From an uncultured Bacteroidales bacterium (GTDB taxonomy: Bacteria > Bacteroidota > Bacteroidia > Bacteroidales > UBA932), in NCBI GenBank assembly GCA_900316955.1, contig ONEX01000009.1, positions 36,697-100,696 of the forward strand: 64,000 nt of DNA, given 5' to 3'. The translations under genes and the position numbers were made by a program. Below, one piece after another: positions 1-64,000 of this stretch (position 1 is its first letter; each line of letters opens with the position of its first letter). Under the pieces are notes generated by a model. That model worked only from the letters and a program-made list of their open reading frames with translations, was not told the origin of the DNA and ran no database searches.

Positions 1-21
1 GGCCCGGAATGACAACGAGAG
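1..21. repeat. End of a dispersed intergenic palindromic repeat (fragment)
   Basis: The first bases read CCCGGAATGACAACGAGA, which resembles the GAATGACA end of the dispersed repeat family seen more fully at 13521, 31858, 38639 and 54691. Only the edge is in the window, so this is a resemblance rather than a demonstrated copy. Confidence 0.3.
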
Positions 22-40
22 AACAACCCGAGAGAAAACC

Positions 41-2689
41 ATGGAATTAGCAGCGAAGTACAATGCCGCGGAAGTGGAGGACAAATGGTACGCCTACTGG
101 CTGGACCACAAGTTCTTCCATTCCGAACCCAATGAGAAGGAACCTTACACGATCGTGATCCCGCCGCCCAACGTCACGGGCATCCTGCATATGGGTCACG
201 TCCTGAACAATACCCTGAACGACGTCCTCATCCGCAACGCCCGCATGCACGGCAAGAACGCGTGCTGGGTGCCGGGAACGGACCACGCCTCCATCGCCAC
301 CGAGTCCAAGGTGGTCGCCAAGCTCAAGGCCATGGGCATCTCCAAGGAGGACATCGGCCGCGAGGAATTCCTCAAGCACGCCTGGGAATGGAAGGAGGAG
401 CACGGCGGGATCATCCTGCAGCAGCTCCGCAAGCTGGGCTGCTCCTGCGACTGGGACCGCACCCGTTTCACGATGGAACCGGCTCTTTCCGAGGCGGTTA
501 TCAACACCTTCGTATATTTCTACCGCAAGGGATGGATCTACAAGGGCGTCCGGATGGTGAACTGGGATCCCGAGGCCCTCACGGCCGTGAGTGACGACGA
601 AGTCATCCACAAGGACACCCAGAGCCATTTCTACCACCTCCGCTATTACATTTCCGACGGAAACGGAAATCCTACGGACAAGTTCCTCGTGATCGCGACC
701 ACCCGTCCGGAGACCATCATGGCCGACGCCGCCATCTGCGTGAACCCGAACGACGAGCGCCATCACTGGCTGCGCGGCAAGAAGGTCCTGATCCCGCTGA
801 TCAACCGGGAAATCCCCGTGATCGAGGACGATTACGTGGAGATGGACTTCGGTACCGGCTGCCTGAAGGTGACCCCGGCGCACGACGTGCACGACTACGA
901 GATCGGCCTGCGCCACAACCTGCCGGTTCTCGAGATCATCGACGACCACGGCAAGCTGAACGAGAACGCGCAGATCCTCGTCGGCGAGGACCGCTTCGTC
1001 GCCCGCAAGAAGATCGTGAAGATGCTGGAGGAAGCCGGCAACCTGGTGAAGGTGGAAGACTACACCTCGCCGGTGGGCTACTCCGAGCGGACGAACGCCG
1101 TCATCGAGCCCAAGCTCTCCGCCCAGTGGTTCCTGAAGATGGACACCCTGGCGAAGGTCGCGTTGGAAACCGTCGAGAGCGGCCGCACGAAGTTCATCCC
1201 CGAGCGCTACGTGAACACCTACCGTCACTGGATGGAGAACGCCCACGACTGGTGCATCTCCCGCCAGCTCTGGTGGGGCCAGCGCATTCCGGCCTACTAC
1301 CTCCCGAACGGCCAGTACGTGGTGGAAGCCACACCTGAAGCAGCGCTTAAGGCTGCGCAGGCTATCTGCCCGGAAATCAAGATGGAAGACCTCCATCAGG
1401 ACGAGGATGTGCTGGACACCTGGTTCAGCTCCTGGCTCTGGCCCATCTCCGTCTTCGACCCGGACATGCCCGGCCATCCGGACCACAAGCCCAACAAGGA
1501 CCTTTCCTATTATTATCCCACGAGCGACCTCGTGACCGGCCCGGACATCATCTTCTTCTGGGTGGCCCGCATGATCATGGCCGGCGAGGAGTTCATGGGT
1601 CGGGAACCGTTCTCCAACGTGTATTTCACCGGTATCGTCCGCGACAAGATCGGCCGGAAGATGTCGAAGACCCTCGGCAACTCCCCGAACCCGCTGGACC
1701 TCATCGAAACCTACGGCGCCGACGCCGTCCGCATCGGCATGCTCCTGTGCTCGTCCGCCGGCAACGACATCTTCTACGACGAGGCGCAGATCAAGCAGGG
1801 CGCGGCCTTCTGCAATAAGATCTGGAACTCCTACCGCCTGGTGAAGGGCTTCTCCGTCGACGATTCCATCGCCCAGACGCCCGCCGCGGCCGCCGCGATC
1901 CGCTGGTTCGACGCGAAACTCAGCGAAACCGTCGCCGCCGTGGAGGACCACTACCGCAAGTTCCGCATTTCCGACGCCCTGATGGCCATCTACAAGCTGT
2001 TCTGGGACGATTACTGCGCCTGGTACCTCGAGGCCATCAAGCCGGCCTTCGGCCAGCCTGTGGACCGCGCCACCTACGACGCCACCCTGGGCTACTTCGA
2101 GGCCCTGCTGAAGCTCATCCATCCGGTGATGCCGTTCATCACCGAGGAACTGTGGCAGAACATGGAAGACCGGAAGGAAGGGGAGACCATCATGTACGCG
2201 GCCGCTCCCGCCGTGAAGCCCTTCGAACCGGAGACGCTCGTGAACTTCGAGCTCGCCGAGGAAGCCGTGAACGGCGTCCGTGGCATCCGCAACCAGAAGA
2301 ACATCGCCCCGAAGGAAACCCTCGACCTCAAGATCAAGGGCGGTTTCCCGGCCGACGTCCTCCCGGTCGTAGAGAAGATGGGCAACGTGAAGGTCGAGAC
2401 CGTGGCCGATTTCGGCTCCGGACAGGGGGTCGGATTCATGGTCCGCACCCACGAGATGTTCGTCGCGCTGAGCGGCCTGGTGAATGTGGCGGAGGAGATC
2501 GCGAAGCTCGAAAAGGACCTCGCTTACCAGCAGAAATTCCTCGCCGGCGTCCGCGGAAAGCTCGCCAACGAGCGCTTCGTGGCCAATGCGCCGGCCGCCG
2601 TCATCGAGAACGAGCGCAAGAAGGAGGCGGATTCGCTCTCCAAGATTGAAAGCTTGGAGTCACAGCTGAAAGCACTGAAAAATAGCTGA
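41..2689 (+). CDS. valS: Valyl-tRNA synthetase
   Basis: Class I aminoacyl-tRNA synthetase charging tRNA-Val in the cytoplasm. The 882 residues match the family's usual length. The HxGH signature is HMGH at about residues 50-53, after PPPNVTG, and the second signature is KMSKT near residue 541, a common variant of KMSKS. The large editing domain (TTRPETIMADAA near residue 225, which also carries the GTGCLKVTPAHD motif) lies between them. An anticodon-binding domain follows, then a C-terminal coiled-coil arm from about 815 to the end (repeated Glu/Lys/Leu heptads), typical of ValS. The ATG start gives the expected N-terminus. It is the first gene of a + strand block. Assignment is secure. Confidence 0.97.
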   Translation: MELAAKYNAAEVEDKWYAYWLDHKFFHSEPNEKEPYTIVIPPPNVTGILHMGHVLNNTLNDVLIRNARMHGKNACWVPGTDHASIATESKVVAKLKAMGISKEDIGREEFLKHAWEWKEEHGGIILQQLRKLGCSCDWDRTRFTMEPALSEAVINTFVYFYRKGWIYKGVRMVNWDPEALTAVSDDEVIHKDTQSHFYHLRYYISDGNGNPTDKFLVIATTRPETIMADAAICVNPNDERHHWLRGKKVLIPLINREIPVIEDDYVEMDFGTGCLKVTPAHDVHDYEIGLRHNLPVLEIIDDHGKLNENAQILVGEDRFVARKKIVKMLEEAGNLVKVEDYTSPVGYSERTNAVIEPKLSAQWFLKMDTLAKVALETVESGRTKFIPERYVNTYRHWMENAHDWCISRQLWWGQRIPAYYLPNGQYVVEATPEAALKAAQAICPEIKMEDLHQDEDVLDTWFSSWLWPISVFDPDMPGHPDHKPNKDLSYYYPTSDLVTGPDIIFFWVARMIMAGEEFMGREPFSNVYFTGIVRDKIGRKMSKTLGNSPNPLDLIETYGADAVRIGMLLCSSAGNDIFYDEAQIKQGAAFCNKIWNSYRLVKGFSVDDSIAQTPAAAAAIRWFDAKLSETVAAVEDHYRKFRISDALMAIYKLFWDDYCAWYLEAIKPAFGQPVDRATYDATLGYFEALLKLIHPVMPFITEELWQNMEDRKEGETIMYAAAPAVKPFEPETLVNFELAEEAVNGVRGIRNQKNIAPKETLDLKIKGGFPADVLPVVEKMGNVKVETVADFGSGQGVGFMVRTHEMFVALSGLVNVAEEIAKLEKDLAYQQKFLAGVRGKLANERFVANAPAAVIENERKKEADSLSKIESLESQLKALKNS

Positions 2690-2725
2690 TAAAACAAAAT
2701 TGTTTAATGTATTAACATTTTTGTT

Positions 2726-3142
2726 ATGACGCATTTTGAGGTATCTTTCCCCGTCCGGTACTACGAAACCGACCAGATGGCGGTGGTCCACCACTCCAAT
2801 TACATCCGCTATTTCGAGATTGCCCGGAATTCGATGATGGTGGCGTGGGGATTCCCGATCGAGCGTTGCGAAAACGAGTACGGGGTGATGATCCCGATCG
2901 TCTCCGTCGAGTGCCGCTTCAAGCATCCGGCGCGGATGGGGGATGTCCTGACTGCGGTCGCCGAGATCGACAAGACGCCCCTGGCGAAACTCGTCGTCCG
3001 GCAGGCCGTCCTCAACCAGGACGGGGAAGTCTGCGCCGACGGCGCCGTGACCCTCGGCTTCATCGACTCGAAGTCATTCCGTCCGGTCCGGTGCCCCGAG
3101 CTCCTGGCCCGGATTATTGAAAACCATCTAAACGACAAGTAA
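2726..3142 (+). CDS. Acyl-CoA thioesterase, YbgC/4HBT hot-dog family
   Basis: A 138-residue single hot-dog domain protein. The N-terminal stretch [19 protein letters not shown] is the 4-hydroxybenzoyl-CoA thioesterase/YbgC signature, with the probable catalytic Asp at about residue 16. Such enzymes hydrolyse short or medium acyl-CoA thioesters and assemble as tetramers. The substrate cannot be told from sequence. It lies 36 bases after valS and one base before tatA, so it is probably co-transcribed with the Tat genes; in Proteobacteria the homologue sits by tol-pal, which is not the case here. Confidence 0.85.
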
Positions 3143-3143
3143 T

Positions 3144-3353
3144 ATGCTGTTCATTTACCCCCTGATGTTAGGAACCTGGGAGATCGTCGCGATCGTCCTG
3201 GTCGTCCTCCTGCTGTTCGGCGGCAAGAAGATTCCCGAGCTGATGAAAGGCCTTGGCAAGGGCGTCAAGAGCTTCAAGCAGGGCATGAACGAGGTGGAGA
3301 AGGAGATCAAGGAACTCGACGAGGACGGTTATAAAAAGGACGAGAAGAAGTAG
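3144..3353 (+). CDS. tatA: Twin-arginine translocase subunit TatA/E
   Basis: A 69-residue protein with one N-terminal transmembrane helix (about 9-26), the hinge FGGKKIPEL, an amphipathic helix and a charged tail, which is the TatA architecture. It would oligomerise with TatC to export folded proteins across the inner membrane. The stop codon TAG overlaps the GTG start of tatC (TAGTG), implying translational coupling. No separate TatB is seen, as is usual in Bacteroidetes, which work with a TatA-TatC system. Confidence 0.93.
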
Positions 3354-4117
3354 TGGCCCAGGACGGTGAAATGTCCTTCTGGGACCATCTCGACGTATTG
3401 AGGGGGACTTTGTTCCGCTCAATCGGCGCCATTGTCCTCGTTTCCATCGTCTTCCTGGCGATTCCGGAGCGGCTGTTCAAGGCCGTGCTCTGGCCCACCA
3501 CGCCTGATTTCGTCCTTTACAAGTGGCTGGGACTGGATTTCTCGATGACCTTGATTAACATCGAGGTCTCCGCCCAGTTCTTCGTGCACCTGAAGATTTC
3601 GATCCTCATGGCGGCCATCGTCGCCTTCCCGTATGTGATCTGGGAAATCTGGAAGTTCATCGCCCCCGCCCTCTACGACAATGAGAAGAAGGCGGTGCGG
3701 AAGGCGTTCGGCATGTCCTCGTTCCTGTTTTACCTGGGCGTCGCGGTGGGCTATTTCATTGTCCTGCCGGTGTGCCTGATGTTCTTCATGAACTATACGG
3801 TGAGCGACACGGTCCAGAATACGATCTCCTTGAGTTCGTACATCTCCCTGTTCACCTCGATGGTGTTCCTGATCGGCCTGCTGTTCGAGTTCCCGACCGT
3901 CGTGCTGGTCCTGTCCAGCCTGGGCATCCTGACCAGGCAACAGCTGAAGGGATTCCGGAAACCGGCCTTTGTCGTGATCCTGATCCTGGCCGCGTTCATC
4001 ACCCCGAGCGATCCTTTCTCGATGTTCGTGCTGGCCATCCCGCTGTACGGGCTGTACGAACTCTCCATCCTGGTATGCAAACCCGAAACCCCTTCCGAAG
4101 ATGATCTCGCTGAATAA
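3353..4117 (+). CDS. tatC: Twin-arginine translocase subunit TatC
   Basis: A 254-residue polytopic membrane protein with about six helices. The N-terminus MSFWDHLDVLR is the conserved cytoplasmic signal-peptide recognition stretch of TatC, and FEFPTVVLVL plus the C-terminal FRKPAFVVILILAAFITPSDP match the family. TatC recognises the twin-arginine signal and recruits TatA. I use the GTG at 3353, which overlaps the tatA stop; an ATG at 3371 would also keep the conserved core. The 3' end overlaps the next gene by 17 bases. Confidence 0.93.
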   Translation: MAQDGEMSFWDHLDVLRGTLFRSIGAIVLVSIVFLAIPERLFKAVLWPTTPDFVLYKWLGLDFSMTLINIEVSAQFFVHLKISILMAAIVAFPYVIWEIWKFIAPALYDNEKKAVRKAFGMSSFLFYLGVAVGYFIVLPVCLMFFMNYTVSDTVQNTISLSSYISLFTSMVFLIGLLFEFPTVVLVLSSLGILTRQQLKGFRKPAFVVILILAAFITPSDPFSMFVLAIPLYGLYELSILVCKPETPSEDDLAE

Positions 4118-6026
4118 CGTCACCGTCGCATACGGCAGTTACACGCTGCTGGACGACATCAGCTTCCACATCAGCGAGAGCGACAAGATCGGCCTCGTCG
4201 GCAAGAACGGGGCCGGGAAGTCCACGCTGATGAAGCTGATCACGGGGGAGCAGAGTCCGACTTCGGGCCATATCGACATGCCGGCGGACCTCCGTATCGG
4301 CTATCTGCCCCAGATTATGGAGCACCACCGGGGGCGGAGCGTCATCGACGAAGTGATGACCGTGTTCGACCACCTGCACGAAATGGAGCGGGAACTGGAG
4401 CGGATCAATGTGGAACTGGGGGAGCGGACCGACTATGAATCAGCCGATTACGCCCGCCTCATCGACCGCCTGAACGAAATCAACGACCGCCTGGCGCTGG
4501 AAACGGGGGAGTCTCCCCGGGTGCAGGCGGAGCGGACGCTCTTCGGCCTGGGTTTCAAGGAAGAGGAGCTGTCCCGCCACACGGAAACCTTCAGCCAGGG
4601 CTGGAACATGCGCATCGAGCTGGCCAAGGTCCTGCTCGCGCATCCGGACGTCCTCCTGCTGGACGAGCCCACGAACCACCTGGACATCGAGTCCATCGAG
4701 TGGTTCGAGGATTACCTGAAGTCCTTCCGGGGCTCGCTGCTGCTGGTCTCCCACGACCGCAAGTTCCTGGACAATGTCACCACCCGGACCGTCGAGATTC
4801 TCCTGGGGCATATCCACGATTACAAGGTCCCTTACAGCCAATATGTTACGCTGCGCGCGGAACGGCTCGCCCAGCAGACGGCCGCCTACGAGAACCAGCA
4901 GCGGATGATCGAGAAGACGGAAGATTTCATCAACCGTTTCCGCTACAAACCCACCAAGTCCAACCAGGTCCAGTCCCGGATCAAGGCGCTGGAAAAGCTG
5001 GACCGCATCGAGATCGACGAGACGGACGATGCGAAGCTGAACCTCCGTTTCCCGCCTGCCGCCCGTTCGGGCGACGTCGTCTTCAAGGGCGCCGGCCTGA
5101 CGGTCGGCTACCCGCAGAAGGTCGTCTTCCGCGACGCGGAGATCGAGATCAAGCGCGGGGAGAAGGTCGCCCTCATCGGCCGGAACGGTGAAGGAAAGAC
5201 CACCCTCATGCGCGTGATCATGGGGGAACTGGAGCCCATTTCGGGCGAGGCGAAGGTGGGACACAATGTCCACATCGGCTATTACGCGCAGAATCAGGAA
5301 GATATCCTGGACCGGAACGAGACGGTGTTCGGCACTCTGGACCGCATCGCCGTGGGCGAGATCCGCACGAAGCTGCGTGACCTGCTTGGGGCGTTCCTGT
5401 TCAAGGGGGAGGACATCGACAAGAAGGTGTCCGTCCTCAGCGGCGGTGAGCGCGCCCGCCTCGGCATGGCCAAGCTGATGCTCTCGCCGTACAACGTGCT
5501 GGCCCTGGACGAGCCCACGAACCACATGGACATCCGCTCCAAGGACCGGCTCAAGCAGGCCCTGCAGGCTTTTGACGGCACGCTCATTGTAGTTTCCCAT
5601 GACCGTGATTTCCTGGACGGGCTGGTGGACAAGCTGTACGAGTTCCGGGACGGGAAGGTGAAGGAGCACCTGGGCGGTGTCTCCGACTTCCTCGAGAAAC
5701 GGAAACTGGAGAGCCTCCAGGAGCTGGAGCGCCGCTTCGCTCCCCAGGTGAAGCCGGTCGACGACCGCAAGGTCCAGGCCCAGGAAACGTTCCAGGCCCG
5801 CAAGACCGTCTCCAAGGAAATCCGGAAGATCCAGAACCGGGTGGACTACCTGGAGAAGGAGATCGGGAAACTGGAGAAGCGGCAGGCGGCGATCGAGAAG
5901 GTGCTGGCCGCGCCGGGCCCGAAGGACGACGTGATGGAACTGACCCGGGAATACCTGGAGAACAAGCGCAGTCTGGACGCCTTCACCGAGGAGTGGAGCG
6001 TGCAGATGGAGAAATTGGATAATTAA
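4101..6026 (+). CDS. ABC-F family ATP-binding protein (ribosome-associated type)
   Basis: 641 residues with two ABC ATPase domains and no membrane part, hence ABC-F. The first domain has Walker A GKNGAGKST (34-42), an FSQGW signature and LLLDEPTNHLD. The second has GRNGEGKTT (about 360-368), LSGGERARLG and LALDEPTNHMD. The linker between domains is rich in Arg/Lys and Gln, as in the P-site tRNA-interaction motif, and the C-terminus (about 560-640) is a coiled coil as in Uup/YheS. These proteins act on the ribosome to relieve stalling. It could be a Uup or YdiF-type housekeeping factor; I see nothing that shows antibiotic resistance. The start overlaps tatC. Confidence 0.9.
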   Translation: MISLNNVTVAYGSYTLLDDISFHISESDKIGLVGKNGAGKSTLMKLITGEQSPTSGHIDMPADLRIGYLPQIMEHHRGRSVIDEVMTVFDHLHEMERELERINVELGERTDYESADYARLIDRLNEINDRLALETGESPRVQAERTLFGLGFKEEELSRHTETFSQGWNMRIELAKVLLAHPDVLLLDEPTNHLDIESIEWFEDYLKSFRGSLLLVSHDRKFLDNVTTRTVEILLGHIHDYKVPYSQYVTLRAERLAQQTAAYENQQRMIEKTEDFINRFRYKPTKSNQVQSRIKALEKLDRIEIDETDDAKLNLRFPPAARSGDVVFKGAGLTVGYPQKVVFRDAEIEIKRGEKVALIGRNGEGKTTLMRVIMGELEPISGEAKVGHNVHIGYYAQNQEDILDRNETVFGTLDRIAVGEIRTKLRDLLGAFLFKGEDIDKKVSVLSGGERARLGMAKLMLSPYNVLALDEPTNHMDIRSKDRLKQALQAFDGTLIVVSHDRDFLDGLVDKLYEFRDGKVKEHLGGVSDFLEKRKLESLQELERRFAPQVKPVDDRKVQAQETFQARKTVSKEIRKIQNRVDYLEKEIGKLEKRQAAIEKVLAAPGPKDDVMELTREYLENKRSLDAFTEEWSVQMEKLDN

Positions 6027-6038
6027 TTTTTTATTGAT

Positions 6039-7046
6039 ATGAAAATGTTGAAAGATAACTCTTTGAAGGCTATCATCGGAATGATTGCTTTCGCTGCTGT
6101 GCTCCTCGTGGCCCCGCAGCGCGCAGCGGCCCAGTCCCTCTCCGCCCAGCTGACGGACAAGGACATCATGGTCTCCGAATTCAACGCGGTCAATGTGTCC
6201 GACGACTTCGAGGTGACGGTTTCGCGCGGTACCTACGGCGTGCGTCTCACCGTGGACAAGGAGCTGGCTCCCTATGTGGAAGTGTACGTCCGTTCCAAGG
6301 TCCTCTATGTCTCCTATGACGAAAAGGCGGTCCCGAAGGAACTCCGGAAGCTGTATCGGGGGAAAGGCTCCCTCACGCCCGTCTTCCGCGTCGTGGCCTA
6401 TACGCCTGAGCTCCAGGCGGTCACCCTTTCCGACAACGCCACGCTGACCGGCGTCGAGGAATTCGTCGCCGGCGATTTTGAGCTGACAGCGGCCGGCAAG
6501 TCCCAGGTGAAGAACCTGTCCGTCGCCGCGACCTCCGCGCGCATCAGCCTGAAGAAGAGCGCAATCGCCAACCTGAACCTCAAGACTGACCGGGGGGTCG
6601 AGGTCAACACCGACAACAGTTCGAACCTGAAACTCACGTTCACTGGCCGCGAACTGGCCCTGACGGCCGACGGTTCCTCCGTGGTCGTGGCCGACGGTCC
6701 CACCAAGAGCCTGAACATCTCCACGAGCGGTTCCTCCCAGGTCAGCATCACCTCCGAGACCGAAAAGGTGGATGTGACATCCGAGGGCAGCTCCAAGCTG
6801 ACGCTCACCGGCAAGGCCCAGGAATTGGAGGTCAAGGGTTCCCGCAGCTCCGTCGTGGACGCTTTCGCGATGCCGCTGGAGGAGGTCGAGGCCAATCTGT
6901 CCAATTCTTGCTCGGTCACCGTGTCCGTCTCCAAGAAGGTGTCCGCGAACCTTGTCGGCGGCAGCGCGCTGTACTATAGCGGAACCCCGGTGTTCGAGAT
7001 CGAGAAGATCGTGAAATCCACCCTGGCCCCTTACGGAACGAAGTAA
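6039..7046 (+). CDS. Secreted head-GIN domain protein (DUF2807)
   Basis: A 335-residue exported protein. Residues 1-32 form a signal peptide ending AAAQ. The mature part is built of short beta repeats rich in Ser/Thr/Val/Asp (LTLTGKAQELEVKGS and similar), matching the DUF2807 'auto-transporter adhesin, head GIN domain' family common in Bacteroidetes, which folds as a right-handed beta helix. Its function is unknown; an envelope or adhesion role is only inferred. It starts 12 bases after the ABC-F gene, and its stop overlaps the next start (TAATG). Confidence 0.8.
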   Translation: MKMLKDNSLKAIIGMIAFAAVLLVAPQRAAAQSLSAQLTDKDIMVSEFNAVNVSDDFEVTVSRGTYGVRLTVDKELAPYVEVYVRSKVLYVSYDEKAVPKELRKLYRGKGSLTPVFRVVAYTPELQAVTLSDNATLTGVEEFVAGDFELTAAGKSQVKNLSVAATSARISLKKSAIANLNLKTDRGVEVNTDNSSNLKLTFTGRELALTADGSSVVVADGPTKSLNISTSGSSQVSITSETEKVDVTSEGSSKLTLTGKAQELEVKGSRSSVVDAFAMPLEEVEANLSNSCSVTVSVSKKVSANLVGGSALYYSGTPVFEIEKIVKSTLAPYGTK

Positions 7047-8137
7047 TGCAAGTCTTTGACAGCCATGTCGATACGCCTTCGCAGCTGATCCGGCTCCGGA
7101 ACATCGGCATCGACAACCGCTATGGGCACGTCGACTTCCCCAAACTCAGGCGCGGGGGAGTCGGCGGCTCCTTTTTTGCCCTCTATACGCCGGCGGAGAT
7201 GGCGCCGGACGCAGCCACGCGCTATGCGCTGGAGATGGTTTCTGCCGTCTATGACGCCGTCGACGCCAACCCGGACTATGCGGCCCTGGCCTTCACCCCG
7301 GATGAAGCGGCGGAGAATGGCAAGGAAGGCCTGATTTCCGTGTTCATGGGCATGGAGAACGGCGCGCCGATCCAGCAGTCGCTGTCCCTGCTCCGCACTT
7401 TCTACCGCCTGGGCGTCAGCTATGTGACGCTCACGCACAACGGCGACAACGCCATCGCGGACAGCGCCGCCGAAGGGAAGCGCTGGCATGGCCTGAGCCC
7501 GTTCGGGAAGCAGGTGGTCGCCGAGATGAACGCCCTGGGCATGATGATCGACCTGTCACACGCCTCCGACGAGACCTTCTGGGACTGCATCCGCCTGTCC
7601 GAGGCTCCCGTCATCGCCACGCATTCCTGCTGCCGGGCCCTTTGCAACCATAGGCGCAACCTGACGGACGAGATGCTCCGGGCGCTCGGGGAGAAAGACG
7701 GTTATGTCGGCATCAACTTCTATCCGGCCTTCCTGTCGGAACGCTTCCTGTCCGATCCCGCCGACGCCGCCCTGTTCGACGAGGGCGAGCGGGTGGAGGC
7801 CGCCTTCATCGCCGATCCGGCCGATCCCGCCCGGGTGAAAGCCTGGGAGGAAATGCAGGACCGGCTCGAGACGATCTGGCGTCCGGGCGTCCGGGAGATC
7901 GTGGACCACATCGACCACGCCGTGTCCGTCATCGGCATCGACCATGTCGGAATCGGCAGCGACTTCGACGGCATCCTGGTACCGCCCGCCGGGCTCGAGG
8001 ATGTGTCCAGGATCGGAGTGGTCTTCGACGAGATGCGCCGCCGCGGCTATGCCGAGGAGGACATCGACAAGGTGGCGGGGAAGAACCTGTTGGCCGTGAT
8101 GCGGCGGATTGCCGAAAAGGCCGATATCGAACGGTAA
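7046..8137 (+). CDS. Membrane dipeptidase-type peptidase, family M19
   Basis: A 363-residue zinc dipeptidase of the renal dipeptidase family. Metal ligands are visible: DSHVDTP at residues 4-10, the conserved Glu in GMENG, His in DLSHAS and THSCCRAL, and Asp in GIGSDFDG. There is no signal peptide, so it is probably cytoplasmic; bacterial M19 enzymes cleave dipeptides, including D-amino-acid-containing ones. It is last in the + strand block and is followed directly by two terminator hairpins. Confidence 0.9.
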   Translation: MQVFDSHVDTPSQLIRLRNIGIDNRYGHVDFPKLRRGGVGGSFFALYTPAEMAPDAATRYALEMVSAVYDAVDANPDYAALAFTPDEAAENGKEGLISVFMGMENGAPIQQSLSLLRTFYRLGVSYVTLTHNGDNAIADSAAEGKRWHGLSPFGKQVVAEMNALGMMIDLSHASDETFWDCIRLSEAPVIATHSCCRALCNHRRNLTDEMLRALGEKDGYVGINFYPAFLSERFLSDPADAALFDEGERVEAAFIADPADPARVKAWEEMQDRLETIWRPGVREIVDHIDHAVSVIGIDHVGIGSDFDGILVPPAGLEDVSRIGVVFDEMRRRGYAEEDIDKVAGKNLLAVMRRIAEKADIER

Positions 8138-8160
8138 AAGGGCCCTTTTGAGGCCCTTTT
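8136..8160 (+). terminator. Rho-independent terminator after the dipeptidase gene
   Basis: AAAAGGGCC (8136-8144) pairs perfectly with GGCCCTTTT (8152-8160) around a 7-base loop. It begins inside the stop codon of the dipeptidase gene and ends in four T. Confidence 0.8.
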
Positions 8161-8165
8161 GGAGT

Positions 8166-8204
8166 GAAAACAAAAAAGTTATAATGTTTAACTTTTTTGT
8201 TTTC
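8166..8204. terminator. Bidirectional terminator between convergent genes
   Basis: A perfect 16-base inverted repeat: GAAAACAAAAAAGTTA (8166-8181) and its complement at 8189-8204, loop TAATGTT. It has A/T tracts on both sides and lies between the converging dipeptidase and cinA genes, so it can stop transcription from both. Confidence 0.8.
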
Positions 8205-8215
8205 TTTCTTTTATA

Positions 8216-9481
8216 TCAGTGCGTTGAATCTTCGAGGATGGTCTGACGCAGAAAATCGAGCGCGGCGGCCGCAAAACGCTCGATATTGCGCTTCCGGTCG
8301 TTCCGATAGTTCTTTTTGACGGTCTTCGTACCCCGCGGACCGGCCACGCCGATCCATACCGTGCCCACCGGATTGAACGCGTCGCCGTCCGGTCCGGCGA
8401 GGCCGGTCGTGGAGACGGCGTAGTCGCTGCCGGTCACGCGGCGGACGCCTTCGGCCATCGCCGCCGCGACCTCGCTACTGACGACGCCGCACCGCTCGAT
8501 GGTCTCCGCCGGCACGCCGAGCACCTTCTCCTTGACGGAAATCGCATAGGAAGTGACCGAGCCCAGGTAGTAGGCGGATGAACCGGGCACGGATGTGATA
8601 AGATGAGATATCTCGCCGCCCGTGCAGGATTCCGCGGCGCTCAGGGTCTGGCCGGAAGCTTTGAGCAGGCGGCCTACGGTGGCTTCCAGGGTGTCGTCTT
8701 CGTCGGAGTAGATCTTGTCGCCCAGGAGCTCCTTCAAGCGGGCGATCTGCTCTTCCACGCGGGCTTTTTCCTCTTCCAGGTTGCCGCTGTAGATGGACAG
8801 GCGGAGACGGATGCCCGTGAGGGGATTCGGCAGATACGCGAGGTGCATGTCTTCAGGCAAGGCGTCTTCCCACGGCGCGATGAATTCGGAGAGGGCCGAT
8901 TCCGCCATGCCGAACACCATCACGCTGCGGTGCAGGATGTCGTTCAGGGGGAAATGGCTCCGGATGTCCGCCATCACCGAAGGGATGGCGCCGACCGCCT
9001 CGAACGGGACGCCTGGCAGGGCGTACAGCGTGGCGTCGAAGGATTCCTCCGGAAAGCGGAAAACCATGATCGGAGCCGTTCCCAGGCGGTTTTCGATGAC
9101 TTCGCACCGGTCGGGCACCAGGGCCTGCGCGCGGTTGCTCGCGAGCATGTCCAGCCCGCGGTTGCGGAGGATGTCCTGGATGAGAGCCAGCTGGCCGGCG
9201 TGCTCCACGTAGCCGGTACTTCCCGAAAGCTCCGCCAGGACGCCTTTCGTGATGTCGTCCTTCGTGGGGCCCAGACCGCCGGTGGTAATGACGATATCAT
9301 TGACGGTCAATTCGTTGCAGAGGTTGTTCAGGATTTCGTCGCGGTCGTCTCCGATGGAGAGCATGCGGGTGACACGGATGCCCGCCTCTTCGAGCGCGAC
9401 GGCGAGACGGGAGGAATTGGTGTCCACGACCTGGCCGATGAGGATCTCATCGCCGATGGTGCAGATGGAAGCTTGGATCAT
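8216..9481 (-). CDS. cinA: CinA-type nicotinamide-nucleotide amidohydrolase / competence-damage protein
   Basis: 421 residues from the ATG at 9481. The N-terminal molybdopterin-binding-like (COG1058) domain contains TTGGLGPTKDDITK; the C-terminal CinA domain contains LSAAESCTGG (catalytic Ser region) and AVSTTGLAGPDGD. In characterised homologues the N domain is an ADP-ribose pyrophosphatase and the C domain deamidates NMN, recycling pyridine nucleotides. A longer in-frame extension exists upstream but lacks homology. The chosen ATG overlaps the stop of the PyrD-like gene (ATGA), so the two are translationally coupled. Confidence 0.93.
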   Translation of the reverse strand: MIQASICTIGDEILIGQVVDTNSSRLAVALEEAGIRVTRMLSIGDDRDEILNNLCNELTVNDIVITTGGLGPTKDDITKGVLAELSGSTGYVEHAGQLALIQDILRNRGLDMLASNRAQALVPDRCEVIENRLGTAPIMVFRFPEESFDATLYALPGVPFEAVGAIPSVMADIRSHFPLNDILHRSVMVFGMAESALSEFIAPWEDALPEDMHLAYLPNPLTGIRLRLSIYSGNLEEEKARVEEQIARLKELLGDKIYSDEDDTLEATVGRLLKASGQTLSAAESCTGGEISHLITSVPGSSAYYLGSVTSYAISVKEKVLGVPAETIERCGVVSSEVAAAMAEGVRRVTGSDYAVSTTGLAGPDGDAFNPVGTVWIGVAGPRGTKTVKKNYRNDRKRNIERFAAAALDFLRQTILEDSTH

Positions 9482-10284
9482 GGGGTTTGGGTAGGTTGGT
9501 CGATGGCCTTCAGGAGGCATTTCGCGGTTCGGCGCGGCTGGCCCGGGATGCCTTGGGCGATTTCGAGGAGGGATGCTCCAGCCTGCAGCAGCGAAAGGGC
9601 CTCCGCCGGTGACGTGATGGCCCCGGAACCGATGATAGGAAGGCGTTTTTGGGTGTATTCGGCGCAGAAACGGACCTTGTCCAGGCCGGGCGCGACGACG
9701 CCGTCGAAACCGGACATGAGGACGAAATCCAGGACCCGCCGCATCTGTTCCTCCTCGTGTCCGGGTGCGATCCGCAGGAGGACGGGCTTGTAACGCTCAT
9801 AACAGAGCCTCAGGCTGAGTACTTCGTCCAGGAGTTCGGTCCAGTCGGAGAAATCGTCCAGGGAGGAAAGGCCGCTCTCGCGGTTGATGTCGATGACAAA
9901 GAAGTCCGCAAAGTCGTACAGGAGCGAGAACTGGCGGATAATCCGCTGTTTCGCCTCTTCTTCCGTCGCTCCGTCCGCCCGGAGTTCCACCGCGGCGACG
10001 ATGGGGGTTTGCCGGGTCTGCAGACGCTCGGCAACGACCTGCAGGGGCGTGTCTCCGGGGATGAGGCCGGAGAAACTGAAGCCGAAACAGTCACAGACGT
10101 CCAGCAGTTCGTCCTGCCGTTCCAGCACCGGGGCGATTCCGACAGGATGGCGGAAATGGATGCCGAACAGGTCCCGGGCCAATGCCGGATGCTCCCGCCT
10201 GAATCTCAGGCGGTTCCAGAACAGGAATCCCGGAAGGCGGCGCTTCCAGAGCATCCCGCGGGCGCTTTGCTGCAGACTGGACAT
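9478..10284 (-). CDS. Degenerate dihydroorotate dehydrogenase-like (PyrD-like) TIM-barrel protein
   Basis: 268 residues, shorter than the 320-345 of class 2 PyrD. The overall frame is PyrD-like: PVLLRIAPGHEEE corresponds to the PVL.KIAPDL strand, SGFDGVVAPG to the DGVIATN strand, and LPIIGSGAITSPAEALSLLQAGASLLEIAQGI to the FMN phosphate site. But the FMN-contacting lysine motif (AGFDKN in the family) reads GIAPVLERQDE, and the substrate-binding Asn/Ser loop (NVSSPNTPG) is replaced by DINRESGLS. It probably lacks dihydroorotate dehydrogenase activity; whether it still binds flavin is unknown. Stop overlaps the cinA start. Confidence 0.6.
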   Translation of the reverse strand: MSSLQQSARGMLWKRRLPGFLFWNRLRFRREHPALARDLFGIHFRHPVGIAPVLERQDELLDVCDCFGFSFSGLIPGDTPLQVVAERLQTRQTPIVAAVELRADGATEEEAKQRIIRQFSLLYDFADFFVIDINRESGLSSLDDFSDWTELLDEVLSLRLCYERYKPVLLRIAPGHEEEQMRRVLDFVLMSGFDGVVAPGLDKVRFCAEYTQKRLPIIGSGAITSPAEALSLLQAGASLLEIAQGIPGQPRRTAKCLLKAIDQPTQTP

Positions 10285-10305
10285 GGGCTCTTTCGCTTCG
10301 TCCTA

Positions 10306-10338
10306 CAAAGATAATAAATCTTATTGGAACTCTTCAAA
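10306..10338 (-). promoter_or_regulatory. Promoter of the PyrD-like/cinA operon
   Basis: On the minus strand a -7 box TATCTTTG (10306-10313) is preceded by TTTG (10335-10338) with 21 bases between. It overlaps the 3' end of the XRE gene, and the start codon of the PyrD-like gene lies 21 bases downstream. Confidence 0.6.
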
Positions 10339-10632
10339 AGTGTTGTCGTCATAGAAGACGAGAATCTTGGAAACGCGGCGCGGCGCCTGCGCGGGCGCAA
10401 ATACGGGATTCTCGCCGGGCGTATCCTTGTACATCTTTCCTTTGCCGGTCAGGAGCCAGTCCATGCTGATCCGGGGATAATGCACGGCCATGGCTTCCAG
10501 GAAATCGAATCCCGGCTTGTTCCGGCCGGACAGGATATGGGAAATCCCGGCGCGGGCGACTCCGAGCGTGTCCGCCAGCTGCGCCTGCGAGATATTCTCC
10601 GCGTCCAGGAACTGTTGAAGGCGTTTGTCCAT
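10321..10632 (-). CDS. Small XRE-family helix-turn-helix regulator
   Basis: 103 residues from the ATG at 10632. The first 55 or so form a Cro/C1-type HTH: LQQFLDAENISQAQLADTLG is the first part, and ARAGISHILSGRNKPG the recognition helix and turn. The middle part (YPRISMDWLLTGKGKMYK) is the typical 'DWLLTGKG' continuation of chromosomal XRE regulators in Bacteroidetes. The tail is Pro-rich, then FYDDNTFEEF. A longer frame upstream reads through the promoter and is rejected. Likely autoregulated, see the palindrome at 10649. Confidence 0.88.
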   Translation of the reverse strand: MDKRLQQFLDAENISQAQLADTLGVARAGISHILSGRNKPGFDFLEAMAVHYPRISMDWLLTGKGKMYKDTPGENPVFAPAQAPRRVSKILVFYDDNTFEEFQ

Positions 10633-10648
10633 GGTAAAATCCTTAGGT

Positions 10649-10683
10649 GTTACAAAAGTAACGAATCTAAAGTAAAAATACAA
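10649..10683 (-). promoter_or_regulatory. XRE gene promoter with overlapping palindromic operator
   Basis: The minus strand carries -7 TACTTTTG (10653-10660) and -33 TTG (10681-10683), 20 bases apart. The perfect palindrome GTTACAAAAGTAAC (10649-10662) covers the -7 box, about 17 bases upstream of the ATG. This is where a repressor would block its own promoter, so autoregulation by the encoded HTH protein is inferred. Confidence 0.65.
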
Positions 10684-11118
10684 GTTAAAAAATGGGGCCC
10701 TGATACAGGGGGCAGGGGAGGAAACAAGCTTGAAAACACTTAAAGCCTTTAATCCGTTAAATAAAATTAGGTCACTGATTTTGAGTTATATAATATATTA
10801 ATTATAACATATTTGTTTGAAAAACAGAGCCATGTGTGAGGCTGTTCAAAACTTTTACTCTATCATTATTTTAGGTAATTATATATAAGTTACTGAAAAT
10901 CAATGTATTTAATGAATATTAAAACAAGAATAACAATTGCTTATGTTAATAAATGTGCCCTGCGTTGATAACTGTGTGAAGAATCAAACGTGATTAACAT
11001 TTGTAAATAAGAAATGGAGCATTGGAAGGAACTCCGGACGGGTTCGGAAAGAACGTGACGCAGATTTCGGAATTCGTGGAGAATTGTGTAAATTCGCGCC
11101 AGAATTTGATTTGTGCGC
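10684..11118. other. AT-rich intergenic region, no gene seen
   Basis: About 435 bases, far richer in A/T than the flanking genes. It contains a partial palindrome GTTATA...TATAAC (10785-10808), stretches of TTAATAAATGTG and GATTAACATTTG, and no convincing reading frame or RNA fold. It lies between divergent genes (XRE on minus, queA on plus) so it must hold the queA promoter, but I do not see a clean TTTG-N19-TAnnTTTG pair there. TAAATTCG at about 11089 is the nearest approach to a -7 box. Confidence 0.5.
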
Positions 11119-12318
11119 ATGATACCTGAAATCCATATCGAGGATTACAACTATCCGCTTCCCGACGAGCGGATTGCGAAATATCCGCTTCCGGAGCGGG
11201 ATTCATCCAAACTGCTTCACTACGCGTCCGGACACGTGGATGAGTATGTTTTCCGCCAGCTGCCGGACCTCCTGCCCGAAAACGCCCTGATGGTCTTCAA
11301 CGACACGAAGGTCGTCCCGGCCCGCATGCATTTCCAGCGCGCGACCGGCGCCCATATCGAGATCTTCTGCCTGGAGCCCGTGAAACCGGTCGAATACGCG
11401 ACCGCCTTCGCGGCGACGGACACCTGCACCTGGAAATGCGTGATCGGCAACGCCAAGAAGTGGAAGGACGATGTCCTGACCCTGTTCCGGACTCCGGAAA
11501 CGCCGGATATGGGCCTGGAAGCGAGGCTGCTGAGCCGGGAAGGCCAGACCGGCATCGTGGAATTCCGGTGGACCGACGGGTCTCCGTTTTCCCGTGTCCT
11601 GGAGGTTTGCGGAACTGTCCCGATTCCGCCGTACCTGAACCGCGAATCCGAGAAGATCGACATCGAGCGCTACCAGACGCTGTATGCCCATATCCGCGGA
11701 TCGGTGGCGGCGCCGACGGCCGGCCTGCACTTCACGGAGGACGTCCTGGGACGGATCAAGGCCAAGGGGATTGACATGGAAACCGTCTGCCTCCATGTGG
11801 GCGCCGGCACTTTCCTGCCTGTCAAGAGCTCCCTGGTCTCCGAGCATCCGATGCATCGGGAGCCATTTGTAGTGAAACTTCAGCTATTGAAGGATATCTG
11901 CCGGATGGACAGGAAGTTGATTGCGGTTGGAACCACATCGGTCCGGACCCTGGAATCCCTCTATTACGTCGGGGTGAGCTGCCTCGAGAAAGGAGCCCCC
12001 GAGGATGTTCCGCAGTGGGCTCCGTATGAGCGGGAGTACCCGTACAGCACAAAGGAGGCCCTCGAAGGCATCATCACGTACCTGGAAGCGAACAACCTGA
12101 CGGAGCTCCAGATCGGCACCCGGATCATCATCGTCCCGGGCTTCCGGTTCCGCCTGGTGGACCTCATGGTCACGAATTTCCATCAGCCCGAGAGCACCCT
12201 CATCCTGCTGGTCTCCGCCTTCGTGGGCGGGGATTGGCGCACGATCTACGATTACGCGCTCGCGCACGGTTTCCGGTTCCTCAGCTACGGGGACAGCTCG
12301 CTGCTGGTCCGCGCTTGA
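11119..12318 (+). CDS. queA: S-adenosylmethionine:tRNA ribosyltransferase-isomerase
   Basis: QueA transfers and rearranges the ribosyl group of SAM onto 7-aminomethyl-7-deazaguanine in tRNA, giving epoxyqueuosine. The protein (about 399 residues) has the family's features: YPLPERDSSKLL and an early ALMVFNDTKVVPARM, then TVPIPPYLNR, AAPTAGLHFT, HVGAGTFLPV, and the C-terminal MVTNFHQPESTLILLVSAF. I prefer the ATG at 11119; a GTG two codons upstream is possible. No other queuosine genes are in the window. Confidence 0.95.
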   Translation: MIPEIHIEDYNYPLPDERIAKYPLPERDSSKLLHYASGHVDEYVFRQLPDLLPENALMVFNDTKVVPARMHFQRATGAHIEIFCLEPVKPVEYATAFAATDTCTWKCVIGNAKKWKDDVLTLFRTPETPDMGLEARLLSREGQTGIVEFRWTDGSPFSRVLEVCGTVPIPPYLNRESEKIDIERYQTLYAHIRGSVAAPTAGLHFTEDVLGRIKAKGIDMETVCLHVGAGTFLPVKSSLVSEHPMHREPFVVKLQLLKDICRMDRKLIAVGTTSVRTLESLYYVGVSCLEKGAPEDVPQWAPYEREYPYSTKEALEGIITYLEANNLTELQIGTRIIIVPGFRFRLVDLMVTNFHQPESTLILLVSAFVGGDWRTIYDYALAHGFRFLSYGDSSLLVRA

Positions 12319-12345
12319 TTAATTGGCTTTATTTCTGTACCTTTG
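12315..12345 (+). promoter_or_regulatory. Promoter of the acyltransferase gene
   Basis: -33 TTG at 12315-12317 and -7 TACCTTTG at 12338-12345, 20 bases apart. The start site would be near 12351, which places the ATG at 12367 in the transcript and rules out the in-frame codon at 12343. Confidence 0.75.
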
Positions 12346-12366
12346 CGTCGTACAAAACCGACCGCC

Positions 12367-13521
12367 ATGGATGAATTGAATCCCTTCGAGGACATTGCTC
12401 CCTATAACGACGAAGAAGCGGCTGCCGCCCTGTCCAAACTGGCCGAGCATCCCAATGTACCCTGGATTTCCAAGTACATCTTCTCCAACCAGCCCGAAAC
12501 CTATCTGCGGGACATCCTCCGCAGCATCAGCACCGTGGACGACTTCCAGAAGCTGGTGATGTCGAAAGCCACGGAATGGGTCATCGAGAAATCGGTCCAC
12601 AACTTCTCCTACGACGGCATCAACAAGCTGCAGGCCATCGACGGCAAGTTCCTGGCGATGTCCAACCACCGCGACATCATCCTGGACCCGGCCTTCACGC
12701 AGCTGATCCTGTTCCGGAACCAGATTCCCCTCACCGAGATCTGCGTGGGCGACAACCTCCTCAAGAGCAAGACGATCGAGCGCCTGATCCGTTCCAACCG
12801 GATGATCAAGGTCATCCGCGGCATTTCGGCCCGCGAACTCTACCTGTCTTCCCAGGTCCTGTCCAAGTATATCCGCGAGAGCATCACCACCGGCAAGAGT
12901 TCCGTCTGGATCGCCCAGCGGCAGGGAAGGACCAAGGACGGCATCGACATCACCGAACAGGGCCTCCTGAAGATGTTCGACATGAGCGGCACCAAGGATT
13001 TCGTGCAGAACTTCTTGGAACTGAACATCATCCCGCTCTCGATCTCCTACGAATACGAGCCCTGCGACATCCTGAAGGCCCGCGAAATCCTCATTTCCCG
13101 CACGCAGAAATACGTCAAGACGGAGAACGAGGACCTGCAGAGCATCATGCTGGGCATCAAGCAGTGGAAGGGCAACGTGCACCTGAACTTCGGCGACCCG
13201 CTCACCGAGGACGAGATCCGCGCGGCCTCCCTCTGCGACAAGAACGACCGCTACCAGCTCATCCGCCATGCCGTGGACGTCCGCGTCATCAACGGCTACA
13301 AGCTCTGGAATACGAACTACATCGCCTACGACCTGGCGAACCATACGTTCAAGTACGCGGACCGTTACTCCCACGAGGAAGCGGAAGCCTTCACGGAATT
13401 CACCGAGCACCAGCTCGACCAGGTGGAACCGACGCTGAACCGCGCGGAACTCCGCGACATCTTCCTCCGCATCTACGGCAATCCCGTGATGATGAAGGAG
13501 AAGTTCGAAGCGGAAGGATAG
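12367..13521 (+). CDS. Glycerol-phosphate/lysophospholipid acyltransferase family protein
   Basis: 384 residues. The PlsC-like catalytic motif is NHRDIILD at residues 100-107; here His and Asp are separated by five residues rather than the usual four, which is a feature worth noting. GKSSVWIAQRQGRTKDG corresponds to the later FPEGTRS-like substrate block in form. No clear transmembrane helix or signal peptide is seen. Bacteroidetes homologues are annotated as cytoplasmic 1-acylglycerol-3-phosphate acyltransferases. The exact acceptor is unknown. It has its own promoter and is followed by a repeat hairpin. Confidence 0.7.
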   Translation: MDELNPFEDIAPYNDEEAAAALSKLAEHPNVPWISKYIFSNQPETYLRDILRSISTVDDFQKLVMSKATEWVIEKSVHNFSYDGINKLQAIDGKFLAMSNHRDIILDPAFTQLILFRNQIPLTEICVGDNLLKSKTIERLIRSNRMIKVIRGISARELYLSSQVLSKYIRESITTGKSSVWIAQRQGRTKDGIDITEQGLLKMFDMSGTKDFVQNFLELNIIPLSISYEYEPCDILKAREILISRTQKYVKTENEDLQSIMLGIKQWKGNVHLNFGDPLTEDEIRAASLCDKNDRYQLIRHAVDVRVINGYKLWNTNYIAYDLANHTFKYADRYSHEEAEAFTEFTEHQLDQVEPTLNRAELRDIFLRIYGNPVMMKEKFEAEG

Positions 13522-13614
13522 ATTTCTCGACTGCGCTCGAAATGACAAAGGTCGACCCGGGAAGGGCCGACCTTTGTTGTCATTCTGAGGAGGTCGCAGA
13601 CCGACGTGAGAATC
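13521..13614. repeat. Dispersed palindromic repeat acting as a bidirectional hairpin
   Basis: The left arm starts GATTTCTCGACTGCGCTCGA and ends AATGACAAAGGTCG; the right arm is CGACCTTTGTTGTCATTCTGAG and ends GAGAATC. AAAGGTCG (13547-13554) pairs with CGACCTTT (13568-13575), and ATGACAA (13542-13548) with TTGTCAT (13577-13583). It fills the gap between the converging acyltransferase and mscS genes. The outer arms are the widely seen 'GATTCT...AATGACA / TGTCATTCTGA...GAATC' repeat of many bacterial genomes. Its right end runs into the mscS stop codon. Confidence 0.75.
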
Positions 13615-14555
13615 TAATTGTGTTTCAAGTGGATGTCCAGCTGCGGGAACGGGAAGGAGATATCCTGTTCCGGCAGCTCCGTATAGACGGCTTCGTTTAG
13701 CCAGTACGACACTTCGAAATAGTCGGACGACTTCACCCAGATCCGGATGAGGAATTCGACGGAACTGTCTTTCAGCGAGCTCAGCACGACCGTGGGATCC
13801 TGGGCCCCGGGTGTCGACCCGTCCAGGATCTTTTCCTGCGCCCCGATGATCCGCTGCAGCTTTTCCCGGACGGCCGCCGCGTCGCAACCGTAGGCGACAT
13901 CGACGGTCCGGTCGATCCGGCGGACGGGGTTCGCGCTGTAATTGTTGATGGTGCCGTTGGAGAGGGCGCCGTTGGGCAGGATGACGAGCTTGTTGTCCAT
14001 CGTCGTGATCTTCGTGCTGACGATGTTGATTTCCTTCACCGTGCCGGCGTATCCCTGCGCTTCGATGTAATCTCCCGCCTTGAAGGGCTTGAAAGCCAGC
14101 AGCATGATGCCGCCCGCGAAATTCTGGACGGTTCCGCTCATCGCCATGCCGATGGCCATTCCGCCGGCGGCCAGGAGGGCGGCGAGCGAGGTGGTGTTGA
14201 TGCCCAGGGTGCCGATCATCACCATGATGAGGAGGATCCACAGGACGGCGGTTACCAGGCTCTGGATGAAGGAAGTCAGGGTCGCATCGGTCCCGCGCCG
14301 CGTGAACGCCTTGGCTATCAGATGCTTGAACTTTCGGATGAGCCAGGCGCCGACGAGGTAGATTACCAGGGCGACCAGGACTTTGATGCCGAACTTGATG
14401 AAGGAGGTGACCATCTCCTCCACCAGTTCCTTGGGTGGCGTGTTCCGGAGGACCTCCATGATTTCCGCACCCTTGGTGGTCAGGGAATCGGCGGAGAACT
14501 TCTGGGCGATCTGCTCGGCTTCGGGGGTGACGGTCTGCAGGATATGGAAAAGCAT
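13614..14555 (-). CDS. Small-conductance mechanosensitive channel, MscS family
   Basis: 313 residues. Three N-terminal transmembrane helices are visible (around 45-70, 85-110 and 115-140), followed by the Gly/Ala-rich pore helix AALLAAGGMAIGMAMSGTVQNFAGGIM and the beta domain (GDYIEAQGYAGTVKEINIVSTKITTMDNKLVILPNG as separate strands), all typical of MscS. It opens under membrane tension to protect against hypo-osmotic shock. It is third in the rlmD, exchanger, mscS operon, three bases after the exchanger. Confidence 0.92.
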   Translation of the reverse strand: MLFHILQTVTPEAEQIAQKFSADSLTTKGAEIMEVLRNTPPKELVEEMVTSFIKFGIKVLVALVIYLVGAWLIRKFKHLIAKAFTRRGTDATLTSFIQSLVTAVLWILLIMVMIGTLGINTTSLAALLAAGGMAIGMAMSGTVQNFAGGIMLLAFKPFKAGDYIEAQGYAGTVKEINIVSTKITTMDNKLVILPNGALSNGTINNYSANPVRRIDRTVDVAYGCDAAAVREKLQRIIGAQEKILDGSTPGAQDPTVVLSSLKDSSVEFLIRIWVKSSDYFEVSYWLNEAVYTELPEQDISFPFPQLDIHLKHN

Positions 14556-14558
14556 AAG

Positions 14559-15515
14559 TTACAGGTTATAAATGAGATACGCCATATAGGCAGCCCAAAT
14601 GACCAGGAAAAGCCCGCCGTCCAGCCGGTCGATCTCCTTCTTGCGGCCGATGAATCCCGCGGTCAGGAGCACGAGGGCGCTCACGAGCAGGACGCCGAGG
14701 TCCACGTAGGTGATGTGGTCGAAGGACAGGGGAGAGATGAGGGCCGATCCGCCGAGGATCAGCAGGATGTTGAAGACGTTGGAACCGATGATGTTGCCGA
14801 GGGCGAGCTGGCCTTTCTTCTTGGCGGCGGCGACCACGCAGGTGGCCAGTTCCGGCATCGAGGTGCCGCCGGCCAGGATGGTGATGGCGATGAACTTGTC
14901 GCTGACCCCGAGGGCGTGGGCGAGTTCCGTCGCGTTGTTCACGAACAGCTTGCCGCCGAAGGCGAGCCCCGCGATGCCGGCCACGATGAGCAGGAGGCAC
15001 ATCCAGACGCTGCGCTGCTTGGCGGGGGAGTCTTCCTCGTCGGGCTTGTTCCCCTTGAAACTCAGGATCATATAGCCGATGAACAGGGCGATGAGGATGC
15101 CTCCGTCCCAGCGGCTCAGGCCGTTCGTGCCGATATGGAGGATCGTGTACTCCAGCCCCAGGAAGATCAGGAGCATCGTGGTCAGGATGTTCATCGGGAT
15201 GTCCCGCTTCCAGTTGGACGGGGTGATGGCCATCGGAAGGATGAGGGCCGTGACACCCAGGATCAGGAGGGTGTTCATGATGTTCGAGCCCACCACGTTG
15301 CCGATGGCGATATCGGCGTTGCCCTGGAAGGCGCCGATGAAACTGACGACCATCTCCGGGGCGGAAGTGCCCATCCCGACGATGGTGAGGCCGATGACGA
15401 ATTCGCTCAGACCGAAGCGCCGGGCGATGCCCGAGGCGCCGTCCACGAGCCAGTCCGCCCCGAATACGATGAGGGCGAGACCGCCGATAAGCAGAAGGAC
15501 TTGCAGCCAGATCAT
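14559..15515 (-). CDS. Calcium/sodium antiporter, CaCA (YrbG-like) family
   Basis: 318 residues, about ten transmembrane helices in two homologous halves. The two alpha-repeat motifs are present: VGMGTSAPEMVVSF near residue 50 and LAGGTSMPELATCV in the second half, each with the ion-binding acidic residue. GNVVGSNIMNTLLILG and GNIIGSNVFNILLILGG complete the repeats. It exchanges cations across the inner membrane. The ATG overlaps the rlmD stop (ATGA). Confidence 0.93.
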   Translation of the reverse strand: MIWLQVLLLIGGLALIVFGADWLVDGASGIARRFGLSEFVIGLTIVGMGTSAPEMVVSFIGAFQGNADIAIGNVVGSNIMNTLLILGVTALILPMAITPSNWKRDIPMNILTTMLLIFLGLEYTILHIGTNGLSRWDGGILIALFIGYMILSFKGNKPDEEDSPAKQRSVWMCLLLIVAGIAGLAFGGKLFVNNATELAHALGVSDKFIAITILAGGTSMPELATCVVAAAKKKGQLALGNIIGSNVFNILLILGGSALISPLSFDHITYVDLGVLLVSALVLLTAGFIGRKKEIDRLDGGLFLVIWAAYMAYLIYNL

Positions 15516-16924
15516 TTCTCTTTCCTTTTAAGCGCGCACACGTTCTCCACATGCATCGTGTGCGGGAACATATCGACGGGCTGGACCGCCGTAATCTCAT
15601 AGTCTTCGCAGAGGATGGCCAGGTCGCGGGCCTGGGAGGCCGGATTGCAGCTCACGTAGACCATCCGGTCGGGGGCCGCCTCCAGGATGACCTTCGCCAC
15701 GTCGGGGTGGATGCCTGCGCGGGGCGGGTCCAGGATGATGACGTCCGGGCGGCCGTGCTTGGCGATGAACTTCGCGTTCAGGACATCCTTCATATCGCCG
15801 GCGAAGAAGGCGCAGTTCGCGATGCCGTTCGCTTCCGCATTGGCCTTCGCGTCCTCGATGGCCTCGGGGACGTATTCGATACCGATGACCTTGGAAGCCT
15901 GGCGGGAAACGAACTGGGCGATGGTGCCGGTGCCGGTGTACAGGTCGTAGACGACTTCCTGGCCGGTGAGGGCGGCGAAGTCGCGCGCGACGCTGTACAG
16001 GCGGTATGCCTGCAGGGAGTTCGTCTGATAGAAGGATTTCGGGCCGATCTTGAAGCGGAGGCCTTCCATTTCCTCGTAGATGGCCTCGTCGCCCTTGTAC
16101 AGGATGGGGGACTGGTCGCCGATGGAATCGTTCAGCTTCTCGTTGATGACGTACCAGAGGGAGGTGATCTGCGGGAATTCGGCCGCCACGGCATCCAGGA
16201 GGGCGATTCTCTTCTCGGAATCCTCGTAGGCGAAGCACAGGATGAGCATCACCGCGCCGGCTTCCGTCGTCCGGACGAACATGTTGCGGAAATACCCCTC
16301 GTTGTTGCGGATATCGTAGAATTCGTAGCCGTTTTTGATGCAGAACTGCTTGATAAACAAGCGGATAGCGTTTGACGGTTCCGGCTGGAGCCAGCATTTG
16401 TGGATGTCCAGGACCTTGTCGAAGAACTTGCCCACATGGAATCCCAGGCCCATGCGGTCATTCTCGGGAATCGCATCCGGATCCTCGCCGCGGAGCACCC
16501 AGCGCTTGCTGGAAGCGCTGAATTCCAGCTTGTTACGATAAAATTGCGTACGTTGGGAGGGGAGTGTCGGGCGGATTTCCGGGACCTCCAGGTGGCCGAT
16601 TCGGACCAGTTGGTCGTACACTTGCTGCCGTTTGGCTTCCAGCTGCATCTCGTACGGCAGAGGCTGCCACCGGCAGCCGCCGCAGACGCCGAAATGCTCG
16701 CAGAACGCCTCGACGCGGTGCGGGGAAGGCTGGATCATCCGGGAGATGAAGCCCTCCATATAGTTTTTCTTCTTCCTGAACACCTGGATGTCCACGACGT
16801 CGCCGGGAACGGCGAAATCGACGAAGACGACCATCCCGTCCACATGCGTCAGCGCCTTGCCTTCGGCAGCGACGGCCTCGATGGTGACGTTCTCCAGTTT
16901 CAGGTCGACTTTTTTCTTGCTCAT
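15512..16924 (-). CDS. rlmD: 23S rRNA (uracil-5-)-methyltransferase, RlmD/RumA family
   Basis: 470 residues. An N-terminal TRAM domain (about 5-65) is followed by the iron-sulfur cysteines CEHFGVCGGCRW (about 77-88). The SAM domain carries YDLYTGTGTIAQ, ILDPPRAGIHP and the catalytic cysteine in VYVSCNP. It would use SAM and a transient covalent Cys-C6 adduct to make 5-methyluridine in 23S rRNA. Several Bacteroidetes paralogues exist, so the target position (U1939 in E. coli RlmD) is inferred. First gene of a three-gene minus-strand operon. Confidence 0.9.
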   Translation of the reverse strand: MSKKKVDLKLENVTIEAVAAEGKALTHVDGMVVFVDFAVPGDVVDIQVFRKKKNYMEGFISRMIQPSPHRVEAFCEHFGVCGGCRWQPLPYEMQLEAKRQQVYDQLVRIGHLEVPEIRPTLPSQRTQFYRNKLEFSASSKRWVLRGEDPDAIPENDRMGLGFHVGKFFDKVLDIHKCWLQPEPSNAIRLFIKQFCIKNGYEFYDIRNNEGYFRNMFVRTTEAGAVMLILCFAYEDSEKRIALLDAVAAEFPQITSLWYVINEKLNDSIGDQSPILYKGDEAIYEEMEGLRFKIGPKSFYQTNSLQAYRLYSVARDFAALTGQEVVYDLYTGTGTIAQFVSRQASKVIGIEYVPEAIEDAKANAEANGIANCAFFAGDMKDVLNAKFIAKHGRPDVIILDPPRAGIHPDVAKVILEAAPDRMVYVSCNPASQARDLAILCEDYEITAVQPVDMFPHTMHVENVCALKRKEK

Positions 16925-16946
16925 TATTCCTTTTTCTTACAACTTA

Positions 16947-16954
16947 CAAATATA
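16947..16954 (-). promoter_or_regulatory. -7 promoter box of the rlmD operon
   Basis: The minus strand reads TATATTTG here, 22 bases before the rlmD ATG. A weak TTTC lies 20 bases upstream in place of the -33 TTTG. Confidence 0.5.
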
Positions 16955-17084
16955 CTCAAAATTCACGCAATCCCGAAATCTACGTCTGCAGGGGACTTTT
17001 TCCTTTCTATTACTTAACATAATCTAAATTGTGTAACAAACGATAGGCGAGAGGCCCTACTGCGGTCAGTTTAAAATAAATGAC

Positions 17085-17092
17085 TATATTTG
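17085..17092 (+). promoter_or_regulatory. -7 promoter box of the GNAT-like gene
   Basis: TATATTTG on the plus strand. I do not see a matching TTTG about 19 bases upstream. Expected start of transcription is near 17098. Confidence 0.5.
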
Positions 17093-17122
17093 TACAATTA
17101 AAGATACGTGAAACTGAGACCT

Positions 17123-18256
17123 ATGCCTGTAACCATCAAGACCGTCGAGAGCCGCAAGGACCTGCGCGCCTTCGTGAAATTTCCCTTGAAACTGTACAAG
17201 GACTGCCCGTACTATGTGCCCAGCCTGTTCATGGACGAAATGTCCTCGCTGGATATGGACAAGAACCCGATGGGAAAATATGCCAAGTGCGAGAAGTTCC
17301 TGGCTTACAACGAGAAAGGCGAAATCGTCGGGCGCGTGGCCGCCATCATCAACGACATCGCGAACCGCGACTGGGACCACCGCGAAGTCCGCTTCGGCTG
17401 GATCGATTTCATCGATGACAAGGAGGTTTCCAAGGCACTGGTCGATGCGGTCGTCGCTTTCGGAAAAAAGCACGGAATGACGCAGGTTTCCGGCCCGCTC
17501 GGATTCACGGACTTCGACAATGAAGGCTGCGTCGTGGAAGGTTTCGACGACATCAGCTCCTTCAACCTGAAATACAATTTCCCGTACTACCAGGACCATT
17601 TCGAGGCCCTGGGACTCGCCAAGGTCAATGACTGGCTGGAATACCGCATCTTCGTTCCCGAACAGGTCCCCGAGAAGGTTTCCCGCGCCGCCGCCCTTGT
17701 GCAGGAACGGTACAACCTCCATATCCGCCGGATCACCAAGCGCGAGGTCCGCAAGGAGGGCTACGGCCGGAAGATCTTCGACCTGATCAACCGCGCCTAT
17801 AGCCAACTCTTTGATTTTACGGTGCTTCCGGACGACGTCATCGACAACTACGTGAACACGTACCTGGGCCTGATCGACCTCAAGTTCATCACCCTCATCG
17901 AGGATGCGGAAGGAAAGCTCGTGGGCGTTTCCCTCACGATGCCTTCCATCGCCCGCGCCGCGCAGAAATGCCGCGGATTCGTCTTCCCCTTCGGCTGGTG
18001 GCACCTGCTCAAGTCCACCTACTGGAAGCACGAGGACGGCCTGGAACTGCTGATGATCGCCGTGGATCCGGACTACCGGAACCGGGGCATCCATTCCATC
18101 ATCTTCAACGACCTGATCCCGATGCTCATCAAGGGCGGGTTCAAGTACGGCGAATCCAACGCCGAGATGGAGACCAACAACAGCGTCCAGAATCTCTGGA
18201 ACCTGTACCAGAAGGAATTCAAGCGCCGCCGGCGCGTGTACAGCAAGGAAATCTAA
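17123..18256 (+). CDS. GNAT-fold protein, probably two tandem acyltransferase domains
   Basis: 377 residues from the ATG at 17123 (a GTG at 17108 is also open). I do not know its substrate. The N-terminal half (LRAFVKFPLKLYKDCPYYVPSL, then EIVGRVAAIIND and SGPLGFTDFDNEGC) and the C-terminal half (LVGVSLTMPSIARA, LLMIAVDPDYRNRGIHSIIFND, then YGESNAEMETNNSVQNLWN) each look like a GNAT fold. The DPDYRNRGIHS segment fits an acetyl-CoA pyrophosphate loop of the R/Q-x-x-G-x-G/A type. Bacteroidales homologues are annotated only as N-acetyltransferases. It is five bases from rarA. Confidence 0.6.
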   Translation: MPVTIKTVESRKDLRAFVKFPLKLYKDCPYYVPSLFMDEMSSLDMDKNPMGKYAKCEKFLAYNEKGEIVGRVAAIINDIANRDWDHREVRFGWIDFIDDKEVSKALVDAVVAFGKKHGMTQVSGPLGFTDFDNEGCVVEGFDDISSFNLKYNFPYYQDHFEALGLAKVNDWLEYRIFVPEQVPEKVSRAAALVQERYNLHIRRITKREVRKEGYGRKIFDLINRAYSQLFDFTVLPDDVIDNYVNTYLGLIDLKFITLIEDAEGKLVGVSLTMPSIARAAQKCRGFVFPFGWWHLLKSTYWKHEDGLELLMIAVDPDYRNRGIHSIIFNDLIPMLIKGGFKYGESNAEMETNNSVQNLWNLYQKEFKRRRRVYSKEI

Positions 18257-18260
18257 GCCG

Positions 18261-19562
18261 ATGTCCGCGTCGAGTTCCATGCTCCCTCCCCTGCCGGAAC
18301 GGATGCGTCCGCAGTCCCTGGACCAGTATGTGGGACAGCGGCACCTGGTGGGCGAAGGCTGCGTCCTGCGGAAGATGATCGAGAGCGGAAACCTTTCGTC
18401 TTTCATCCTCTGGGGGCCTCCGGGCGTGGGCAAGACGACCTTGGCCCATATCATCGCGCAGACGATGGACCGGGAGTTCTACACCCTGTCCGCCGTCACC
18501 TCCGGCGTCAAGGACGTCCGCGAGGTCTTCGACAAGGCCCGTTCGAACAGCCTCTTCAACCAGCGCGGTGCGCCGGTGCTGTTCATCGACGAAATCCACC
18601 GTTTCAACAAGGCCCAGCAGGACGCGCTCCTCGGGGCCGTGGAGACGGGTACCATCGTCCTGATCGGCGCAACCACCGAGAACCCCTCTTTCGAGGTCAT
18701 CACTCCCCTCCTGTCCCGCTGCCAGGTTTTCGTTCTGAAATCCTTGGAAAAGGATGATTTACAGATACTTCTGGACCGGGCGCTGAAGGAGGACGTCCTC
18801 CTGAAGGACCAGGACATCCAGGTCGTGGAGACCGAGGCCCTGATGCGCTACAGCGGCGGCGACGCCCGCAAGCTGCTGAACGTCCTGGAGATCGTGGTGG
18901 ACTCCTTCGCGGACCGCTCCCCCATCGTCATCGACAACAAGTCGGTCACGGAGAGCATCCAGGAGAACATGGCCATCTACGACAAGGACGGGGAGATGCA
19001 CTACGACATCATCTCGGCCTTCATCAAGAGCATCCGCGGGTCGGACCCGAACGCGGCCATCTACTACCTGGCCCGGATGATCGAAGGCGGCGAGGATCCC
19101 CTCTTCATCGCCCGCCGGCTGTGCCTTTCGGCCTCCGAGGACGTGGGCCTGGCGAATCCGAACGCGCTCCTGCTGGCGAACGCCTGCTTCGAGGTGGTCT
19201 CGAAGATCGGCATGCCCGAAGGCCGCATCCCGCTCGCCGAGACGACGGTCTATCTGGCCTCCTCCCCCAAGAGCAACGGCTCGTACATGGCCATCGAGAA
19301 GGCTTTGGCCCTCGTGAAGGAAACGGGAAATCTTTCGGTCCCTCTCCCGATCCGGAACGCGCCTACGCAGCTGATGAAGGACCTCAATTACAGCGACGGC
19401 TACAAGTACGCCCACGACTATCCCGGGCATTTCGCCGACATGGAATTCCTGCCCGAGGAAATCCAGGGCACCGTCTTCTACGAGCCGCAGCCCAACAAGC
19501 ACGAGAACGTTCTCCGCGCCTATCTCGAGGCCTGCTGGCCGAAGTATTATCAGAAAGGATAA
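18261..19562 (+). CDS. rarA: Replication-associated recombination protein A (AAA+ ATPase)
   Basis: 433 residues of the RarA/MgsA/WRNIP1 family. Walker A is GPPGVGKTT, Walker B is VLFIDEIHRFNKAQQD, sensor 1 is IGATTENPSFEV, and the C-terminal tetramerisation domain includes DYPGHFADMEFLPEE. RarA associates with SSB and acts at stalled replication forks. Its start is in the same transcript as the GNAT-like gene. The 3' end overlaps the convergent tamL gene by 13 bases with no terminator between. Confidence 0.95.
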   Translation: MSASSSMLPPLPERMRPQSLDQYVGQRHLVGEGCVLRKMIESGNLSSFILWGPPGVGKTTLAHIIAQTMDREFYTLSAVTSGVKDVREVFDKARSNSLFNQRGAPVLFIDEIHRFNKAQQDALLGAVETGTIVLIGATTENPSFEVITPLLSRCQVFVLKSLEKDDLQILLDRALKEDVLLKDQDIQVVETEALMRYSGGDARKLLNVLEIVVDSFADRSPIVIDNKSVTESIQENMAIYDKDGEMHYDIISAFIKSIRGSDPNAAIYYLARMIEGGEDPLFIARRLCLSASEDVGLANPNALLLANACFEVVSKIGMPEGRIPLAETTVYLASSPKSNGSYMAIEKALALVKETGNLSVPLPIRNAPTQLMKDLNYSDGYKYAHDYPGHFADMEFLPEEIQGTVFYEPQPNKHENVLRAYLEACWPKYYQKG

Positions 19563-21658
19563 CCTACACCGAAATGGAGGGCGAAGTTGCCTGACTGGAG
19601 CCATTGCTCCGGTCCGATGAGGCGTTCGCCGGCGGGACGGCAGGGTTCGTACACCTTGAGGCCCAGGTCGATGCGGACGAGGATGAAGTCCAGGTTCACG
19701 CGCATGCCCATGCCCCAGTCGGCGGCGATGGTGTCGAAGGAGAAATTGGAGCCTTCCATGTAATCGGCCATGCGGAGGTTCCAGACGTTGCCGGCATCCG
19801 CGAAGAGGGCGCCTTCCAGCTTCCAGACGATCGGGAAGCGGTATTCGACATTGGCTTCCATCTTGAAGTCGCCCGTCTGGCTCGGAATGAGGAAGTATTC
19901 GGTCCAGGGCTGTACGCGGCCCGGGCCCAGGGCGCGGGCCTGCCAGCCGCGCATGCTGTTCGCGCCGCCGGCATAGAACTGTTTCTCGAACGGGACGGTG
20001 GTGGAGTTGCCATAGCCGTAGCCGGCGCCCACCAGGAAGCGCAACGCCACCGCCTGGGTGTCTCCGTCACCGAAGCGGAATGTCTGTCCCAGCTGCAGTT
20101 CACCGCGCACATACTGGGCGTAGGGGATCTGCCAGATGGTATGCTGGTTGACCTGATTCGTGGGCATCGCGGAGTTGAACAGGCTGAGGACATTGCCCGC
20201 CAGGTCGAACGACAGCCGGCCGTAGGTATAGGTGCGCTTGGGAATCGGGGTCGGATCCGTCGTGTAATAGAGCATGCCGCCCATGCCCATGTCGAAGTGG
20301 TCCGAGTAGGCGTTCAGGAGGAAGAGGTCCGCCACCAACCGTTCCGCGAAACTCTCCGAAATGTTGCCGAGGCGGACGATATTGGCCTGGAAGGGGAAGA
20401 ACTGGTAGGTGAAGTTCCGGCGGAAGGTGCCTGTATAGCCGAAGCTCGTGGAGATCATCATCCGCTTGTACTCCGGACGGTCCTGGTAGCTGAATCCTAG
20501 GGTGAGGTCCGTATGCGGGAGGTTCGGACCTCGGAAAAGGGAGTTCGGCAGGCCGATGAGCTTGGGGATGCGAAGGGAGCTGGAGACGCTGAACTCCGTG
20601 GAGCGGATCTTGTCCTTGGTCTTGAACTGGAAGTTGCCCTTCAAGCCCAGGTTGAAAAGTTCGCCTCCGTGGAAGAAATTCTTGTGGAAGTAACTGAGCT
20701 GCGGGGAGATGCCGAACAGGCCGGTGGAGTTCACCGAGGCTTCCAGGTTCGCCTTGAAGCCCTGGACGCCGCCGTTCAGGAGGTTGATGTCACAGTCCAC
20801 GACGTTATCCGAGACCGGATTCATCGTGACGTTCACGCTGTTGAAGACGGAGAGGTTCGACAGGCGCGAGTAGGTGGCGTTGACCGCCCGCTCGCTGTAG
20901 GGCATGCCCGGATGCAGGACGTTCAGTTCCTCCAGGATATAGGTCCGGATGGGGATTTCCTTCGGGTAGGACAGGGTCACCTCGCCGATGGTGAACTTCC
21001 GGTGCGGCTTCGCCTCGTCCGGGGATCCGTTGCGGGGATAGTCCCGGATGGCCATGGTCAGGGCCGCCGTCCCGTCGTGAGAGAGGGTGTCCGCCTCGCA
21101 GAAATAGAAACTCTTGTCGAAGCCGTAGTAGCCGCGGTTGCGGAAGAACTCGGCGGAGCGGACGGTCTCGGCCTCGAGGGTGGACTCGGCCAGGTACTGG
21201 CCTTCCTTGATGGTGATGTGCGGCTTGTCCGTCTCGAACTCCTTCCGGAACTCTTCGTCCTGGGGGAGTTCGAAGTCGATCGAGCGGATCGTGTAGCGCT
21301 TGCCGGGGGTGACGTAATAGGTTACATAGGCCCGTTTCCGCTTGTATTCCACTTCGCTGCGGACCTTGGACCCGTAGTAGCCGATGTATTCGAGGTGGTT
21401 GATGATGTTGTCGGAACTGGTGCTCACCTGGCTGTCGTCGTAGAGAACCAGCTGGGTGCCGGGCCTGCGGATGCCCAGGAACGAGGCGCTGGGCTTCTGC
21501 GCCAGGTAGGATGTGAGTTCCGAATTGCCGATCTGCTTGCCCTCGACCTTGATCTTGTTGCCGGCGAGGCGATACTCCCCTTCCGCGAGACGCTGCGTGG
21601 CGCAGCCCGCGGCAAGGAGACCGGCGAGGACCGAAAGGAAGAGGTTTTTGCAGTTCAT
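19550..21658 (-). CDS. BamA/TamA-family outer membrane lipoprotein (TamL-like)
   Basis: 702 residues. A lipoprotein signal ends at LLAAGCA with the lipidated Cys at residue 19, unlike classical BamA, and fits the Bacteroidetes TamL family, which partners TamB. POTRA-like segments run from about 25 to 330, then a C-terminal beta barrel with many aromatic-ended strands (LGFSYQDRPEYKRM, FVGAGYGYGN-like, GGANSMRGWQARALGPGR). The GG.NSMRGW motif is the conserved L6 loop (VRGF/Y) of Omp85 proteins. Role in assembling outer membrane proteins is inferred from family. The promoter lies almost against the ATG. Confidence 0.85.
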   Translation of the reverse strand: MNCKNLFLSVLAGLLAAGCATQRLAEGEYRLAGNKIKVEGKQIGNSELTSYLAQKPSASFLGIRRPGTQLVLYDDSQVSTSSDNIINHLEYIGYYGSKVRSEVEYKRKRAYVTYYVTPGKRYTIRSIDFELPQDEEFRKEFETDKPHITIKEGQYLAESTLEAETVRSAEFFRNRGYYGFDKSFYFCEADTLSHDGTAALTMAIRDYPRNGSPDEAKPHRKFTIGEVTLSYPKEIPIRTYILEELNVLHPGMPYSERAVNATYSRLSNLSVFNSVNVTMNPVSDNVVDCDINLLNGGVQGFKANLEASVNSTGLFGISPQLSYFHKNFFHGGELFNLGLKGNFQFKTKDKIRSTEFSVSSSLRIPKLIGLPNSLFRGPNLPHTDLTLGFSYQDRPEYKRMMISTSFGYTGTFRRNFTYQFFPFQANIVRLGNISESFAERLVADLFLLNAYSDHFDMGMGGMLYYTTDPTPIPKRTYTYGRLSFDLAGNVLSLFNSAMPTNQVNQHTIWQIPYAQYVRGELQLGQTFRFGDGDTQAVALRFLVGAGYGYGNSTTVPFEKQFYAGGANSMRGWQARALGPGRVQPWTEYFLIPSQTGDFKMEANVEYRFPIVWKLEGALFADAGNVWNLRMADYMEGSNFSFDTIAADWGMGMRVNLDFILVRIDLGLKVYEPCRPAGERLIGPEQWLQSGNFALHFGVGYPF

Positions 21659-21663
21659 TCCTA

Positions 21664-21714
21664 CAAAATTAACACTTTTCCGCTATTAATCGACAAGAAT
21701 AATATATAACTTTG
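21664..21714. promoter_or_regulatory. Divergent promoters of tamL and the SpoU methyltransferase gene
   Basis: Minus strand: -7 TAATTTTG at 21664-21671, only five bases before the tamL ATG (21658). Plus strand: -7 TAACTTTG at 21707-21714, six bases before the ATG at 21721. With Bacteroidetes spacing, both transcripts would start at or next to the start codon. The -33 elements are weak: on the minus strand TTG lies about 22 bases upstream; on the plus strand none is clear. Confidence 0.6.
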
Positions 21715-21720
21715 CAGGGT

Positions 21721-22440
21721 ATGAGCATTTCCAAGAACGAACTGCGGCAGGTCCGCTCCCTCGCGCAGAAGAAGTTCCGGGACGAGTCCGGACTCTTCGT
21801 GGTCGAGGGCGATAAGATGGTTTCCGAGGCGCTGGCGTCGGGATTCGAGGTCGTGTCCGTCTACCGCCGGGACGAGATCGGCGAGGAAGCGATGGCGCGG
21901 CTGTCGATGCTGTCCTCCCCTTCTCCGGTCCTCGCGGTCGTCCGGCAGCCCGCCCCCGCCGCCTTCCGGCCTTCCAAGGGGCTGTTCCTGGCCCTGGACG
22001 GCATCCGGGACCCCGGCAACCTGGGCACCATCCTCCGGGTGGCGGACTGGTTCGGCATCGACGGGGTCGTCGCTTCGCCCGACACCGTGGAACTGTACAA
22101 TCCCAAGGTGGTCCAGGCGACGATGGGTGCGATTTTCCGCGTGCCGTTCCACCGGATGGACATCGCGGAGCTCTGCCGGAAGGTCGTTACCGGCGGCGGA
22201 CACGTGTACGGGACGTTCCTGAACGGGGAGAATATCTATTCCAAGGCCCTGGACTGCGGCTTGGAGGCTCCTTCGGTAATCGTGATCGGAAATGAGTCCA
22301 ACGGCATTTCGCCGGCCGTGGCCGCCTGCGTGAGCGACCGGCTCTTCATCCCGCCCTATCCGGCGGACGATCCGGGCTCCGAATCCCTGAACGCCGCGAT
22401 CGCGACGGCCATCACCGTCGCCGAATTCCGCCGGCGCTAA
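21721..22440 (+). CDS. RNA 2'-O-methyltransferase, SpoU/TrmH family
   Basis: 239 residues. The N-terminal part (QKKFRDESGLFVVEGDKMVSEAL) is the RNA 2'-O-ribose methyltransferase substrate-binding domain. The SPOUT knot has LALDGIRDPGNLGTILR, then VIVIGNESNGIS and the SAM-binding loop ADDPGSESLNAAIATAI. It transfers methyl from SAM to a ribose in rRNA or tRNA; the target is not known. I use the ATG at 21721; a TTG three codons upstream lies inside the -7 box and cannot be translated. The 3' end overlaps the converging GH13 gene by four bases. Confidence 0.9.
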   Translation: MSISKNELRQVRSLAQKKFRDESGLFVVEGDKMVSEALASGFEVVSVYRRDEIGEEAMARLSMLSSPSPVLAVVRQPAPAAFRPSKGLFLALDGIRDPGNLGTILRVADWFGIDGVVASPDTVELYNPKVVQATMGAIFRVPFHRMDIAELCRKVVTGGGHVYGTFLNGENIYSKALDCGLEAPSVIVIGNESNGISPAVAACVSDRLFIPPYPADDPGSESLNAAIATAITVAEFRRR

Positions 22441-23921
22441 AGCTGTTTCGCGATGAAATCCTTTTCCGGCACGCGGAGCGTGACGGTACGCGGTTCCGTG
22501 CCGGCCTCGGCCGGGATGCGGACCGTGATGTCGGCGGCGGGCCCGAAATTGGCGACGACGAGCCAGGTCTCGGCCTCGTCGGCGCGGAGGAAGGCGAAGT
22601 GGCGGTCGGGGTCGAAGCCGTCGCCCTGGCAGTAGCAGAGGTCGAAGGTCCGTCCTTCCGCGAAGGCCGGCCGCTTGGCGAGTTCCAGCGCTTCCCGATA
22701 GCGCTTCAGAACCGCTTTCTGCTTGGCATTCAGTCCTTTGCGCTTGTTGTCGATGTACTGCCGGAGGGCCTGGAGGCTCTCCACGGTCCACCAGTCGAAG
22801 ATGGAGGTGCGGCCGTTGACGCCGCTGAAAGGCTCGTCGTCCATCCCCCGCTCCCCGATCTCCTGCCCGAAGTAGAGCATGAAGGGGGCGGTGTTCAGGA
22901 GCAGGGACACGCCCAGGGCGGCGTAGCCGGCCTCGGCGCTGCCGGCGAAGAAGTCGGAAGCGACACGCTGCTCGTCGTGGTTCTCGAGGAAGTCCAGCAT
23001 CCGGGGCTGGAGGTCGCCGAGGAACTGCCAGTTCCAGGTCAGCGCCCGCGCAGTGAGCCCGTCGCAGGTGACGGCGCGGACGGTGTCGTACAGGCCGGAC
23101 TTGTCGTAGAGCAGGTCGAAGCCCACCTCGTCGACATACATCCGGTACTTTTCCTTCTCATAGACCTCGGCGATGAAGACGATGTGCGGGAATTCCAGCT
23201 TGATCTTCGCGATGAGCCACTGCATGAAGGCCGGGGGCACCAGCTCCACCATGTCGCAGCGGAAGCCGTCCACGCCCTTGAGGGCCCAGTAATGGACGAT
23301 GTTGTACATCTTGTCCCAGGTCCGGGTGTGGAAGTCGCAGTAGTTGATCTTGATGGTCTCGTACCAGTCGTTGATGCCCGGCGTCGGGGAGAAGCAGTTG
23401 CCGGAGGCCTTGGCCGGGAATTCGAAAAAGCCGGGGCCTTCGCAGGGGACCGGCAGGCGCAGGGGCTCGCCGGGATAGTAGAAGAAGTCGTTCTCGGGCG
23501 ACCAGTGCACGGAGGTGTCGTCGTCCGCGCCGAGGGAATGGACACCCGGGATATGGCTCCGGTAATCCCGCGCCACATGGTTCGGGACGAAGTCCATGAT
23601 GACCTTCATCCCGTGCCGATGGGTGCGTTTCACCAGTTGAAGGAATTCTTCCATCCTGGCATCGGGATCCGTTGCCAGATAAGGATTTACGTCGTAGTAA
23701 TCCGTGATGGCATAGGGCGAACCGGCCTCCCCTTTCACGATCTGGGGATGGGACGGCCGGCAGCCTTCGTCCTTCTTCCGCGTGGCGTGGCGGATGAGGC
23801 CCGTGTACCAGATGTAATCGACGCCGAGTCCCCGGATGTATTCCAAGGACGCGGCGTCGACACTTTCAAACTTTCCGCTCCCCCAAAGGCGGGGAAGCAT
23901 CTGGTATACGAGCTTTTTCAA
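22437..23921 (-). CDS. GH13 alpha-amylase family glycosidase
   Basis: 494 residues, no signal peptide, so cytoplasmic. The (beta/alpha)8 motifs are visible: DFVPNH (region I), GFRCDMVEL with the nucleophile Asp near 224 (II), VFIAEVYE with the acid/base Glu near 251 (III), and FLENHDEQR near 314 (IV). A C-terminal beta domain follows. It would act on alpha-glucans or maltodextrins. The start is a TTG one base after the phosphofructokinase stop, so the two are co-transcribed, which fits glycogen or starch breakdown feeding glycolysis. Confidence 0.88.
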   Translation of the reverse strand: MKKLVYQMLPRLWGSGKFESVDAASLEYIRGLGVDYIWYTGLIRHATRKKDEGCRPSHPQIVKGEAGSPYAITDYYDVNPYLATDPDARMEEFLQLVKRTHRHGMKVIMDFVPNHVARDYRSHIPGVHSLGADDDTSVHWSPENDFFYYPGEPLRLPVPCEGPGFFEFPAKASGNCFSPTPGINDWYETIKINYCDFHTRTWDKMYNIVHYWALKGVDGFRCDMVELVPPAFMQWLIAKIKLEFPHIVFIAEVYEKEKYRMYVDEVGFDLLYDKSGLYDTVRAVTCDGLTARALTWNWQFLGDLQPRMLDFLENHDEQRVASDFFAGSAEAGYAALGVSLLLNTAPFMLYFGQEIGERGMDDEPFSGVNGRTSIFDWWTVESLQALRQYIDNKRKGLNAKQKAVLKRYREALELAKRPAFAEGRTFDLCYCQGDGFDPDRHFAFLRADEAETWLVVANFGPAADITVRIPAEAGTEPRTVTLRVPEKDFIAKQL

Positions 23922-23922
23922 A

Positions 23923-25152
23923 CTACCAGTTCAGGATCTTCTTGAAGTCGTAGGTCTCCGGGTCGGCGACGTACTTCTTCGCGGCCTCGTAGTCGGCCGG
24001 GGTGATGAAGTGGCAGATGTGGTTGAAATAGTTCTGGGAGGTACCGCCCTCGATGTTCACGCGGCGCGGCGGGATCTTGCCCTCGTCGTTCTGCAGGTCC
24101 TTGAGGTACAGCGGGTGGGACTCGCCGTCGGCATCGACATACACCATGCAGCCGGTCTCGCCCTTGGCGAAGAGTTCGTAGGCGCCCATCGCCAGTTCGG
24201 TGCAGTAGGTGAGGTCGTAGCCGATCGGGTCCTGGCAGCGGACGTCGTAGCCGATCTCCACCGGACGGGTCTTGACCTTCAGGCCGATCTTCTTGAACTC
24301 CTTCTCGAGGATGTCGTTGAAGAGGACCGCCTTCGATATCTTGCCGAGCTCAGGATGGCCGTGCTCGTCGTAGGTCATGGACACGCCGGCGTTCTTGATC
24401 TCCTGCGGATCCAGGTCGTGGAAGACGCCCTCGGCGACGACGACGGTGCCGTAGCCGATGCCCAGGAGCTTGCGCTTGAGGATGGCGGAGAGGGCGAGCC
24501 TGACGATCTTGTCCAGATTAATGGCAGTCTTGTTGAACATCTCGGGGATGATGGTCATCGGGCAGTGCGTGGCCTCGCCGATACCCAGGGCGAGGTGGCC
24601 GGCGCTGCGGCCCATGGCGCTGATGATGAGCCAGTTGCCGCTGGTGCGGGCATCCTCGTACACGGTGCGGGCCAGGTGCGCGCCTTCGTCCTTCGCGGAG
24701 TTGAAGCCGAAGGTGGGGGCGTTGTTCGGCAGCGGAAGGTCGTTGTCGATGGTCTTGGGCACGTGGATGTTCGCGATCGGATACTGCTTCGCGGCGAGGA
24801 ACTTGGCGATGCGGTTCGCGGTGGAAGCGGTGTCGTCACCGCCCACGGTCACGAGCAGCTTGATGTTGTTGTCCTGGAACAGGCCCAGGTTGAAGTTCTC
24901 CTCGAAATCCTTGTCGGTGGGCTTGAAACGGCTCATCTGCAGGTAGCTGCCGCCCCGGTTGAAGTAGGCGTCCGCCTTGAAGAAGTCGATGTCCTCGGTG
25001 CGCGGGTTCTGGCTGAAAAGGCCGCTGTAACCGCCGTGCAGGCCGATGACACGGTAACCGTTGGAAAGGAACGTCTTCGCGACAGACATGACGACAGTGT
25101 TCATACCCGGAGCCGGGCCGCCTCCGCAGAGGATGATGATGGAATCTTTCAT
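23923..25152 (-). CDS. 6-phosphofructokinase, probably pyrophosphate-dependent
   Basis: 409 residues from the ATG at 25152. The N-terminus IIILCGGGPAPGMNTVV is the nucleotide/PPi loop. VTVGGDDTAS near 104 has Asp where ATP enzymes have Gly (GGDGS), and VPKTIDND near 134 has the lysine associated with PPi use. Both point to a PPi-dependent enzyme, inferred from the family rule. It phosphorylates fructose 6-phosphate in glycolysis, reversibly with PPi. An in-frame extension starts one base after the -7 box, so the shorter start is favoured. Upstream of the GH13 gene by one base. Confidence 0.88.
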   Translation of the reverse strand: MKDSIIILCGGGPAPGMNTVVMSVAKTFLSNGYRVIGLHGGYSGLFSQNPRTEDIDFFKADAYFNRGGSYLQMSRFKPTDKDFEENFNLGLFQDNNIKLLVTVGGDDTASTANRIAKFLAAKQYPIANIHVPKTIDNDLPLPNNAPTFGFNSAKDEGAHLARTVYEDARTSGNWLIISAMGRSAGHLALGIGEATHCPMTIIPEMFNKTAINLDKIVRLALSAILKRKLLGIGYGTVVVAEGVFHDLDPQEIKNAGVSMTYDEHGHPELGKISKAVLFNDILEKEFKKIGLKVKTRPVEIGYDVRCQDPIGYDLTYCTELAMGAYELFAKGETGCMVYVDADGESHPLYLKDLQNDEGKIPPRRVNIEGGTSQNYFNHICHFITPADYEAAKKYVADPETYDFKKILNW

Positions 25153-25192
25153 GATACTATTAAGTGTTTGTTCGTTGTTTTCCCAAATCATG

Positions 25193-25200
25193 CAAATTTA
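25193..25200 (-). promoter_or_regulatory. -7 promoter box of the phosphofructokinase gene
   Basis: The minus strand reads TAAATTTG. The transcript would start downstream of the ATG at 25191, giving a leader of roughly 35 bases before the ATG at 25152. No TTTG at standard distance is seen. Confidence 0.5.
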
Positions 25201-25211
25201 AGGATTTTTAA

Positions 25212-26066
25212 TTACAAATCCTTCTTTTTCTTGACGAGGCCGACATAAGTGAGCAGGACGATGTTCATCATGAGCGAGTAGAGGATGGCCGGGATGGCCA
25301 TCTCCTCGTTCGCGAAGATGAACGGGCTGGAGGCGATGGAGATCGCCTGGGCGGCGTTCTGCATGCCCACCTCGATGACCACGGTGCGGCGCTGGCGCGC
25401 GTCGTTCCGGACCAGGCGGGACAACAGGGAGGACAGGCCGATGGCCAGGAGGATCAGGGCCGTCACGCAGAGGCCCAGGATGCCGATGTTGTCCATGATC
25501 GTGTGCCGGTGCTGGATGTAGAAGACGGTGATCAGCACGAGGAGCAGCGGGAATGCCAGCTTCGTGAGGACCTTGTCCACCTTCTCCGCCGCCTTGGGCC
25601 AGGCATAGTGCAGGCCGATGCCCAGGAGGACCGGCAGGAGCATCAGGACAAGGTTCTGCTTGATGAGGTTTCCGACGGGCAGGGTGATGCCCACGCTCTC
25701 CCCTACCAGCCGGGTGGCCCAGCCCATGATGACCGGGATCGTAAATAAAGTGATGATGCTGCTGAGCGCCGTAAGTGTCACGGACAGAGCGACATCTCCA
25801 TTGGCCAATTTCGAGAAGACATTGGACGAGCTGCCGCCCGGGCAGCAGGCGATCAGGACGAGGCCGATGAAGAAGACCGGCGGCAGTTTCAGCAGGTAGG
25901 CCAGCCCCAGCGCGATGGCCGGGAGGAAGACCAGCTGGCCGACGAGGGCCACGGCGATAGGCCAGGGATGGCGGAAGACTTTCCCGAAATCCTCGAACCG
26001 GAGCGCCAGCCCCAGGTCGAACATCAGGAGGGTCAGGATGGGGAGGACGATCCAGATGGTGTTCAT
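25212..26066 (-). CDS. Bile acid:sodium symporter (BASS) family transporter
   Basis: 284 residues from the ATG at 26066, with nine or ten hydrophobic helices. The motifs LIACCPGGSSSNVFSKLANGDVALS and VVIEVGMQNAAQAISIA are the BASS-family crossing helices with Na+-binding polar residues. Known family members carry bile acids, pantothenate precursors or pyruvate, but none of these is shown here. It is the last gene of the psuK-psuG-NUDIX operon, overlapping the NUDIX stop by four bases (ATGA), so a role in importing a nucleoside, ribose or related acid is an inference from context. A longer frame upstream is the antisense of NUDIX and is rejected. Confidence 0.85.
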   Translation of the reverse strand: MNTIWIVLPILTLLMFDLGLALRFEDFGKVFRHPWPIAVALVGQLVFLPAIALGLAYLLKLPPVFFIGLVLIACCPGGSSSNVFSKLANGDVALSVTLTALSSIITLFTIPVIMGWATRLVGESVGITLPVGNLIKQNLVLMLLPVLLGIGLHYAWPKAAEKVDKVLTKLAFPLLLVLITVFYIQHRHTIMDNIGILGLCVTALILLAIGLSSLLSRLVRNDARQRRTVVIEVGMQNAAQAISIASSPFIFANEEMAIPAILYSLMMNIVLLTYVGLVKKKKDL

Positions 26067-26623
26067 ACGTCTTTGTCGTAGAAGTATTTCCAGAGCGGGG
26101 CGGCCATCAGGGCCTGCAGGATCTGGTTGTTTTGAAGCAGTTCCCGGACATAGTCCTGTTCCAGGATGAAAACGTCGATGTCCTCGGTGGCGTCCAGGTG
26201 CTGGCCGGAGACTTTTTCCACGCCGAAGGCGAGGAAACTGTGCGCCATGTTCGTGCACGTGGCGGGGTTCGGCGAGAGCGTCATCCATTCCTGCCACTCC
26301 CCGCCCGCGAAGCCGGTTTCTTCCAGAAGCTCGCGTTTGGCGGCCTCCAGGGGCGTTTCGCCCGCCTCGATGACGCCGCACGGAAGCTCATAGCAGGTAT
26401 TCCCGAGCGCGTGCCGGTACTGCCGTTCCATCACGATCTTGCCGTCCTTCGTGAGGGCGATGATATTGACCCAGTCCGGATACTCCAGGACATAGTACTC
26501 GTGGTTGATGCGGCCGTCCGGCAGCTCGGCGACATCCCGCCGGGCCGTCAGCCACGGCCTTTGGACGAGATACTCGGAACTGAGTATCTTCCACTTCTTG
26601 TCTTCGGTGATGGTATTCTTCAT
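26063..26623 (-). CDS. NUDIX hydrolase, ADP-ribose pyrophosphatase-like
   Basis: 186 residues. The Nudix box is complete (GVIEAGETPLEAAKRELLEETG, with the REL-EE core, about residues 78-100), and the upstream ALTKDGKIVMERQYRHALGN segment matches the ADP-ribose pyrophosphatase group. Typical products would be AMP and ribose 5-phosphate. It overlaps psuG and the transporter gene by four bases each, so it belongs with the pseudouridine genes; both pathways give ribose 5-phosphate. The real substrate is not established. Confidence 0.87.
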   Translation of the reverse strand: MKNTITEDKKWKILSSEYLVQRPWLTARRDVAELPDGRINHEYYVLEYPDWVNIIALTKDGKIVMERQYRHALGNTCYELPCGVIEAGETPLEAAKRELLEETGFAGGEWQEWMTLSPNPATCTNMAHSFLAFGVEKVSGQHLDATEDIDVFILEQDYVRELLQNNQILQALMAAPLWKYFYDKDV

Positions 26624-27525
26624 AGCAGGGCCGCCACCTTGGCGGCGAGTCGGGCGTTGTTCAGGACCAGCTGGATGTTGGAGGCGAGGGAGTCGCCGCC
26701 GGTGATATCCTTGATCTTGGCGAGGAGGAAGGGCGTGGTCTCTTTTCCCTTGATACCCAGGCGGTTCGCCTCGGCGACAGCCTCTTCGATGGCGGCGTTG
26801 ATCCGGACCGGGTCCATGGAGTATTCCTCCGGGATCGGGTTTGTGACGAGCATGCCGCCCTCGAGGCCCATCTCGAGTTTGGCGCGGAAAGCCGCCGCCA
26901 GTTCCTCGGGGGTGTCGATGCGGTAGTCGACCTTGAACCCGCTCTTGCGGGTGTAGAAGGCCGGGAGTTCCTCCGTGCCGTAGCCGATGACGGGGACGCC
27001 CTTGGTCTCCAGGTATTCCAGCGTGAGGCCGAGGTCCAGGATGGACTTCGCGCCGGCGCAGATGACCATCACCGGCGTCCTGGCCAGTTCTTCCAGGTCC
27101 GCGGAGATGTCCATGGTGGTTTCCGCGCCGCGGTGCACGCCGCCGACGCCGCCGGTGGCGAAGACCTTGATGCCGGCGAGCGCGGCGATGATCATCGTCG
27201 TGGTGACGGTGGTCGCGCCGTCCGCGCCCCGGGCGACGAGCACGGGCAGGTCGCGGCGCGACGCTTTCGCCACGCCCCTCCCCTTCTTGCCCAGGTATTC
27301 GATTTCCTCCGGCGTCAGGCCGGCCTTCAGGCGGCCGCCGATGACGGCGATGGTCGCCGGCACGGCGCCGTTGTCGCGGATGGTCTGTTCCACCCGCAGC
27401 GCGGTCTCCACGTTCTGCGGATACGGCATCCCATGAGAAATGATGGTCGATTCAAGGGCCACCACGGGCTTCCCGGCGGCCTTCGCGGCCGCCACCTCCG
27501 GTGACAGGTCCAGGTATTTGTTCAT
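26620..27525 (-). CDS. psuG: Pseudouridine-5'-phosphate glycosidase
   Basis: 301 residues. Family signatures present: VVALESTIISHGMPYPQN near the N-terminus, AVIGGRLKAGLTPEE, ATGGVGGVHRG, VICAGAKSILDLG, and GYGTEELPAFY. PsuG splits pseudouridine 5'-phosphate to uracil and ribose 5-phosphate (a reversible C-C bond reaction, Mn-dependent). It follows the kinase gene with a four-base ATGA overlap, the classical psuK-psuG pair. Confidence 0.96.
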   Translation of the reverse strand: MNKYLDLSPEVAAAKAAGKPVVALESTIISHGMPYPQNVETALRVEQTIRDNGAVPATIAVIGGRLKAGLTPEEIEYLGKKGRGVAKASRRDLPVLVARGADGATTVTTTMIIAALAGIKVFATGGVGGVHRGAETTMDISADLEELARTPVMVICAGAKSILDLGLTLEYLETKGVPVIGYGTEELPAFYTRKSGFKVDYRIDTPEELAAAFRAKLEMGLEGGMLVTNPIPEEYSMDPVRINAAIEEAVAEANRLGIKGKETTPFLLAKIKDITGGDSLASNIQLVLNNARLAAKVAALL

Positions 27526-28373
27526 AGTTTCAGATTCTTCATTTCAGGATTGACGGCGGCCGGGCATTCCACGGCGCAACGGGCGCAGAGCAGGCCGATG
27601 CGGGCGCTCTCGGCGACGCTCGCCTGCGGCCCGGCATGCACGATGCCGGCCAGCAGCGCGTCTCCGCCGCCCGTGACGCTCCGCACGATGCAAGGCAGCG
27701 CCGGGTACTCGTACAACTGGCCGTCGGCATGGACACGGAGCCCTTCGGCGCCAGCGCTTTCATAGAAGCGGGTTACGCCTTCGATTCCGGCAAGTGACTC
27801 ATATTCAAGTGCATTCGATTTCAGGGCAAAGACGGACTTCCGGTGGGAAAGCGCCATCGCCTCCAGGATCCTTCCGGCCTTCGCGACCGAAACCGCATCG
27901 AGATAGAGCGGTTTCCCGCAATGGTCGATCAGGAAGGCAAGCGTCTCGGGCATCAGGTTGGAATCGGCCACGACCGCATCGGCGGCGTTGATGACATCCA
28001 GCCGGGCGGCAATCCAGGCCGTGTCCATCCCCTCGACGGCATCCATGTCCGCGATGCCTCCGACGAGCTCGCCATCGGCATTGTTGACCGATACAAAGAA
28101 CGAGTGCGTATGTTCGTCTGCGATGTCGCAATGGTCCGTGCCTATCCCGATCTCCCGGCAGGCCTTTTCGATGACGGGACCGAAAATCCCGCCCCCGAAG
28201 ATGGTCAGGAGTTCTACCTCGTCCCCCAGCAACACCAGGTTATGGGCAATGTTCCTGCCCACGCCTCCCCAGGAAACGTGCACTTTGCCGGGATTCGAAT
28301 CCCCCACCCGGAACGCCTGGGCCGACGTGGCCGTAATGTCCACATTCGCCCCGCCGATGACACACACTTTCAT
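27522..28373 (-). CDS. psuK: PfkB-family sugar kinase, probable pseudouridine kinase
   Basis: 283 residues from the ATG at 28373. PfkB features: VIGGANVDI at the start, VSWGGVGRNIAHNL (substrate-binding Gly-Gly and Asn), and the C-terminal SVTGGGDALLAGIVH with the anion-hole Gly-Gly-Gly-Asp and catalytic Asp. Adjacent psuG makes pseudouridine the probable substrate; ribokinase-like alternatives are not excluded by sequence alone. First gene of the operon, with a clear promoter only eight bases before the ATG. Confidence 0.88.
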   Translation of the reverse strand: MKVCVIGGANVDITATSAQAFRVGDSNPGKVHVSWGGVGRNIAHNLVLLGDEVELLTIFGGGIFGPVIEKACREIGIGTDHCDIADEHTHSFFVSVNNADGELVGGIADMDAVEGMDTAWIAARLDVINAADAVVADSNLMPETLAFLIDHCGKPLYLDAVSVAKAGRILEAMALSHRKSVFALKSNALEYESLAGIEGVTRFYESAGAEGLRVHADGQLYEYPALPCIVRSVTGGGDALLAGIVHAGPQASVAESARIGLLCARCAVECPAAVNPEMKNLKL

Positions 28374-28381
28374 ACGCAGCC

Positions 28382-28413
28382 CAAAGTTACGGCCTTTTTG
28401 CCACCCTTGCAAA
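28382..28413 (-). promoter_or_regulatory. Promoter of the psuK-psuG-NUDIX-BASS operon
   Basis: The minus strand has -33 TTTG (28410-28413) and -7 TAACTTTG (28382-28389), 20 bases apart, a full match to the Bacteroidetes consensus. Only eight bases separate the -7 box from the ATG, so the messenger should have little or no leader. Confidence 0.8.
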
Positions 28414-28464
28414 CTTTCGTGACGGGGAGGCCACCACCCAATCTTTCATTTTCCGAACCCTTTC

Positions 28465-28604
28465 GCCAAATAGCCGCACATCGGCACCCCCCTATGGGCA
28501 TGCAGAACGCCCCACGGTGTGCGCCAAGGCTCGATATCGGGCTCTGGCGCACCGCAACCATCGACACAGCGCGCACACGGCCACTTCTTGTGCGGCTGTT
28601 TGGC
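28465..28604. repeat. 140-base structured repeat, copy 1
   Basis: Ends form an imperfect inverted repeat: GCCAAATAGCCGCAC (28465-28479) against GTGCGGCTGTTTGGC (28590-28604), with one G:T mismatch. Inside are the stem GTGCGCCA/TGGCGCAC (28519-28526 and 28545-28552) and smaller hairpins GCCG/CGGC and GGGC/GCCC. A second copy (29467-29605) is about 80-85 percent identical by eye. Interior sequence such as CTCTGGCGCACCGCAACCAT is shared exactly. It could be a non-autonomous mobile unit or a structured RNA. Confidence 0.75.
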
Positions 28605-28652
28605 AGTGGTGCGGGTGAAGTCCCGAGAACAGGGACGTCACCCGCAGTCACT
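28605..28652. other. Strong hairpin abutting repeat copy 1
   Basis: Nested stems: AGTG/CACT at the base, GCGGGTGA (28611-28618) with TCACCCGC (28638-28645), and GTCCC (28620-28624) with GGGAC (28632-28636). No T-tract follows, so it is not a standard terminator. It joins directly to the end of repeat copy 1, and no open reading frame of note crosses it. Confidence 0.6.
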
Positions 28653-28705
28653 ACTGGAGTCCCAGCCCAATGATAATCTATCTCAAGGAAGGTCTGATAA
28701 AGGAA

Positions 28706-29377
28706 TCAGCGTGCCGGCGGGCGCAAGTAGGTTGAGATGATGTAAGAATCCGTATTGGAATAGTGATGATGGAGTACGCCGTCCTCCATGACCCAGACGA
28801 AGATCTCGTTTTCCGTAATGAGATACCCCTCTTCACTGAGGGTGTAAGACGATTGCTCTGTCCGGCGAGGTGTCGTCCGTTTGATGGTAGATTCGGAAAT
28901 CTCGAGCGTAATGTTCTCACTTTCGGCCAACTCCCATTTCCCTAGGGCACGATTCTCGACCTTCGCCTGGCTTTTCTCCGGCGGGGCCTGCATCTTCACC
29001 AACTTTTGACCATCTTCCCCACGTCCCGTACCCGGTGTCTGGAGTACATGATTGCCGATGAAAAGATACGTCTCACACCCAAACGGGCCGCCAAACACGA
29101 TGGTCTTTCTGTCAAAGAAAGAAAACTCATACGACTTGAGCGGTTGGCTCCAGACATCAACGGTTGGATATTCCTTCAGAAAACAGTAACCGACCCAGCG
29201 CGGGGTCATGTTCTCCCGGATTCCGTCTTTGCCGATGATGTAGCAGTCCCCCGTCCGGGGATTCTCCCAACATCCGTAAACCCACTCGAAACCTTCCGGA
29301 AGCGGCTGGGCCATCAGGTCCTCTCTGGATAGGCCGATGACCGCGACTGCAAATAGGAAGCAGATTATTCTTTTCAT
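28706..29377 (-). CDS. Orphan secreted protein of unknown function
   Basis: 223 residues, not recognised. An N-terminal signal peptide (MKRIICFLFAVAVIGLS..., cleavage near MAQP) indicates export. The mature part begins PLPEGFEWVYGCWENPRTGDCYIIG, with several aromatic residues and three or more cysteines; Tyr/Trp-rich beta segments and a repeated [S/T]-[Y/H]-S stretch near the end suggest a small beta domain. Codon use and GC are clearly lower than the flanking psuK and ligA genes. It is bracketed by the two 140-base repeats in direct orientation, and no standard promoter is obvious. Confidence 0.65.
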   Translation of the reverse strand: MKRIICFLFAVAVIGLSREDLMAQPLPEGFEWVYGCWENPRTGDCYIIGKDGIRENMTPRWVGYCFLKEYPTVDVWSQPLKSYEFSFFDRKTIVFGGPFGCETYLFIGNHVLQTPGTGRGEDGQKLVKMQAPPEKSQAKVENRALGKWELAESENITLEISESTIKRTTPRRTEQSSYTLSEEGYLITENEIFVWVMEDGVLHHHYSNTDSYIISTYLRPPAR

Positions 29378-29466
29378 CTGATAACCAGGATTTTTGTTAC
29401 CAGCCTCGCAGCAAAGACCGTTCCAAAAGAAAAACGATCAACGGTCCCCACCAACATTCACTTTTC

Positions 29467-29605
29467 GCCAAACAGCCGCACATCGGCATCCCCTATGGGC
29501 ATGCATAACGCCCCTTCGTGTGCGCCAAGGGCCGATTACGGGCTCTGGCGCACCGCAACCATCGACACAGCGCGCAGAACGGGCACTCCCGTGCGGCTAT
29601 TAGGT
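29467..29605. repeat. 140-base structured repeat, copy 2
   Basis: Same orientation as copy 1. The left end GCCAAACAGCCGCAC (29467-29481) and right end GTGCGGCTATTAGGT (29591-29605) still pair in part, and the inner GTGCGCCA/TGGCGCAC stem (29520-29527 and 29546-29553) is perfectly kept. The loop between them differs from copy 1 but can refold (AGGGCC with GGGCTCT), which looks like compensatory change. Confidence 0.75.
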
Positions 29606-29621
29606 GGAATCTGCACGGGGT

Positions 29622-29705
29622 GCGCCCGGTGGTGCACAAGAAGGGACACCGGGCGCGGAAAGAGGGCAATAATGCGGCCGGTGGTGTCGGATTTGGGACA
29701 CCGGG
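29622..29705. repeat. Tandem hairpins between repeat copy 2 and ligA
   Basis: GCGCCCGGTG (29622-29631) pairs perfectly with CACCGGGCGC (29647-29656). About 52 bases further, CCGGTGGTGTC (29678-29688) pairs with GGACACCGG (29696-29704). Both hairpins share the motif GGGACACCGGGC, so they are probably a duplication. They lie in the roughly 450-base gap without genes before ligA. No T-tract follows. Confidence 0.6.
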
Positions 29706-29782
29706 CACGCTGGGGGCGAAGAGGGGGTGTAATCTTTTGGGAAGGAGGCCGCATTTGGAGCTTTCAAATATAAAATATTTGA

Positions 29783-31942
<2,160 letters not shown>

Positions 31943-31946
31943 ACCC

Positions 31947-32921
31947 ATGAAAGTGTTTGACCGCATCGTGCATTGGACGCAAGTCCGGATCCGCTGGGCG
32001 ACCATCGTCGTCAAGCGGATTGTCCGGTTCGTCACGCACGACATGTGGTACCTGAACATGGATGACCTGTCCCGCTGGAAGAAACGCGGCGTGGAGGACC
32101 TCAAGACCATCTTCGTGATGCTCAAGGTCTTTTCCGACCAGAAGATCGCCTACCAGATCACGGCCCTCGCCTATCAGAGCATGATGTCGGTGGTTCCCTT
32201 CATCGCCATCGGCCTGTACCTGACGAACGGAATCGGCATTTCCGACCAGTTCAGCGCCTTCCTGCATGCGAACATCAGCAACCAGCGGTTGATTGACCAG
32301 ATTCTTTCCGCCTCGGAGAAGATCATCACGACGGCGGAGTCGGGCCTGTTCGGCTTCATCAGCATGGCCTCCTTCCTGTGGATCCTCCTCTCGCTGATGC
32401 TTACGGTGCGGCGCGTATTCAACAATGTGTGGCAGGCGAAGGAGAAACGCAGTTTCTTCCGGGTGCTCGGCATCGGCATCGGCATCCTCATCCTGTCCCC
32501 TTTCGTGATTGTCCTGTTCTTCTCCGGCTCGGTCGTGTATTCGACGGTGCTGGACTATATCGTTCCGAGCGGCCTGTTCTTCTCGGACCATCTGAAAAAC
32601 TTCCTGTCCTGGGCCCTGTTCGCCGGCGCATCCGTCCTCATCCTGACGGCGATGTACAAGTATCTGCCGGCGGCCGTGGTCAAGACGCGTCCGGCCTTCA
32701 AGGCAGCGCTCATTGCCGGCATCGGTTTCACGGCCGTGCAATATCTCTACCTGGAGACCCAGGTGATGGTCGCGAAGCAGAACGCCATTTACGGCGTGCT
32801 GGCCGCCATTCCGCTCTTCATGATCTGGCTGAACCTGGGATGGACCATCATCCTGTACGGAGCCGAACTGTCCTATGCCTTCCAGCATGCGAACCATCTG
32901 AACCCGAGTGAGGTGCTATGA
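31947..32921 (+). CDS. YihY/BrkB (UPF0761) family inner membrane protein
   Basis: 324 residues with about six transmembrane helices from residue 70 onward. KIAYQITALAYQSMMSVVPFIAIG and the later AIPLFMIWLNLGWTIILYGAELSYAFQ are the conserved YihY/virulence factor BrkB ends. Function in the family is unsettled; a transport or envelope role has been proposed. It overlaps the downstream Rel gene by four bases (ATGA) and starts four bases after ligA. Confidence 0.88.
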   Translation: MKVFDRIVHWTQVRIRWATIVVKRIVRFVTHDMWYLNMDDLSRWKKRGVEDLKTIFVMLKVFSDQKIAYQITALAYQSMMSVVPFIAIGLYLTNGIGISDQFSAFLHANISNQRLIDQILSASEKIITTAESGLFGFISMASFLWILLSLMLTVRRVFNNVWQAKEKRSFFRVLGIGIGILILSPFVIVLFFSGSVVYSTVLDYIVPSGLFFSDHLKNFLSWALFAGASVLILTAMYKYLPAAVVKTRPAFKAALIAGIGFTAVQYLYLETQVMVAKQNAIYGVLAAIPLFMIWLNLGWTIILYGAELSYAFQHANHLNPSEVL

Positions 32922-35143
32922 GTTATTCCGAGTTTACCGAGAAAGATTACGAGGTCATCGACCGGGATTGGCAGGTGCTGTATGCATCGGCCGCGAAACG
33001 GTGCGCGGACGCCCGTGAACTGGAAACCGTATGCCAGGCCTACGCGTTTGCGAACGAGGCCCACAAGAATGTCCGCCGCCGCAGCGGGGAGCCTTACATG
33101 CTCCATCCCATCGCCGTGGCGCAGATTGTCGTGGACGACATCGGCCTGGGCTACAAGTCCATTTCCGCCGCCCTCCTGCACGATGTGGTCGAGGACACGG
33201 ACTATACGGTGGACGACCTCCGCGACCGCTTCGGCGACAAGATTGCCAGCCTCGTGGACGGTCTCACCAAGATCAAGAACGTACTGGACAACGAGAACAA
33301 GGACCTCAGCGCCCAGAGCCTCCAGGCGGAGAATTTCAAGCGGATCCTCCTCACGCTGAACGACGACCCGCGCGTGGTGCTGATCAAGCTCGCCGACCGC
33401 CTGCACAACTGCCGCACCATCGAGTTCATGCCCGAGCACAAGCGGGACAAGATCCTGTCGGAGACGATGTTCGTGTTCATCCCCCTCGCCCACCGGCTGG
33501 GCCTGTACGGCGTCAAGTCCGAGCTCGAGAACATCTGGCTGCGATACAAGGAGCCGGACGCCTACCAGGAAATCAGCACCAAGATCAACCGGAACATCCA
33601 GCAGCGGGCGAAGGAGATCAACGCTTTCATCGAACCTATCGACGCCGCCCTGAAGAAGGCCGGATTCCAGTACGAGATCAAGAAGCGGGTGAAGACGCCG
33701 TATTCGGCCTGGCACAAGATGCAGGTGAAGCAGATTCCCTTCGAGCAGGTGTACGACCTGTACGCCATCCGCATCATCTTCGATCCTGACCGTGACAACG
33801 GGGAGTCGGAGCGTGACCAGTGCTACCATGTCTTCTCGATCATCACGGGCATCTACCGCTATATGCCCGAGCGCCTGCGCGACTGGGTGAAGCACCCCAA
33901 GAGCAACGGCTACGAAGCGCTGCACTGCACCCTGCTCAGCCCTTCCGGCATCTGGGTGGAGGTCCAGATCCGGACCCGGCGCATGGATGACATCGCCGAG
34001 AAGGGCATCGCGGCCCACTGGACTTACAAGCAGAACGGCTACGTGAGCGAGAACGACAGCGAGATGGACCTCTGGCTGGAACGGATCAAGGAAGTGCTGG
34101 TGAATCCGGACGTGAACGCCCTGGAGCTGCTGGACATCATCCACAACGACCTCACCAGCGCGGAGATCTACGTGTTCACCCCGAAGGGCGAACAGCGCGC
34201 CATTGAAAAGGGCGCGACGGTGCTGGACTTCGCGTACCTGATCCATACCGAGGTGGGCAACAAGGCCATCGCCGCGAAGGTCAACCAGCGCCTGGTGGCC
34301 CTGAACTATGTCGTCAAGACCGGCGACCAGGTGGAAATCATCACGGCCAGCGAGGAGCACCCCAAGCGCGAATGGCTCCAGTTCCTCAAGACGCGGAAGG
34401 CCCGCAACCTCGTGCTGGACTATTTCCGGAACGAGCGCAAACAGACGGTCGACTACGGCCGCCAGCTCCTCGAGGAGCAGGTGAAACTGCACGGCTCCAA
34501 GCTGGACGAGGCGACGATCCAGCGCATCGAGGCCGCCTATGGCGAGACGGACCGGGAGGAGTTCTTCTACCGGATCGGCATCGGCGCCCTCAAGCTGGAC
34601 AACCTGGCCGACGTCCTGAAATCCAAGCAGCGCTATTCCCTTCTCCGCAGGATCTTCTCCCCGCAGAAGGAAAAGGCCCGGGAGCCGGAGGAATACATCA
34701 TCGGCGGCAAGAACGACGACGGGCGCCAGTTCGTCATCGCGACCTGCTGCAACCCGATTCCCGGCGACGCCGTGGTGGGCATCAAGTCGCCCGACGGACG
34801 GATCACGGTCCACAAGAAATCCTGTCCGGTCGCCGAGGAGATCGCCGCCACGCACGGCGACTGGGTGGTCGTCCCCAAGTGGCTGGAAGTCGCCGAGGCG
34901 AAGGCCTTCCTGGTACGGATTTCGCTGAAGGGACTGGACCGGATGGGCCTCCTGAACGAGATCTCCCGCTTCCTGTCCCTGGTGATGGGCGCGAACATGC
35001 GGCGGCTGAACCTCAGCGCGGACAACGGCATCTTCGAAGGCTATATCGACCTGTACGTGAACAGTAAGGACGTGCTGGAGAAGATCCTCAAGAAGCTCAC
35101 CACCATCGAGGGCATCGAATCGGTGTCCCGCATCGACCTGTAA
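32918..35143 (+). CDS. Bifunctional (p)ppGpp synthetase/hydrolase, RelA/SpoT family
   Basis: 741 residues. The HD hydrolase is intact (AALLHDVVEDTD near 85-95, RLHNCRTIEF), followed by the synthetase (YDLYAIRIIF, GYEALHCTLLSPSGIWVEVQIRT near 330-350), TGS (near 410-470), and a C-terminal ACT domain. The synthetase block KKRVKTPYSAWHKM fits a bifunctional enzyme of the Rel/Spo type rather than a degraded RelA. It sets cellular (p)ppGpp levels during starvation. Located in a likely operon with yihY and the envelope genes that follow. Confidence 0.95.
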   Translation: MSYSEFTEKDYEVIDRDWQVLYASAAKRCADARELETVCQAYAFANEAHKNVRRRSGEPYMLHPIAVAQIVVDDIGLGYKSISAALLHDVVEDTDYTVDDLRDRFGDKIASLVDGLTKIKNVLDNENKDLSAQSLQAENFKRILLTLNDDPRVVLIKLADRLHNCRTIEFMPEHKRDKILSETMFVFIPLAHRLGLYGVKSELENIWLRYKEPDAYQEISTKINRNIQQRAKEINAFIEPIDAALKKAGFQYEIKKRVKTPYSAWHKMQVKQIPFEQVYDLYAIRIIFDPDRDNGESERDQCYHVFSIITGIYRYMPERLRDWVKHPKSNGYEALHCTLLSPSGIWVEVQIRTRRMDDIAEKGIAAHWTYKQNGYVSENDSEMDLWLERIKEVLVNPDVNALELLDIIHNDLTSAEIYVFTPKGEQRAIEKGATVLDFAYLIHTEVGNKAIAAKVNQRLVALNYVVKTGDQVEIITASEEHPKREWLQFLKTRKARNLVLDYFRNERKQTVDYGRQLLEEQVKLHGSKLDEATIQRIEAAYGETDREEFFYRIGIGALKLDNLADVLKSKQRYSLLRRIFSPQKEKAREPEEYIIGGKNDDGRQFVIATCCNPIPGDAVVGIKSPDGRITVHKKSCPVAEEIAATHGDWVVVPKWLEVAEAKAFLVRISLKGLDRMGLLNEISRFLSLVMGANMRRLNLSADNGIFEGYIDLYVNSKDVLEKILKKLTTIEGIESVSRIDL

Positions 35144-35153
35144 TGAAAAGAAT

Positions 35154-36950
35154 ATGAAGCGATTGTCCAAATACATTCCGCTCATCCCGGCCGCCCTGGT
35201 CCTCGGGGCGATGATGTTCCCGTCGGGGTGCGCGAACACCACCACCCCGCCTTCCGGCGGGCCGAAGGACACCATCCCGCCGGTGCTCTTGAAGACCGCT
35301 CCCCTGCCCGGGGCGGTGAACGTGCCCACGCACAAGACCCAGCTCAAGTTCACCTTCGACGAGTACGTGGTGGTCAAGGATGCCAACAACATCTTCCTGT
35401 CTCCCCCGCTGGAGAAGAAACCCAAATACAAGATGTCCGGGAAGACCCTCGTCGTGTATTTCGAATCCGACCTGGACACCAACCGGACCTATACCCTCGA
35501 CCTCACCGGCGCCGTCGCCGACAACAATGAGGGCAACATGTACGAGGGCTTCACCCTCGTGTTCTCCACGGGCTCGCAGATCGACTCGATGTGCATGACG
35601 GGTCTTGTCCAGGACTGCAACACCCTGAAGCCCATCAAGGGCGCGACGGTCCTCCTGTACAAGGACCACGCGGACTCCGCCATCTTCCTGCACCGCCCGG
35701 ACGCGGCGGCGAAGACTGACGACTGGGGCTTCTTCAGCATCCGCAACATCCAGGACACCCTGTACCGGGTGTACGCCCTGAAGGATGCGAACAACAACAA
35801 CATCTACGAACCCGACCAGGAGAGCGTCGCCTTCCTGGACGAGCCGTTCCGGCCCAGGACCGTCATCAACGACTCCCTGTACGAGTTCAAGAAGTTCAAC
35901 ATGAAGGACACGGCGCTGTGCCTCGCCCGGAAGACGGAAGTGGAACTGAACGTGTTCCGCGAGAAGCCTTCCAAGCAGTTCATCGTCAAGAAGGAACGGG
36001 TGGGACTCCGGACGGCCTACCTCACCTTCATGGCCCCGGGCGCGAAGGTGAACTCCCTGAAATTCAAGGGACTGCCCAAGGAGAAGCTCATCTCCCAGTT
36101 CAATCCGCAGCAGGACAGCCTGGAGCTGTGGGTGAACGACCAGCGGAAGATGCCGGACACCCTGTTCCTGCAGATCAACTACGACAAGACCGACACGCTC
36201 GGAAATCTCGTCCCCACGGACGAGGAGGTGAAGCTCGCCCTGGACAAGAAACTCCGGGCGGAGCTGCAGAAGAGTTCCCAGCGGGACGTCAAGCACCAGG
36301 ACACCATCGCCGTCTTCAAGGGCGAGGTGGACCCGACGACCGTGGAGCAGTACGGTTTCACGGTCGAGTTCCAGTATCCGCTCATCCTGGAAGCCTGGGA
36401 TTCGCTCACTTTCCGCTCCGTGAACCCGCGCCAGCAGGAAAAGATGGAGAAATACAAGGTGACGCGGGATCCGCAGAACCTGCGCCGGTACACGATCATG
36501 CCCCAGGACAAGCTGATGGAGGGTTTCGACTACTTCCTGAAGATTCCCCACCGGAAATTCCGGGACGTGAACGGCTATTACAACGACAGCACGGAACTCA
36601 AGGTGACCCTGCCCAATGATGAGAAGCTGAGTTCCATCTCCTTCGAGATGTCGCATGTCAAGAACCGCTACATCGTGGACCTGCTCAACGAGAAGCGGGA
36701 CAAGGTGATCCGCAGTTTCACCGTCGATGCGGACCAGACCGTCCTCTTCCCGTACGTGAAGGCCGGCAAGTACTGCGTCCGCATCACCGAGGACCGGAAC
36801 AAGAACGGCCTGGTGGATACGGGCAGCATCCTGGAGCACCGGCAGCCGGAAAAGGTGAAGTTCTTCAAGATCAAGGACCAGTTCCTGCTGGACATCCCCG
36901 AGCGGACGGAGTATGTACAGAAAATCGACATGGAGGAACTGTTCCGATGA
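35154..36950 (+). CDS. Ig-like (Big_5) domain lipoprotein
   Basis: 598 residues. A lipoprotein signal ends in MMFPSGC with Cys at 26. Residues about 38-135 are a Big_5/SbsA-type Ig-like domain (PGAVNVPTHKTQLKFTFDEYV... FESDLDTNRTYTLDL). A second beta region (GATVLLYKD... FFSIRNIQDTLYRVYALKDANNNN) resembles a carboxypeptidase-regulatory-like plug domain, and the C-terminus again has an Ig-like fold with a 'YCVRITEDRNKNG' ending. This is a common conserved Bacteroidales envelope lipoprotein without a proven role. It overlaps the next gene by four bases. Confidence 0.75.
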   Translation: MKRLSKYIPLIPAALVLGAMMFPSGCANTTTPPSGGPKDTIPPVLLKTAPLPGAVNVPTHKTQLKFTFDEYVVVKDANNIFLSPPLEKKPKYKMSGKTLVVYFESDLDTNRTYTLDLTGAVADNNEGNMYEGFTLVFSTGSQIDSMCMTGLVQDCNTLKPIKGATVLLYKDHADSAIFLHRPDAAAKTDDWGFFSIRNIQDTLYRVYALKDANNNNIYEPDQESVAFLDEPFRPRTVINDSLYEFKKFNMKDTALCLARKTEVELNVFREKPSKQFIVKKERVGLRTAYLTFMAPGAKVNSLKFKGLPKEKLISQFNPQQDSLELWVNDQRKMPDTLFLQINYDKTDTLGNLVPTDEEVKLALDKKLRAELQKSSQRDVKHQDTIAVFKGEVDPTTVEQYGFTVEFQYPLILEAWDSLTFRSVNPRQQEKMEKYKVTRDPQNLRRYTIMPQDKLMEGFDYFLKIPHRKFRDVNGYYNDSTELKVTLPNDEKLSSISFEMSHVKNRYIVDLLNEKRDKVIRSFTVDADQTVLFPYVKAGKYCVRITEDRNKNGLVDTGSILEHRQPEKVKFFKIKDQFLLDIPERTEYVQKIDMEELFR

Positions 36951-37839
36951 GAAAGGCTTTCACCACCCTGCTGGCCCTCCTTGCCCTGGCCGCCCTGCCG
37001 CTTTCCGCGCAGGAGAACAACAAGAAGAAGTCCATCAACCTGGCGGAGGAGTTCTACCAGCTTCCCGATTCCGTCACGAATGAATGGCTGGACAACGCTC
37101 CCCTTCCCAAGCGGGCGCGGATCAATGATTACTGGATGGTGGGCGTCCACGGCGGCGCCTCCCTGCAGTACGGATATTTCAATCCGCCCCGCCAGACCAA
37201 GTTCCACCCCAATCTGCCGGTCTGGGGCTTCTCCATCACCCGTTTCGCGACGATGATGAACACGTTCCCGAACCTGGGGATGGAAGTGGGCTTCCAGCAC
37301 AACTACGAGGGCTATGATTTCAAGGAATACGAGGTGGACGGGATCTTGTACCGCCAGAGTGTCGACGGCTACCACGAGGCTTATATGGAGGTTCCTGAGG
37401 TGTTCGTCCTTACCCATGGCCATATCGACATGGGCCAGTACGCGAAGATCAACCTCAAGGTAGGCATGTTCGGCGGATACCGGATGAACATCACCCGCAT
37501 CCACGACGAGAAATACCTCACGGCTTTCGACCCCGAATTAGCCCATGCGTTCCAGCCCACGGACAGGCGCTGGACCTATGGCGTCCAGGGCGGATTCGGG
37601 TTCGGGCTGATGCTGGATCCGATCGAGGTCCATCTGGGGGTGCAGGTCAAGTGGGGCTGGTCCTCTTTCTACCAGCCTGATGTGGCCAGCCCGTACTACT
37701 ACCGATTCGCCTATCCGCTGGACGGCGCCGTCACCCTGGGCGTCTATTACCAGCTGACGAAGCGTCGGGGCCATACCCGCGGCGCGCTCCGCCAGCTCGC
37801 CCGCGACTATCTGGCCGAGGAAAGGGAACAAAAGGAACA

Positions 37840-37843
<4 letters not shown>
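36947..37843 (+). CDS. Predicted outer membrane beta-barrel protein
   Basis: 298 residues. Signal peptide 1-21 (MRKAFTTLLALLALAALPLSAQ). The mature region has repeated amphipathic, aromatic-ended strands (YWMVGVHGGASLQYGYF, INLKVGMFGGYRM, YGVQGGFGFGLML, IEVHLGVQVKWGW, AVTLGVYYQL), consistent with a small barrel. I do not recognise the family beyond this. The end is highly charged (RDYLAEEREQKEQ). Overlaps both neighbours by four bases, so it is translated with the Ig lipoprotein and ispG. Confidence 0.65.
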
Positions 37844-39134
<1,291 letters not shown>

Positions 39135-39138
<4 letters not shown>

Positions 39139-40064
39139 AACGAACCATCCTGACCATCCTGGCCGCCCTGCTGTGCGTCCTCTCCTTCGCGCAGGGTAGC
39201 AAAACCACCTACATGGTCGCCCAGCGCGACACCTGCGACCTCTTCATGGACGTGTACGAGCCGGTCGCCGTTCCGGCCGACACGCTCGACAGGCCCACCA
39301 TCCTGTTCGTCTTCGGCGGCGGCTTCATCATGGGCCGGCGCGACGATCCGTGGGTGATGCCCTGGTTCAAGCTCCTGAACGAGAACGGCTACCGGGTGGT
39401 CTCCGTCGATTACCGCCTGGGCCTCAAGGGCGTCCGGATGCGGTTCGACCTGTTCCACCTCATCCAGAGCGCGAACTACACGAAAAAGGCTGTCGATATG
39501 GGCGTGGAGGACGTGTTCGCCTCCGTCCGCTACCTGGCGGACCATCCGGAGATTGGCGTAGACATGGACAACATCGTCATTTCCGGCTGTTCCGCCGGGG
39601 CGATGATTTCCCTTTCCTGCGAGCTGGAAGCCTGCAACCGGACCGTCCGCGCGGAAATCCTCCCCGAGGGCTTCCATTTCGCCGGCGTGATGTCCTTCGC
39701 GGGCGCGATCATGTCCGACAGTGGGAAACCCGCCTATAAGCGCACCCCCTGCCCGCAGCTGCTCATCCATGGCACCAACGACGGCGCCGTCGCCTACGAA
39801 AAGATCGGCTTCGGCCGCTGGGGCATGTTCGGCAGCAGCTACCTCGTGAAAGAGGTCCTGGAGCCCAAGGGGTACACGTACCAGATCTATCGCTACAAGG
39901 GCCACAGCCACGACATGGCCGCCAACATGCTGGCCAACTGGCCGGAAGAGAAACGCTTCCTGGAAGTGTCCGTGATGGGCGGGAAACCGCTCGTGATCGA
40001 CAGCATGGTGGATGACCCGACGATGCCGGTTTGGCAGTCGGTCACCCTGGACGATATCTATTGA
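39135..40064 (+). CDS. Secreted alpha/beta-hydrolase (esterase/carboxylesterase type)
   Basis: 309 residues with a signal peptide (1-20, MKRTILTILAALLCVLSFAQ). The oxyanion-hole region is LFVFGGGFIMG, and the nucleophile motif is SGCSAGAM with Ser near 152. Late His (KGHSHDMAA near 256) fits the catalytic His. It is similar in form to secreted carboxylesterases or acyl-esterases acting on carbohydrate or lipid substrates; the substrate is unknown. It overlaps ispG by four bases and ends three bases from the converging psd gene. Confidence 0.75.
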
Positions 40065-40067
40065 TCC

Positions 40068-40751
40068 TTATTCCGGCAGGATGGCCATCACCGTCTCCAC
40101 GGCCTTGACCTTGTCGCCGAGCTTCACCTGGATCTCGGCGTCGAGGGGCAGGAACATGTCGATGCGGGAACCGAACTTGATCACGCCGCACTGGTCGCCG
40201 CGGTTCTCCATGTTGCCAGGCTCGGAATAGCAGACGATCCGGCGGGCGAAGGTGCCGGCGATCTGCTTGAAAAAGACCTCCCCGTATCTGTTCTTCAGGC
40301 AGCTGGAGGAATGCTCGTTCAGCTCGGAGGACTTGGGATGGAAGGCCAGCAGGTACTTCCCCGGATGGTACTTGTAGTAGGTCACTTTCCCGTTCACCGG
40401 CCAGAAGTTGCAGTGGACGTCGAAGAAGTCCATGTACACGGAAATCTGGATGCAGTCCCGTTGCAGGTATTCCTTCTCGAAGACTTTCTCGAGGATCACC
40501 ACCTTGCCGTCCGCCACCGAGGTGACGAGGCGGTCGTTCTCATAGTCCGGCACGGTGCGGTCCGGCACCCGGAAGAACCAGGTGATGAAGCACATGAAGA
40601 CGACGAGGATGACCGAGATCGGAATAGAGATCCACGGGTTGTGGATGAAACGCGCATTCAGCCAGATTAGTATGGCGCAGATGCACCAGGCGATGAGGAT
40701 GGTCTCGTAGGAGTCCTTGTCGATGCGGATGCTGTTGATAAGTCTTTTCAT
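40068..40751 (-). CDS. psd: Phosphatidylserine decarboxylase (short Bacteroidales type)
   Basis: 227 residues with two N-terminal transmembrane helices. The autocleavage site is the GS in IKFGSRIDMFLP near residue 193, giving the pyruvoyl prosthetic group; archetypal enzymes have LGST. SVYMDFFDVHCNFWPVNGKVTY is the conserved substrate region. It makes phosphatidylethanolamine. It lies downstream of cdsA, which supplies CDP-diacylglycerol, so the two steps of phospholipid synthesis are in one operon. Confidence 0.9.
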   Translation of the reverse strand: MKRLINSIRIDKDSYETILIAWCICAILIWLNARFIHNPWISIPISVILVVFMCFITWFFRVPDRTVPDYENDRLVTSVADGKVVILEKVFEKEYLQRDCIQISVYMDFFDVHCNFWPVNGKVTYYKYHPGKYLLAFHPKSSELNEHSSSCLKNRYGEVFFKQIAGTFARRIVCYSEPGNMENRGDQCGVIKFGSRIDMFLPLDAEIQVKLGDKVKAVETVMAILPE

Positions 40752-40762
40752 AGTTCAGATGG

Positions 40763-41590
40763 CTACAGCAGGCCGATGATGACCAAGTAGATGACACCGG
40801 CCGGGATGGCGAAGAGGGCGCTGTCGAAGCGGTCCATCATGCCGCCGTGTCCGGGGATGATGTTGCCGGAATCCTTGATCTCGCACACCCGTTTCCACTG
40901 GGATTCGAACAGGTCGCCGAAAACGCCGGCTACGTGCATGATGACGGACAGGATGATGGCGTGGTACCAGGGATAGGTCCAGAGACCCGTCCAGACCAGG
41001 ATGAGGCCCGCCAGGACGGCGAACACGAGGCCGCCCCAGAAGCCGGCCCAGGTCTTTTTCGGAGAGACGCTCGGGAAGAGTTTCTTACTGTACTTGCCGA
41101 GGAGCATCCCGACGCAGTAGGCGCCCACGTCGGAGGCCCAGATGATGATGAAGAAGGCGAGCATCGGGCGACCGTCGAAATTTCCGGCCTGGTCCAGGAC
41201 CACGAAGCTGGAGAGCGTGAGCGGCGCCGCGATGTACAGGAGACCCGTGTACAGGAAGGAGAAGAGCTTGAAATCGGCCTTGTCCTTGACCATGAGGGTG
41301 GAGACCATCAGCACGAGCAGCAGGATGGCGCTGACGCCCACCAGCCGGATGTCCAGCCGGAAGGCCAGGACGAAGAACAGGGTCAGGAACGAGCAGCACC
41401 CCAGCACGATGGCCAGGGCGCGCGTCTGGGGGAACAACTCCCCCATCGTCATACGGTAGAACTCGTACAGCATCGTCACCATCATGAAGGTGATGAGGGC
41501 GGCGTACAGGTACTTGTTCACGAGAAGGCCACCGATGACGATGGCCAGGAAACAGATCCCCGAGAGGGTTCTTTTGACGGTATTATTCAT
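40763..41590 (-). CDS. cdsA: Phosphatidate cytidylyltransferase
   Basis: 275 residues, about eight membrane helices. The signature IKDSGNIIPGHGGMMDRFDSALFA at the C-terminus, plus FFIIIWASDVGAYCVG and SPKKTWAGFWGG, identify CdsA, which makes CDP-diacylglycerol from phosphatidic acid and CTP. The start overlaps the ftsH stop by eight bases. It is followed by psd. Confidence 0.96.
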   Translation of the reverse strand: MNNTVKRTLSGICFLAIVIGGLLVNKYLYAALITFMMVTMLYEFYRMTMGELFPQTRALAIVLGCCSFLTLFFVLAFRLDIRLVGVSAILLLVLMVSTLMVKDKADFKLFSFLYTGLLYIAAPLTLSSFVVLDQAGNFDGRPMLAFFIIIWASDVGAYCVGMLLGKYSKKLFPSVSPKKTWAGFWGGLVFAVLAGLILVWTGLWTYPWYHAIILSVIMHVAGVFGDLFESQWKRVCEIKDSGNIIPGHGGMMDRFDSALFAIPAGVIYLVIIGLL

Positions 41591-43550
41591 GCTCCTCGGT
41601 TTCAGGCGCAGGCTGTTGTTCCTCTTCCGCCGGTTTCACCTTGGGACCGAGGATGCGCTCGATGTCTTCCGCAAAGATAACTTCTTTTTCGAGAAGAAGC
41701 GCGCCCATCTGCATGAATCCTTCCTTGTGGTCCTCGATCAGCCGGAGGGTCCGGTCGTGGACCTCCTGGATGATGGCCTTGACTTCCTCGTCCATCAGTT
41801 CGGCCGTCTTCTCGGAATAGGGCTTCGTGAGATTGTAGCCGCGGGCGCCGGTGGAGTCGTAGAAGGAGAGGTTCCCCACCTTGTCGCTCATGCCGTAGTA
41901 CTGGACCATGCTGTAAGCCATGCCCGTCATGCGCTCCAGGTCGTTCAAGGCGCCCGTGGATGGCTCTCCATTGAGGACCTCCTCCGCGACGCGGCCGCCG
42001 ATGAGGGCGCACATCCGGTCGATCATGACGCTGCGGGACCAGTTCTTCCGTTCCTCCGGGAGGTACCAGGTGAGGCCCAGGGCGTTGCCGCGCGGGATGA
42101 TGCTCACCTTGAACACCGGATCCGCGTACGGGAGAAGCCAGCCCACGAGGGCGTGGCCCGCCTCGTGGTAGGCCGTCGTCCGCTTCTCAGCGGGCGACAT
42201 GATGGTGTTGTTCTTGCGCTCGAGACCGCCGATGATGCGGTCCACGGCGTCCAGGAAGTCCTGCTGGTTCACGGTCGCGTGGTTGCGCCGGGCCGCCGTG
42301 AGGGCGGCCTCGTTGCACACGTTCGCGATGTCGGCGCCGGAGAATCCCGGCGTGTGCTTGGCCATGAACTCCACGTTGAAGTCCGGATCCACCTTGATGC
42401 CGCGCAGGTGCACCTGGAAGATCTCCTCGCGCTCCTTGAGCTCCGGAAGCTCGACATGGATCTGCCGGTCGAAACGGCCGGCGCGCATGAGGGCCTGGTC
42501 CAGGATGTCCGCCCGGTTGGTGGCGGCGAGGACGATGACACCGGAATTGGTGCCGAAGCCGTCCATTTCCGTGAGCAGCTGGTTCAGCGTGTTCTCCCGC
42601 TCGTCATTGGAGGTGAAGCCGCCGTTCTTCGCGCGGGCGCGTCCCACGGCGTCGATTTCGTCGATGAAGACGATGCACGGGGCTTTCTCCTTCGCCTGGC
42701 GGAAGAGGTCGCGGACGCGGGACGCGCCCACGCCGACGAACATTTCCACGAAGTCGGAACCGGAGATGGAGAAGAACGGGACGTTCGCCTCCCCCGCCAC
42801 GGCCTTCGCCAGGAGCGTCTTGCCGGTGCCCGGAGGCCCGACCAGGAGCGCGCCCTTCGGGATCTTGCCGCCGAGGGCCGTGTATTTCTTCGGATTCTTG
42901 AGGAAGTCGACGATCTCCATCACTTCCTCCTTCGCGCCGTACAGGCCGGCGACGTCCTTGAAGGTGACCTTGACCTCGTCCTTGTCCGCGAGCTTGCCGG
43001 TGGCCTTGCCCACATTGAAGGGATTGCCCATGCCGCCGCCCGCGCCGCCGGCGCCCCGGTTCATGCCCCGGAACATCCACACCCAGAAGAGGATGAGGAG
43101 CAGCGTCGGGAAAATCCACTGGGCCAGTTCTGCCCAGGTGTGGTCGGCGTTCTGGATGACCACCTTGAACTGCTCCCCGACCGGCAGGTTCTCGTTCAGT
43201 TTCTCGAAGTTCTCCTCCGGGTCGAACCGGGCGGAGACCAGGAAGTAGAAATGCGGCGCCCGGCGCGGGACATTCCCGCCCGGGAACTGGTCGGCGTACT
43301 TGGCCAGCCGCTCGGGACGGACCTTGATCTCGCCCCGGATGTCGTTCCGCACGAAGACAATCTCCTCGATGTCGCCCGACTGGGCCATCGTCTGGACCTG
43401 CTGCCACTCGATCTTCTGCGGTTCGGAGGACTGCTGGTTGGAGAACAGCAGCCAGCCGATGCCGGCGATCAGCAACAGGTACAGCCAGGAGAAGTTGAAG
43501 GAAACGCGGAAAGTCTTCCCGCCTTTCGGATCTTTCTTTTTGTCAGCCAT
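41583..43550 (-). CDS. ftsH: ATP-dependent zinc metalloprotease FtsH
   Basis: 655 residues. Two N-terminal transmembrane segments (about 18-38 and 145-165) bracket a periplasmic region. The AAA+ domain has [13 protein letters not shown] near 238, IDEIDAVGR, the SRH region [12 protein letters not shown], and the protease has HEAGH near 461 plus the third zinc ligand in the DLERMT segment. It degrades membrane and cytosolic proteins. A longer open frame runs antisense through the whole gene; codon pattern and the complete domain set support this strand. The ATG directly follows the rsfS stop. Confidence 0.97.
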
Positions 43551-43928
43551 TTACGCTTCGGGTTTTTTGGCCGCGGGCTTCTTGCGCTCCTTGTATTCCT
43601 TGCGGGGAAGGTCCGCCCAGAGGTCCTCCAGACGGTAGAATTCGCGGTATTCCTTGAGAAAGATATGGACGACGATGTGGCCGTAGTCCTGGATGATCCA
43701 GAAATTGTTGCCCTCGCCCTGGGAACGCCAGAGCTTGTGGCCTTCTTCCTGCATCTTTTCGGCGATGTTGTCGGCGATGGCACCTACCTGCGTGGTGTTG
43801 GAGCCGTCGCACACCACGAAGAAATCCGTGATGGCACCGTCCATCTTTCGCATATCCAGCGAGACCACGTCCTGTCCCTTCTTGTCCAGGATCGCATCGG
43901 CAATCAGCCGAAGGTCGTGTGTAATCAT
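43551..43928 (-). CDS. rsfS: Ribosome silencing factor RsfS
   Basis: 125 residues from the ATG at 43928, the usual family length. ILDKKGQDVVSLDM, ITDFFVVCDGSNTTQVGAIADNI and WIIQDYGHIVVHIFLKEYREFYRLEDLW are the conserved RsfS stretch that binds L14 and blocks subunit joining in starved cells. A longer in-frame extension overlaps the birA promoter on the other strand and is rejected. First gene of the rsfS-ftsH-cdsA-psd operon; the tail is Lys/Pro-rich. Confidence 0.93.
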   Translation of the reverse strand: MITHDLRLIADAILDKKGQDVVSLDMRKMDGAITDFFVVCDGSNTTQVGAIADNIAEKMQEEGHKLWRSQGEGNNFWIIQDYGHIVVHIFLKEYREFYRLEDLWADLPRKEYKERKKPAAKKPEA

Positions 43929-43942
43929 ATCGGGATTATTTG

Positions 43943-43950
43943 TAATTTTG
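43943..43950 (+). promoter_or_regulatory. -7 promoter box of birA
   Basis: TAATTTTG, 29 bases before the birA ATG at 43980. No clear TTTG at -33. The divergent rsfS gene starts just upstream. Confidence 0.55.
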
Positions 43951-43979
43951 CAGTACAAAGATACACAAAATCCGAACCA

Positions 43980-44720
43980 ATGGAAAATGTCATGCGGATA
44001 AAGTGGTTCGAGCAGTTGGATTCCACCAGCAGCGAACTCCTGCGGCATATCGGGGACTATGACAATTTGTCAGTGGTCGCCGCCGTGAACCAGACGGCGG
44101 GGCGCGGACAGCGCGGGAACCGCTGGTTTTCCGCCCCGGGCGACAACTTGACTTTCTCCTTCCTGCTCCGGCCGGAAGCCCTGCCCGCCCGGGAGGTGAT
44201 GGCCCTGACCTGCTTCGCCACGCTCGCGGTCCGGGACGCGCTCCGCGCGGAAGGGGCCGAGGCCGTCATCAAGTGGCCGAACGACATCTACGTGGGCAAG
44301 CGGAAGATCTGCGGGATGCTCGTGGAGAACGGCCTCGAAGGGGCGGACATCGCCTGGTCGGTCATCGGCATCGGCATCAACCTGAACCAGACGGTTTTCC
44401 CGGGCGGGGTCCTGAATCCCACCTCCCTCAAGCGGCTGACGGGGAAAACCTACGATCCGGCCGCCTTCCTGGACAAGCTGTGCAGCGGCTTGGAAGCCCG
44501 GCTGCCCGACCTGGCGACGCCGGAAAGCCGGAACGCCCTCCGGGACGCCTACGAGCAGGATCTCTTCCAGAAAGGGATCCAGGCCCCGTACCGGGACCTG
44601 GCGACCGGCGAGGAGTTTACGGGCACCATCCTGGGCATCACGCCCGAAGGCCTTCTACGCATTGAAGCCGAAGGCCAGGAGCGGACCTTCGGCTTCAAGG
44701 AAGTCAGTTATATCCTGTAA
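43980..44720 (+). CDS. birA: Biotin--[acetyl-CoA carboxylase] ligase
   Basis: 246 residues from the ATG at 43980 (an ATG at 43992 is equally possible). No N-terminal DNA-binding domain, so it is a monofunctional group I ligase. Biotin/ATP site: NQTAGRGQRGNRWFSAPGDNLTFS; KWPNDIYVGKRKICGMLVE follows, then the C-terminal SH3-like domain. It biotinylates the carboxyl carrier protein. The open frame extends far upstream, antisense to ftsH, but homology starts here. It abuts the rpe stop on the other strand with no gap. Confidence 0.93.
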   Translation: MENVMRIKWFEQLDSTSSELLRHIGDYDNLSVVAAVNQTAGRGQRGNRWFSAPGDNLTFSFLLRPEALPAREVMALTCFATLAVRDALRAEGAEAVIKWPNDIYVGKRKICGMLVENGLEGADIAWSVIGIGINLNQTVFPGGVLNPTSLKRLTGKTYDPAAFLDKLCSGLEARLPDLATPESRNALRDAYEQDLFQKGIQAPYRDLATGEEFTGTILGITPEGLLRIEAEGQERTFGFKEVSYIL

Positions 44721-45365
44721 TCAGCCTTCCCGGAGCGCGGCGACCGCGGCGGCGGGATCCTCCGCCCGGAACACGGCGCTGCCGGCGACGAGAATGTCCA
44801 CGCCGGCCTTCGCCAGGCGCCCGGCGTTCTTCGGCGAGACGCCGCCGTCCACCTCGACGAGGGCGGGACTGCCGATGCGTTTCAGCTCCGCCTTGACGGC
44901 CCGGATGCGGGCGTAGGTGTCCTCGATGAACTTCTGCCCGCCGAAGCCGGCGAAAACGCTCATCAAGAGCACGTAATCCACCTTTCCGAGGTACGGGAAG
45001 ATCTTCTCCACCGGGCAGTCGGGATTGATGACGATGCCCGCTTTCACCCCGAAGCTGTGGATGAGGTCGATGACCGTATCTGTCTCATCCAGCGCCGCTT
45101 CGTAATGGAAGCTGATCATGGCGGCACCCGCCTTCGCGAAACGCTCCACGTACTTTTCCGGATGGACGATCATCAGGTGCACGTCCATCGGCTTGCGGGC
45201 CTCCCGCGCGACGGCTTCCACGACCGGGAAGCCGAAGGAGATGTTCGGGACGAAGGTGCCGTCCATGATGTCCAGGTGGAAGATGTCCGCATGGGCATTG
45301 ACCGTCTCCACCTCTTTCGAGAGATGGAGGAAGTCGGCGGCCAGGAGCGAGGGAGCGATGAGCAT
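44721..45365 (-). CDS. rpe: Ribulose-phosphate 3-epimerase
   Basis: 214 residues. Family motifs in order: IAPSLLAADFLHL, FHLDIMDGTFVPN (metal-binding His/Asp), VHLMIVHPEKYV, VLLMSVFAGFGGQKF, and VEVDGGVSPKNAG. It interconverts ribulose 5-phosphate and xylulose 5-phosphate in the pentose phosphate pathway. It starts one base after the pepD stop, so it is likely in the same transcript. Confidence 0.96.
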   Translation of the reverse strand: MLIAPSLLAADFLHLSKEVETVNAHADIFHLDIMDGTFVPNISFGFPVVEAVAREARKPMDVHLMIVHPEKYVERFAKAGAAMISFHYEAALDETDTVIDLIHSFGVKAGIVINPDCPVEKIFPYLGKVDYVLLMSVFAGFGGQKFIEDTYARIRAVKAELKRIGSPALVEVDGGVSPKNAGRLAKAGVDILVAGSAVFRAEDPAAAVAALREG

Positions 45366-45366
45366 C

Positions 45367-46794
45367 TTACGAGAAATTGAGGACGATATCCTTCAGGTGC
45401 TCGACGAACTTTTCCAGCGAAGCGAGCTCGAGCTTCTCGCCCGGGGCGTGCACGTTCCGGAGGGTGGGACCGAAGGAGATCATGTCCAGGTCCGGGAACT
45501 TCTCCAGGAACAGGCCGCATTCGAGGCCGGCGTGGATGGCCTTGACCTCCGGATCGACCAGGAACAGGCGCTTGTAGGAGTCCACGGAGACCTTGAGGAT
45601 GCGGGATTCCAGGTTGGGCTTCCAGCCGGGGTACTCGCCATGGTGCTCCACGTCGAAGGAGCCCAGGAAGAAGGCCGCTTCCACCCTTTCCGCCATCGCG
45701 TGCAGCTCGGAGACGACGGAACTGCGCTGGCTCGTGATGACCTTGAGGACGTCGCCCTCGATGTGCGCGGCGGCCAGGTTCGTGGAGGTCTCGACCAGGC
45801 CGGGAATGTCCATGGACATCTTCTCCACCCCGTGCGGGACGCCCAGGAGGGTCATGATGATGTTCGCGGCGTCTCCTTCCTCGATCGGACGGATGAGGGA
45901 GGCTTCCTCCGCGAAGACGACCTTGAGGCCCGGGTCGCTGGACTTGTATTCGGCCTGGATGATGCCTTCGAAGGCTTCCGCGTCGGCTTTCCATTCGTCG
46001 ATGTCCGCCGCCGGGACGGCGATGACGGCCTCCGCCTCGCGGCAGATGGCGTTGGGCTTGTTCCCGCCCCCGAGGGTCAGGAGCTGGAAATCGTACTGGA
46101 GCTCCGTGTACAGGAAGCGGATGAGGAGCCGCAGGGCGTTCGCGCGTTCCTTGTTGATGTCGTCTCCGCTGTGGCCGCCGCGGCCGCCGGTGACGCGGAC
46201 CTTCAGCGTCCGATAGCCCTTTCGCAGGGCCTCGCGCTTGAATTCGAAGGTGGCGGTGGTGTCCATGCCGCCGGCGCAGCCCACGAAGAGCTGTCCCTCG
46301 TCCTCGGAATCCAGGTTGATGAGGGTCTTCCCTTCGAAGAAGCCGGGCTCCAGGGCGAAGGCGCCGTCCATGCCGGTTTCCTCCGAAGTCGTGAACAGGC
46401 ACTCGAGCTTGCCGGTTGGAAGGTCGCTCGCGAGCAGGGCGAGGCAGGCGGCGATGCCGATACCGTCGTCCGCGCCGAGGGTGGTGTTCTTGGCCACCAT
46501 CCAGCCGTCCTCCACCTCATAGGGGATCGCCTGGGTGAGGAAGTCGAAGTCGAAATGCGCGTTCTTCTCGCACACCATGTCCTGGTGCGCCTGGAGAACG
46601 AGGGTGGGAACCTTTTCCTTGCCGGGGGCGGCTTCCTTGACGATCACGACGTTGCCGGCCTTGTCGGTCCGGCACTCGAAGTGGTGCTTCGCGGCGAATT
46701 CCTGGAGGTAAGCAGTCATGGGACCTTCGTGGCCCGATTCGCGGGGAATCCGGGTGATGTCCTTGAAAATGTCCAATACGGTATCAGCGGTCAT
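45367..46794 (-). CDS. pepD: Aminoacyl-histidine dipeptidase (M20 family PepD)
   Basis: 475 residues from the ATG at 46794. M20C features: VLQAHQDMVCEK (zinc-binding His and the neighbouring Asp), LGADDGIGIAA, TTSEETGMDGA (general base Glu), and VTGGRGGHSGDDI. It hydrolyses dipeptides such as carnosine-like Xaa-His. An in-frame extension upstream crosses the dnaA terminator and is rejected. The -7 box is only TATCTTTA, an imperfect match. Confidence 0.93.
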   Translation of the reverse strand: MTADTVLDIFKDITRIPRESGHEGPMTAYLQEFAAKHHFECRTDKAGNVVIVKEAAPGKEKVPTLVLQAHQDMVCEKNAHFDFDFLTQAIPYEVEDGWMVAKNTTLGADDGIGIAACLALLASDLPTGKLECLFTTSEETGMDGAFALEPGFFEGKTLINLDSEDEGQLFVGCAGGMDTTATFEFKREALRKGYRTLKVRVTGGRGGHSGDDINKERANALRLLIRFLYTELQYDFQLLTLGGGNKPNAICREAEAVIAVPAADIDEWKADAEAFEGIIQAEYKSSDPGLKVVFAEEASLIRPIEEGDAANIIMTLLGVPHGVEKMSMDIPGLVETSTNLAAAHIEGDVLKVITSQRSSVVSELHAMAERVEAAFFLGSFDVEHHGEYPGWKPNLESRILKVSVDSYKRLFLVDPEVKAIHAGLECGLFLEKFPDLDMISFGPTLRNVHAPGEKLELASLEKFVEHLKDIVLNFS

Positions 46795-46826
46795 ATCCTT
46801 GCGTGTTTTGTTGCGTAAAGATACAC

Positions 46827-46852
46827 AAAAAAAACGGAACTGAGTCCCGTTT
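46827..46852 (-). terminator. Rho-independent terminator of dnaA
   Basis: On the minus strand AAACGGGAC, loop TCA, GTTCCGTTT forms a nine-pair stem (one G:T) followed by eight T, directly after the dnaA stop. Confidence 0.85.
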
Positions 46853-46874
46853 CCCCCGTATATGTCAGGAATTC

Positions 46875-48302
46875 TTACCGTTCCACCGGAACGGCGACCA
46901 TGTTCTCGATGTCCGTGACGTACTGGCGGAAGGTCTTGTCGGTGGACATCAGGTCCTGGACGGTGGTGCAGGCATGCAGGACGGTCGCGTGGTCCTTGCC
47001 GCCGAGCTCGGCGCCGATGGTCGAGAGCGAGCAGTTCGGGATGAGGTTCCGGCACTCGTACATCGCGATCTGGCGCGCCTGGACGATCTGGCGCTTGCGG
47101 GACTTGGAGAGCAGGATGTCGCGGGTGATGTTGAAATACTCGCATACGGTGTCCACGATCAGGTCGATGGAGACGTCCGTCTGCTCCTCGCCGACGATCT
47201 TGCCGGTGATGCTCTCCGCCAGGGACACGGTGATTTCCCGGTGGCCCAGGGTGGCGTTCGCGATCAGGGAGATGAGCGTGCCCTCGAGCTCGCGGAAGTT
47301 GGACTTGATCCGGGAGGCCAGGAAAGCCATGACTTCCTCGTCGATGGCGACGCCCTCGCGGAAGGCGCGGGCCTTGAGCATCGACAGGCGGGTTTCATAG
47401 TCCGGCTTGAGAAGCTCCACGGAGAGACCCCACTTGAAGCGGGACAGGAGGCGTTCCTCGAAGTTCTGCAGGTCCACGGGCGCGCGGTCGGAGGTGAAGA
47501 TCAGCTGCTTGCCGCTCTGGTGCAGGTGGTTGAACACGTTGAAGAACGCGTTCTGCGAGCCCTGGCCCAAGAGGTCCTGGATGTCGTCCACCAGCAGGAC
47601 GTCGATCTTCATGTAGAAGGCCATGAAGTCCACGAGGCGGTTGCCCTTGATGGCGTCCATGTACTGGGTCTTGAACTCGTTGCCGGTCACATAGAGGACC
47701 ACGAGCTCCGGATACTTCTCCTTGATGGCGATGCCGGTGGCCTGGATGAGGTGCGTCTTGCCGAGACCCGGCCCGCCGAAGATGAACAGCGGATTGAACG
47801 GCGTCCGGCCCGGGGCGTTGGAGATGTTGCCGCCGGCATTGATGCCGAGCTTGTTGCACTCCCCTTCCACGAGGTTCGCGAAGCAGTAGACCGGGTTCAG
47901 CCGCGGGTCGATCTTCAGGCGCTGGACGCCGGGGAAGACGAACGGGCTCGGGCTGCCCGACGGCTGCGCGGTGTTGATGGCGACCGTCTTGTTGGTCGGG
48001 GCGAGGCCGTGGGAGGCCGGATACACCATCGGCTTCTCCACCTGCACCGGGCGCACCATATAATGGAGCTGGGCGCCGGCGCCGATGGCACGCTTGAGCG
48101 TCATCTTGAGAAGATCCAGGTAGGCGCCCTCGATGTAGTCGCGGAAGAAATCCGTGGGGACTTCCACCGTGAGGGTGGAGTCCACGAGCGACACCGGACG
48201 GATGGGCTTGAACCACGTGTCAAACTTCTGCGGATCAATGTTGTTGGCAATGATCTGCAGACAGTTATTCCACACGGCAATATGTCTGTCTTGTCCGGTC
48301 AC
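46875..48302 (-). CDS. dnaA: Chromosomal replication initiator DnaA
   Basis: 475 residues with a GTG start. Domain I (DPQKFDTWFKPI), a short linker, then the AAA+ domain with FIFGGPGLGKTHLIQA (Walker A near 176), VLLVDDIQDL (Walker B), and ISFTSDRAP-type sensor; domain IV ends with RKRQIVQARQIAMY and the signature ELGGKDHATVLHAC. It binds DnaA boxes and opens the origin. Its promoter and terminator are both clear. No TTATCCACA cluster is seen around it, so oriC is not evident here. Confidence 0.97.
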   Translation of the reverse strand: MTGQDRHIAVWNNCLQIIANNIDPQKFDTWFKPIRPVSLVDSTLTVEVPTDFFRDYIEGAYLDLLKMTLKRAIGAGAQLHYMVRPVQVEKPMVYPASHGLAPTNKTVAINTAQPSGSPSPFVFPGVQRLKIDPRLNPVYCFANLVEGECNKLGINAGGNISNAPGRTPFNPLFIFGGPGLGKTHLIQATGIAIKEKYPELVVLYVTGNEFKTQYMDAIKGNRLVDFMAFYMKIDVLLVDDIQDLLGQGSQNAFFNVFNHLHQSGKQLIFTSDRAPVDLQNFEERLLSRFKWGLSVELLKPDYETRLSMLKARAFREGVAIDEEVMAFLASRIKSNFRELEGTLISLIANATLGHREITVSLAESITGKIVGEEQTDVSIDLIVDTVCEYFNITRDILLSKSRKRQIVQARQIAMYECRNLIPNCSLSTIGAELGGKDHATVLHACTTVQDLMSTDKTFRQYVTDIENMVAVPVER

Positions 48303-48329
48303 GAGGGATATTCAATTGGTTTTGTATTG

Positions 48330-48360
48330 CAAAGATGGAGGAAAAAAACTTGATAACAAA
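48330..48360 (-). promoter_or_regulatory. dnaA promoter
   Basis: On the minus strand TTTG (48357-48360), 19 bases, then CATCTTTG (48330-48337), close to TAnnTTTG with C in place of T. It is 27 bases before the dnaA GTG. The flanking 48338-48480 is very AT-rich. Confidence 0.7.
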
Positions 48361-48532
48361 TCAAAATTGCTATTGCATATTCAAATTTTTTTGTTTTAAT
48401 TTAAGTTGCGCATCCTCCAAAAACTCCGCTTAACAATAGACTGAAAATCAGTCACTTACTTTTATAAAACTTTTGTATAATGCGTCCAATTGGGTTTCTT
48501 GTTTAGAAAATTTCCAAATTGGCGAAATGCGG

Positions 48533-48554
48533 AAAAAGACCTTTCAGAAGGCCT
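48533..48554 (-). terminator. Terminator after the amidase gene
   Basis: On the minus strand AGGCCTT, CTGA, AAGGTCT forms a seven-pair stem with one G:T, followed by TTTTT. A separate palindrome GGCCTTGCAAGGCC overlaps its upstream arm. Confidence 0.65.
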
Positions 48555-48569
48555 TGCAAGGCCGGAAAA

Positions 48570-49745
48570 TCAACGAATGCGGGTGAGCGTATCTCCTTCC
48601 TTGGAGACCAGGAAGCAGCCCGGAAATTTCTTGTCCAGCTCCTTCTTTTTCTTGCGGACGGCGGCCAGGTCGTCGCCGGCGACGAGGATGTACTTGTACA
48701 ACTTCCCGGAATGGACCTCGAGCGGGGTGTATCCTTTGAAGAAAGCGTCGGTCGGTTTCATCTTCTTTCCCGTCGCCAGGACCTGCACGCCGTAGATGGT
48801 TCCGGACGGCTCGACCGCCTTTTCAGGAGCCGGCTGTTCCTCCGGCTTGGCGGCGGGCTCAGGCCTGGATTCCGCCGCGGGCGCGGCTTCCGGCTTCGCC
48901 GCGGGTTCCGTCGCCGCGGCCGGCGTCATGGAATTGTCGTAGCGCTTCTTGAACGCCTTCACGGCCTTCAGGAGATTGTCGGCGATCCGGTCGCGGTCCG
49001 CCGGCGACCGCAGGGCCTTGAGGTCGTTCGCGTTGGTGATGAAGCCCACTTCCACGAGGACGGCGGGCATCGTCGTCCGCCACAGCACCCAGAACGGGTC
49101 CTGGGAGACGCCCCGGTTGTGGGCGATGGGCCCGCCCTTCATCGCGTTGGCGACCTCCTCGGCGAAGACGAGGCTGTGCTCCAGGTGCGCGTTCTGCATC
49201 AGGCTGAACAGGATATAGGACTGCGGGTCCGACGGGTCGAACCCCTGGTAGCGGGTCTTGTAGTCGTCCTCGAGGAGGATCACCGAGTTCTCGCGCTTGA
49301 TCAGGTCCAGGTTCTTGCTGAACAGGTCGTTCCCCTCCCGGCTGGACTGGCCCAGGCAGTGGATGGAGTAGCCGTTGGCGGAGGTCCCCTTCGCCTGCGC
49401 GTTCACGTGGATGGAGATGAACAGGTCCGCGCCCAGGTCGTTGGCGATGTCCGCCCGGCCGCTCAGGGTGACGAACTTGTCGTCGGACCGCGTGAGGACG
49501 GTTTTCACGCCGGGGAGGGACTCCCCTATCTTCCGGGACAGGCGCTGGGCGATGTCCAGGGCGACATTCTTTTCCTGGGTCTTGCGGTCCGCGCTGATGC
49601 AGCCCGGATCGTGGCCGCCGTGGCCGGGGTCGATGACGATGGTGGAAAGTTTCATCCGGTCCTGCCCGGCCGCCCGCTCAGGCACAATGCTTGCTGCAAG
49701 GAGGGCGGCCAGAACGGCCAGGACGGTACGTATGCTGCGTTTCAT
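48570..49745 (-). CDS. N-acetylmuramoyl-L-alanine amidase (Amidase_3) with SPOR-like end
   Basis: 391 residues from the ATG at 49745. A signal peptide (about 1-27) leads to the Amidase_3 zinc domain: TIVIDPGHGGHDPGC (first His), VLTRSDD, FISIHVNAQAKGTSANG (second His), VLVEVGFITNANDL (Glu). A Pro/Ala/Glu-rich linker (about 255-310) precedes a C-terminal region (IYGVQVLATGKKMKP to the end) that looks like a SPOR peptidoglycan-binding domain. It cleaves septal peptidoglycan stems. A much longer frame opens upstream, antisense to lptD, and is rejected. Divergent from lptD. Confidence 0.9.
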   Translation of the reverse strand: MKRSIRTVLAVLAALLAASIVPERAAGQDRMKLSTIVIDPGHGGHDPGCISADRKTQEKNVALDIAQRLSRKIGESLPGVKTVLTRSDDKFVTLSGRADIANDLGADLFISIHVNAQAKGTSANGYSIHCLGQSSREGNDLFSKNLDLIKRENSVILLEDDYKTRYQGFDPSDPQSYILFSLMQNAHLEHSLVFAEEVANAMKGGPIAHNRGVSQDPFWVLWRTTMPAVLVEVGFITNANDLKALRSPADRDRIADNLLKAVKAFKKRYDNSMTPAAATEPAAKPEAAPAAESRPEPAAKPEEQPAPEKAVEPSGTIYGVQVLATGKKMKPTDAFFKGYTPLEVHSGKLYKYILVAGDDLAAVRKKKKELDKKFPGCFLVSKEGDTLTRIR

Positions 49746-49756
49746 GGACGTGTCGT

Positions 49757-49787
49757 TTTGAATTGACTGAAAATTGTCGTAATTTTG
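49757..49787 (+). promoter_or_regulatory. lptD promoter
   Basis: TTTG (49757-49760), 19 bases, TAATTTTG (49780-49787): a full consensus pair. It rules out the TTG codon at 49785, which lies inside it, as a translation start. Confidence 0.85.
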
Positions 49788-49808
49788 TCGGTTACAAATA
49801 TAATAAAT

Positions 49809-52706
49809 TTGGACAGAATCTGGAAATATGTCGTCGCGATCATGCTGGCCGTCGTCCTGGGTCAGGGGGTATCCTCCGCCCAGCTCTTCCGGCGCAACCG
49901 GAATCGCGTCCAGCAGCCCGAGGACACCGCGAAGGTCGTCCTTCCCGATTCTGTCATCGCCCGGCGCGACTCCATCCACCGGGCGGATTCCATCGCCCGG
50001 CGCGACTCCCTGGACCTGCTCGAGAAGAGTTCCCTGGAACTTCCCGCCTTCTCCACCGCCAAGGACTCCATCATCACGGAGTTCACGGGCGGAGAACGGA
50101 AGGTGTACTACTACGGGGGCGCCACGGTCACGTACCAGGACATGAAGCTGACCGCGGACTACATCGAGTACGACATGAAGACGAACACCGTCTTCGCCCG
50201 CGGCCGGTATGACGAAGCCTCCGGGGAATGGGTCGGCCAGCCCGAGATGACCCAGGGCAAGGCCACCTACAAGATGGAGGAGCTCCGGTACAACTTCGAC
50301 TCCAAGAAATCGTTCATCACGAACATGATCACCCAGGAGTCCGAAGGCCTCCTCCAGGGCGAGAAGATCAAGATGATGCCGGACCAGTCCGTGAACCTGA
50401 AACAGGGCATGTACACGGTCTGCGACCTGGAGCATCCGCACTATTATATGAAACTGTCCATGGCGAAGGTCGTCACGAAACCCTCCCAGAAGACGGTGTT
50501 CGGACCGGCCTACCCGGTGATCGCGGACGTCCCGATCCCCATCGGCCTCCCCTTCGGTTTCGTCCCTTCCAAGCCGACCCGGGCCACGGGCCTCCTGATG
50601 CCCACCTTCGGCGAGGAGGTCGCCCGCGGCTTCTTCGTCAAGGACGCCGGCATGTACTTCGTCATCGGCGACTACTTCGACCTCTCCCTGACCGGCAGCT
50701 ACTTCACCCTGGGCTCCTATGCCGTGGACATCAACTCCCGGTACCGGGTGAACTACAAGTTCAACGGCAACTTCTCCCTGACCTATTCCAACGACCAGAC
50801 GGGCGAAAAGGGCAGCGCGGACTTCCGCCAGTCCAAGAACTTCGGCCTCAGATGGTCCCACACGCAGGATTCCAAGGCCCATCCGGGAACGACCTTCAGC
50901 GCCTCGGTGAACTTCTCCAGCCCTTCCAACAGCCGGTACAACTCGCGGTCGGTGGACGAGGCCCTGCAGAACCAGGTCTCCTCCTCCGTCTCCTATTCCC
51001 GCAACTGGAACGGCAAGGTGAGCCTGTCGGTGAACGCCCTCCACAACCAGAACTCCCGCGACTCCAGCTACTCCTTCACGCTGCCGAACGTCACGCTCTC
51101 CGTCACGCGCTTCTACCCCTTCAAGCAGAAGAACCGCGTGGGCAAGGAGAAGGCCTACGAGAAGATTTCCTTCGGTTACTCGACCTCCTTCCAGAACCGC
51201 CTCAACTTCAAGATGCGGGACATGCAGGACTTCGTGTACAACGCGGACGGCTCCTATCAGGTGGACCCGGTCACCGGCGTGCGGGTCAAGCAGTTCGGCG
51301 ACTCGCTCGGCGTCAAGGCGCTGGACCGCCTGACGAACGGCATGGGCCACAACTTCCAGATCGGCCTTCCGAACTTCACCCTGCTGAAGTACCTCAATTT
51401 CACGCCCAGCGTGACCTACGGCATGAACTGGATGTTCAACGCCGGCCGGCAGTACCTGGAAGACGAGATCGACGCGGACGGCAATCCCGTCATGGTCACG
51501 GACAAGGAAGGGAAACTGGTCCATGCGCAGCGCGTGGTCAGCGACCCCGGCCGGGCCTTCAACACCTTCGGCGTCACCCAGACCTATTCCGGGGCGATCT
51601 CCATGAGCACCCGTATCTACGGCATGTTCAATTTCGGGAAGCACCGGGCGGTCCAGGCGATCCGCCACGTCATCACGCCCTCCGTCTCCATGTCCTTCAG
51701 CCCGGAAAAGGGCAAGGCATTCAACGGCTGGCGCACGCTGGACGCGTACTATGACACGCGCGGAAACTATCATCCGGAGGCTTTCTACAACATTTACGCA
51801 GTCACCGGACACCACAATTCCGTCTCCGCCCCCGGGCGCGGAAAGACGGGCAGCATGAACGTCTCCATCGGCAACAACCTCGAGGCGAAGGTCCGCGACC
51901 TGCGGGATACGACCGGCACCGGTTCCAAGAAAGTCAAGATCCTGGACCAGCTCACCTTCAGCGGCAGCTACAATTTCCTGGCGGACTCCCTGAAGATGTC
52001 CAACATCGGCGTGAGCGCATCGACGAACCTGTTCAACAAGCTGAACCTCAGCGGTAACCTGAACTTCGACCCGTACGCCGTGAACGAGCGCGGCCAGCGG
52101 ATCAACAAGTTCAACATTGTCGCCACCGGCGTTCCCCTGCGGCTCACGAACGCCAGCCTGTCCGCGTCCATTGCCTTCAACGGCAAGGGTGCGATCGACG
52201 GTAACGACGGACGGAAGTCCGGCTCCGGGGGCGGAAGCGGCTCTTCGGGCGGCGGGGATGCAAACTCCTACCAGCGGATCTATTACCACCCCATCACGGG
52301 CGAGTACATCCCCGGCGGCTACGTGTATTACATGAACCCGAACGCGCCCTGGTCGGTCAACTTCAGCTACAGCTTCAGTTACGCGAAGACGTACCAGTAT
52401 TCGAACAACCAGCTGCTCGAGAACAAGCGCTTCACGCAGACGATCAACGCGTCCGGCAACATCAAGCTTACCCCGCGGATGGCGATCAACGCGTCCACCG
52501 GCTTCGATATCATGGCGATGAAGATCACCACCACGCAGATCAGCGCCACCTATGACCTGCACTGCTTCAACATCGCCGTGTCCTGGGTGCCGACCGGCCA
52601 GTGGAAGTCCTACAGCTTCCGCATCGCGGCCAACGCGTCCGCCCTGGCGGACCTCCTCCGCTTCAAGAAGAGCTCCAGCTACATGGACAACATGCTGGGC
52701 CGCTAA
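49809..52706 (+). CDS. LptD-like LPS-assembly outer membrane protein (OstA family)
   Basis: About 965 residues from the TTG at 49809, which gives a signal peptide ending SSAQ; no ATG in frame comes early enough. After a charged linker (RNRNRVQQPEDT) is a beta-taco OstA-like region (KVYYYGGATVTYQDMKLTADYIEYD, near 85-130), then a long region of paired beta strands ending in a barrel, as in the 'putative LPS assembly protein LptD' of Bacteroidetes. A Gly/Ser-rich insert (SGSGGGSGSSGGGD, near 800) interrupts one loop. It would insert LPS or lipooligosaccharide into the outer leaflet. Its start and promoter are divergent from the amidase. Confidence 0.85.
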   Translation: MDRIWKYVVAIMLAVVLGQGVSSAQLFRRNRNRVQQPEDTAKVVLPDSVIARRDSIHRADSIARRDSLDLLEKSSLELPAFSTAKDSIITEFTGGERKVYYYGGATVTYQDMKLTADYIEYDMKTNTVFARGRYDEASGEWVGQPEMTQGKATYKMEELRYNFDSKKSFITNMITQESEGLLQGEKIKMMPDQSVNLKQGMYTVCDLEHPHYYMKLSMAKVVTKPSQKTVFGPAYPVIADVPIPIGLPFGFVPSKPTRATGLLMPTFGEEVARGFFVKDAGMYFVIGDYFDLSLTGSYFTLGSYAVDINSRYRVNYKFNGNFSLTYSNDQTGEKGSADFRQSKNFGLRWSHTQDSKAHPGTTFSASVNFSSPSNSRYNSRSVDEALQNQVSSSVSYSRNWNGKVSLSVNALHNQNSRDSSYSFTLPNVTLSVTRFYPFKQKNRVGKEKAYEKISFGYSTSFQNRLNFKMRDMQDFVYNADGSYQVDPVTGVRVKQFGDSLGVKALDRLTNGMGHNFQIGLPNFTLLKYLNFTPSVTYGMNWMFNAGRQYLEDEIDADGNPVMVTDKEGKLVHAQRVVSDPGRAFNTFGVTQTYSGAISMSTRIYGMFNFGKHRAVQAIRHVITPSVSMSFSPEKGKAFNGWRTLDAYYDTRGNYHPEAFYNIYAVTGHHNSVSAPGRGKTGSMNVSIGNNLEAKVRDLRDTTGTGSKKVKILDQLTFSGSYNFLADSLKMSNIGVSASTNLFNKLNLSGNLNFDPYAVNERGQRINKFNIVATGVPLRLTNASLSASIAFNGKGAIDGNDGRKSGSGGGSGSSGGGDANSYQRIYYHPITGEYIPGGYVYYMNPNAPWSVNFSYSFSYAKTYQYSNNQLLENKRFTQTINASGNIKLTPRMAINASTGFDIMAMKITTTQISATYDLHCFNIAVSWVPTGQWKSYSFRIAANASALADLLRFKKSSSYMDNMLGR

Positions 52707-52714
52707 GGACAGTA

Positions 52715-52745
52715 TTTGGATTGTTTGTTTTTTTTCGTACCTTTG
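52715..52745 (+). promoter_or_regulatory. rho promoter
   Basis: TTTG (52715-52718), 19 bases, TACCTTTG (52738-52745), a full consensus pair, nine bases after the lptD stop. The leader before the ATG at 52798 would be about 47 bases, the longest seen in this window. Confidence 0.85.
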
Positions 52746-52797
52746 CACTGCCTTTCCGGTCGGAGAGGCTTGCATGTGAATCTACATTTATATTTCT

Positions 52798-54687
52798 ATG
52801 CCCCATAGTTTATTGGAATTGAACGCGATGAGCGAAGATCAGCTCAGAGCACTCGGAGAGAAGTTGAGCATCAAGAATGCGAAGAAACTGAGCATGGAGG
52901 ACCTGGGTTTCGCGATCCTGGACGAGGAAGCCCGCATCGAGTCCCAGAAACCCGTCGAAGAGAAGACCCGCACCAAGCGCGGCCGTCCCGCGAAGAAGAA
53001 GGAAGAGAAGCCCAAGCAGGAAGCTCCGGCCGAGCCTGTGAAGGAGGCGCCCGCCGTCCCTGCCGAGGCCGCAGCCACCGATACCCCCGCCCCGAAGAAA
53101 GCCGCCCGCGGCCGCAAGCCGAAGGCTGAGAAGGCCGATGCCGCCCAGCCGGCGGAAGAGACGGCTCCGAAGGCCGAGAAGGCTGAGAAGGCTGAGAAGG
53201 CTGAGAAGGCTGAGAAGCAGGAGGCCCCCAAGGCCGAGGAAAAGCCGGCCGGGGACACCCCGAAGCAGGATGCGCAGAAGCCTGCCAAGGCCAAGCGCGC
53301 CCGCGTGAAGAAGGCCGCCGAGCCGGTGAACGTGGAGGAGGCTCCGGCCGCCGAGGCCGCTCCCGCCGCTTCCGAGGCGCCTTCCGTGGACGGAAAGCAG
53401 TTCATCCACAATCTCTTCAGCGAGCTCAACGAGGACACCGCCCAGCAGGAGGAGAAGGCCCAGGAGCGCCAGCAGCGCAAGGGACACAAGGACCAGCAGA
53501 AGCAGCAACAGCAGCCTCAGCAGCAGCCCCAGAAGCCGCAGCGCATCGAGTTCGAGGGTTCCGTCGAGGCCACGGGCGTCCTGGAAGTGATGCCGGACGG
53601 CTACGGCTTCCTCCGCTCCTCGGACTACAACTATCTGAACTCACCGGACGACATCTACGTCTCCCAGCAGCAGATCAAGCAGAACGCCCTGAAGAACGGC
53701 GACACCGTCACCGGCGAGATCCGTCCCCCGCGCGAGGGCGACAAGTACTTCCCGCTCGTGAAGATCAAGTACATCAACGGCCGCTCGCCGGAGTTCGTCC
53801 GCGACCGCGTCCCGTTCGATTTCCTCACTCCCCTCTTCCCCACGGAGAAGTTCAACCTCCTCGGCCACGGTTTCGAGAAGGATCCCTCCTGCCGCATCGT
53901 GGACATGTTCACCCCCATCGGCAAGGGCCAGCGCGGCCTGATCGTCGCCCAGCCGAAGACCGGTAAGACGATGCTCCTCAAGTCCATCGCCAACGCCATC
54001 GCCGAGAACCATCCCGAGGTGTACGAGATCGTCCTCCTGATCGACGAGCGTCCGGAAGAAGTCACCGACATGCAGCGCAGCGTCAAGGCCGAGGTCGTCG
54101 CCTCCACCTTCGACGAGCCCGCGGAGCGCCACGTCAAGGTCGCGAACATGGTCCTGGACAAGGCCCGCCGCCTGGTCGAATGCGGCCATGACGTCGTGAT
54201 CCTCCTGGACTCCATCACCCGCCTCGCCCGCGCCTACAACACCGTCCAGCCGGCTTCCGGCAAGGTCCTGACCGGCGGTGTCGATGCGAACGCCCTCCAG
54301 AAGCCCAAGCGCTTCTTCGGCGCGGCCCGCAACATCGAGAACGGCGGTTCCCTCACCATCCTGGCCACGGCCCTCACCGAGACCGGCTCCAAGATGGACG
54401 ACGTGATCTTCGAGGAATTCAAGGGCACCGGCAACATGGAACTGCAGCTGGACCGCAACCTGTCCAACAAGCGCATCTTCCCGTCCGTGAACCTCGTGCT
54501 CTCCTCCACCCGCCGCGACGACCTGCTGTATGATCCGTACACGATCAACCGCATCTGGATCCTCCGCAAGCTCCTCGCGGACATGAACCCGGTCGAGGCC
54601 ATGACCTGGATGCAGCAGCACATGGACGAATTCAAGACGAACAAGGACCTGATCGACAACATGTCCAAGTTCAGCCGGTATGAGTAG
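52798..54687 (+). CDS. rho: Transcription termination factor Rho
   Basis: 629 residues; E. coli Rho has 419. Rho_N ([16 protein letters not shown], about 11-45) is followed by a Lys/Ala/Glu/Pro-rich insert (about 55-245) that replaces the short linker of E. coli. The RNA-binding cold-shock fold ([20 protein letters not shown] near 260) and the ATPase core with [14 protein letters not shown] (near 383), [13 protein letters not shown] and [13 protein letters not shown] are intact. Long inserts of this sort occur in Bacteroidetes and are thought to be disordered and phase-separating. An internal ATG at 52828 is a possible start. Confidence 0.96.
53173..53217 (+). repeat. Five tandem 9-base repeats in rho
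   Basis: GCCGAGAAG followed by four copies of GCTGAGAAG encode AEK repeated five times in the disordered insert. A perfect tandem array of this kind is prone to slippage, so copy number may vary among strains. Confidence 0.9.
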
Positions 54688-54690
54688 TCT

Positions 54691-54716
54691 GTCATTCTGA
54701 ACGAAGTGAAGAATCT
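54691..54716 (+). repeat. Dispersed repeat supplying the mnmE start codon
   Basis: GTCATTCTGAACGAAGTGAA continuing into GAATCT is a copy of the common GTCATTCTGAGCGAAG... repeat. It fills the 18-base gap after rho and runs into mnmE; the GTG at 54706 within it is the only plausible start. Confidence 0.75.
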
Positions 54717-56118
54717 CTGCGAAGATACGATCGTTGCTCCGGCCACCGTCCCTGGGACCGGAGCAATTTCTATTATCCGGGTCAGCGGTCCGGACTGTTT
54801 CCGCTTTGCTGATGCAGTCATTCAATTGAAGCGCGGAAGCATTTCGGAATGTGATGGTTATACCATCCATTACGGAGAAGTTCCCAGGCTGGATGACGTG
54901 CTGGTATCGGTATTCCGGGCCCCGCACAGCTACACGGGCGAGGACTCCGTGGAGATATCTTTCCACGCTTCTAGATATATTGCCGACGAGCTGGTCCGCC
55001 GGCTCCTGGCGGCCGGCTGCCGCCTGGCCGGACCGGGCGAGTTCACCCGCCGGGCCTTCATGAACGGCAAGATGGACCTGGCCCAGGCCGAGGCGGTCGC
55101 CGACCTGATCGCGTCCACGACGGCCGCGTCGCACCGGGTCGCGTATAACCAGCTCCGAGGTGGGTTCTCGAATGAGCTGGCCCTTCTCCGAAGTGAGCTC
55201 GTGGAGATGACTTCCCTGCTGGAGCTCGAACTGGACTTCAGCGAGGAGGAGGTCGAGTTCGCGGACCGATCCAGGCTTGTTGCGCTGATTGACAAGACAC
55301 GTGCTCACGTCAGTTCTTTGGCCGATACCTTCAAGTACGGCAATGCGATCCGCAACGGGGTTCCGGTCGCCATCGTTGGCGCGACCAATGTCGGCAAGAG
55401 CACTTTGCTGAACGCGCTCGTCGGCGAGGACCGCGCGCTTGTCTCGGACATCGCCGGCACCACCCGCGACACCGTCGAGGAAGTCATCAACCTGGACGGA
55501 ATCCCCTTCCGTTTCATCGACACTGCCGGCATCCGCGAGACCGCAGAGACGGTCGAAAAGATGGGCATCGAGCGCACCTTCCGGAAGATATCCGAGGCCG
55601 AAATCGTGATCGGAATGCTGGATGTGACGGAGCAGGATTCTACCATTAAGTCCAATCTGGAACTGATGGTTTCCAAGGTCGATTTCGGGACGCAGAAGCT
55701 GGTTATCTGCCTGAATAAGGTCGATAAGGCCGAGGAATCTGTGGCTAACAAAAATGTTAATATAATTAACAATTTTGTTGCATCGCTTGATAAAGAAGTG
55801 ATTGTTGTAAAACTCGCCGCCAAGGCCGGTTTGGGCCTTTCCGAGCTGCGCGCTACCCTGTCGCATCTCGAATCTCACCTGATCCCCAACGCGGATTCGA
55901 CATTTGTTACCAATATCCGCCACTACGAATCCCTCCGCAACACGGCCACTTCCCTCGCCGATGCCCGCCAGGCATTGACCTCCGGCATTCCGGCCGACCT
56001 CGTCGCCGAAGACCTCCGCCGCGCCATCGCCTCCCTCAACCAAATCCTCGGCACCGACCTCATCGACCCCGAATCCCTCCTGCAAAATATTTTCAGGAAT
56101 CATTGCATCGGCAAGTAA
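54706..56118 (+). CDS. mnmE: tRNA modification GTPase MnmE
   Basis: 470 residues. The N domain begins [25 protein letters not shown]. The inserted GTPase domain has G1 GATNVGKST (near 224), DTAGIRET (G3) and NKVDKAEE (G4). The C-terminus ends HCIGK, with the essential Cys of the C-[IV]-G-K signature. With MnmG it makes 5-carboxymethylaminomethyl at wobble U34. Start is the GTG inside a dispersed repeat, giving [12 protein letters not shown]; no downstream start exists before the conserved core. It is followed by a terminator and then the mobile element. Confidence 0.95.
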
Positions 56119-56164
56119 GTGCCTGATAATCAATTAGTTATAACTCAACTGAAACTCAAATTTG

Positions 56165-56313
56165 TGTGACAAAACTAGCTGAAAATGAGCTCTGAAAAGA
56201 GACATTTCGGCTAGTTTCGCTTTTTGGGAGTTTAGTTTGATTTACGGTCGTTTAGGCCAATTTTGTCACAGAGTTTGTCACAAAATCACCTTCTGTGACA
56301 GAATTTTGTCACA
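56165..56313. promoter_or_regulatory. Cluster of TGTCACA motifs, possible integrase or regulator sites
   Basis: TGTGACA or its complement TGTCACA occurs at 56165-56171, 56264-56270, 56276-56282, 56294-56300 and 56307-56313, with a variant TGTCACG at 56538. The last pair forms an inverted repeat separated by six bases. Placed between mnmE and the integrase gene, they could be recombinase arm sites or operator sites. Nothing else is evident in 56226-56498, which is AT-rich. Confidence 0.5.
56172..56225 (+). terminator. Hairpin terminator after mnmE
   Basis: AAACTAGC (56172-56179) pairs with GCTAGTTT (56210-56217); the inner GAAAATG/CATTTC extends it with a G:T and a bulge. TTTTT follows at 56221. 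The loop of about 20 bases is long, so termination strength is uncertain. Confidence 0.55.
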
Positions 56314-56498
56314 CTTTTCGGAAAAAGTTACCAAAACCGCAGAATTATGAAATGTTTTTGGAAAATTCACACGAATAATGCATACTTTTAAAACTGCCTA
56401 AAATGAAACAACATTCATTTTCAATTAGATTACCTAACATGTTGATATTAAACAAGTTTATCAATCAATTATAATCGCTCAAAAAAAGTTTGAAATTT

Positions 56499-56529
56499 TT
56501 TGTTTTTCAACCAGAAGCTATTATATTTG
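56499..56529 (+). promoter_or_regulatory. Integrase promoter
   Basis: TTTG (56499-56502), 19 bases, TATATTTG (56522-56529), full consensus. Transcript starts near 56535. Confidence 0.8.
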
Positions 56530-56544
56530 CGGAGGATTTGTCAC

Positions 56545-56580
56545 GTGTCGCAATTGGAAAGTAAGGATTTCCTACGACAC
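56545..56580 (+). promoter_or_regulatory. Leader hairpin of the integrase gene
   Basis: GTGTCG (56545-56550) pairs with CGACAC (56575-56580), with an inner GGAAA/TTTCC. It lies inside the predicted 5' leader, 31 bases before the ATG, and may affect integrase expression. Confidence 0.45.
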
Positions 56581-56611
56581 ATCAATAATGTTGTTTTTTA
56601 AACTTAAGGCC

Positions 56612-57772
56612 ATGAGTACTAGTAAAGTAGCAACTAAAACTGACCTCGTAAAGTTGCGTTCGAGGACCACATCCAACGGCAAGGCGACCCTGTATCTTGA
56701 CTATGTACAATTTGACGAGCGCGTGCGTGAGAGCATAGGGCTTTCCCTTCTCGCCGGGAGGGGCCCCGAAATCAAGGAAAAGAACCGTGTTACCATGGCC
56801 AAGGCGGAGGCAATCCGCCTGGCGAAGGAGAAGGAGCTCCTTTCCGAGACACCCGCCAAGACGAATGAAGGAGAGAAGACCCCTTTCCTCGCCTATTATA
56901 GGAATATGATGGAAGACCGCAAGCAGAGCGACGGCAATTACGGCAACTGGAAGAGCTGCTACAAGTACCTGCGGGTCTATTGTAATGAGAAGACGACCTT
57001 CGCTGATATCACTCCCCGCTGGGTCCAAGGGTTCAAGAGCTATCTTGAGACCGTCGAGAAGGACACCACTAAGATGGCCCTCAAGCCGAGGGAAGGATTC
57101 AACGGGCTCTCCCAGAACTCCAAGTGCTCATACTTCAACAAGCTCAGAGCTTGTCTGAACCAGGCCTACAAGGAAGGGCTTATCGCTTCCAATCCGGCGG
57201 ATCCGGTGAAGGGGTTCAAGGCTGACGAGGCGGAGCGGCAATACCTTACCATTGAGGAAGTGAAGAAGATGGCCGAGACCGAATGCCGCTATCCCCATCT
57301 GAAGAGGGCATTCCTGTTCGGATGTTTTACCGGCCTCCGGAAGAGCGACATTGAGAAGCTCACATGGGGCGAGGTCCAGAAATTCGGTGACTACACCCGG
57401 CTTGTCTTCAAACAGAAGAAGACCGGCGGGCAGGAATACCTCGATATTCCCAAGGCCGCAGAGCAGTATCTTGGCAAGCAGGGTTCAAAGGGACCGGACG
57501 AACTGGTCTTCCCCATGTTCAAGTATAGTGCTGAGACCTCCCTGGAGCTACGGAGGTGGGCCTTGGCTGCCGGTATTACGAAGGATTTCACGTTCCATTG
57601 CAGCCGCCACACCTTCGCCGTGATGCTCTTGAACTCGGGAACCGACATCTACACCGTGTCGAAGCTTCTCGGGCACCGGGAGATCGCCACGACGCAGATA
57701 TACGCCCATCTGGTCGATTCCAGGAAGCAGGAGGCCGTGGACAAGATCTCTGACATCTTTAGCAATATCTAA
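56612..57772 (+). CDS. Tyrosine recombinase (integrase)
   Basis: 386 residues from the ATG at 56612 (an in-frame ATG at 56588 lies upstream). The Bacteroidetes arm-binding/SAM-like N domain (KATLYLDYVQFDERVRES, then a phage-integrase-like middle) is followed by the catalytic domain: GLRKSD with Arg near 243, FKQKKTGGQ with Lys near 268, HCSRHTF (His 329, Arg 332), GHREI (His near 355) and the nucleophile Tyr in TTQIYAHL near 364. All essential residues are intact, so it should be active. It has its own promoter and a strong site for the downstream gene. Confidence 0.93.
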   Translation: MSTSKVATKTDLVKLRSRTTSNGKATLYLDYVQFDERVRESIGLSLLAGRGPEIKEKNRVTMAKAEAIRLAKEKELLSETPAKTNEGEKTPFLAYYRNMMEDRKQSDGNYGNWKSCYKYLRVYCNEKTTFADITPRWVQGFKSYLETVEKDTTKMALKPREGFNGLSQNSKCSYFNKLRACLNQAYKEGLIASNPADPVKGFKADEAERQYLTIEEVKKMAETECRYPHLKRAFLFGCFTGLRKSDIEKLTWGEVQKFGDYTRLVFKQKKTGGQEYLDIPKAAEQYLGKQGSKGPDELVFPMFKYSAETSLELRRWALAAGITKDFTFHCSRHTFAVMLLNSGTDIYTVSKLLGHREIATTQIYAHLVDSRKQEAVDKISDIFSNI

Positions 57773-57792
57773 CCTTAAGGAGGGACGCGATT

Positions 57793-58830
57793 ATGGGAAT
57801 CACAAGACAGGATGCAGCTTTCGGGATTGCGGTCATCAACAGGTCCTCCAAGCTCCTCGCCGCTGCGGTGAAACTTGGCAAGGACAGCCTCATCAGGGAT
57901 GCCATCGATGAGGAAATCAACTACAGGATGCTGGCGCACTCAATCATGGAATACATCAAGGAGGATCAGGATCCGGTGCTGTTCGAGGAGCTGATGCACC
58001 TGGCAGACACGAAACCGATCTGGGAGTATCTTTCCCGTCGCCGTACCGGGACGCTGCCAGCGAAGGTCAAGGACGTGGCCGAAGTGACGGACGAACTGAT
58101 TGCCTACGGGAATGAAGCCTTCCACAAGGGTACGGATGAATTTGCCAACCTTGTCCCCTTCTTCGCGAATCCCCAGGCAAAGGAACTGTTTGACAGGGCC
58201 GTGAACGCGGGACTGCTCAAAAAGGACTACCAACCCGCCCCGGGTGTCGAGCGTTACCAGCTGAAGGTGATAGCCATCGCCATCAATGCCATCATGAAGT
58301 TCAGCTTCAGGGACAAATGGTGCCATTTCGTCGAGCAGTGGGGCGAGGAAATCAACAGGTGCATGGTTCCCCTCACGAAGGGCGCTGCCATCAACCAGAT
58401 TGTCCGCCTCTATCCCGAAGTTCCCCTGTGGGAGAAGATCATCCCCGAGAACGAGGGCAAGACGCTCCGGAACGATTACAGCGAGGAACAGGCCAAGAAA
58501 CTGTTCACCGGGCTTATGCGCAAGGGTTATCTGGGACATCACACTTCGCTGGAGAGTTTCCTGTCCATCCTCGGCATGGGGCAGGCACCGTTTACGCCGA
58601 TCAACTGGATCGACCGGGGATACAATTCCCTCATCTACTTCGCCAAGGAGGCATTCGGGACCCTGAACCCTGACATCCTCTTAAGGCTCTGCGACTGTTT
58701 CACATGCAACGGCAAGCAGATCAACCACAGCTCGCTCAAGTCGAGGAGCAGCTACGTTTATCGGAACAAGGACCAATGGGATTTCGTTCCGGTGATAGAC
58801 GGAATCATCGCAAAGGCAAGGAAAAAATAG
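57793..58830 (+). CDS. Element-borne protein of unknown function, 345 residues
   Basis: Not recognised. Mostly helical, no signal or membrane segment. A strong Shine-Dalgarno GGAGGGA (57779-57785) lies seven bases before the ATG. The N-terminal half includes LAHSIMEYIKEDQDPVLFEELM and a Lys/Arg-rich middle; the C-terminal third (PFTPINWIDRGYNSLIYFAKEAFG... LLRLCDCFTCNGKQINHSSLKS) has a pattern of Trp, Tyr-Phe and Cys-Phe-Asn-Gly-Lys like the C-terminal half of some Bacteroidetes accessory regulators (RteC-like), which is only a resemblance. It follows the integrase by 20 bases, so is likely co-transcribed. Confidence 0.5.
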   Translation: MGITRQDAAFGIAVINRSSKLLAAAVKLGKDSLIRDAIDEEINYRMLAHSIMEYIKEDQDPVLFEELMHLADTKPIWEYLSRRRTGTLPAKVKDVAEVTDELIAYGNEAFHKGTDEFANLVPFFANPQAKELFDRAVNAGLLKKDYQPAPGVERYQLKVIAIAINAIMKFSFRDKWCHFVEQWGEEINRCMVPLTKGAAINQIVRLYPEVPLWEKIIPENEGKTLRNDYSEEQAKKLFTGLMRKGYLGHHTSLESFLSILGMGQAPFTPINWIDRGYNSLIYFAKEAFGTLNPDILLRLCDCFTCNGKQINHSSLKSRSSYVYRNKDQWDFVPVIDGIIAKARKK

Positions 58831-58878
58831 AGTATATCGTACTACGGCAATACTTTAGATTAGACTATTGTATAGCCT

Positions 58879-58944
58879 ATGAAACAATTAATTATAAAAA
58901 CAGAAATGGAAAACAAAGACTTTTTCATCTCTCTTTTTGTGTAG
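58879..58944 (+). CDS. Possible small open frame (21 residues)
   Basis: Reads MKQLIIKTEMENKDFFISLF and ends V, stop TAG, in the 190-base gap between the two cargo genes. No clear ribosome site or homology, so it may be chance or the remains of a longer gene. Confidence 0.2.
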   Translation: MKQLIIKTEMENKDFFISLFV

Positions 58945-59020
58945 TACAAATTCTCATGATAAAAGAGATGCCTGCATTGGCGATGAGGGTTTGCTCTCTC
59001 TTTGGAGGGAAGCCCTGACG

Positions 59021-59677
59021 ATGTACAAGAAGGCCGTAGTTGAGCTTGGCTTCACTTACGACCGATTCCGTGAAGACTTCATCAATTCACACACATTCCA
59101 CGATGCAGCCGATGCTGACAGCCGGAACGACCATCAGGTCAATCTGGGTCGCATCGGCTCTCTTCTTTCAACCCGGGACGATCTTGTCCGGAGATACTGC
59201 GACACACCACTTGATTCTGAGGCATTCCTTTCCTGCATGAAGGAGTTCATGTTTGAGAATCCCAGGACGAAGCCCCGTCTGATCAACCTTGAGTGTTATC
59301 TCTCGGACAGGACCCTTCAGGTCGTCACGGACGCGGCGAACGACATTCCTCTGTTCAAGAGAGTCGTTTCCCGGTCTGACATGGACTGCCTGTTCAACAG
59401 ATGCGTCCAGACCAATGGCGAGCCCTTGGTGGCCAACAGCAACGAGGTGCTGGCCTACTTCTTCAGCCGTCTCAACTACCACGGTCTCATCTCAAATAAA
59501 TACCAGACGGTCCTCGGCGAAGCTAGGCTCGTGATGCGATCCACCGGGACCAAGGCTCTTTCCCAGACGGACATTTCCTCTGCACTCCGGAATTTCGAAT
59601 CCTCCGACAAGCCGATAACCTCAAGAGTGGAAAGATGGGTGGTCCTCATCAAGTCCACGACTTTCGACCCATCATAG
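59021..59677 (+). CDS. Element-borne protein of unknown function, 218 residues
   Basis: Not recognised. From the ATG at 59021, with the same Shine-Dalgarno GGAGGGA (59004-59010) as the previous gene; a TTG-started frame opens upstream (58937) but has no such site. The C-terminal third (NEVLAYFFSRLNYHGLISNKY... LSQTDISSALRNF) resembles the C-terminal third of the 57793 protein in pattern (NxLxYF, hydrophobic helix, then Ser/Leu end). Both could be paralogous accessory proteins of the element, perhaps regulators of its transfer. Alternatively the pair could be cargo with an antiviral or competition role, which nothing here shows. Confidence 0.5.
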   Translation: MYKKAVVELGFTYDRFREDFINSHTFHDAADADSRNDHQVNLGRIGSLLSTRDDLVRRYCDTPLDSEAFLSCMKEFMFENPRTKPRLINLECYLSDRTLQVVTDAANDIPLFKRVVSRSDMDCLFNRCVQTNGEPLVANSNEVLAYFFSRLNYHGLISNKYQTVLGEARLVMRSTGTKALSQTDISSALRNFESSDKPITSRVERWVVLIKSTTFDPS

Positions 59678-59684
59678 CACTTAC

Positions 59685-59718
59685 TTGACAGCGGACTTGA
59701 CAGAGAGTCCGCTGTCAA
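59685..59718. repeat. Perfect 13-base inverted repeat downstream of the cargo genes
   Basis: TTGACAGCGGACT (59685-59697) and AGTCCGCTGTCAA (59706-59718) pair exactly around TGACAGAG. No T-tract follows immediately. It could be a terminator for the cargo genes or a protein-binding site next to the promoter of the HTH genes. Confidence 0.7.
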
Positions 59719-59727
59719 TCGTAAACG

Positions 59728-59758
59728 TTTGATAGTCAATTAGTACGATATACATTTG
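59728..59758 (+). promoter_or_regulatory. Promoter of the excisionase-like/repA/primase operon
   Basis: TTTG (59728-59731), 19 bases, TACATTTG (59751-59758), full consensus. The spacer contains TGATAGTCAATTAG, nearly identical to a sequence at 56124-56137 after mnmE. Confidence 0.8.
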
Positions 59759-59787
59759 CCCTCCGAAAGCATAAGCCTCCGGAGGGC
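59758..59787. promoter_or_regulatory. Hairpin or operator over the predicted transcription start
   Basis: GCCCTCCG (59758-59765) and CGGAGGGC (59780-59787) are an exact inverted repeat; CCTCCGGAGG (59777-59786) is a smaller palindrome inside the right arm, so two folds compete. The left arm overlaps the end of the -7 box. TTTCTT follows, so it could also stop transcripts coming from upstream. It is a plausible target of one of the HTH proteins just downstream. Confidence 0.55.
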
Positions 59788-59819
59788 TTTCTTATCGTAA
59801 CACTTAAAGGTAATTGATT

Positions 59820-60296
59820 ATGGAATTCAGTGCAAAAGAGATTTTGTGTCTCATTGAACGGGCCAGCGTCATTCCGGATATCCTGCGGCAAAAGGAGGAG
59901 ATAGAGGATCTGCTTGTCAAGTTCGAGGACCTTGAGGAATACCTCAAACGGTTCCACTCCCTTGACGAGCTGCTATCCCATATGCGGGATCTGGAGGACA
60001 AGGTCTACATGCTCAAGACTTATTTGACGACGGAGGAAGCCGGTAAATATCTTGCGATCAGCAAATATACGCTCCGAGAAGCCGTAAAGCAGAGGGCGTT
60101 GCCCTTCTATACCCCACCTGGCAAGGGATACTACTTTCTGAAAGATGACCTGGACGCCTGGATGGAATCATACCGCATTGATTGTGTCCATGATGTCGGC
60201 AAAGAAGAAGTAGAGAGTCAAGTGGATGACATCGAGGACGATGGAATGGACATACAGGCCCAGTTCGAGGCCCTTAAGAAAAGGAGGGGGATATGA
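59820..60296 (+). CDS. Excisionase-family helix-turn-helix protein
   Basis: 158 residues from the ATG at 59820. The N-terminal part is a coiled coil (Glu/Leu-rich, about 20-65). Residues about 70-120 form the MerR-like HTH_17 excisionase fold: LTTEEAGKYLAISKYTLREAVKQRALPFYTPPGKGYYFLKDDLDAWMES. These proteins bend DNA at att sites or control element genes. A TTG two codons upstream is also open. It overlaps the next gene by four bases. Confidence 0.75.
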   Translation: MEFSAKEILCLIERASVIPDILRQKEEIEDLLVKFEDLEEYLKRFHSLDELLSHMRDLEDKVYMLKTYLTTEEAGKYLAISKYTLREAVKQRALPFYTPPGKGYYFLKDDLDAWMESYRIDCVHDVGKEEVESQVDDIEDDGMDIQAQFEALKKRRGI

Positions 60297-60613
60297 AGAA
60301 CAAGGTTGATAGAAGGGACCTGTCGGAACTTAGGAACGAGGTTGACCTCCTTTCCCTCCGATTGGATGAACTGGACAAGTGCGATCCGGGAACCATCGGC
60401 CAGATGCAGTCGCGGATCAGCAGGATTGAGGAGATGCTCGGCGAGACCAAACGCGTCCTCACGGCGGCAGAGACGGCCGCTTTCCTAGGCGTTTCGAAGG
60501 AAAGGGTATACAAACTCGCCAGAATAGGCGGTCTCCCCCACTTCCGTACGAACAGGAAGCTGTTCTTCGAACGCAACAAGCTGACCGAGTGGATTTTGAA
60601 CCGGATTAAATGA
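60293..60613 (+). CDS. Second excisionase-family helix-turn-helix protein
   Basis: 106 residues. The N-terminal coiled coil (LRNEVDLLSLRLDELDK) is followed by an HTH_17 domain: LTAAETAAFLGVSKERVYKLARIGGLPHFRTNRKLFFERNKLTEWIL. It starts in the ATGA overlap of the previous gene, preceded by a purine-rich GGAGGGGG, and is seven bases from the repA-like gene. The two HTH proteins share domain order, so they probably arose by duplication. Confidence 0.75.
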   Translation: MKNKVDRRDLSELRNEVDLLSLRLDELDKCDPGTIGQMQSRISRIEEMLGETKRVLTAAETAAFLGVSKERVYKLARIGGLPHFRTNRKLFFERNKLTEWILNRIK

Positions 60614-60620
60614 TGACGCC

Positions 60621-61685
60621 ATGGACTCAAGAATAACACCGGAGAACTTTCACCTCGTGTGGGCTTCCATCCTCATCAGGGCGACCGACAAGTATACGAC
60701 GCCCCCGGAGGTAATACATGTGGGGAATTCCACCATCAGCACGCTCGGCAATTTCAGCGCATCAACCGGCAAGGGCAAGTCCAAGAAGACATTCAACGTC
60801 TGCGCCATCGTTGCATCTGCCATCACGGGAAGGAAGATACTCAATTATGAGGCGCATTTCCCTGAAGGCAAGAGGAGAATCCTATACTTCGATACGGAGC
60901 AGAGCTCCTACCACTGCCACAAGGTACTGGAGAGGATCAACCGTCTGGCCGGGTATCCGGCCGAGGAGGACCTGAGTCTGATTGAGTTTGTCATGCTCAG
61001 GGAATACAATCCCATCGACCGGCGTCAGATCATTGAACTGGCGCTTGCAGAAAGGCCTGATGTCGGGCTGGTCATCATAGACGGATTGCGCGATCTTCTC
61101 TTTGATATCAATTCTTCAGTTGAGGCAGCGGAAGTGATTGGTTTACTGATGAGATGGACCAGTCAGTACAACCTCCATATCCATACCGTCCTGCACCTTA
61201 ACAAGGCCGATGACAATGTGCGTGGCCATATCGGGACCGAACTCAATCACAAGGCCGAGACTATCCTTCAGATAACCCGGAACGAGAATGACGGGAAGGT
61301 CAGCGAGGTCCATGCCGCCCTCATCCGTGACCGTGATTTTCCGCCGTTCGCCTTCCAGATCAACGACGAGGGACTGCCGGAGGTGATAGAGGGTTTCGAC
61401 TTCAAGCCGAAGAACAGGAAATCGGTCTTCGACTACGAGGTGATGGCAGAGGAAGTGCACAGGGTTGCACTGGATGAGGCCTTCAAAGATATCACGTCTC
61501 CTATCCTATATACCCCTCTTCTCAAACGTCTCGGAATCGGTTACGCCAGCATCGGGTTCGCAAGGGCACGCAATGTCATGGTTAACCTGCTGAAGTTCCT
61601 CGTAAGGAATGGAATCGTGGTGAAGGAAGGGAAAGGATATGTCTATAATAGGGATTTCCACTATGATCCTGTTCCTGCAAGATGA
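60621..61685 (+). CDS. RepA-like AAA/RecA-fold ATPase of a mobile element
   Basis: 354 residues. The Walker A-like region is ASTGKGKSKKTFN (about residues 48-60), a variant with Gly-Lys-Ser-Lys; Walker B is VGLVIIDGLRDLL (near 150), and LHLNKADDNVRGHIGTELNHKAETIL is a RepA/DnaB-type loop. It resembles the hexameric helicase/primase-associated ATPases of mobilisable Bacteroides elements, needed for rolling replication after excision. The C-terminal 100 residues look like a winged helix. Confidence 0.75.
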   Translation: MDSRITPENFHLVWASILIRATDKYTTPPEVIHVGNSTISTLGNFSASTGKGKSKKTFNVCAIVASAITGRKILNYEAHFPEGKRRILYFDTEQSSYHCHKVLERINRLAGYPAEEDLSLIEFVMLREYNPIDRRQIIELALAERPDVGLVIIDGLRDLLFDINSSVEAAEVIGLLMRWTSQYNLHIHTVLHLNKADDNVRGHIGTELNHKAETILQITRNENDGKVSEVHAALIRDRDFPPFAFQINDEGLPEVIEGFDFKPKNRKSVFDYEVMAEEVHRVALDEAFKDITSPILYTPLLKRLGIGYASIGFARARNVMVNLLKFLVRNGIVVKEGKGYVYNRDFHYDPVPAR

Positions 61686-61840
61686 ACTTGTCCTGTTTAC
61701 AAAGGTGGGCATAAGGGCGGGACTGGCTAAACAACACCCTAAATGAAAGTCGTCCACCGGTCCTGTCCTTTACCGCACGTATTAGAGATTAAACAATTAA
61801 ACTATCACTTTAGATATTATAATTTAATTAATTGTATGTT

Positions 61841-62752
61841 ATGAAGATTGAAGATATAAAGAAAATACCGATAGTCGAGCTTCTCTCTAACCTTGGGTTC
61901 GAACCTGCATATCGTACTGGAGGGGGTAAGCAGTGCGTTTATCATTCCCTTTTCAATACCGACCTCACTCCTTCTTTCTCCGTGTCTGTTCCTAAGAACG
62001 TATGGTTTGATTTCAGTTCCAATATTGGGGGAAATATCATCGATTTGGCAATGGCCATTAAAGGATGCTCCTTCAGCTCCGCTGTATACTGGCTTGAAGA
62101 GCAGTACAGGTCTTTCGGAGGCGTTTCACGTTTGGAGTTCAGCATCATGGGAACTTATGACGAGACTATAGAGAATACCCTCTGCAAGGTTTCTACCGTC
62201 CCGTTGGAAAGACCCGCCTTGAAGAAGTATCTCTCATCCAGGGGAATCCTTCCTGAGGTTTCGGAGATGTACTGCCGCGAGGCTCATTACTGGATCCGTG
62301 GCAGGCAGTATTATGGTGTATGTTTCATGAATGTGCTGGGTGGAATGGAGATTAGGAGTCAATACTTCAAGGGGTGCCATGGCACCAAAGCCCCAAGCAT
62401 CATTCCAGTTGAGAAGACCGGCAAGACGGAAAGTTGCTGTCTCTTCGAGGGATTCATGGATTTCCTCTCCTACAAAACTATGGAAGTAATGGGAGACAGA
62501 AAAATCCCGCAGGAACACCCCTGTGACTGTGTCGTCTTGAATTCGACCAGTATGGTCAAGAAAACACTTCCCTTTATTAAGGTCTATCCCCGCGTATTCT
62601 GCTACCTTGACAATGACGATTCTGGCAGGAACGCTTTTGAGATGATCAAGGGAGAACTCGTAGACAAAGCCATATCCTGTTCTGATCGCTTCTTGCCTTG
62701 CGGTGATGTAAATGATTATTTGATGAGGAAGGAATTTGGATTGGACTTTTAG
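61841..62752 (+). CDS. CHC2 zinc-finger / TOPRIM primase
   Basis: 303 residues from the ATG at 61841. The N-terminal domain is CHC2-like: CVYHSLFNTDLTPSFSV, then WFDFSSNIGGNIIDLAM. TOPRIM motifs follow: CCLFEGFMDFLSY (acidic motif near 205) and FCYLDNDDSGRNAFE (near 255) with the DxD. It would prime second-strand DNA synthesis during element transfer or replication. It is the last gene of the + strand block and ends just before a strong terminator. Confidence 0.85.
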   Translation: MKIEDIKKIPIVELLSNLGFEPAYRTGGGKQCVYHSLFNTDLTPSFSVSVPKNVWFDFSSNIGGNIIDLAMAIKGCSFSSAVYWLEEQYRSFGGVSRLEFSIMGTYDETIENTLCKVSTVPLERPALKKYLSSRGILPEVSEMYCREAHYWIRGRQYYGVCFMNVLGGMEIRSQYFKGCHGTKAPSIIPVEKTGKTESCCLFEGFMDFLSYKTMEVMGDRKIPQEHPCDCVVLNSTSMVKKTLPFIKVYPRVFCYLDNDDSGRNAFEMIKGELVDKAISCSDRFLPCGDVNDYLMRKEFGLDF

Positions 62753-62766
62753 GTTAAATTCAAAAA

Positions 62767-62805
62767 AAGAATGCAGGTGGTCACATCAGGACTGCCTGCA
62801 TTCTT
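62767..62805. terminator. Bidirectional terminator
   Basis: AAGAATGCAGG (62767-62777) pairs perfectly with CCTGCATTCTT (62795-62805). An A-tract precedes it and a T-rich stretch follows, between the converging primase and protease genes. Confidence 0.85.
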
Positions 62806-62857
62806 AATTGATACATCCGTCAATATGGATTATCCAAAGACACCTATAAATGTGAAT

Positions 62858-63751
62858 TTACAGGTTCTCCTTCAAGAATAACATAGACTTGCTTAAGTCA
62901 ATAATGACTGTAAAATGCTGCCATATTTCATTTCCTAGGACAGCAATATACTCATCACTTGCCATCGCGCCTGAATGGTCTGTGCTATATCGGGCTTTAC
63001 CTTGGAAGAGCAGGAGATTGCCCGTCGTAACTTTATCGATACCAAACTCGTAACCAGCTGATTCTCCGCCGACACCGCCATGCTCATGGTGAAAATAAAC
63101 TTTGTCCTGAATCTTGTCCAATTCATATTTGGCAGCGGCCTTGCTGGTAAAATGGAGGCCCTGGCCTGAGCCAATATCCAGCAACGCTTTACCGGAAATA
63201 ACCTTACCCGGAGTAACTGTAACCTCAATGGCAAATAGGATTCGCCCCGGATGATTCATGTCAGTCTCTATCGGAATGCGTGTAAAGCCTTCTGCCGGGT
63301 CTGTCGTAAGCTTATCCGACAGTGTTAATTTACTATTTTTGTAGTCGATAGTAATCACTTTCCCCTTCAAGTCTTTAAGGCCGAAGATTCCATCGGCCTT
63401 ATCACCAAGAATGACACGCAAATCAATGATAGGAACCATCATGGGAGAGTATTCCTTTCCATTCATCGAAATATTAACTCCGGAGAATATAAGCGTTGTT
63501 TTCTTAGCCTCATTTCCTGCTCCTCGCACCATGGCGTTTCCCATCTGTGCATACTTGATTCCACTTTCAGAAAGCCATGTGCTATCCAAATACACATCGG
63601 CGGAACCCGTATCGAAAACCAGCCGTGCGGGCTTCCCGTTCACCTCCGCATTCAGATAGATGTGATTGGAAATAAACTCAAAATTGTGTTCCTGAGCGTG
63701 GAGGAGAGCACCCAGAAGCAGAATAAAGAAAGTTGAGAATAAGTGTTTCAT
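62858..63751 (-). CDS. Secreted retropepsin-like aspartyl protease family protein
   Basis: 297 residues from the ATG at 63751. A signal peptide (MKHLFSTFFILLLGALLHAQ) leads to LVFDTGSADVYLD, the DTGS aspartic-protease motif, and a second half with ALLDIGSGQGLHF and later VLGNEIWQHFTVIIDLSKSMLFL. In pepsin-type proteins both halves supply an Asp; here the second is DIGS, keeping the Asp. Bacterial clan AA proteins of this type are often uncharacterised. GC is low, so it may be part of the element or a separate acquisition. A 12-base palindrome CAGCATATGCTG (63754-63765) sits just upstream of the start. Confidence 0.7.
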   Translation of the reverse strand: MKHLFSTFFILLLGALLHAQEHNFEFISNHIYLNAEVNGKPARLVFDTGSADVYLDSTWLSESGIKYAQMGNAMVRGAGNEAKKTTLIFSGVNISMNGKEYSPMMVPIIDLRVILGDKADGIFGLKDLKGKVITIDYKNSKLTLSDKLTTDPAEGFTRIPIETDMNHPGRILFAIEVTVTPGKVISGKALLDIGSGQGLHFTSKAAAKYELDKIQDKVYFHHEHGGVGGESAGYEFGIDKVTTGNLLLFQGKARYSTDHSGAMASDEYIAVLGNEIWQHFTVIIDLSKSMLFLKENL

Positions 63752-63830
63752 ATCAGCATATGCTGGCAAATCCCGATTTATCTAACCCTTAAAGGTGATC
63801 ATTACTCCATACAACTAAAACCGCAAAAAA

Positions 63831-63862
63831 TTTGGTTTATATTGTAAATTTGTTTATATTTG
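63831..63862 (+). promoter_or_regulatory. Promoter of the partial gene at the right edge
   Basis: TTTG (63831-63834), 20 bases, TATATTTG (63855-63862). Transcripts would start near 63868. Confidence 0.8.
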
Positions 63863-63866
63863 CAAC

Positions 63867-63923
63867 ATGGAAGGGGAAGACTGCGCAGCTTCGTCCATCC
63901 TCAAAAAATGGTTAAACAATTGA
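63867..63923 (+). CDS. Possible leader peptide frame (18 residues)
   Basis: ATG at 63867 reads MEGEDCAASSILKKWLNN then TGA, four bases before the next ATG. It starts almost at the predicted transcript start. It may be a leader frame or may be chance. Confidence 0.25.
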   Translation: MEGEDCAASSILKKWLNN

Positions 63924-63927
63924 TACA

Positions 63928-64000
63928 ATGGAACAAAACAAAGAAATGACAGCTCAGGAAAGCCTGGCGCTCATCACTGAAACAATGAACAACAACCGCA
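63928..64000 (+). CDS. Start of a gene cut by the window edge
   Basis: Only 24 codons are in the window: MEQNKEMTAQESLALITETM, then NNNR. The beginning resembles that of small Bacteroidales membrane proteins encoded next to transcriptional regulators, but too little is visible to name it. It has a consensus promoter at 63831. Confidence 0.6.
   Translation, partial: MEQNKEMTAQESLALITETMNNNR

Follow-up and report, generated by a model that had tools for sequence, protein, structure and literature searches.

The window analysed here is a 64,000-nucleotide stretch of DNA from an uncultured Bacteroidales bacterium. It contains two copies of a long imperfect palindrome, in direct orientation, on either side of an orphan gene. 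The first copy, w1, occupies positions 28464–28605 of the forward strand (142 nt) and the second, w2, positions 29466–29606 (141 nt); each is one base wider per end than in the earlier note that first pointed to the pair (28465–28604 and 29467–29605). Their likeness, estimated there by eye at roughly 80–85%, is 87% identity by BLAST within this genome (E 2.0e-41) and 83% over the ungapped 115-nt core, with 94% over the first 31 nt.

Each copy can be drawn as one long hairpin. In w1, two inverted modules of ~71 nt (28464–28534 and 28535–28605) carry the terminal arms CGCCAAATAGCCGCAC (28464–28479) and GTGCGGCTGTTTGGCA (28590–28605), which enclose the inner arms GTGCGCCA (28519–28526) and TGGCGCAC (28545–28552), all given on the forward strand. 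The corresponding forward-strand parts of w2 are the terminal arms CGCCAAACAGCCGCAC (29466–29481) and GTGCGGCTATTAGGTG (29591–29606), the latter imperfect, and the same inner arms at 29520–29527 and 29546–29553. The pairing end arms described previously (CGCCAAA[T/C]AGCCGCAC and GTGCGGCT..) are in place, as are the inner arms, which do not differ between the copies.

The gene on the outer side of w1, which we take from its open reading frame, not from a family search, to be pseudouridine-kinase-like, presents its 5′ end to the repeat, and the orphan gene presents its 3′ end. On the other side, w2 separates the 5′ end of the orphan from a gene presumed in the same way to be ligA; these genes are divergent, and w2 is upstream of both. 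The orphan (28706–29377) encodes 223 aa with a hydrophobic N-terminus and has no Pfam match. It is absent from the genome G003, along with both repeats, and there the neighbouring genes adjoin.

Smaller hairpins lie nearby. A separate hairpin, TGCGGGTGAAGTCCC/GGGACGTCACCCGCA, abuts w1 at 28610–28646; it also flanks a RAYT-like gene of the same genome (L061, contig C12) and abuts the element at L057, and a pattern search of this genome that tolerates a single mismatch finds it at 17 sites, versus 7 for a reversed control. Directly beside w2 are two GCCCGGTG..CACCGGGC-like hairpins (29621–29657 and 29673–29709). Position 39248 of the window holds one match to CTCGTACAGGTCC, a hairpin arm that flanks the RAYT-like gene on contig C36.

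A dispersed family of modular palindromes

Instead of the isolated pair lacking covariation that the earlier note had named as the opposing outcome, the genome holds 13 copies, 12 of them with both ends, and their stems covary. BLAST returned 12 matches and a search with the 16-nt ends brought further pairs. Ten of the two-ended elements measure 140–142 nt, one 129 nt and one 90 nt; the thirteenth copy, on contig C33 at about 13834–13962, has no left end. Eight of the 13 overlap no open reading frame of at least 150 aa, and the other five overlap mechanically called frames whose reality is uncertain.

Beyond this genome, a covariance model built from 18 copies finds the family in 20 of 121 genomes of the same genus. 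In an order-wide sample of 295 genomes, searched with stricter filters under which weak matches may be missed, the sole match is the window's own genome. Across 84,980 species genomes, a strict two-ended pattern recovers five named contigs. Each belongs to a Bacteroidales MAG, and the titles of three mention the rumen or reticulum of goat or sheep; no viral contig matches that pattern.

From the matches listed we assembled a partial collection of 89 elements, leaving loci L088 and L089 and copies C15 and C33b out of the table. Lengths of 140–144 nt account for 77 of the 89, and the 12 others were excluded from most counts. The covariance model, which set most of the ends, has a preference for ~141 nt; a model-free scan gives 139–146 nt for the main element pairs of close transposase homologues. 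Folding was analysed on an alignment (A6) of 68 copies, obtained by removing nine of the 77 by hand, mainly near-duplicates or orthologues, and flanks were counted for 76 of the 77, one being too close to a contig start. Half-modules came from 40 elements of exactly 142 nt; all 80 halves entered the shared-consensus comparison, and 63, after removal of similar ones, the counts of half-palindrome pairing and spacer covariation.

Each element consists of two inverted modules of ~71 nt that are themselves imperfect palindromes. In most elements the motif GTGCNNC lies on the inward side at both ends and recurs near nt 54–56 from either end, giving four occurrences per element. The outer motif varies by genome (GTGCAGC, GTGCGCC, GTGCTTC, GTTATAC), and the inner motif often changes along with it. 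The consensus ends of both the 68 and the 76 elements are CGCCAAACAGCCGCAC-like with RAAA outside; the base directly outside is A or G at 99% of left and 97% of right ends (76 elements) and is followed by an A-rich triplet.

The spacers diverge between copies, and the 80 halves share one sparse consensus (A21, A32, T39, T50 and others) in which the left half resembles the reversed right. Likeness between halves within an element (0.351) does not exceed that between elements (0.361), and both values lie above the shuffled one (0.253). The conserved bases at nt 21, 32, 39 and 50 are about one helical turn apart. Each half is imperfectly palindromic about nt 35.5: spacer pairing reaches 0.509 at i+j=71, the 27 other offsets give 0.325–0.421, and none of 300 shuffles exceeds 0.424. 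Elements of 70 nt in G083 and G020 resemble one module that carries an end at either side, as expected of a central deletion.

A transposase gene flanked by the elements

A ~300-aa open reading frame lies next to an element on two of those named contigs, and at locus L058 it sits between two elements. The assembly of the window's genome contains only two 121-codon C-terminal fragments of this gene, cut by the edges of contigs C5 and C38, that are 77–78% identical to the L058 protein; on C5 an element begins 10 nt past the stop codon. A protein-only search of the 121 genus genomes gave 25 at E 1e-30 or better and 17 with at least 48% identity. Eleven homologues, the fragments aside, reach at least 62% identity, and nine of these are flanked on both sides by elements 8–255 nt away. 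Of the other two, that of G071 has a model-detected element on one side, with a model-free look suggesting another on the second, and that of G006 (62%) has none; L109 likewise has no flanking elements. Thirteen of the 121 genomes carry both gene and element, seven the element only, four the gene only and 97 neither (Fisher p 1.5e-9, for genomes that are related and in many cases incomplete, and at a 48% identity cut picked after the homologue search results).

In G020 and G152, two transposases that are 68.5% alike differ in their ends, each being flanked on both sides by a terminal sequence particular to it, and orthologous transposases that are 99% alike have common ends. Near distant homologues there are hairpins with other ends, namely TTGTAGAAAGTGAAGCAC (G036), GGGTCGGCACGC (G155) and CGCCAAACAGTATAACAC (G161), and a 30% homologue in G155 has hairpins of 141 nt with GAAAATCACCTTCC ends on both flanks. 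In these comparisons the terminal sequence is seen to change with the transposase. A scan of transposase flanks detects hairpins in 29 of 68, versus 10 of 340 shuffled sequences and 19 of 262 control windows, the latter including loci known to carry elements; because L102/L103 and L123/L124 are 99% alike, the flank counts lack independence. Eight distant paralogues in the window's genome show no element-sized hairpin in any of their 16 flanks, and several of these paralogues have shorter ones. Taken by comparison, the tie between the family and the transposase is well supported.

The protein carries the features of a Y1/HUH enzyme. An HxH motif is present in all 20 aligned homologues (HPH in 16, HIH in three, HVH in one), as is a catalytic-type tyrosine within Y...Q.TKDGK; the Y...NP motif of TnpA-REP class 2 is absent, with Y...Q in 20 of 20. 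Neither Pfam nor NCBIfam yields a match to the element-linked protein (L056/L058) itself. The protein does match paralogues in the window's genome, best of all the one on C12 (E 8.2e-21), and three of the eight paralogues scanned (C12, C36 and C35) score above the Pfam Y1_Tnp cut-off. Six of the eight match NF047646, the REP-associated tyrosine transposase model, at E 5.8e-6 to 7.9e-11, none reaching its cut-off of 80 bits. Homology to RAYT is indicated by this chain, the element-linked protein matching paralogues that match Y1_Tnp and NF047646. A profile search of the PDB returned IS200 transposases only, at values that are not significant (E 0.21–0.4), and the predicted structure, from a two-sequence input, is poor (mean pLDDT 44.4). 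Judged by its sequence relationships, the ~300-aa Y1/HUH transposase is a distant relative of RAYT (TnpA-REP). Nine further divergent RAYT-like genes (L061–L069, on contigs C12, C15, C36, C35, C23, C18, C23, C35 and C8) are found in this 3.1-Mb genome (G000), and several carry shorter flanking hairpins of their own.

With a probability of roughly 0.8, we read the repeats as REPIN-like mobile DNA elements that are non-autonomous and would be acted on by a Y1/HUH transposase, itself a divergent member of the RAYT (TnpA-REP) superfamily. One of the two readings offered in the earlier note was of this type: a mobile unit, short and non-autonomous, that ends in terminal inverted repeats. Dispersal around the genome, conserved ends, divergent interiors and the flanking transposase bear this out; movement itself is not borne out, as no clean empty site was found.

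Covariation and competing explanations

Predicted folding of w1 and w2 is stronger on all four strands than in dinucleotide-shuffled sequences (z −4.86, −3.17, −2.81 and −3.33). Under a long-hairpin model of 16 outer and 8 inner pairs, the compensating inner-loop changes noticed in the two window copies prove real and reach across 68 copies: 89.4% of cells are paired (81.1% when shuffled), 118 cells are double changes (34.2 when shuffled), and 19 of the 24 pairs have double changes. The covariation score is 0.245, against 0.039–0.073 when the model is slid, and none of 500 shuffles equals the long hairpin in any of these measures. Two side-by-side half hairpins were considered as another fold and rejected with a score of 0.107 versus 0.245. 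Private compensated stems occur in C18 (GTGAACGG/CCGTTCAC) and C35 (GTGCGGCA/TGCCGCAC).

This covariation is confined to the outer and inner stems. Spacer identity between halves is at chance, per-pair covariation in the spacers is mostly absent (two of 17 pairs at p < 0.03), and their excess over column composition at i+j=71 is 0.016, which is not outstanding; the half palindrome within the spacers is a symmetric consensus rather than covariation. For A6, RNAalifold gives a small covariation term (−0.92). Covarying ends may also arise with no selection for folding, through template-switch repair of palindromes or through a single protein that binds both ends. Given these alternative origins, the covariation is no proof that the fold has a function, and it does not distinguish RNA from DNA as the folded molecule.

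Strong predicted folding on both strands and the covariation of both stems are what might be expected if the repeats were a structured RNA or a cis-acting transcript element (an attenuator, terminator or stabiliser) that had spread as copies, the second reading offered in the earlier note. We consider this improbable. The transposase gene is tied to elements on both sides, the near-symmetric element folds on either strand, and w2 is placed upstream of both divergent genes, w1 between one 5′ end and one 3′ end; no Rfam family matches within the window at the gathering score.

Another account regards the palindromes as dimer sites of a double-stranded DNA-binding protein, kept by the host for chromosome organisation or regulation, with the transposase present by chance or domesticated. 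It draws on the four motifs at fixed spacing, the sparse conserved bases spaced by about a helical turn, and the old copies that occur in more than one species. A host function of this kind is hard to reconcile with a family present in only 20 of 121 genus genomes and with terminal sequences that follow the transposase, and we hold it to be quite improbable.

The 16-bp terminal inverted repeats, the shortness and the intergenic position would also suit a MITE of the classical type, mobilised by a DDE insertion sequence. Target-site duplications, which the earlier note had proposed to look for, were not found at lengths of 2–10 nt in 76 elements; in the duplication scan one of 45 cells exceeds the shuffles (k=4, offset 4; 4 versus a maximum of 3). 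That result, the Y1/HUH protein encoded between elements, and interiors that are unrelated yet fixed in length make such an origin very improbable. A gene cassette bordered by integron-like attC sites, with the 223-aa gene between w1 and w2 as the cassette, is scarcely credible: the direct copies flanking one gene, the long imperfect palindromes and the element end GTTTGGC, which is near the attC core, are outweighed by the dispersed rather than arrayed copies, by an outer stem without the unpaired spacer that attC sites have, and by the transposase as the gene between elements elsewhere.

Age, known relatives and significance

Because w2 has an orthologue in G064 (C10:35199–35339) and w1 is a remnant of ~30 nt there, both window copies are old; G003 carries neither. 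Other copies likewise occur in more than one species (C18 with G069, and G003_C71 with G064). No clean single-element empty site was found for w1, the C33 copies or the one G152 copy examined, each candidate being either a larger indel in a repeat-rich stretch or a truncated copy. Copies common to species, together with the lack of a clean empty site, indicate elements that are mostly inherited, which fits the account of REPINs in the relevant parts of PMC8049555. We infer that the window copies are old passengers that have not freshly moved. More generally, the elements are probably passengers of the flanking transposase, which would have mobilised them at least in the past.

Mobility and its mechanism are inferred from these patterns. 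On single-stranded DNA, such as that of a replication fork, the transposase would recognise the hairpin that the ends of an element form with its GTGCNNC motifs; the HUH/tyrosine site of the enzyme would cut and rejoin at the element ends; and elements would be copied or moved to intergenic sites without target duplication.

Several established systems, RAYT/REPIN, REPtron and TIRtron, are of the same kind in the descriptions available from PMC6006769, PMC3733652 and PMC8049555. The remark in the earlier note that no named family has this shape is thus half right: REPIN/RAYT and TIRtron/TIRYT are relatives in kind, and the geometry seen here is absent from the descriptions of them covered here. 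With REPINs and their RAYT/TnpA-REP genes (REPtrons) the elements share, according to the portions of PMC8049555 and PMC6006769 concerned, two inverted palindromic modules forming a hairpin, a diverse inner sequence, an intergenic position, a Y1/HUH transposase between copies and a repeat particular to each transposase. They differ in that the consensus ends of the 68 and 76 elements lack the GT[AG]G foot of REPs, the module is 71 nt where REPs are described as 20–40 bp, the copy number is low (13), the outer and inner motif is repeated four times, and the transposase is ~300 aa with Y...Q replacing Y...NP.

In TIRtrons (TIRYT; Di Nocera 2013, PMC3733652), as outlined there, a Y1 transposase also lies between terminal inverted repeats that are not GTAG REPs, and the repeats, some of them self-complementary, form moderately abundant families as here. 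Most TIRYT members carry the motif GGGGWSAS according to that outline, whereas here the consensus ends lack it and the transposase has a complete ~141-nt hairpin on either flank. TnpA-REP subclass 2.6 (Quentin 2018, PMC6006769) shares, in the text describing it, an occurrence in Bacteroidetes, flanking "atypical secondary structures" and copies elsewhere in the genome. Its proteins are given there as having a median of 179 aa with WQ and YIH[QN]NP, in contrast to ~300 aa, YDY.WG.. and YT.IQ.TKDGK here; the flanking structures are compared by description only. The HUH motif, the single tyrosine and the Y...Q spacing are common to IS200/IS605 TnpA, but the present protein is twice as long and has 141-nt hairpins at its flanks.

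Literature searches on REPIN/RAYT and TnpA-REP in Bacteroidetes, on tyrosine transposases and inverted repeats in rumen Bacteroidales and on TIRYT turned up no account of this family, nor did PMC12306157; a cousin may be described in supplements or figures. Tentatively, the transposases might constitute a new Y1/HUH clade marked by Y...Q.TKDGK, by HPH where a hydrophobic residue is usual, and by a C-terminal domain of large size. Its co-evolving target would be a "palindrome of palindromes" of 141 nt that carries four recognition motifs at fixed, helically phased intervals and is read by shape and spacing, not through a GTAG guide.

The family is an unusually regular repeat of the REP/REPIN type in one group of uncultured Bacteroidales, one not described before in the literature covered above. 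The biology of REPs and REPINs is known mostly from the GTAG repeats of Proteobacteria. Here one genus holds lineages that each have a transposase and matched ends at the same length and motif spacing, a natural series for the study of target recognition by Y1 transposases that also bears on the question of why such repeats persist so long.
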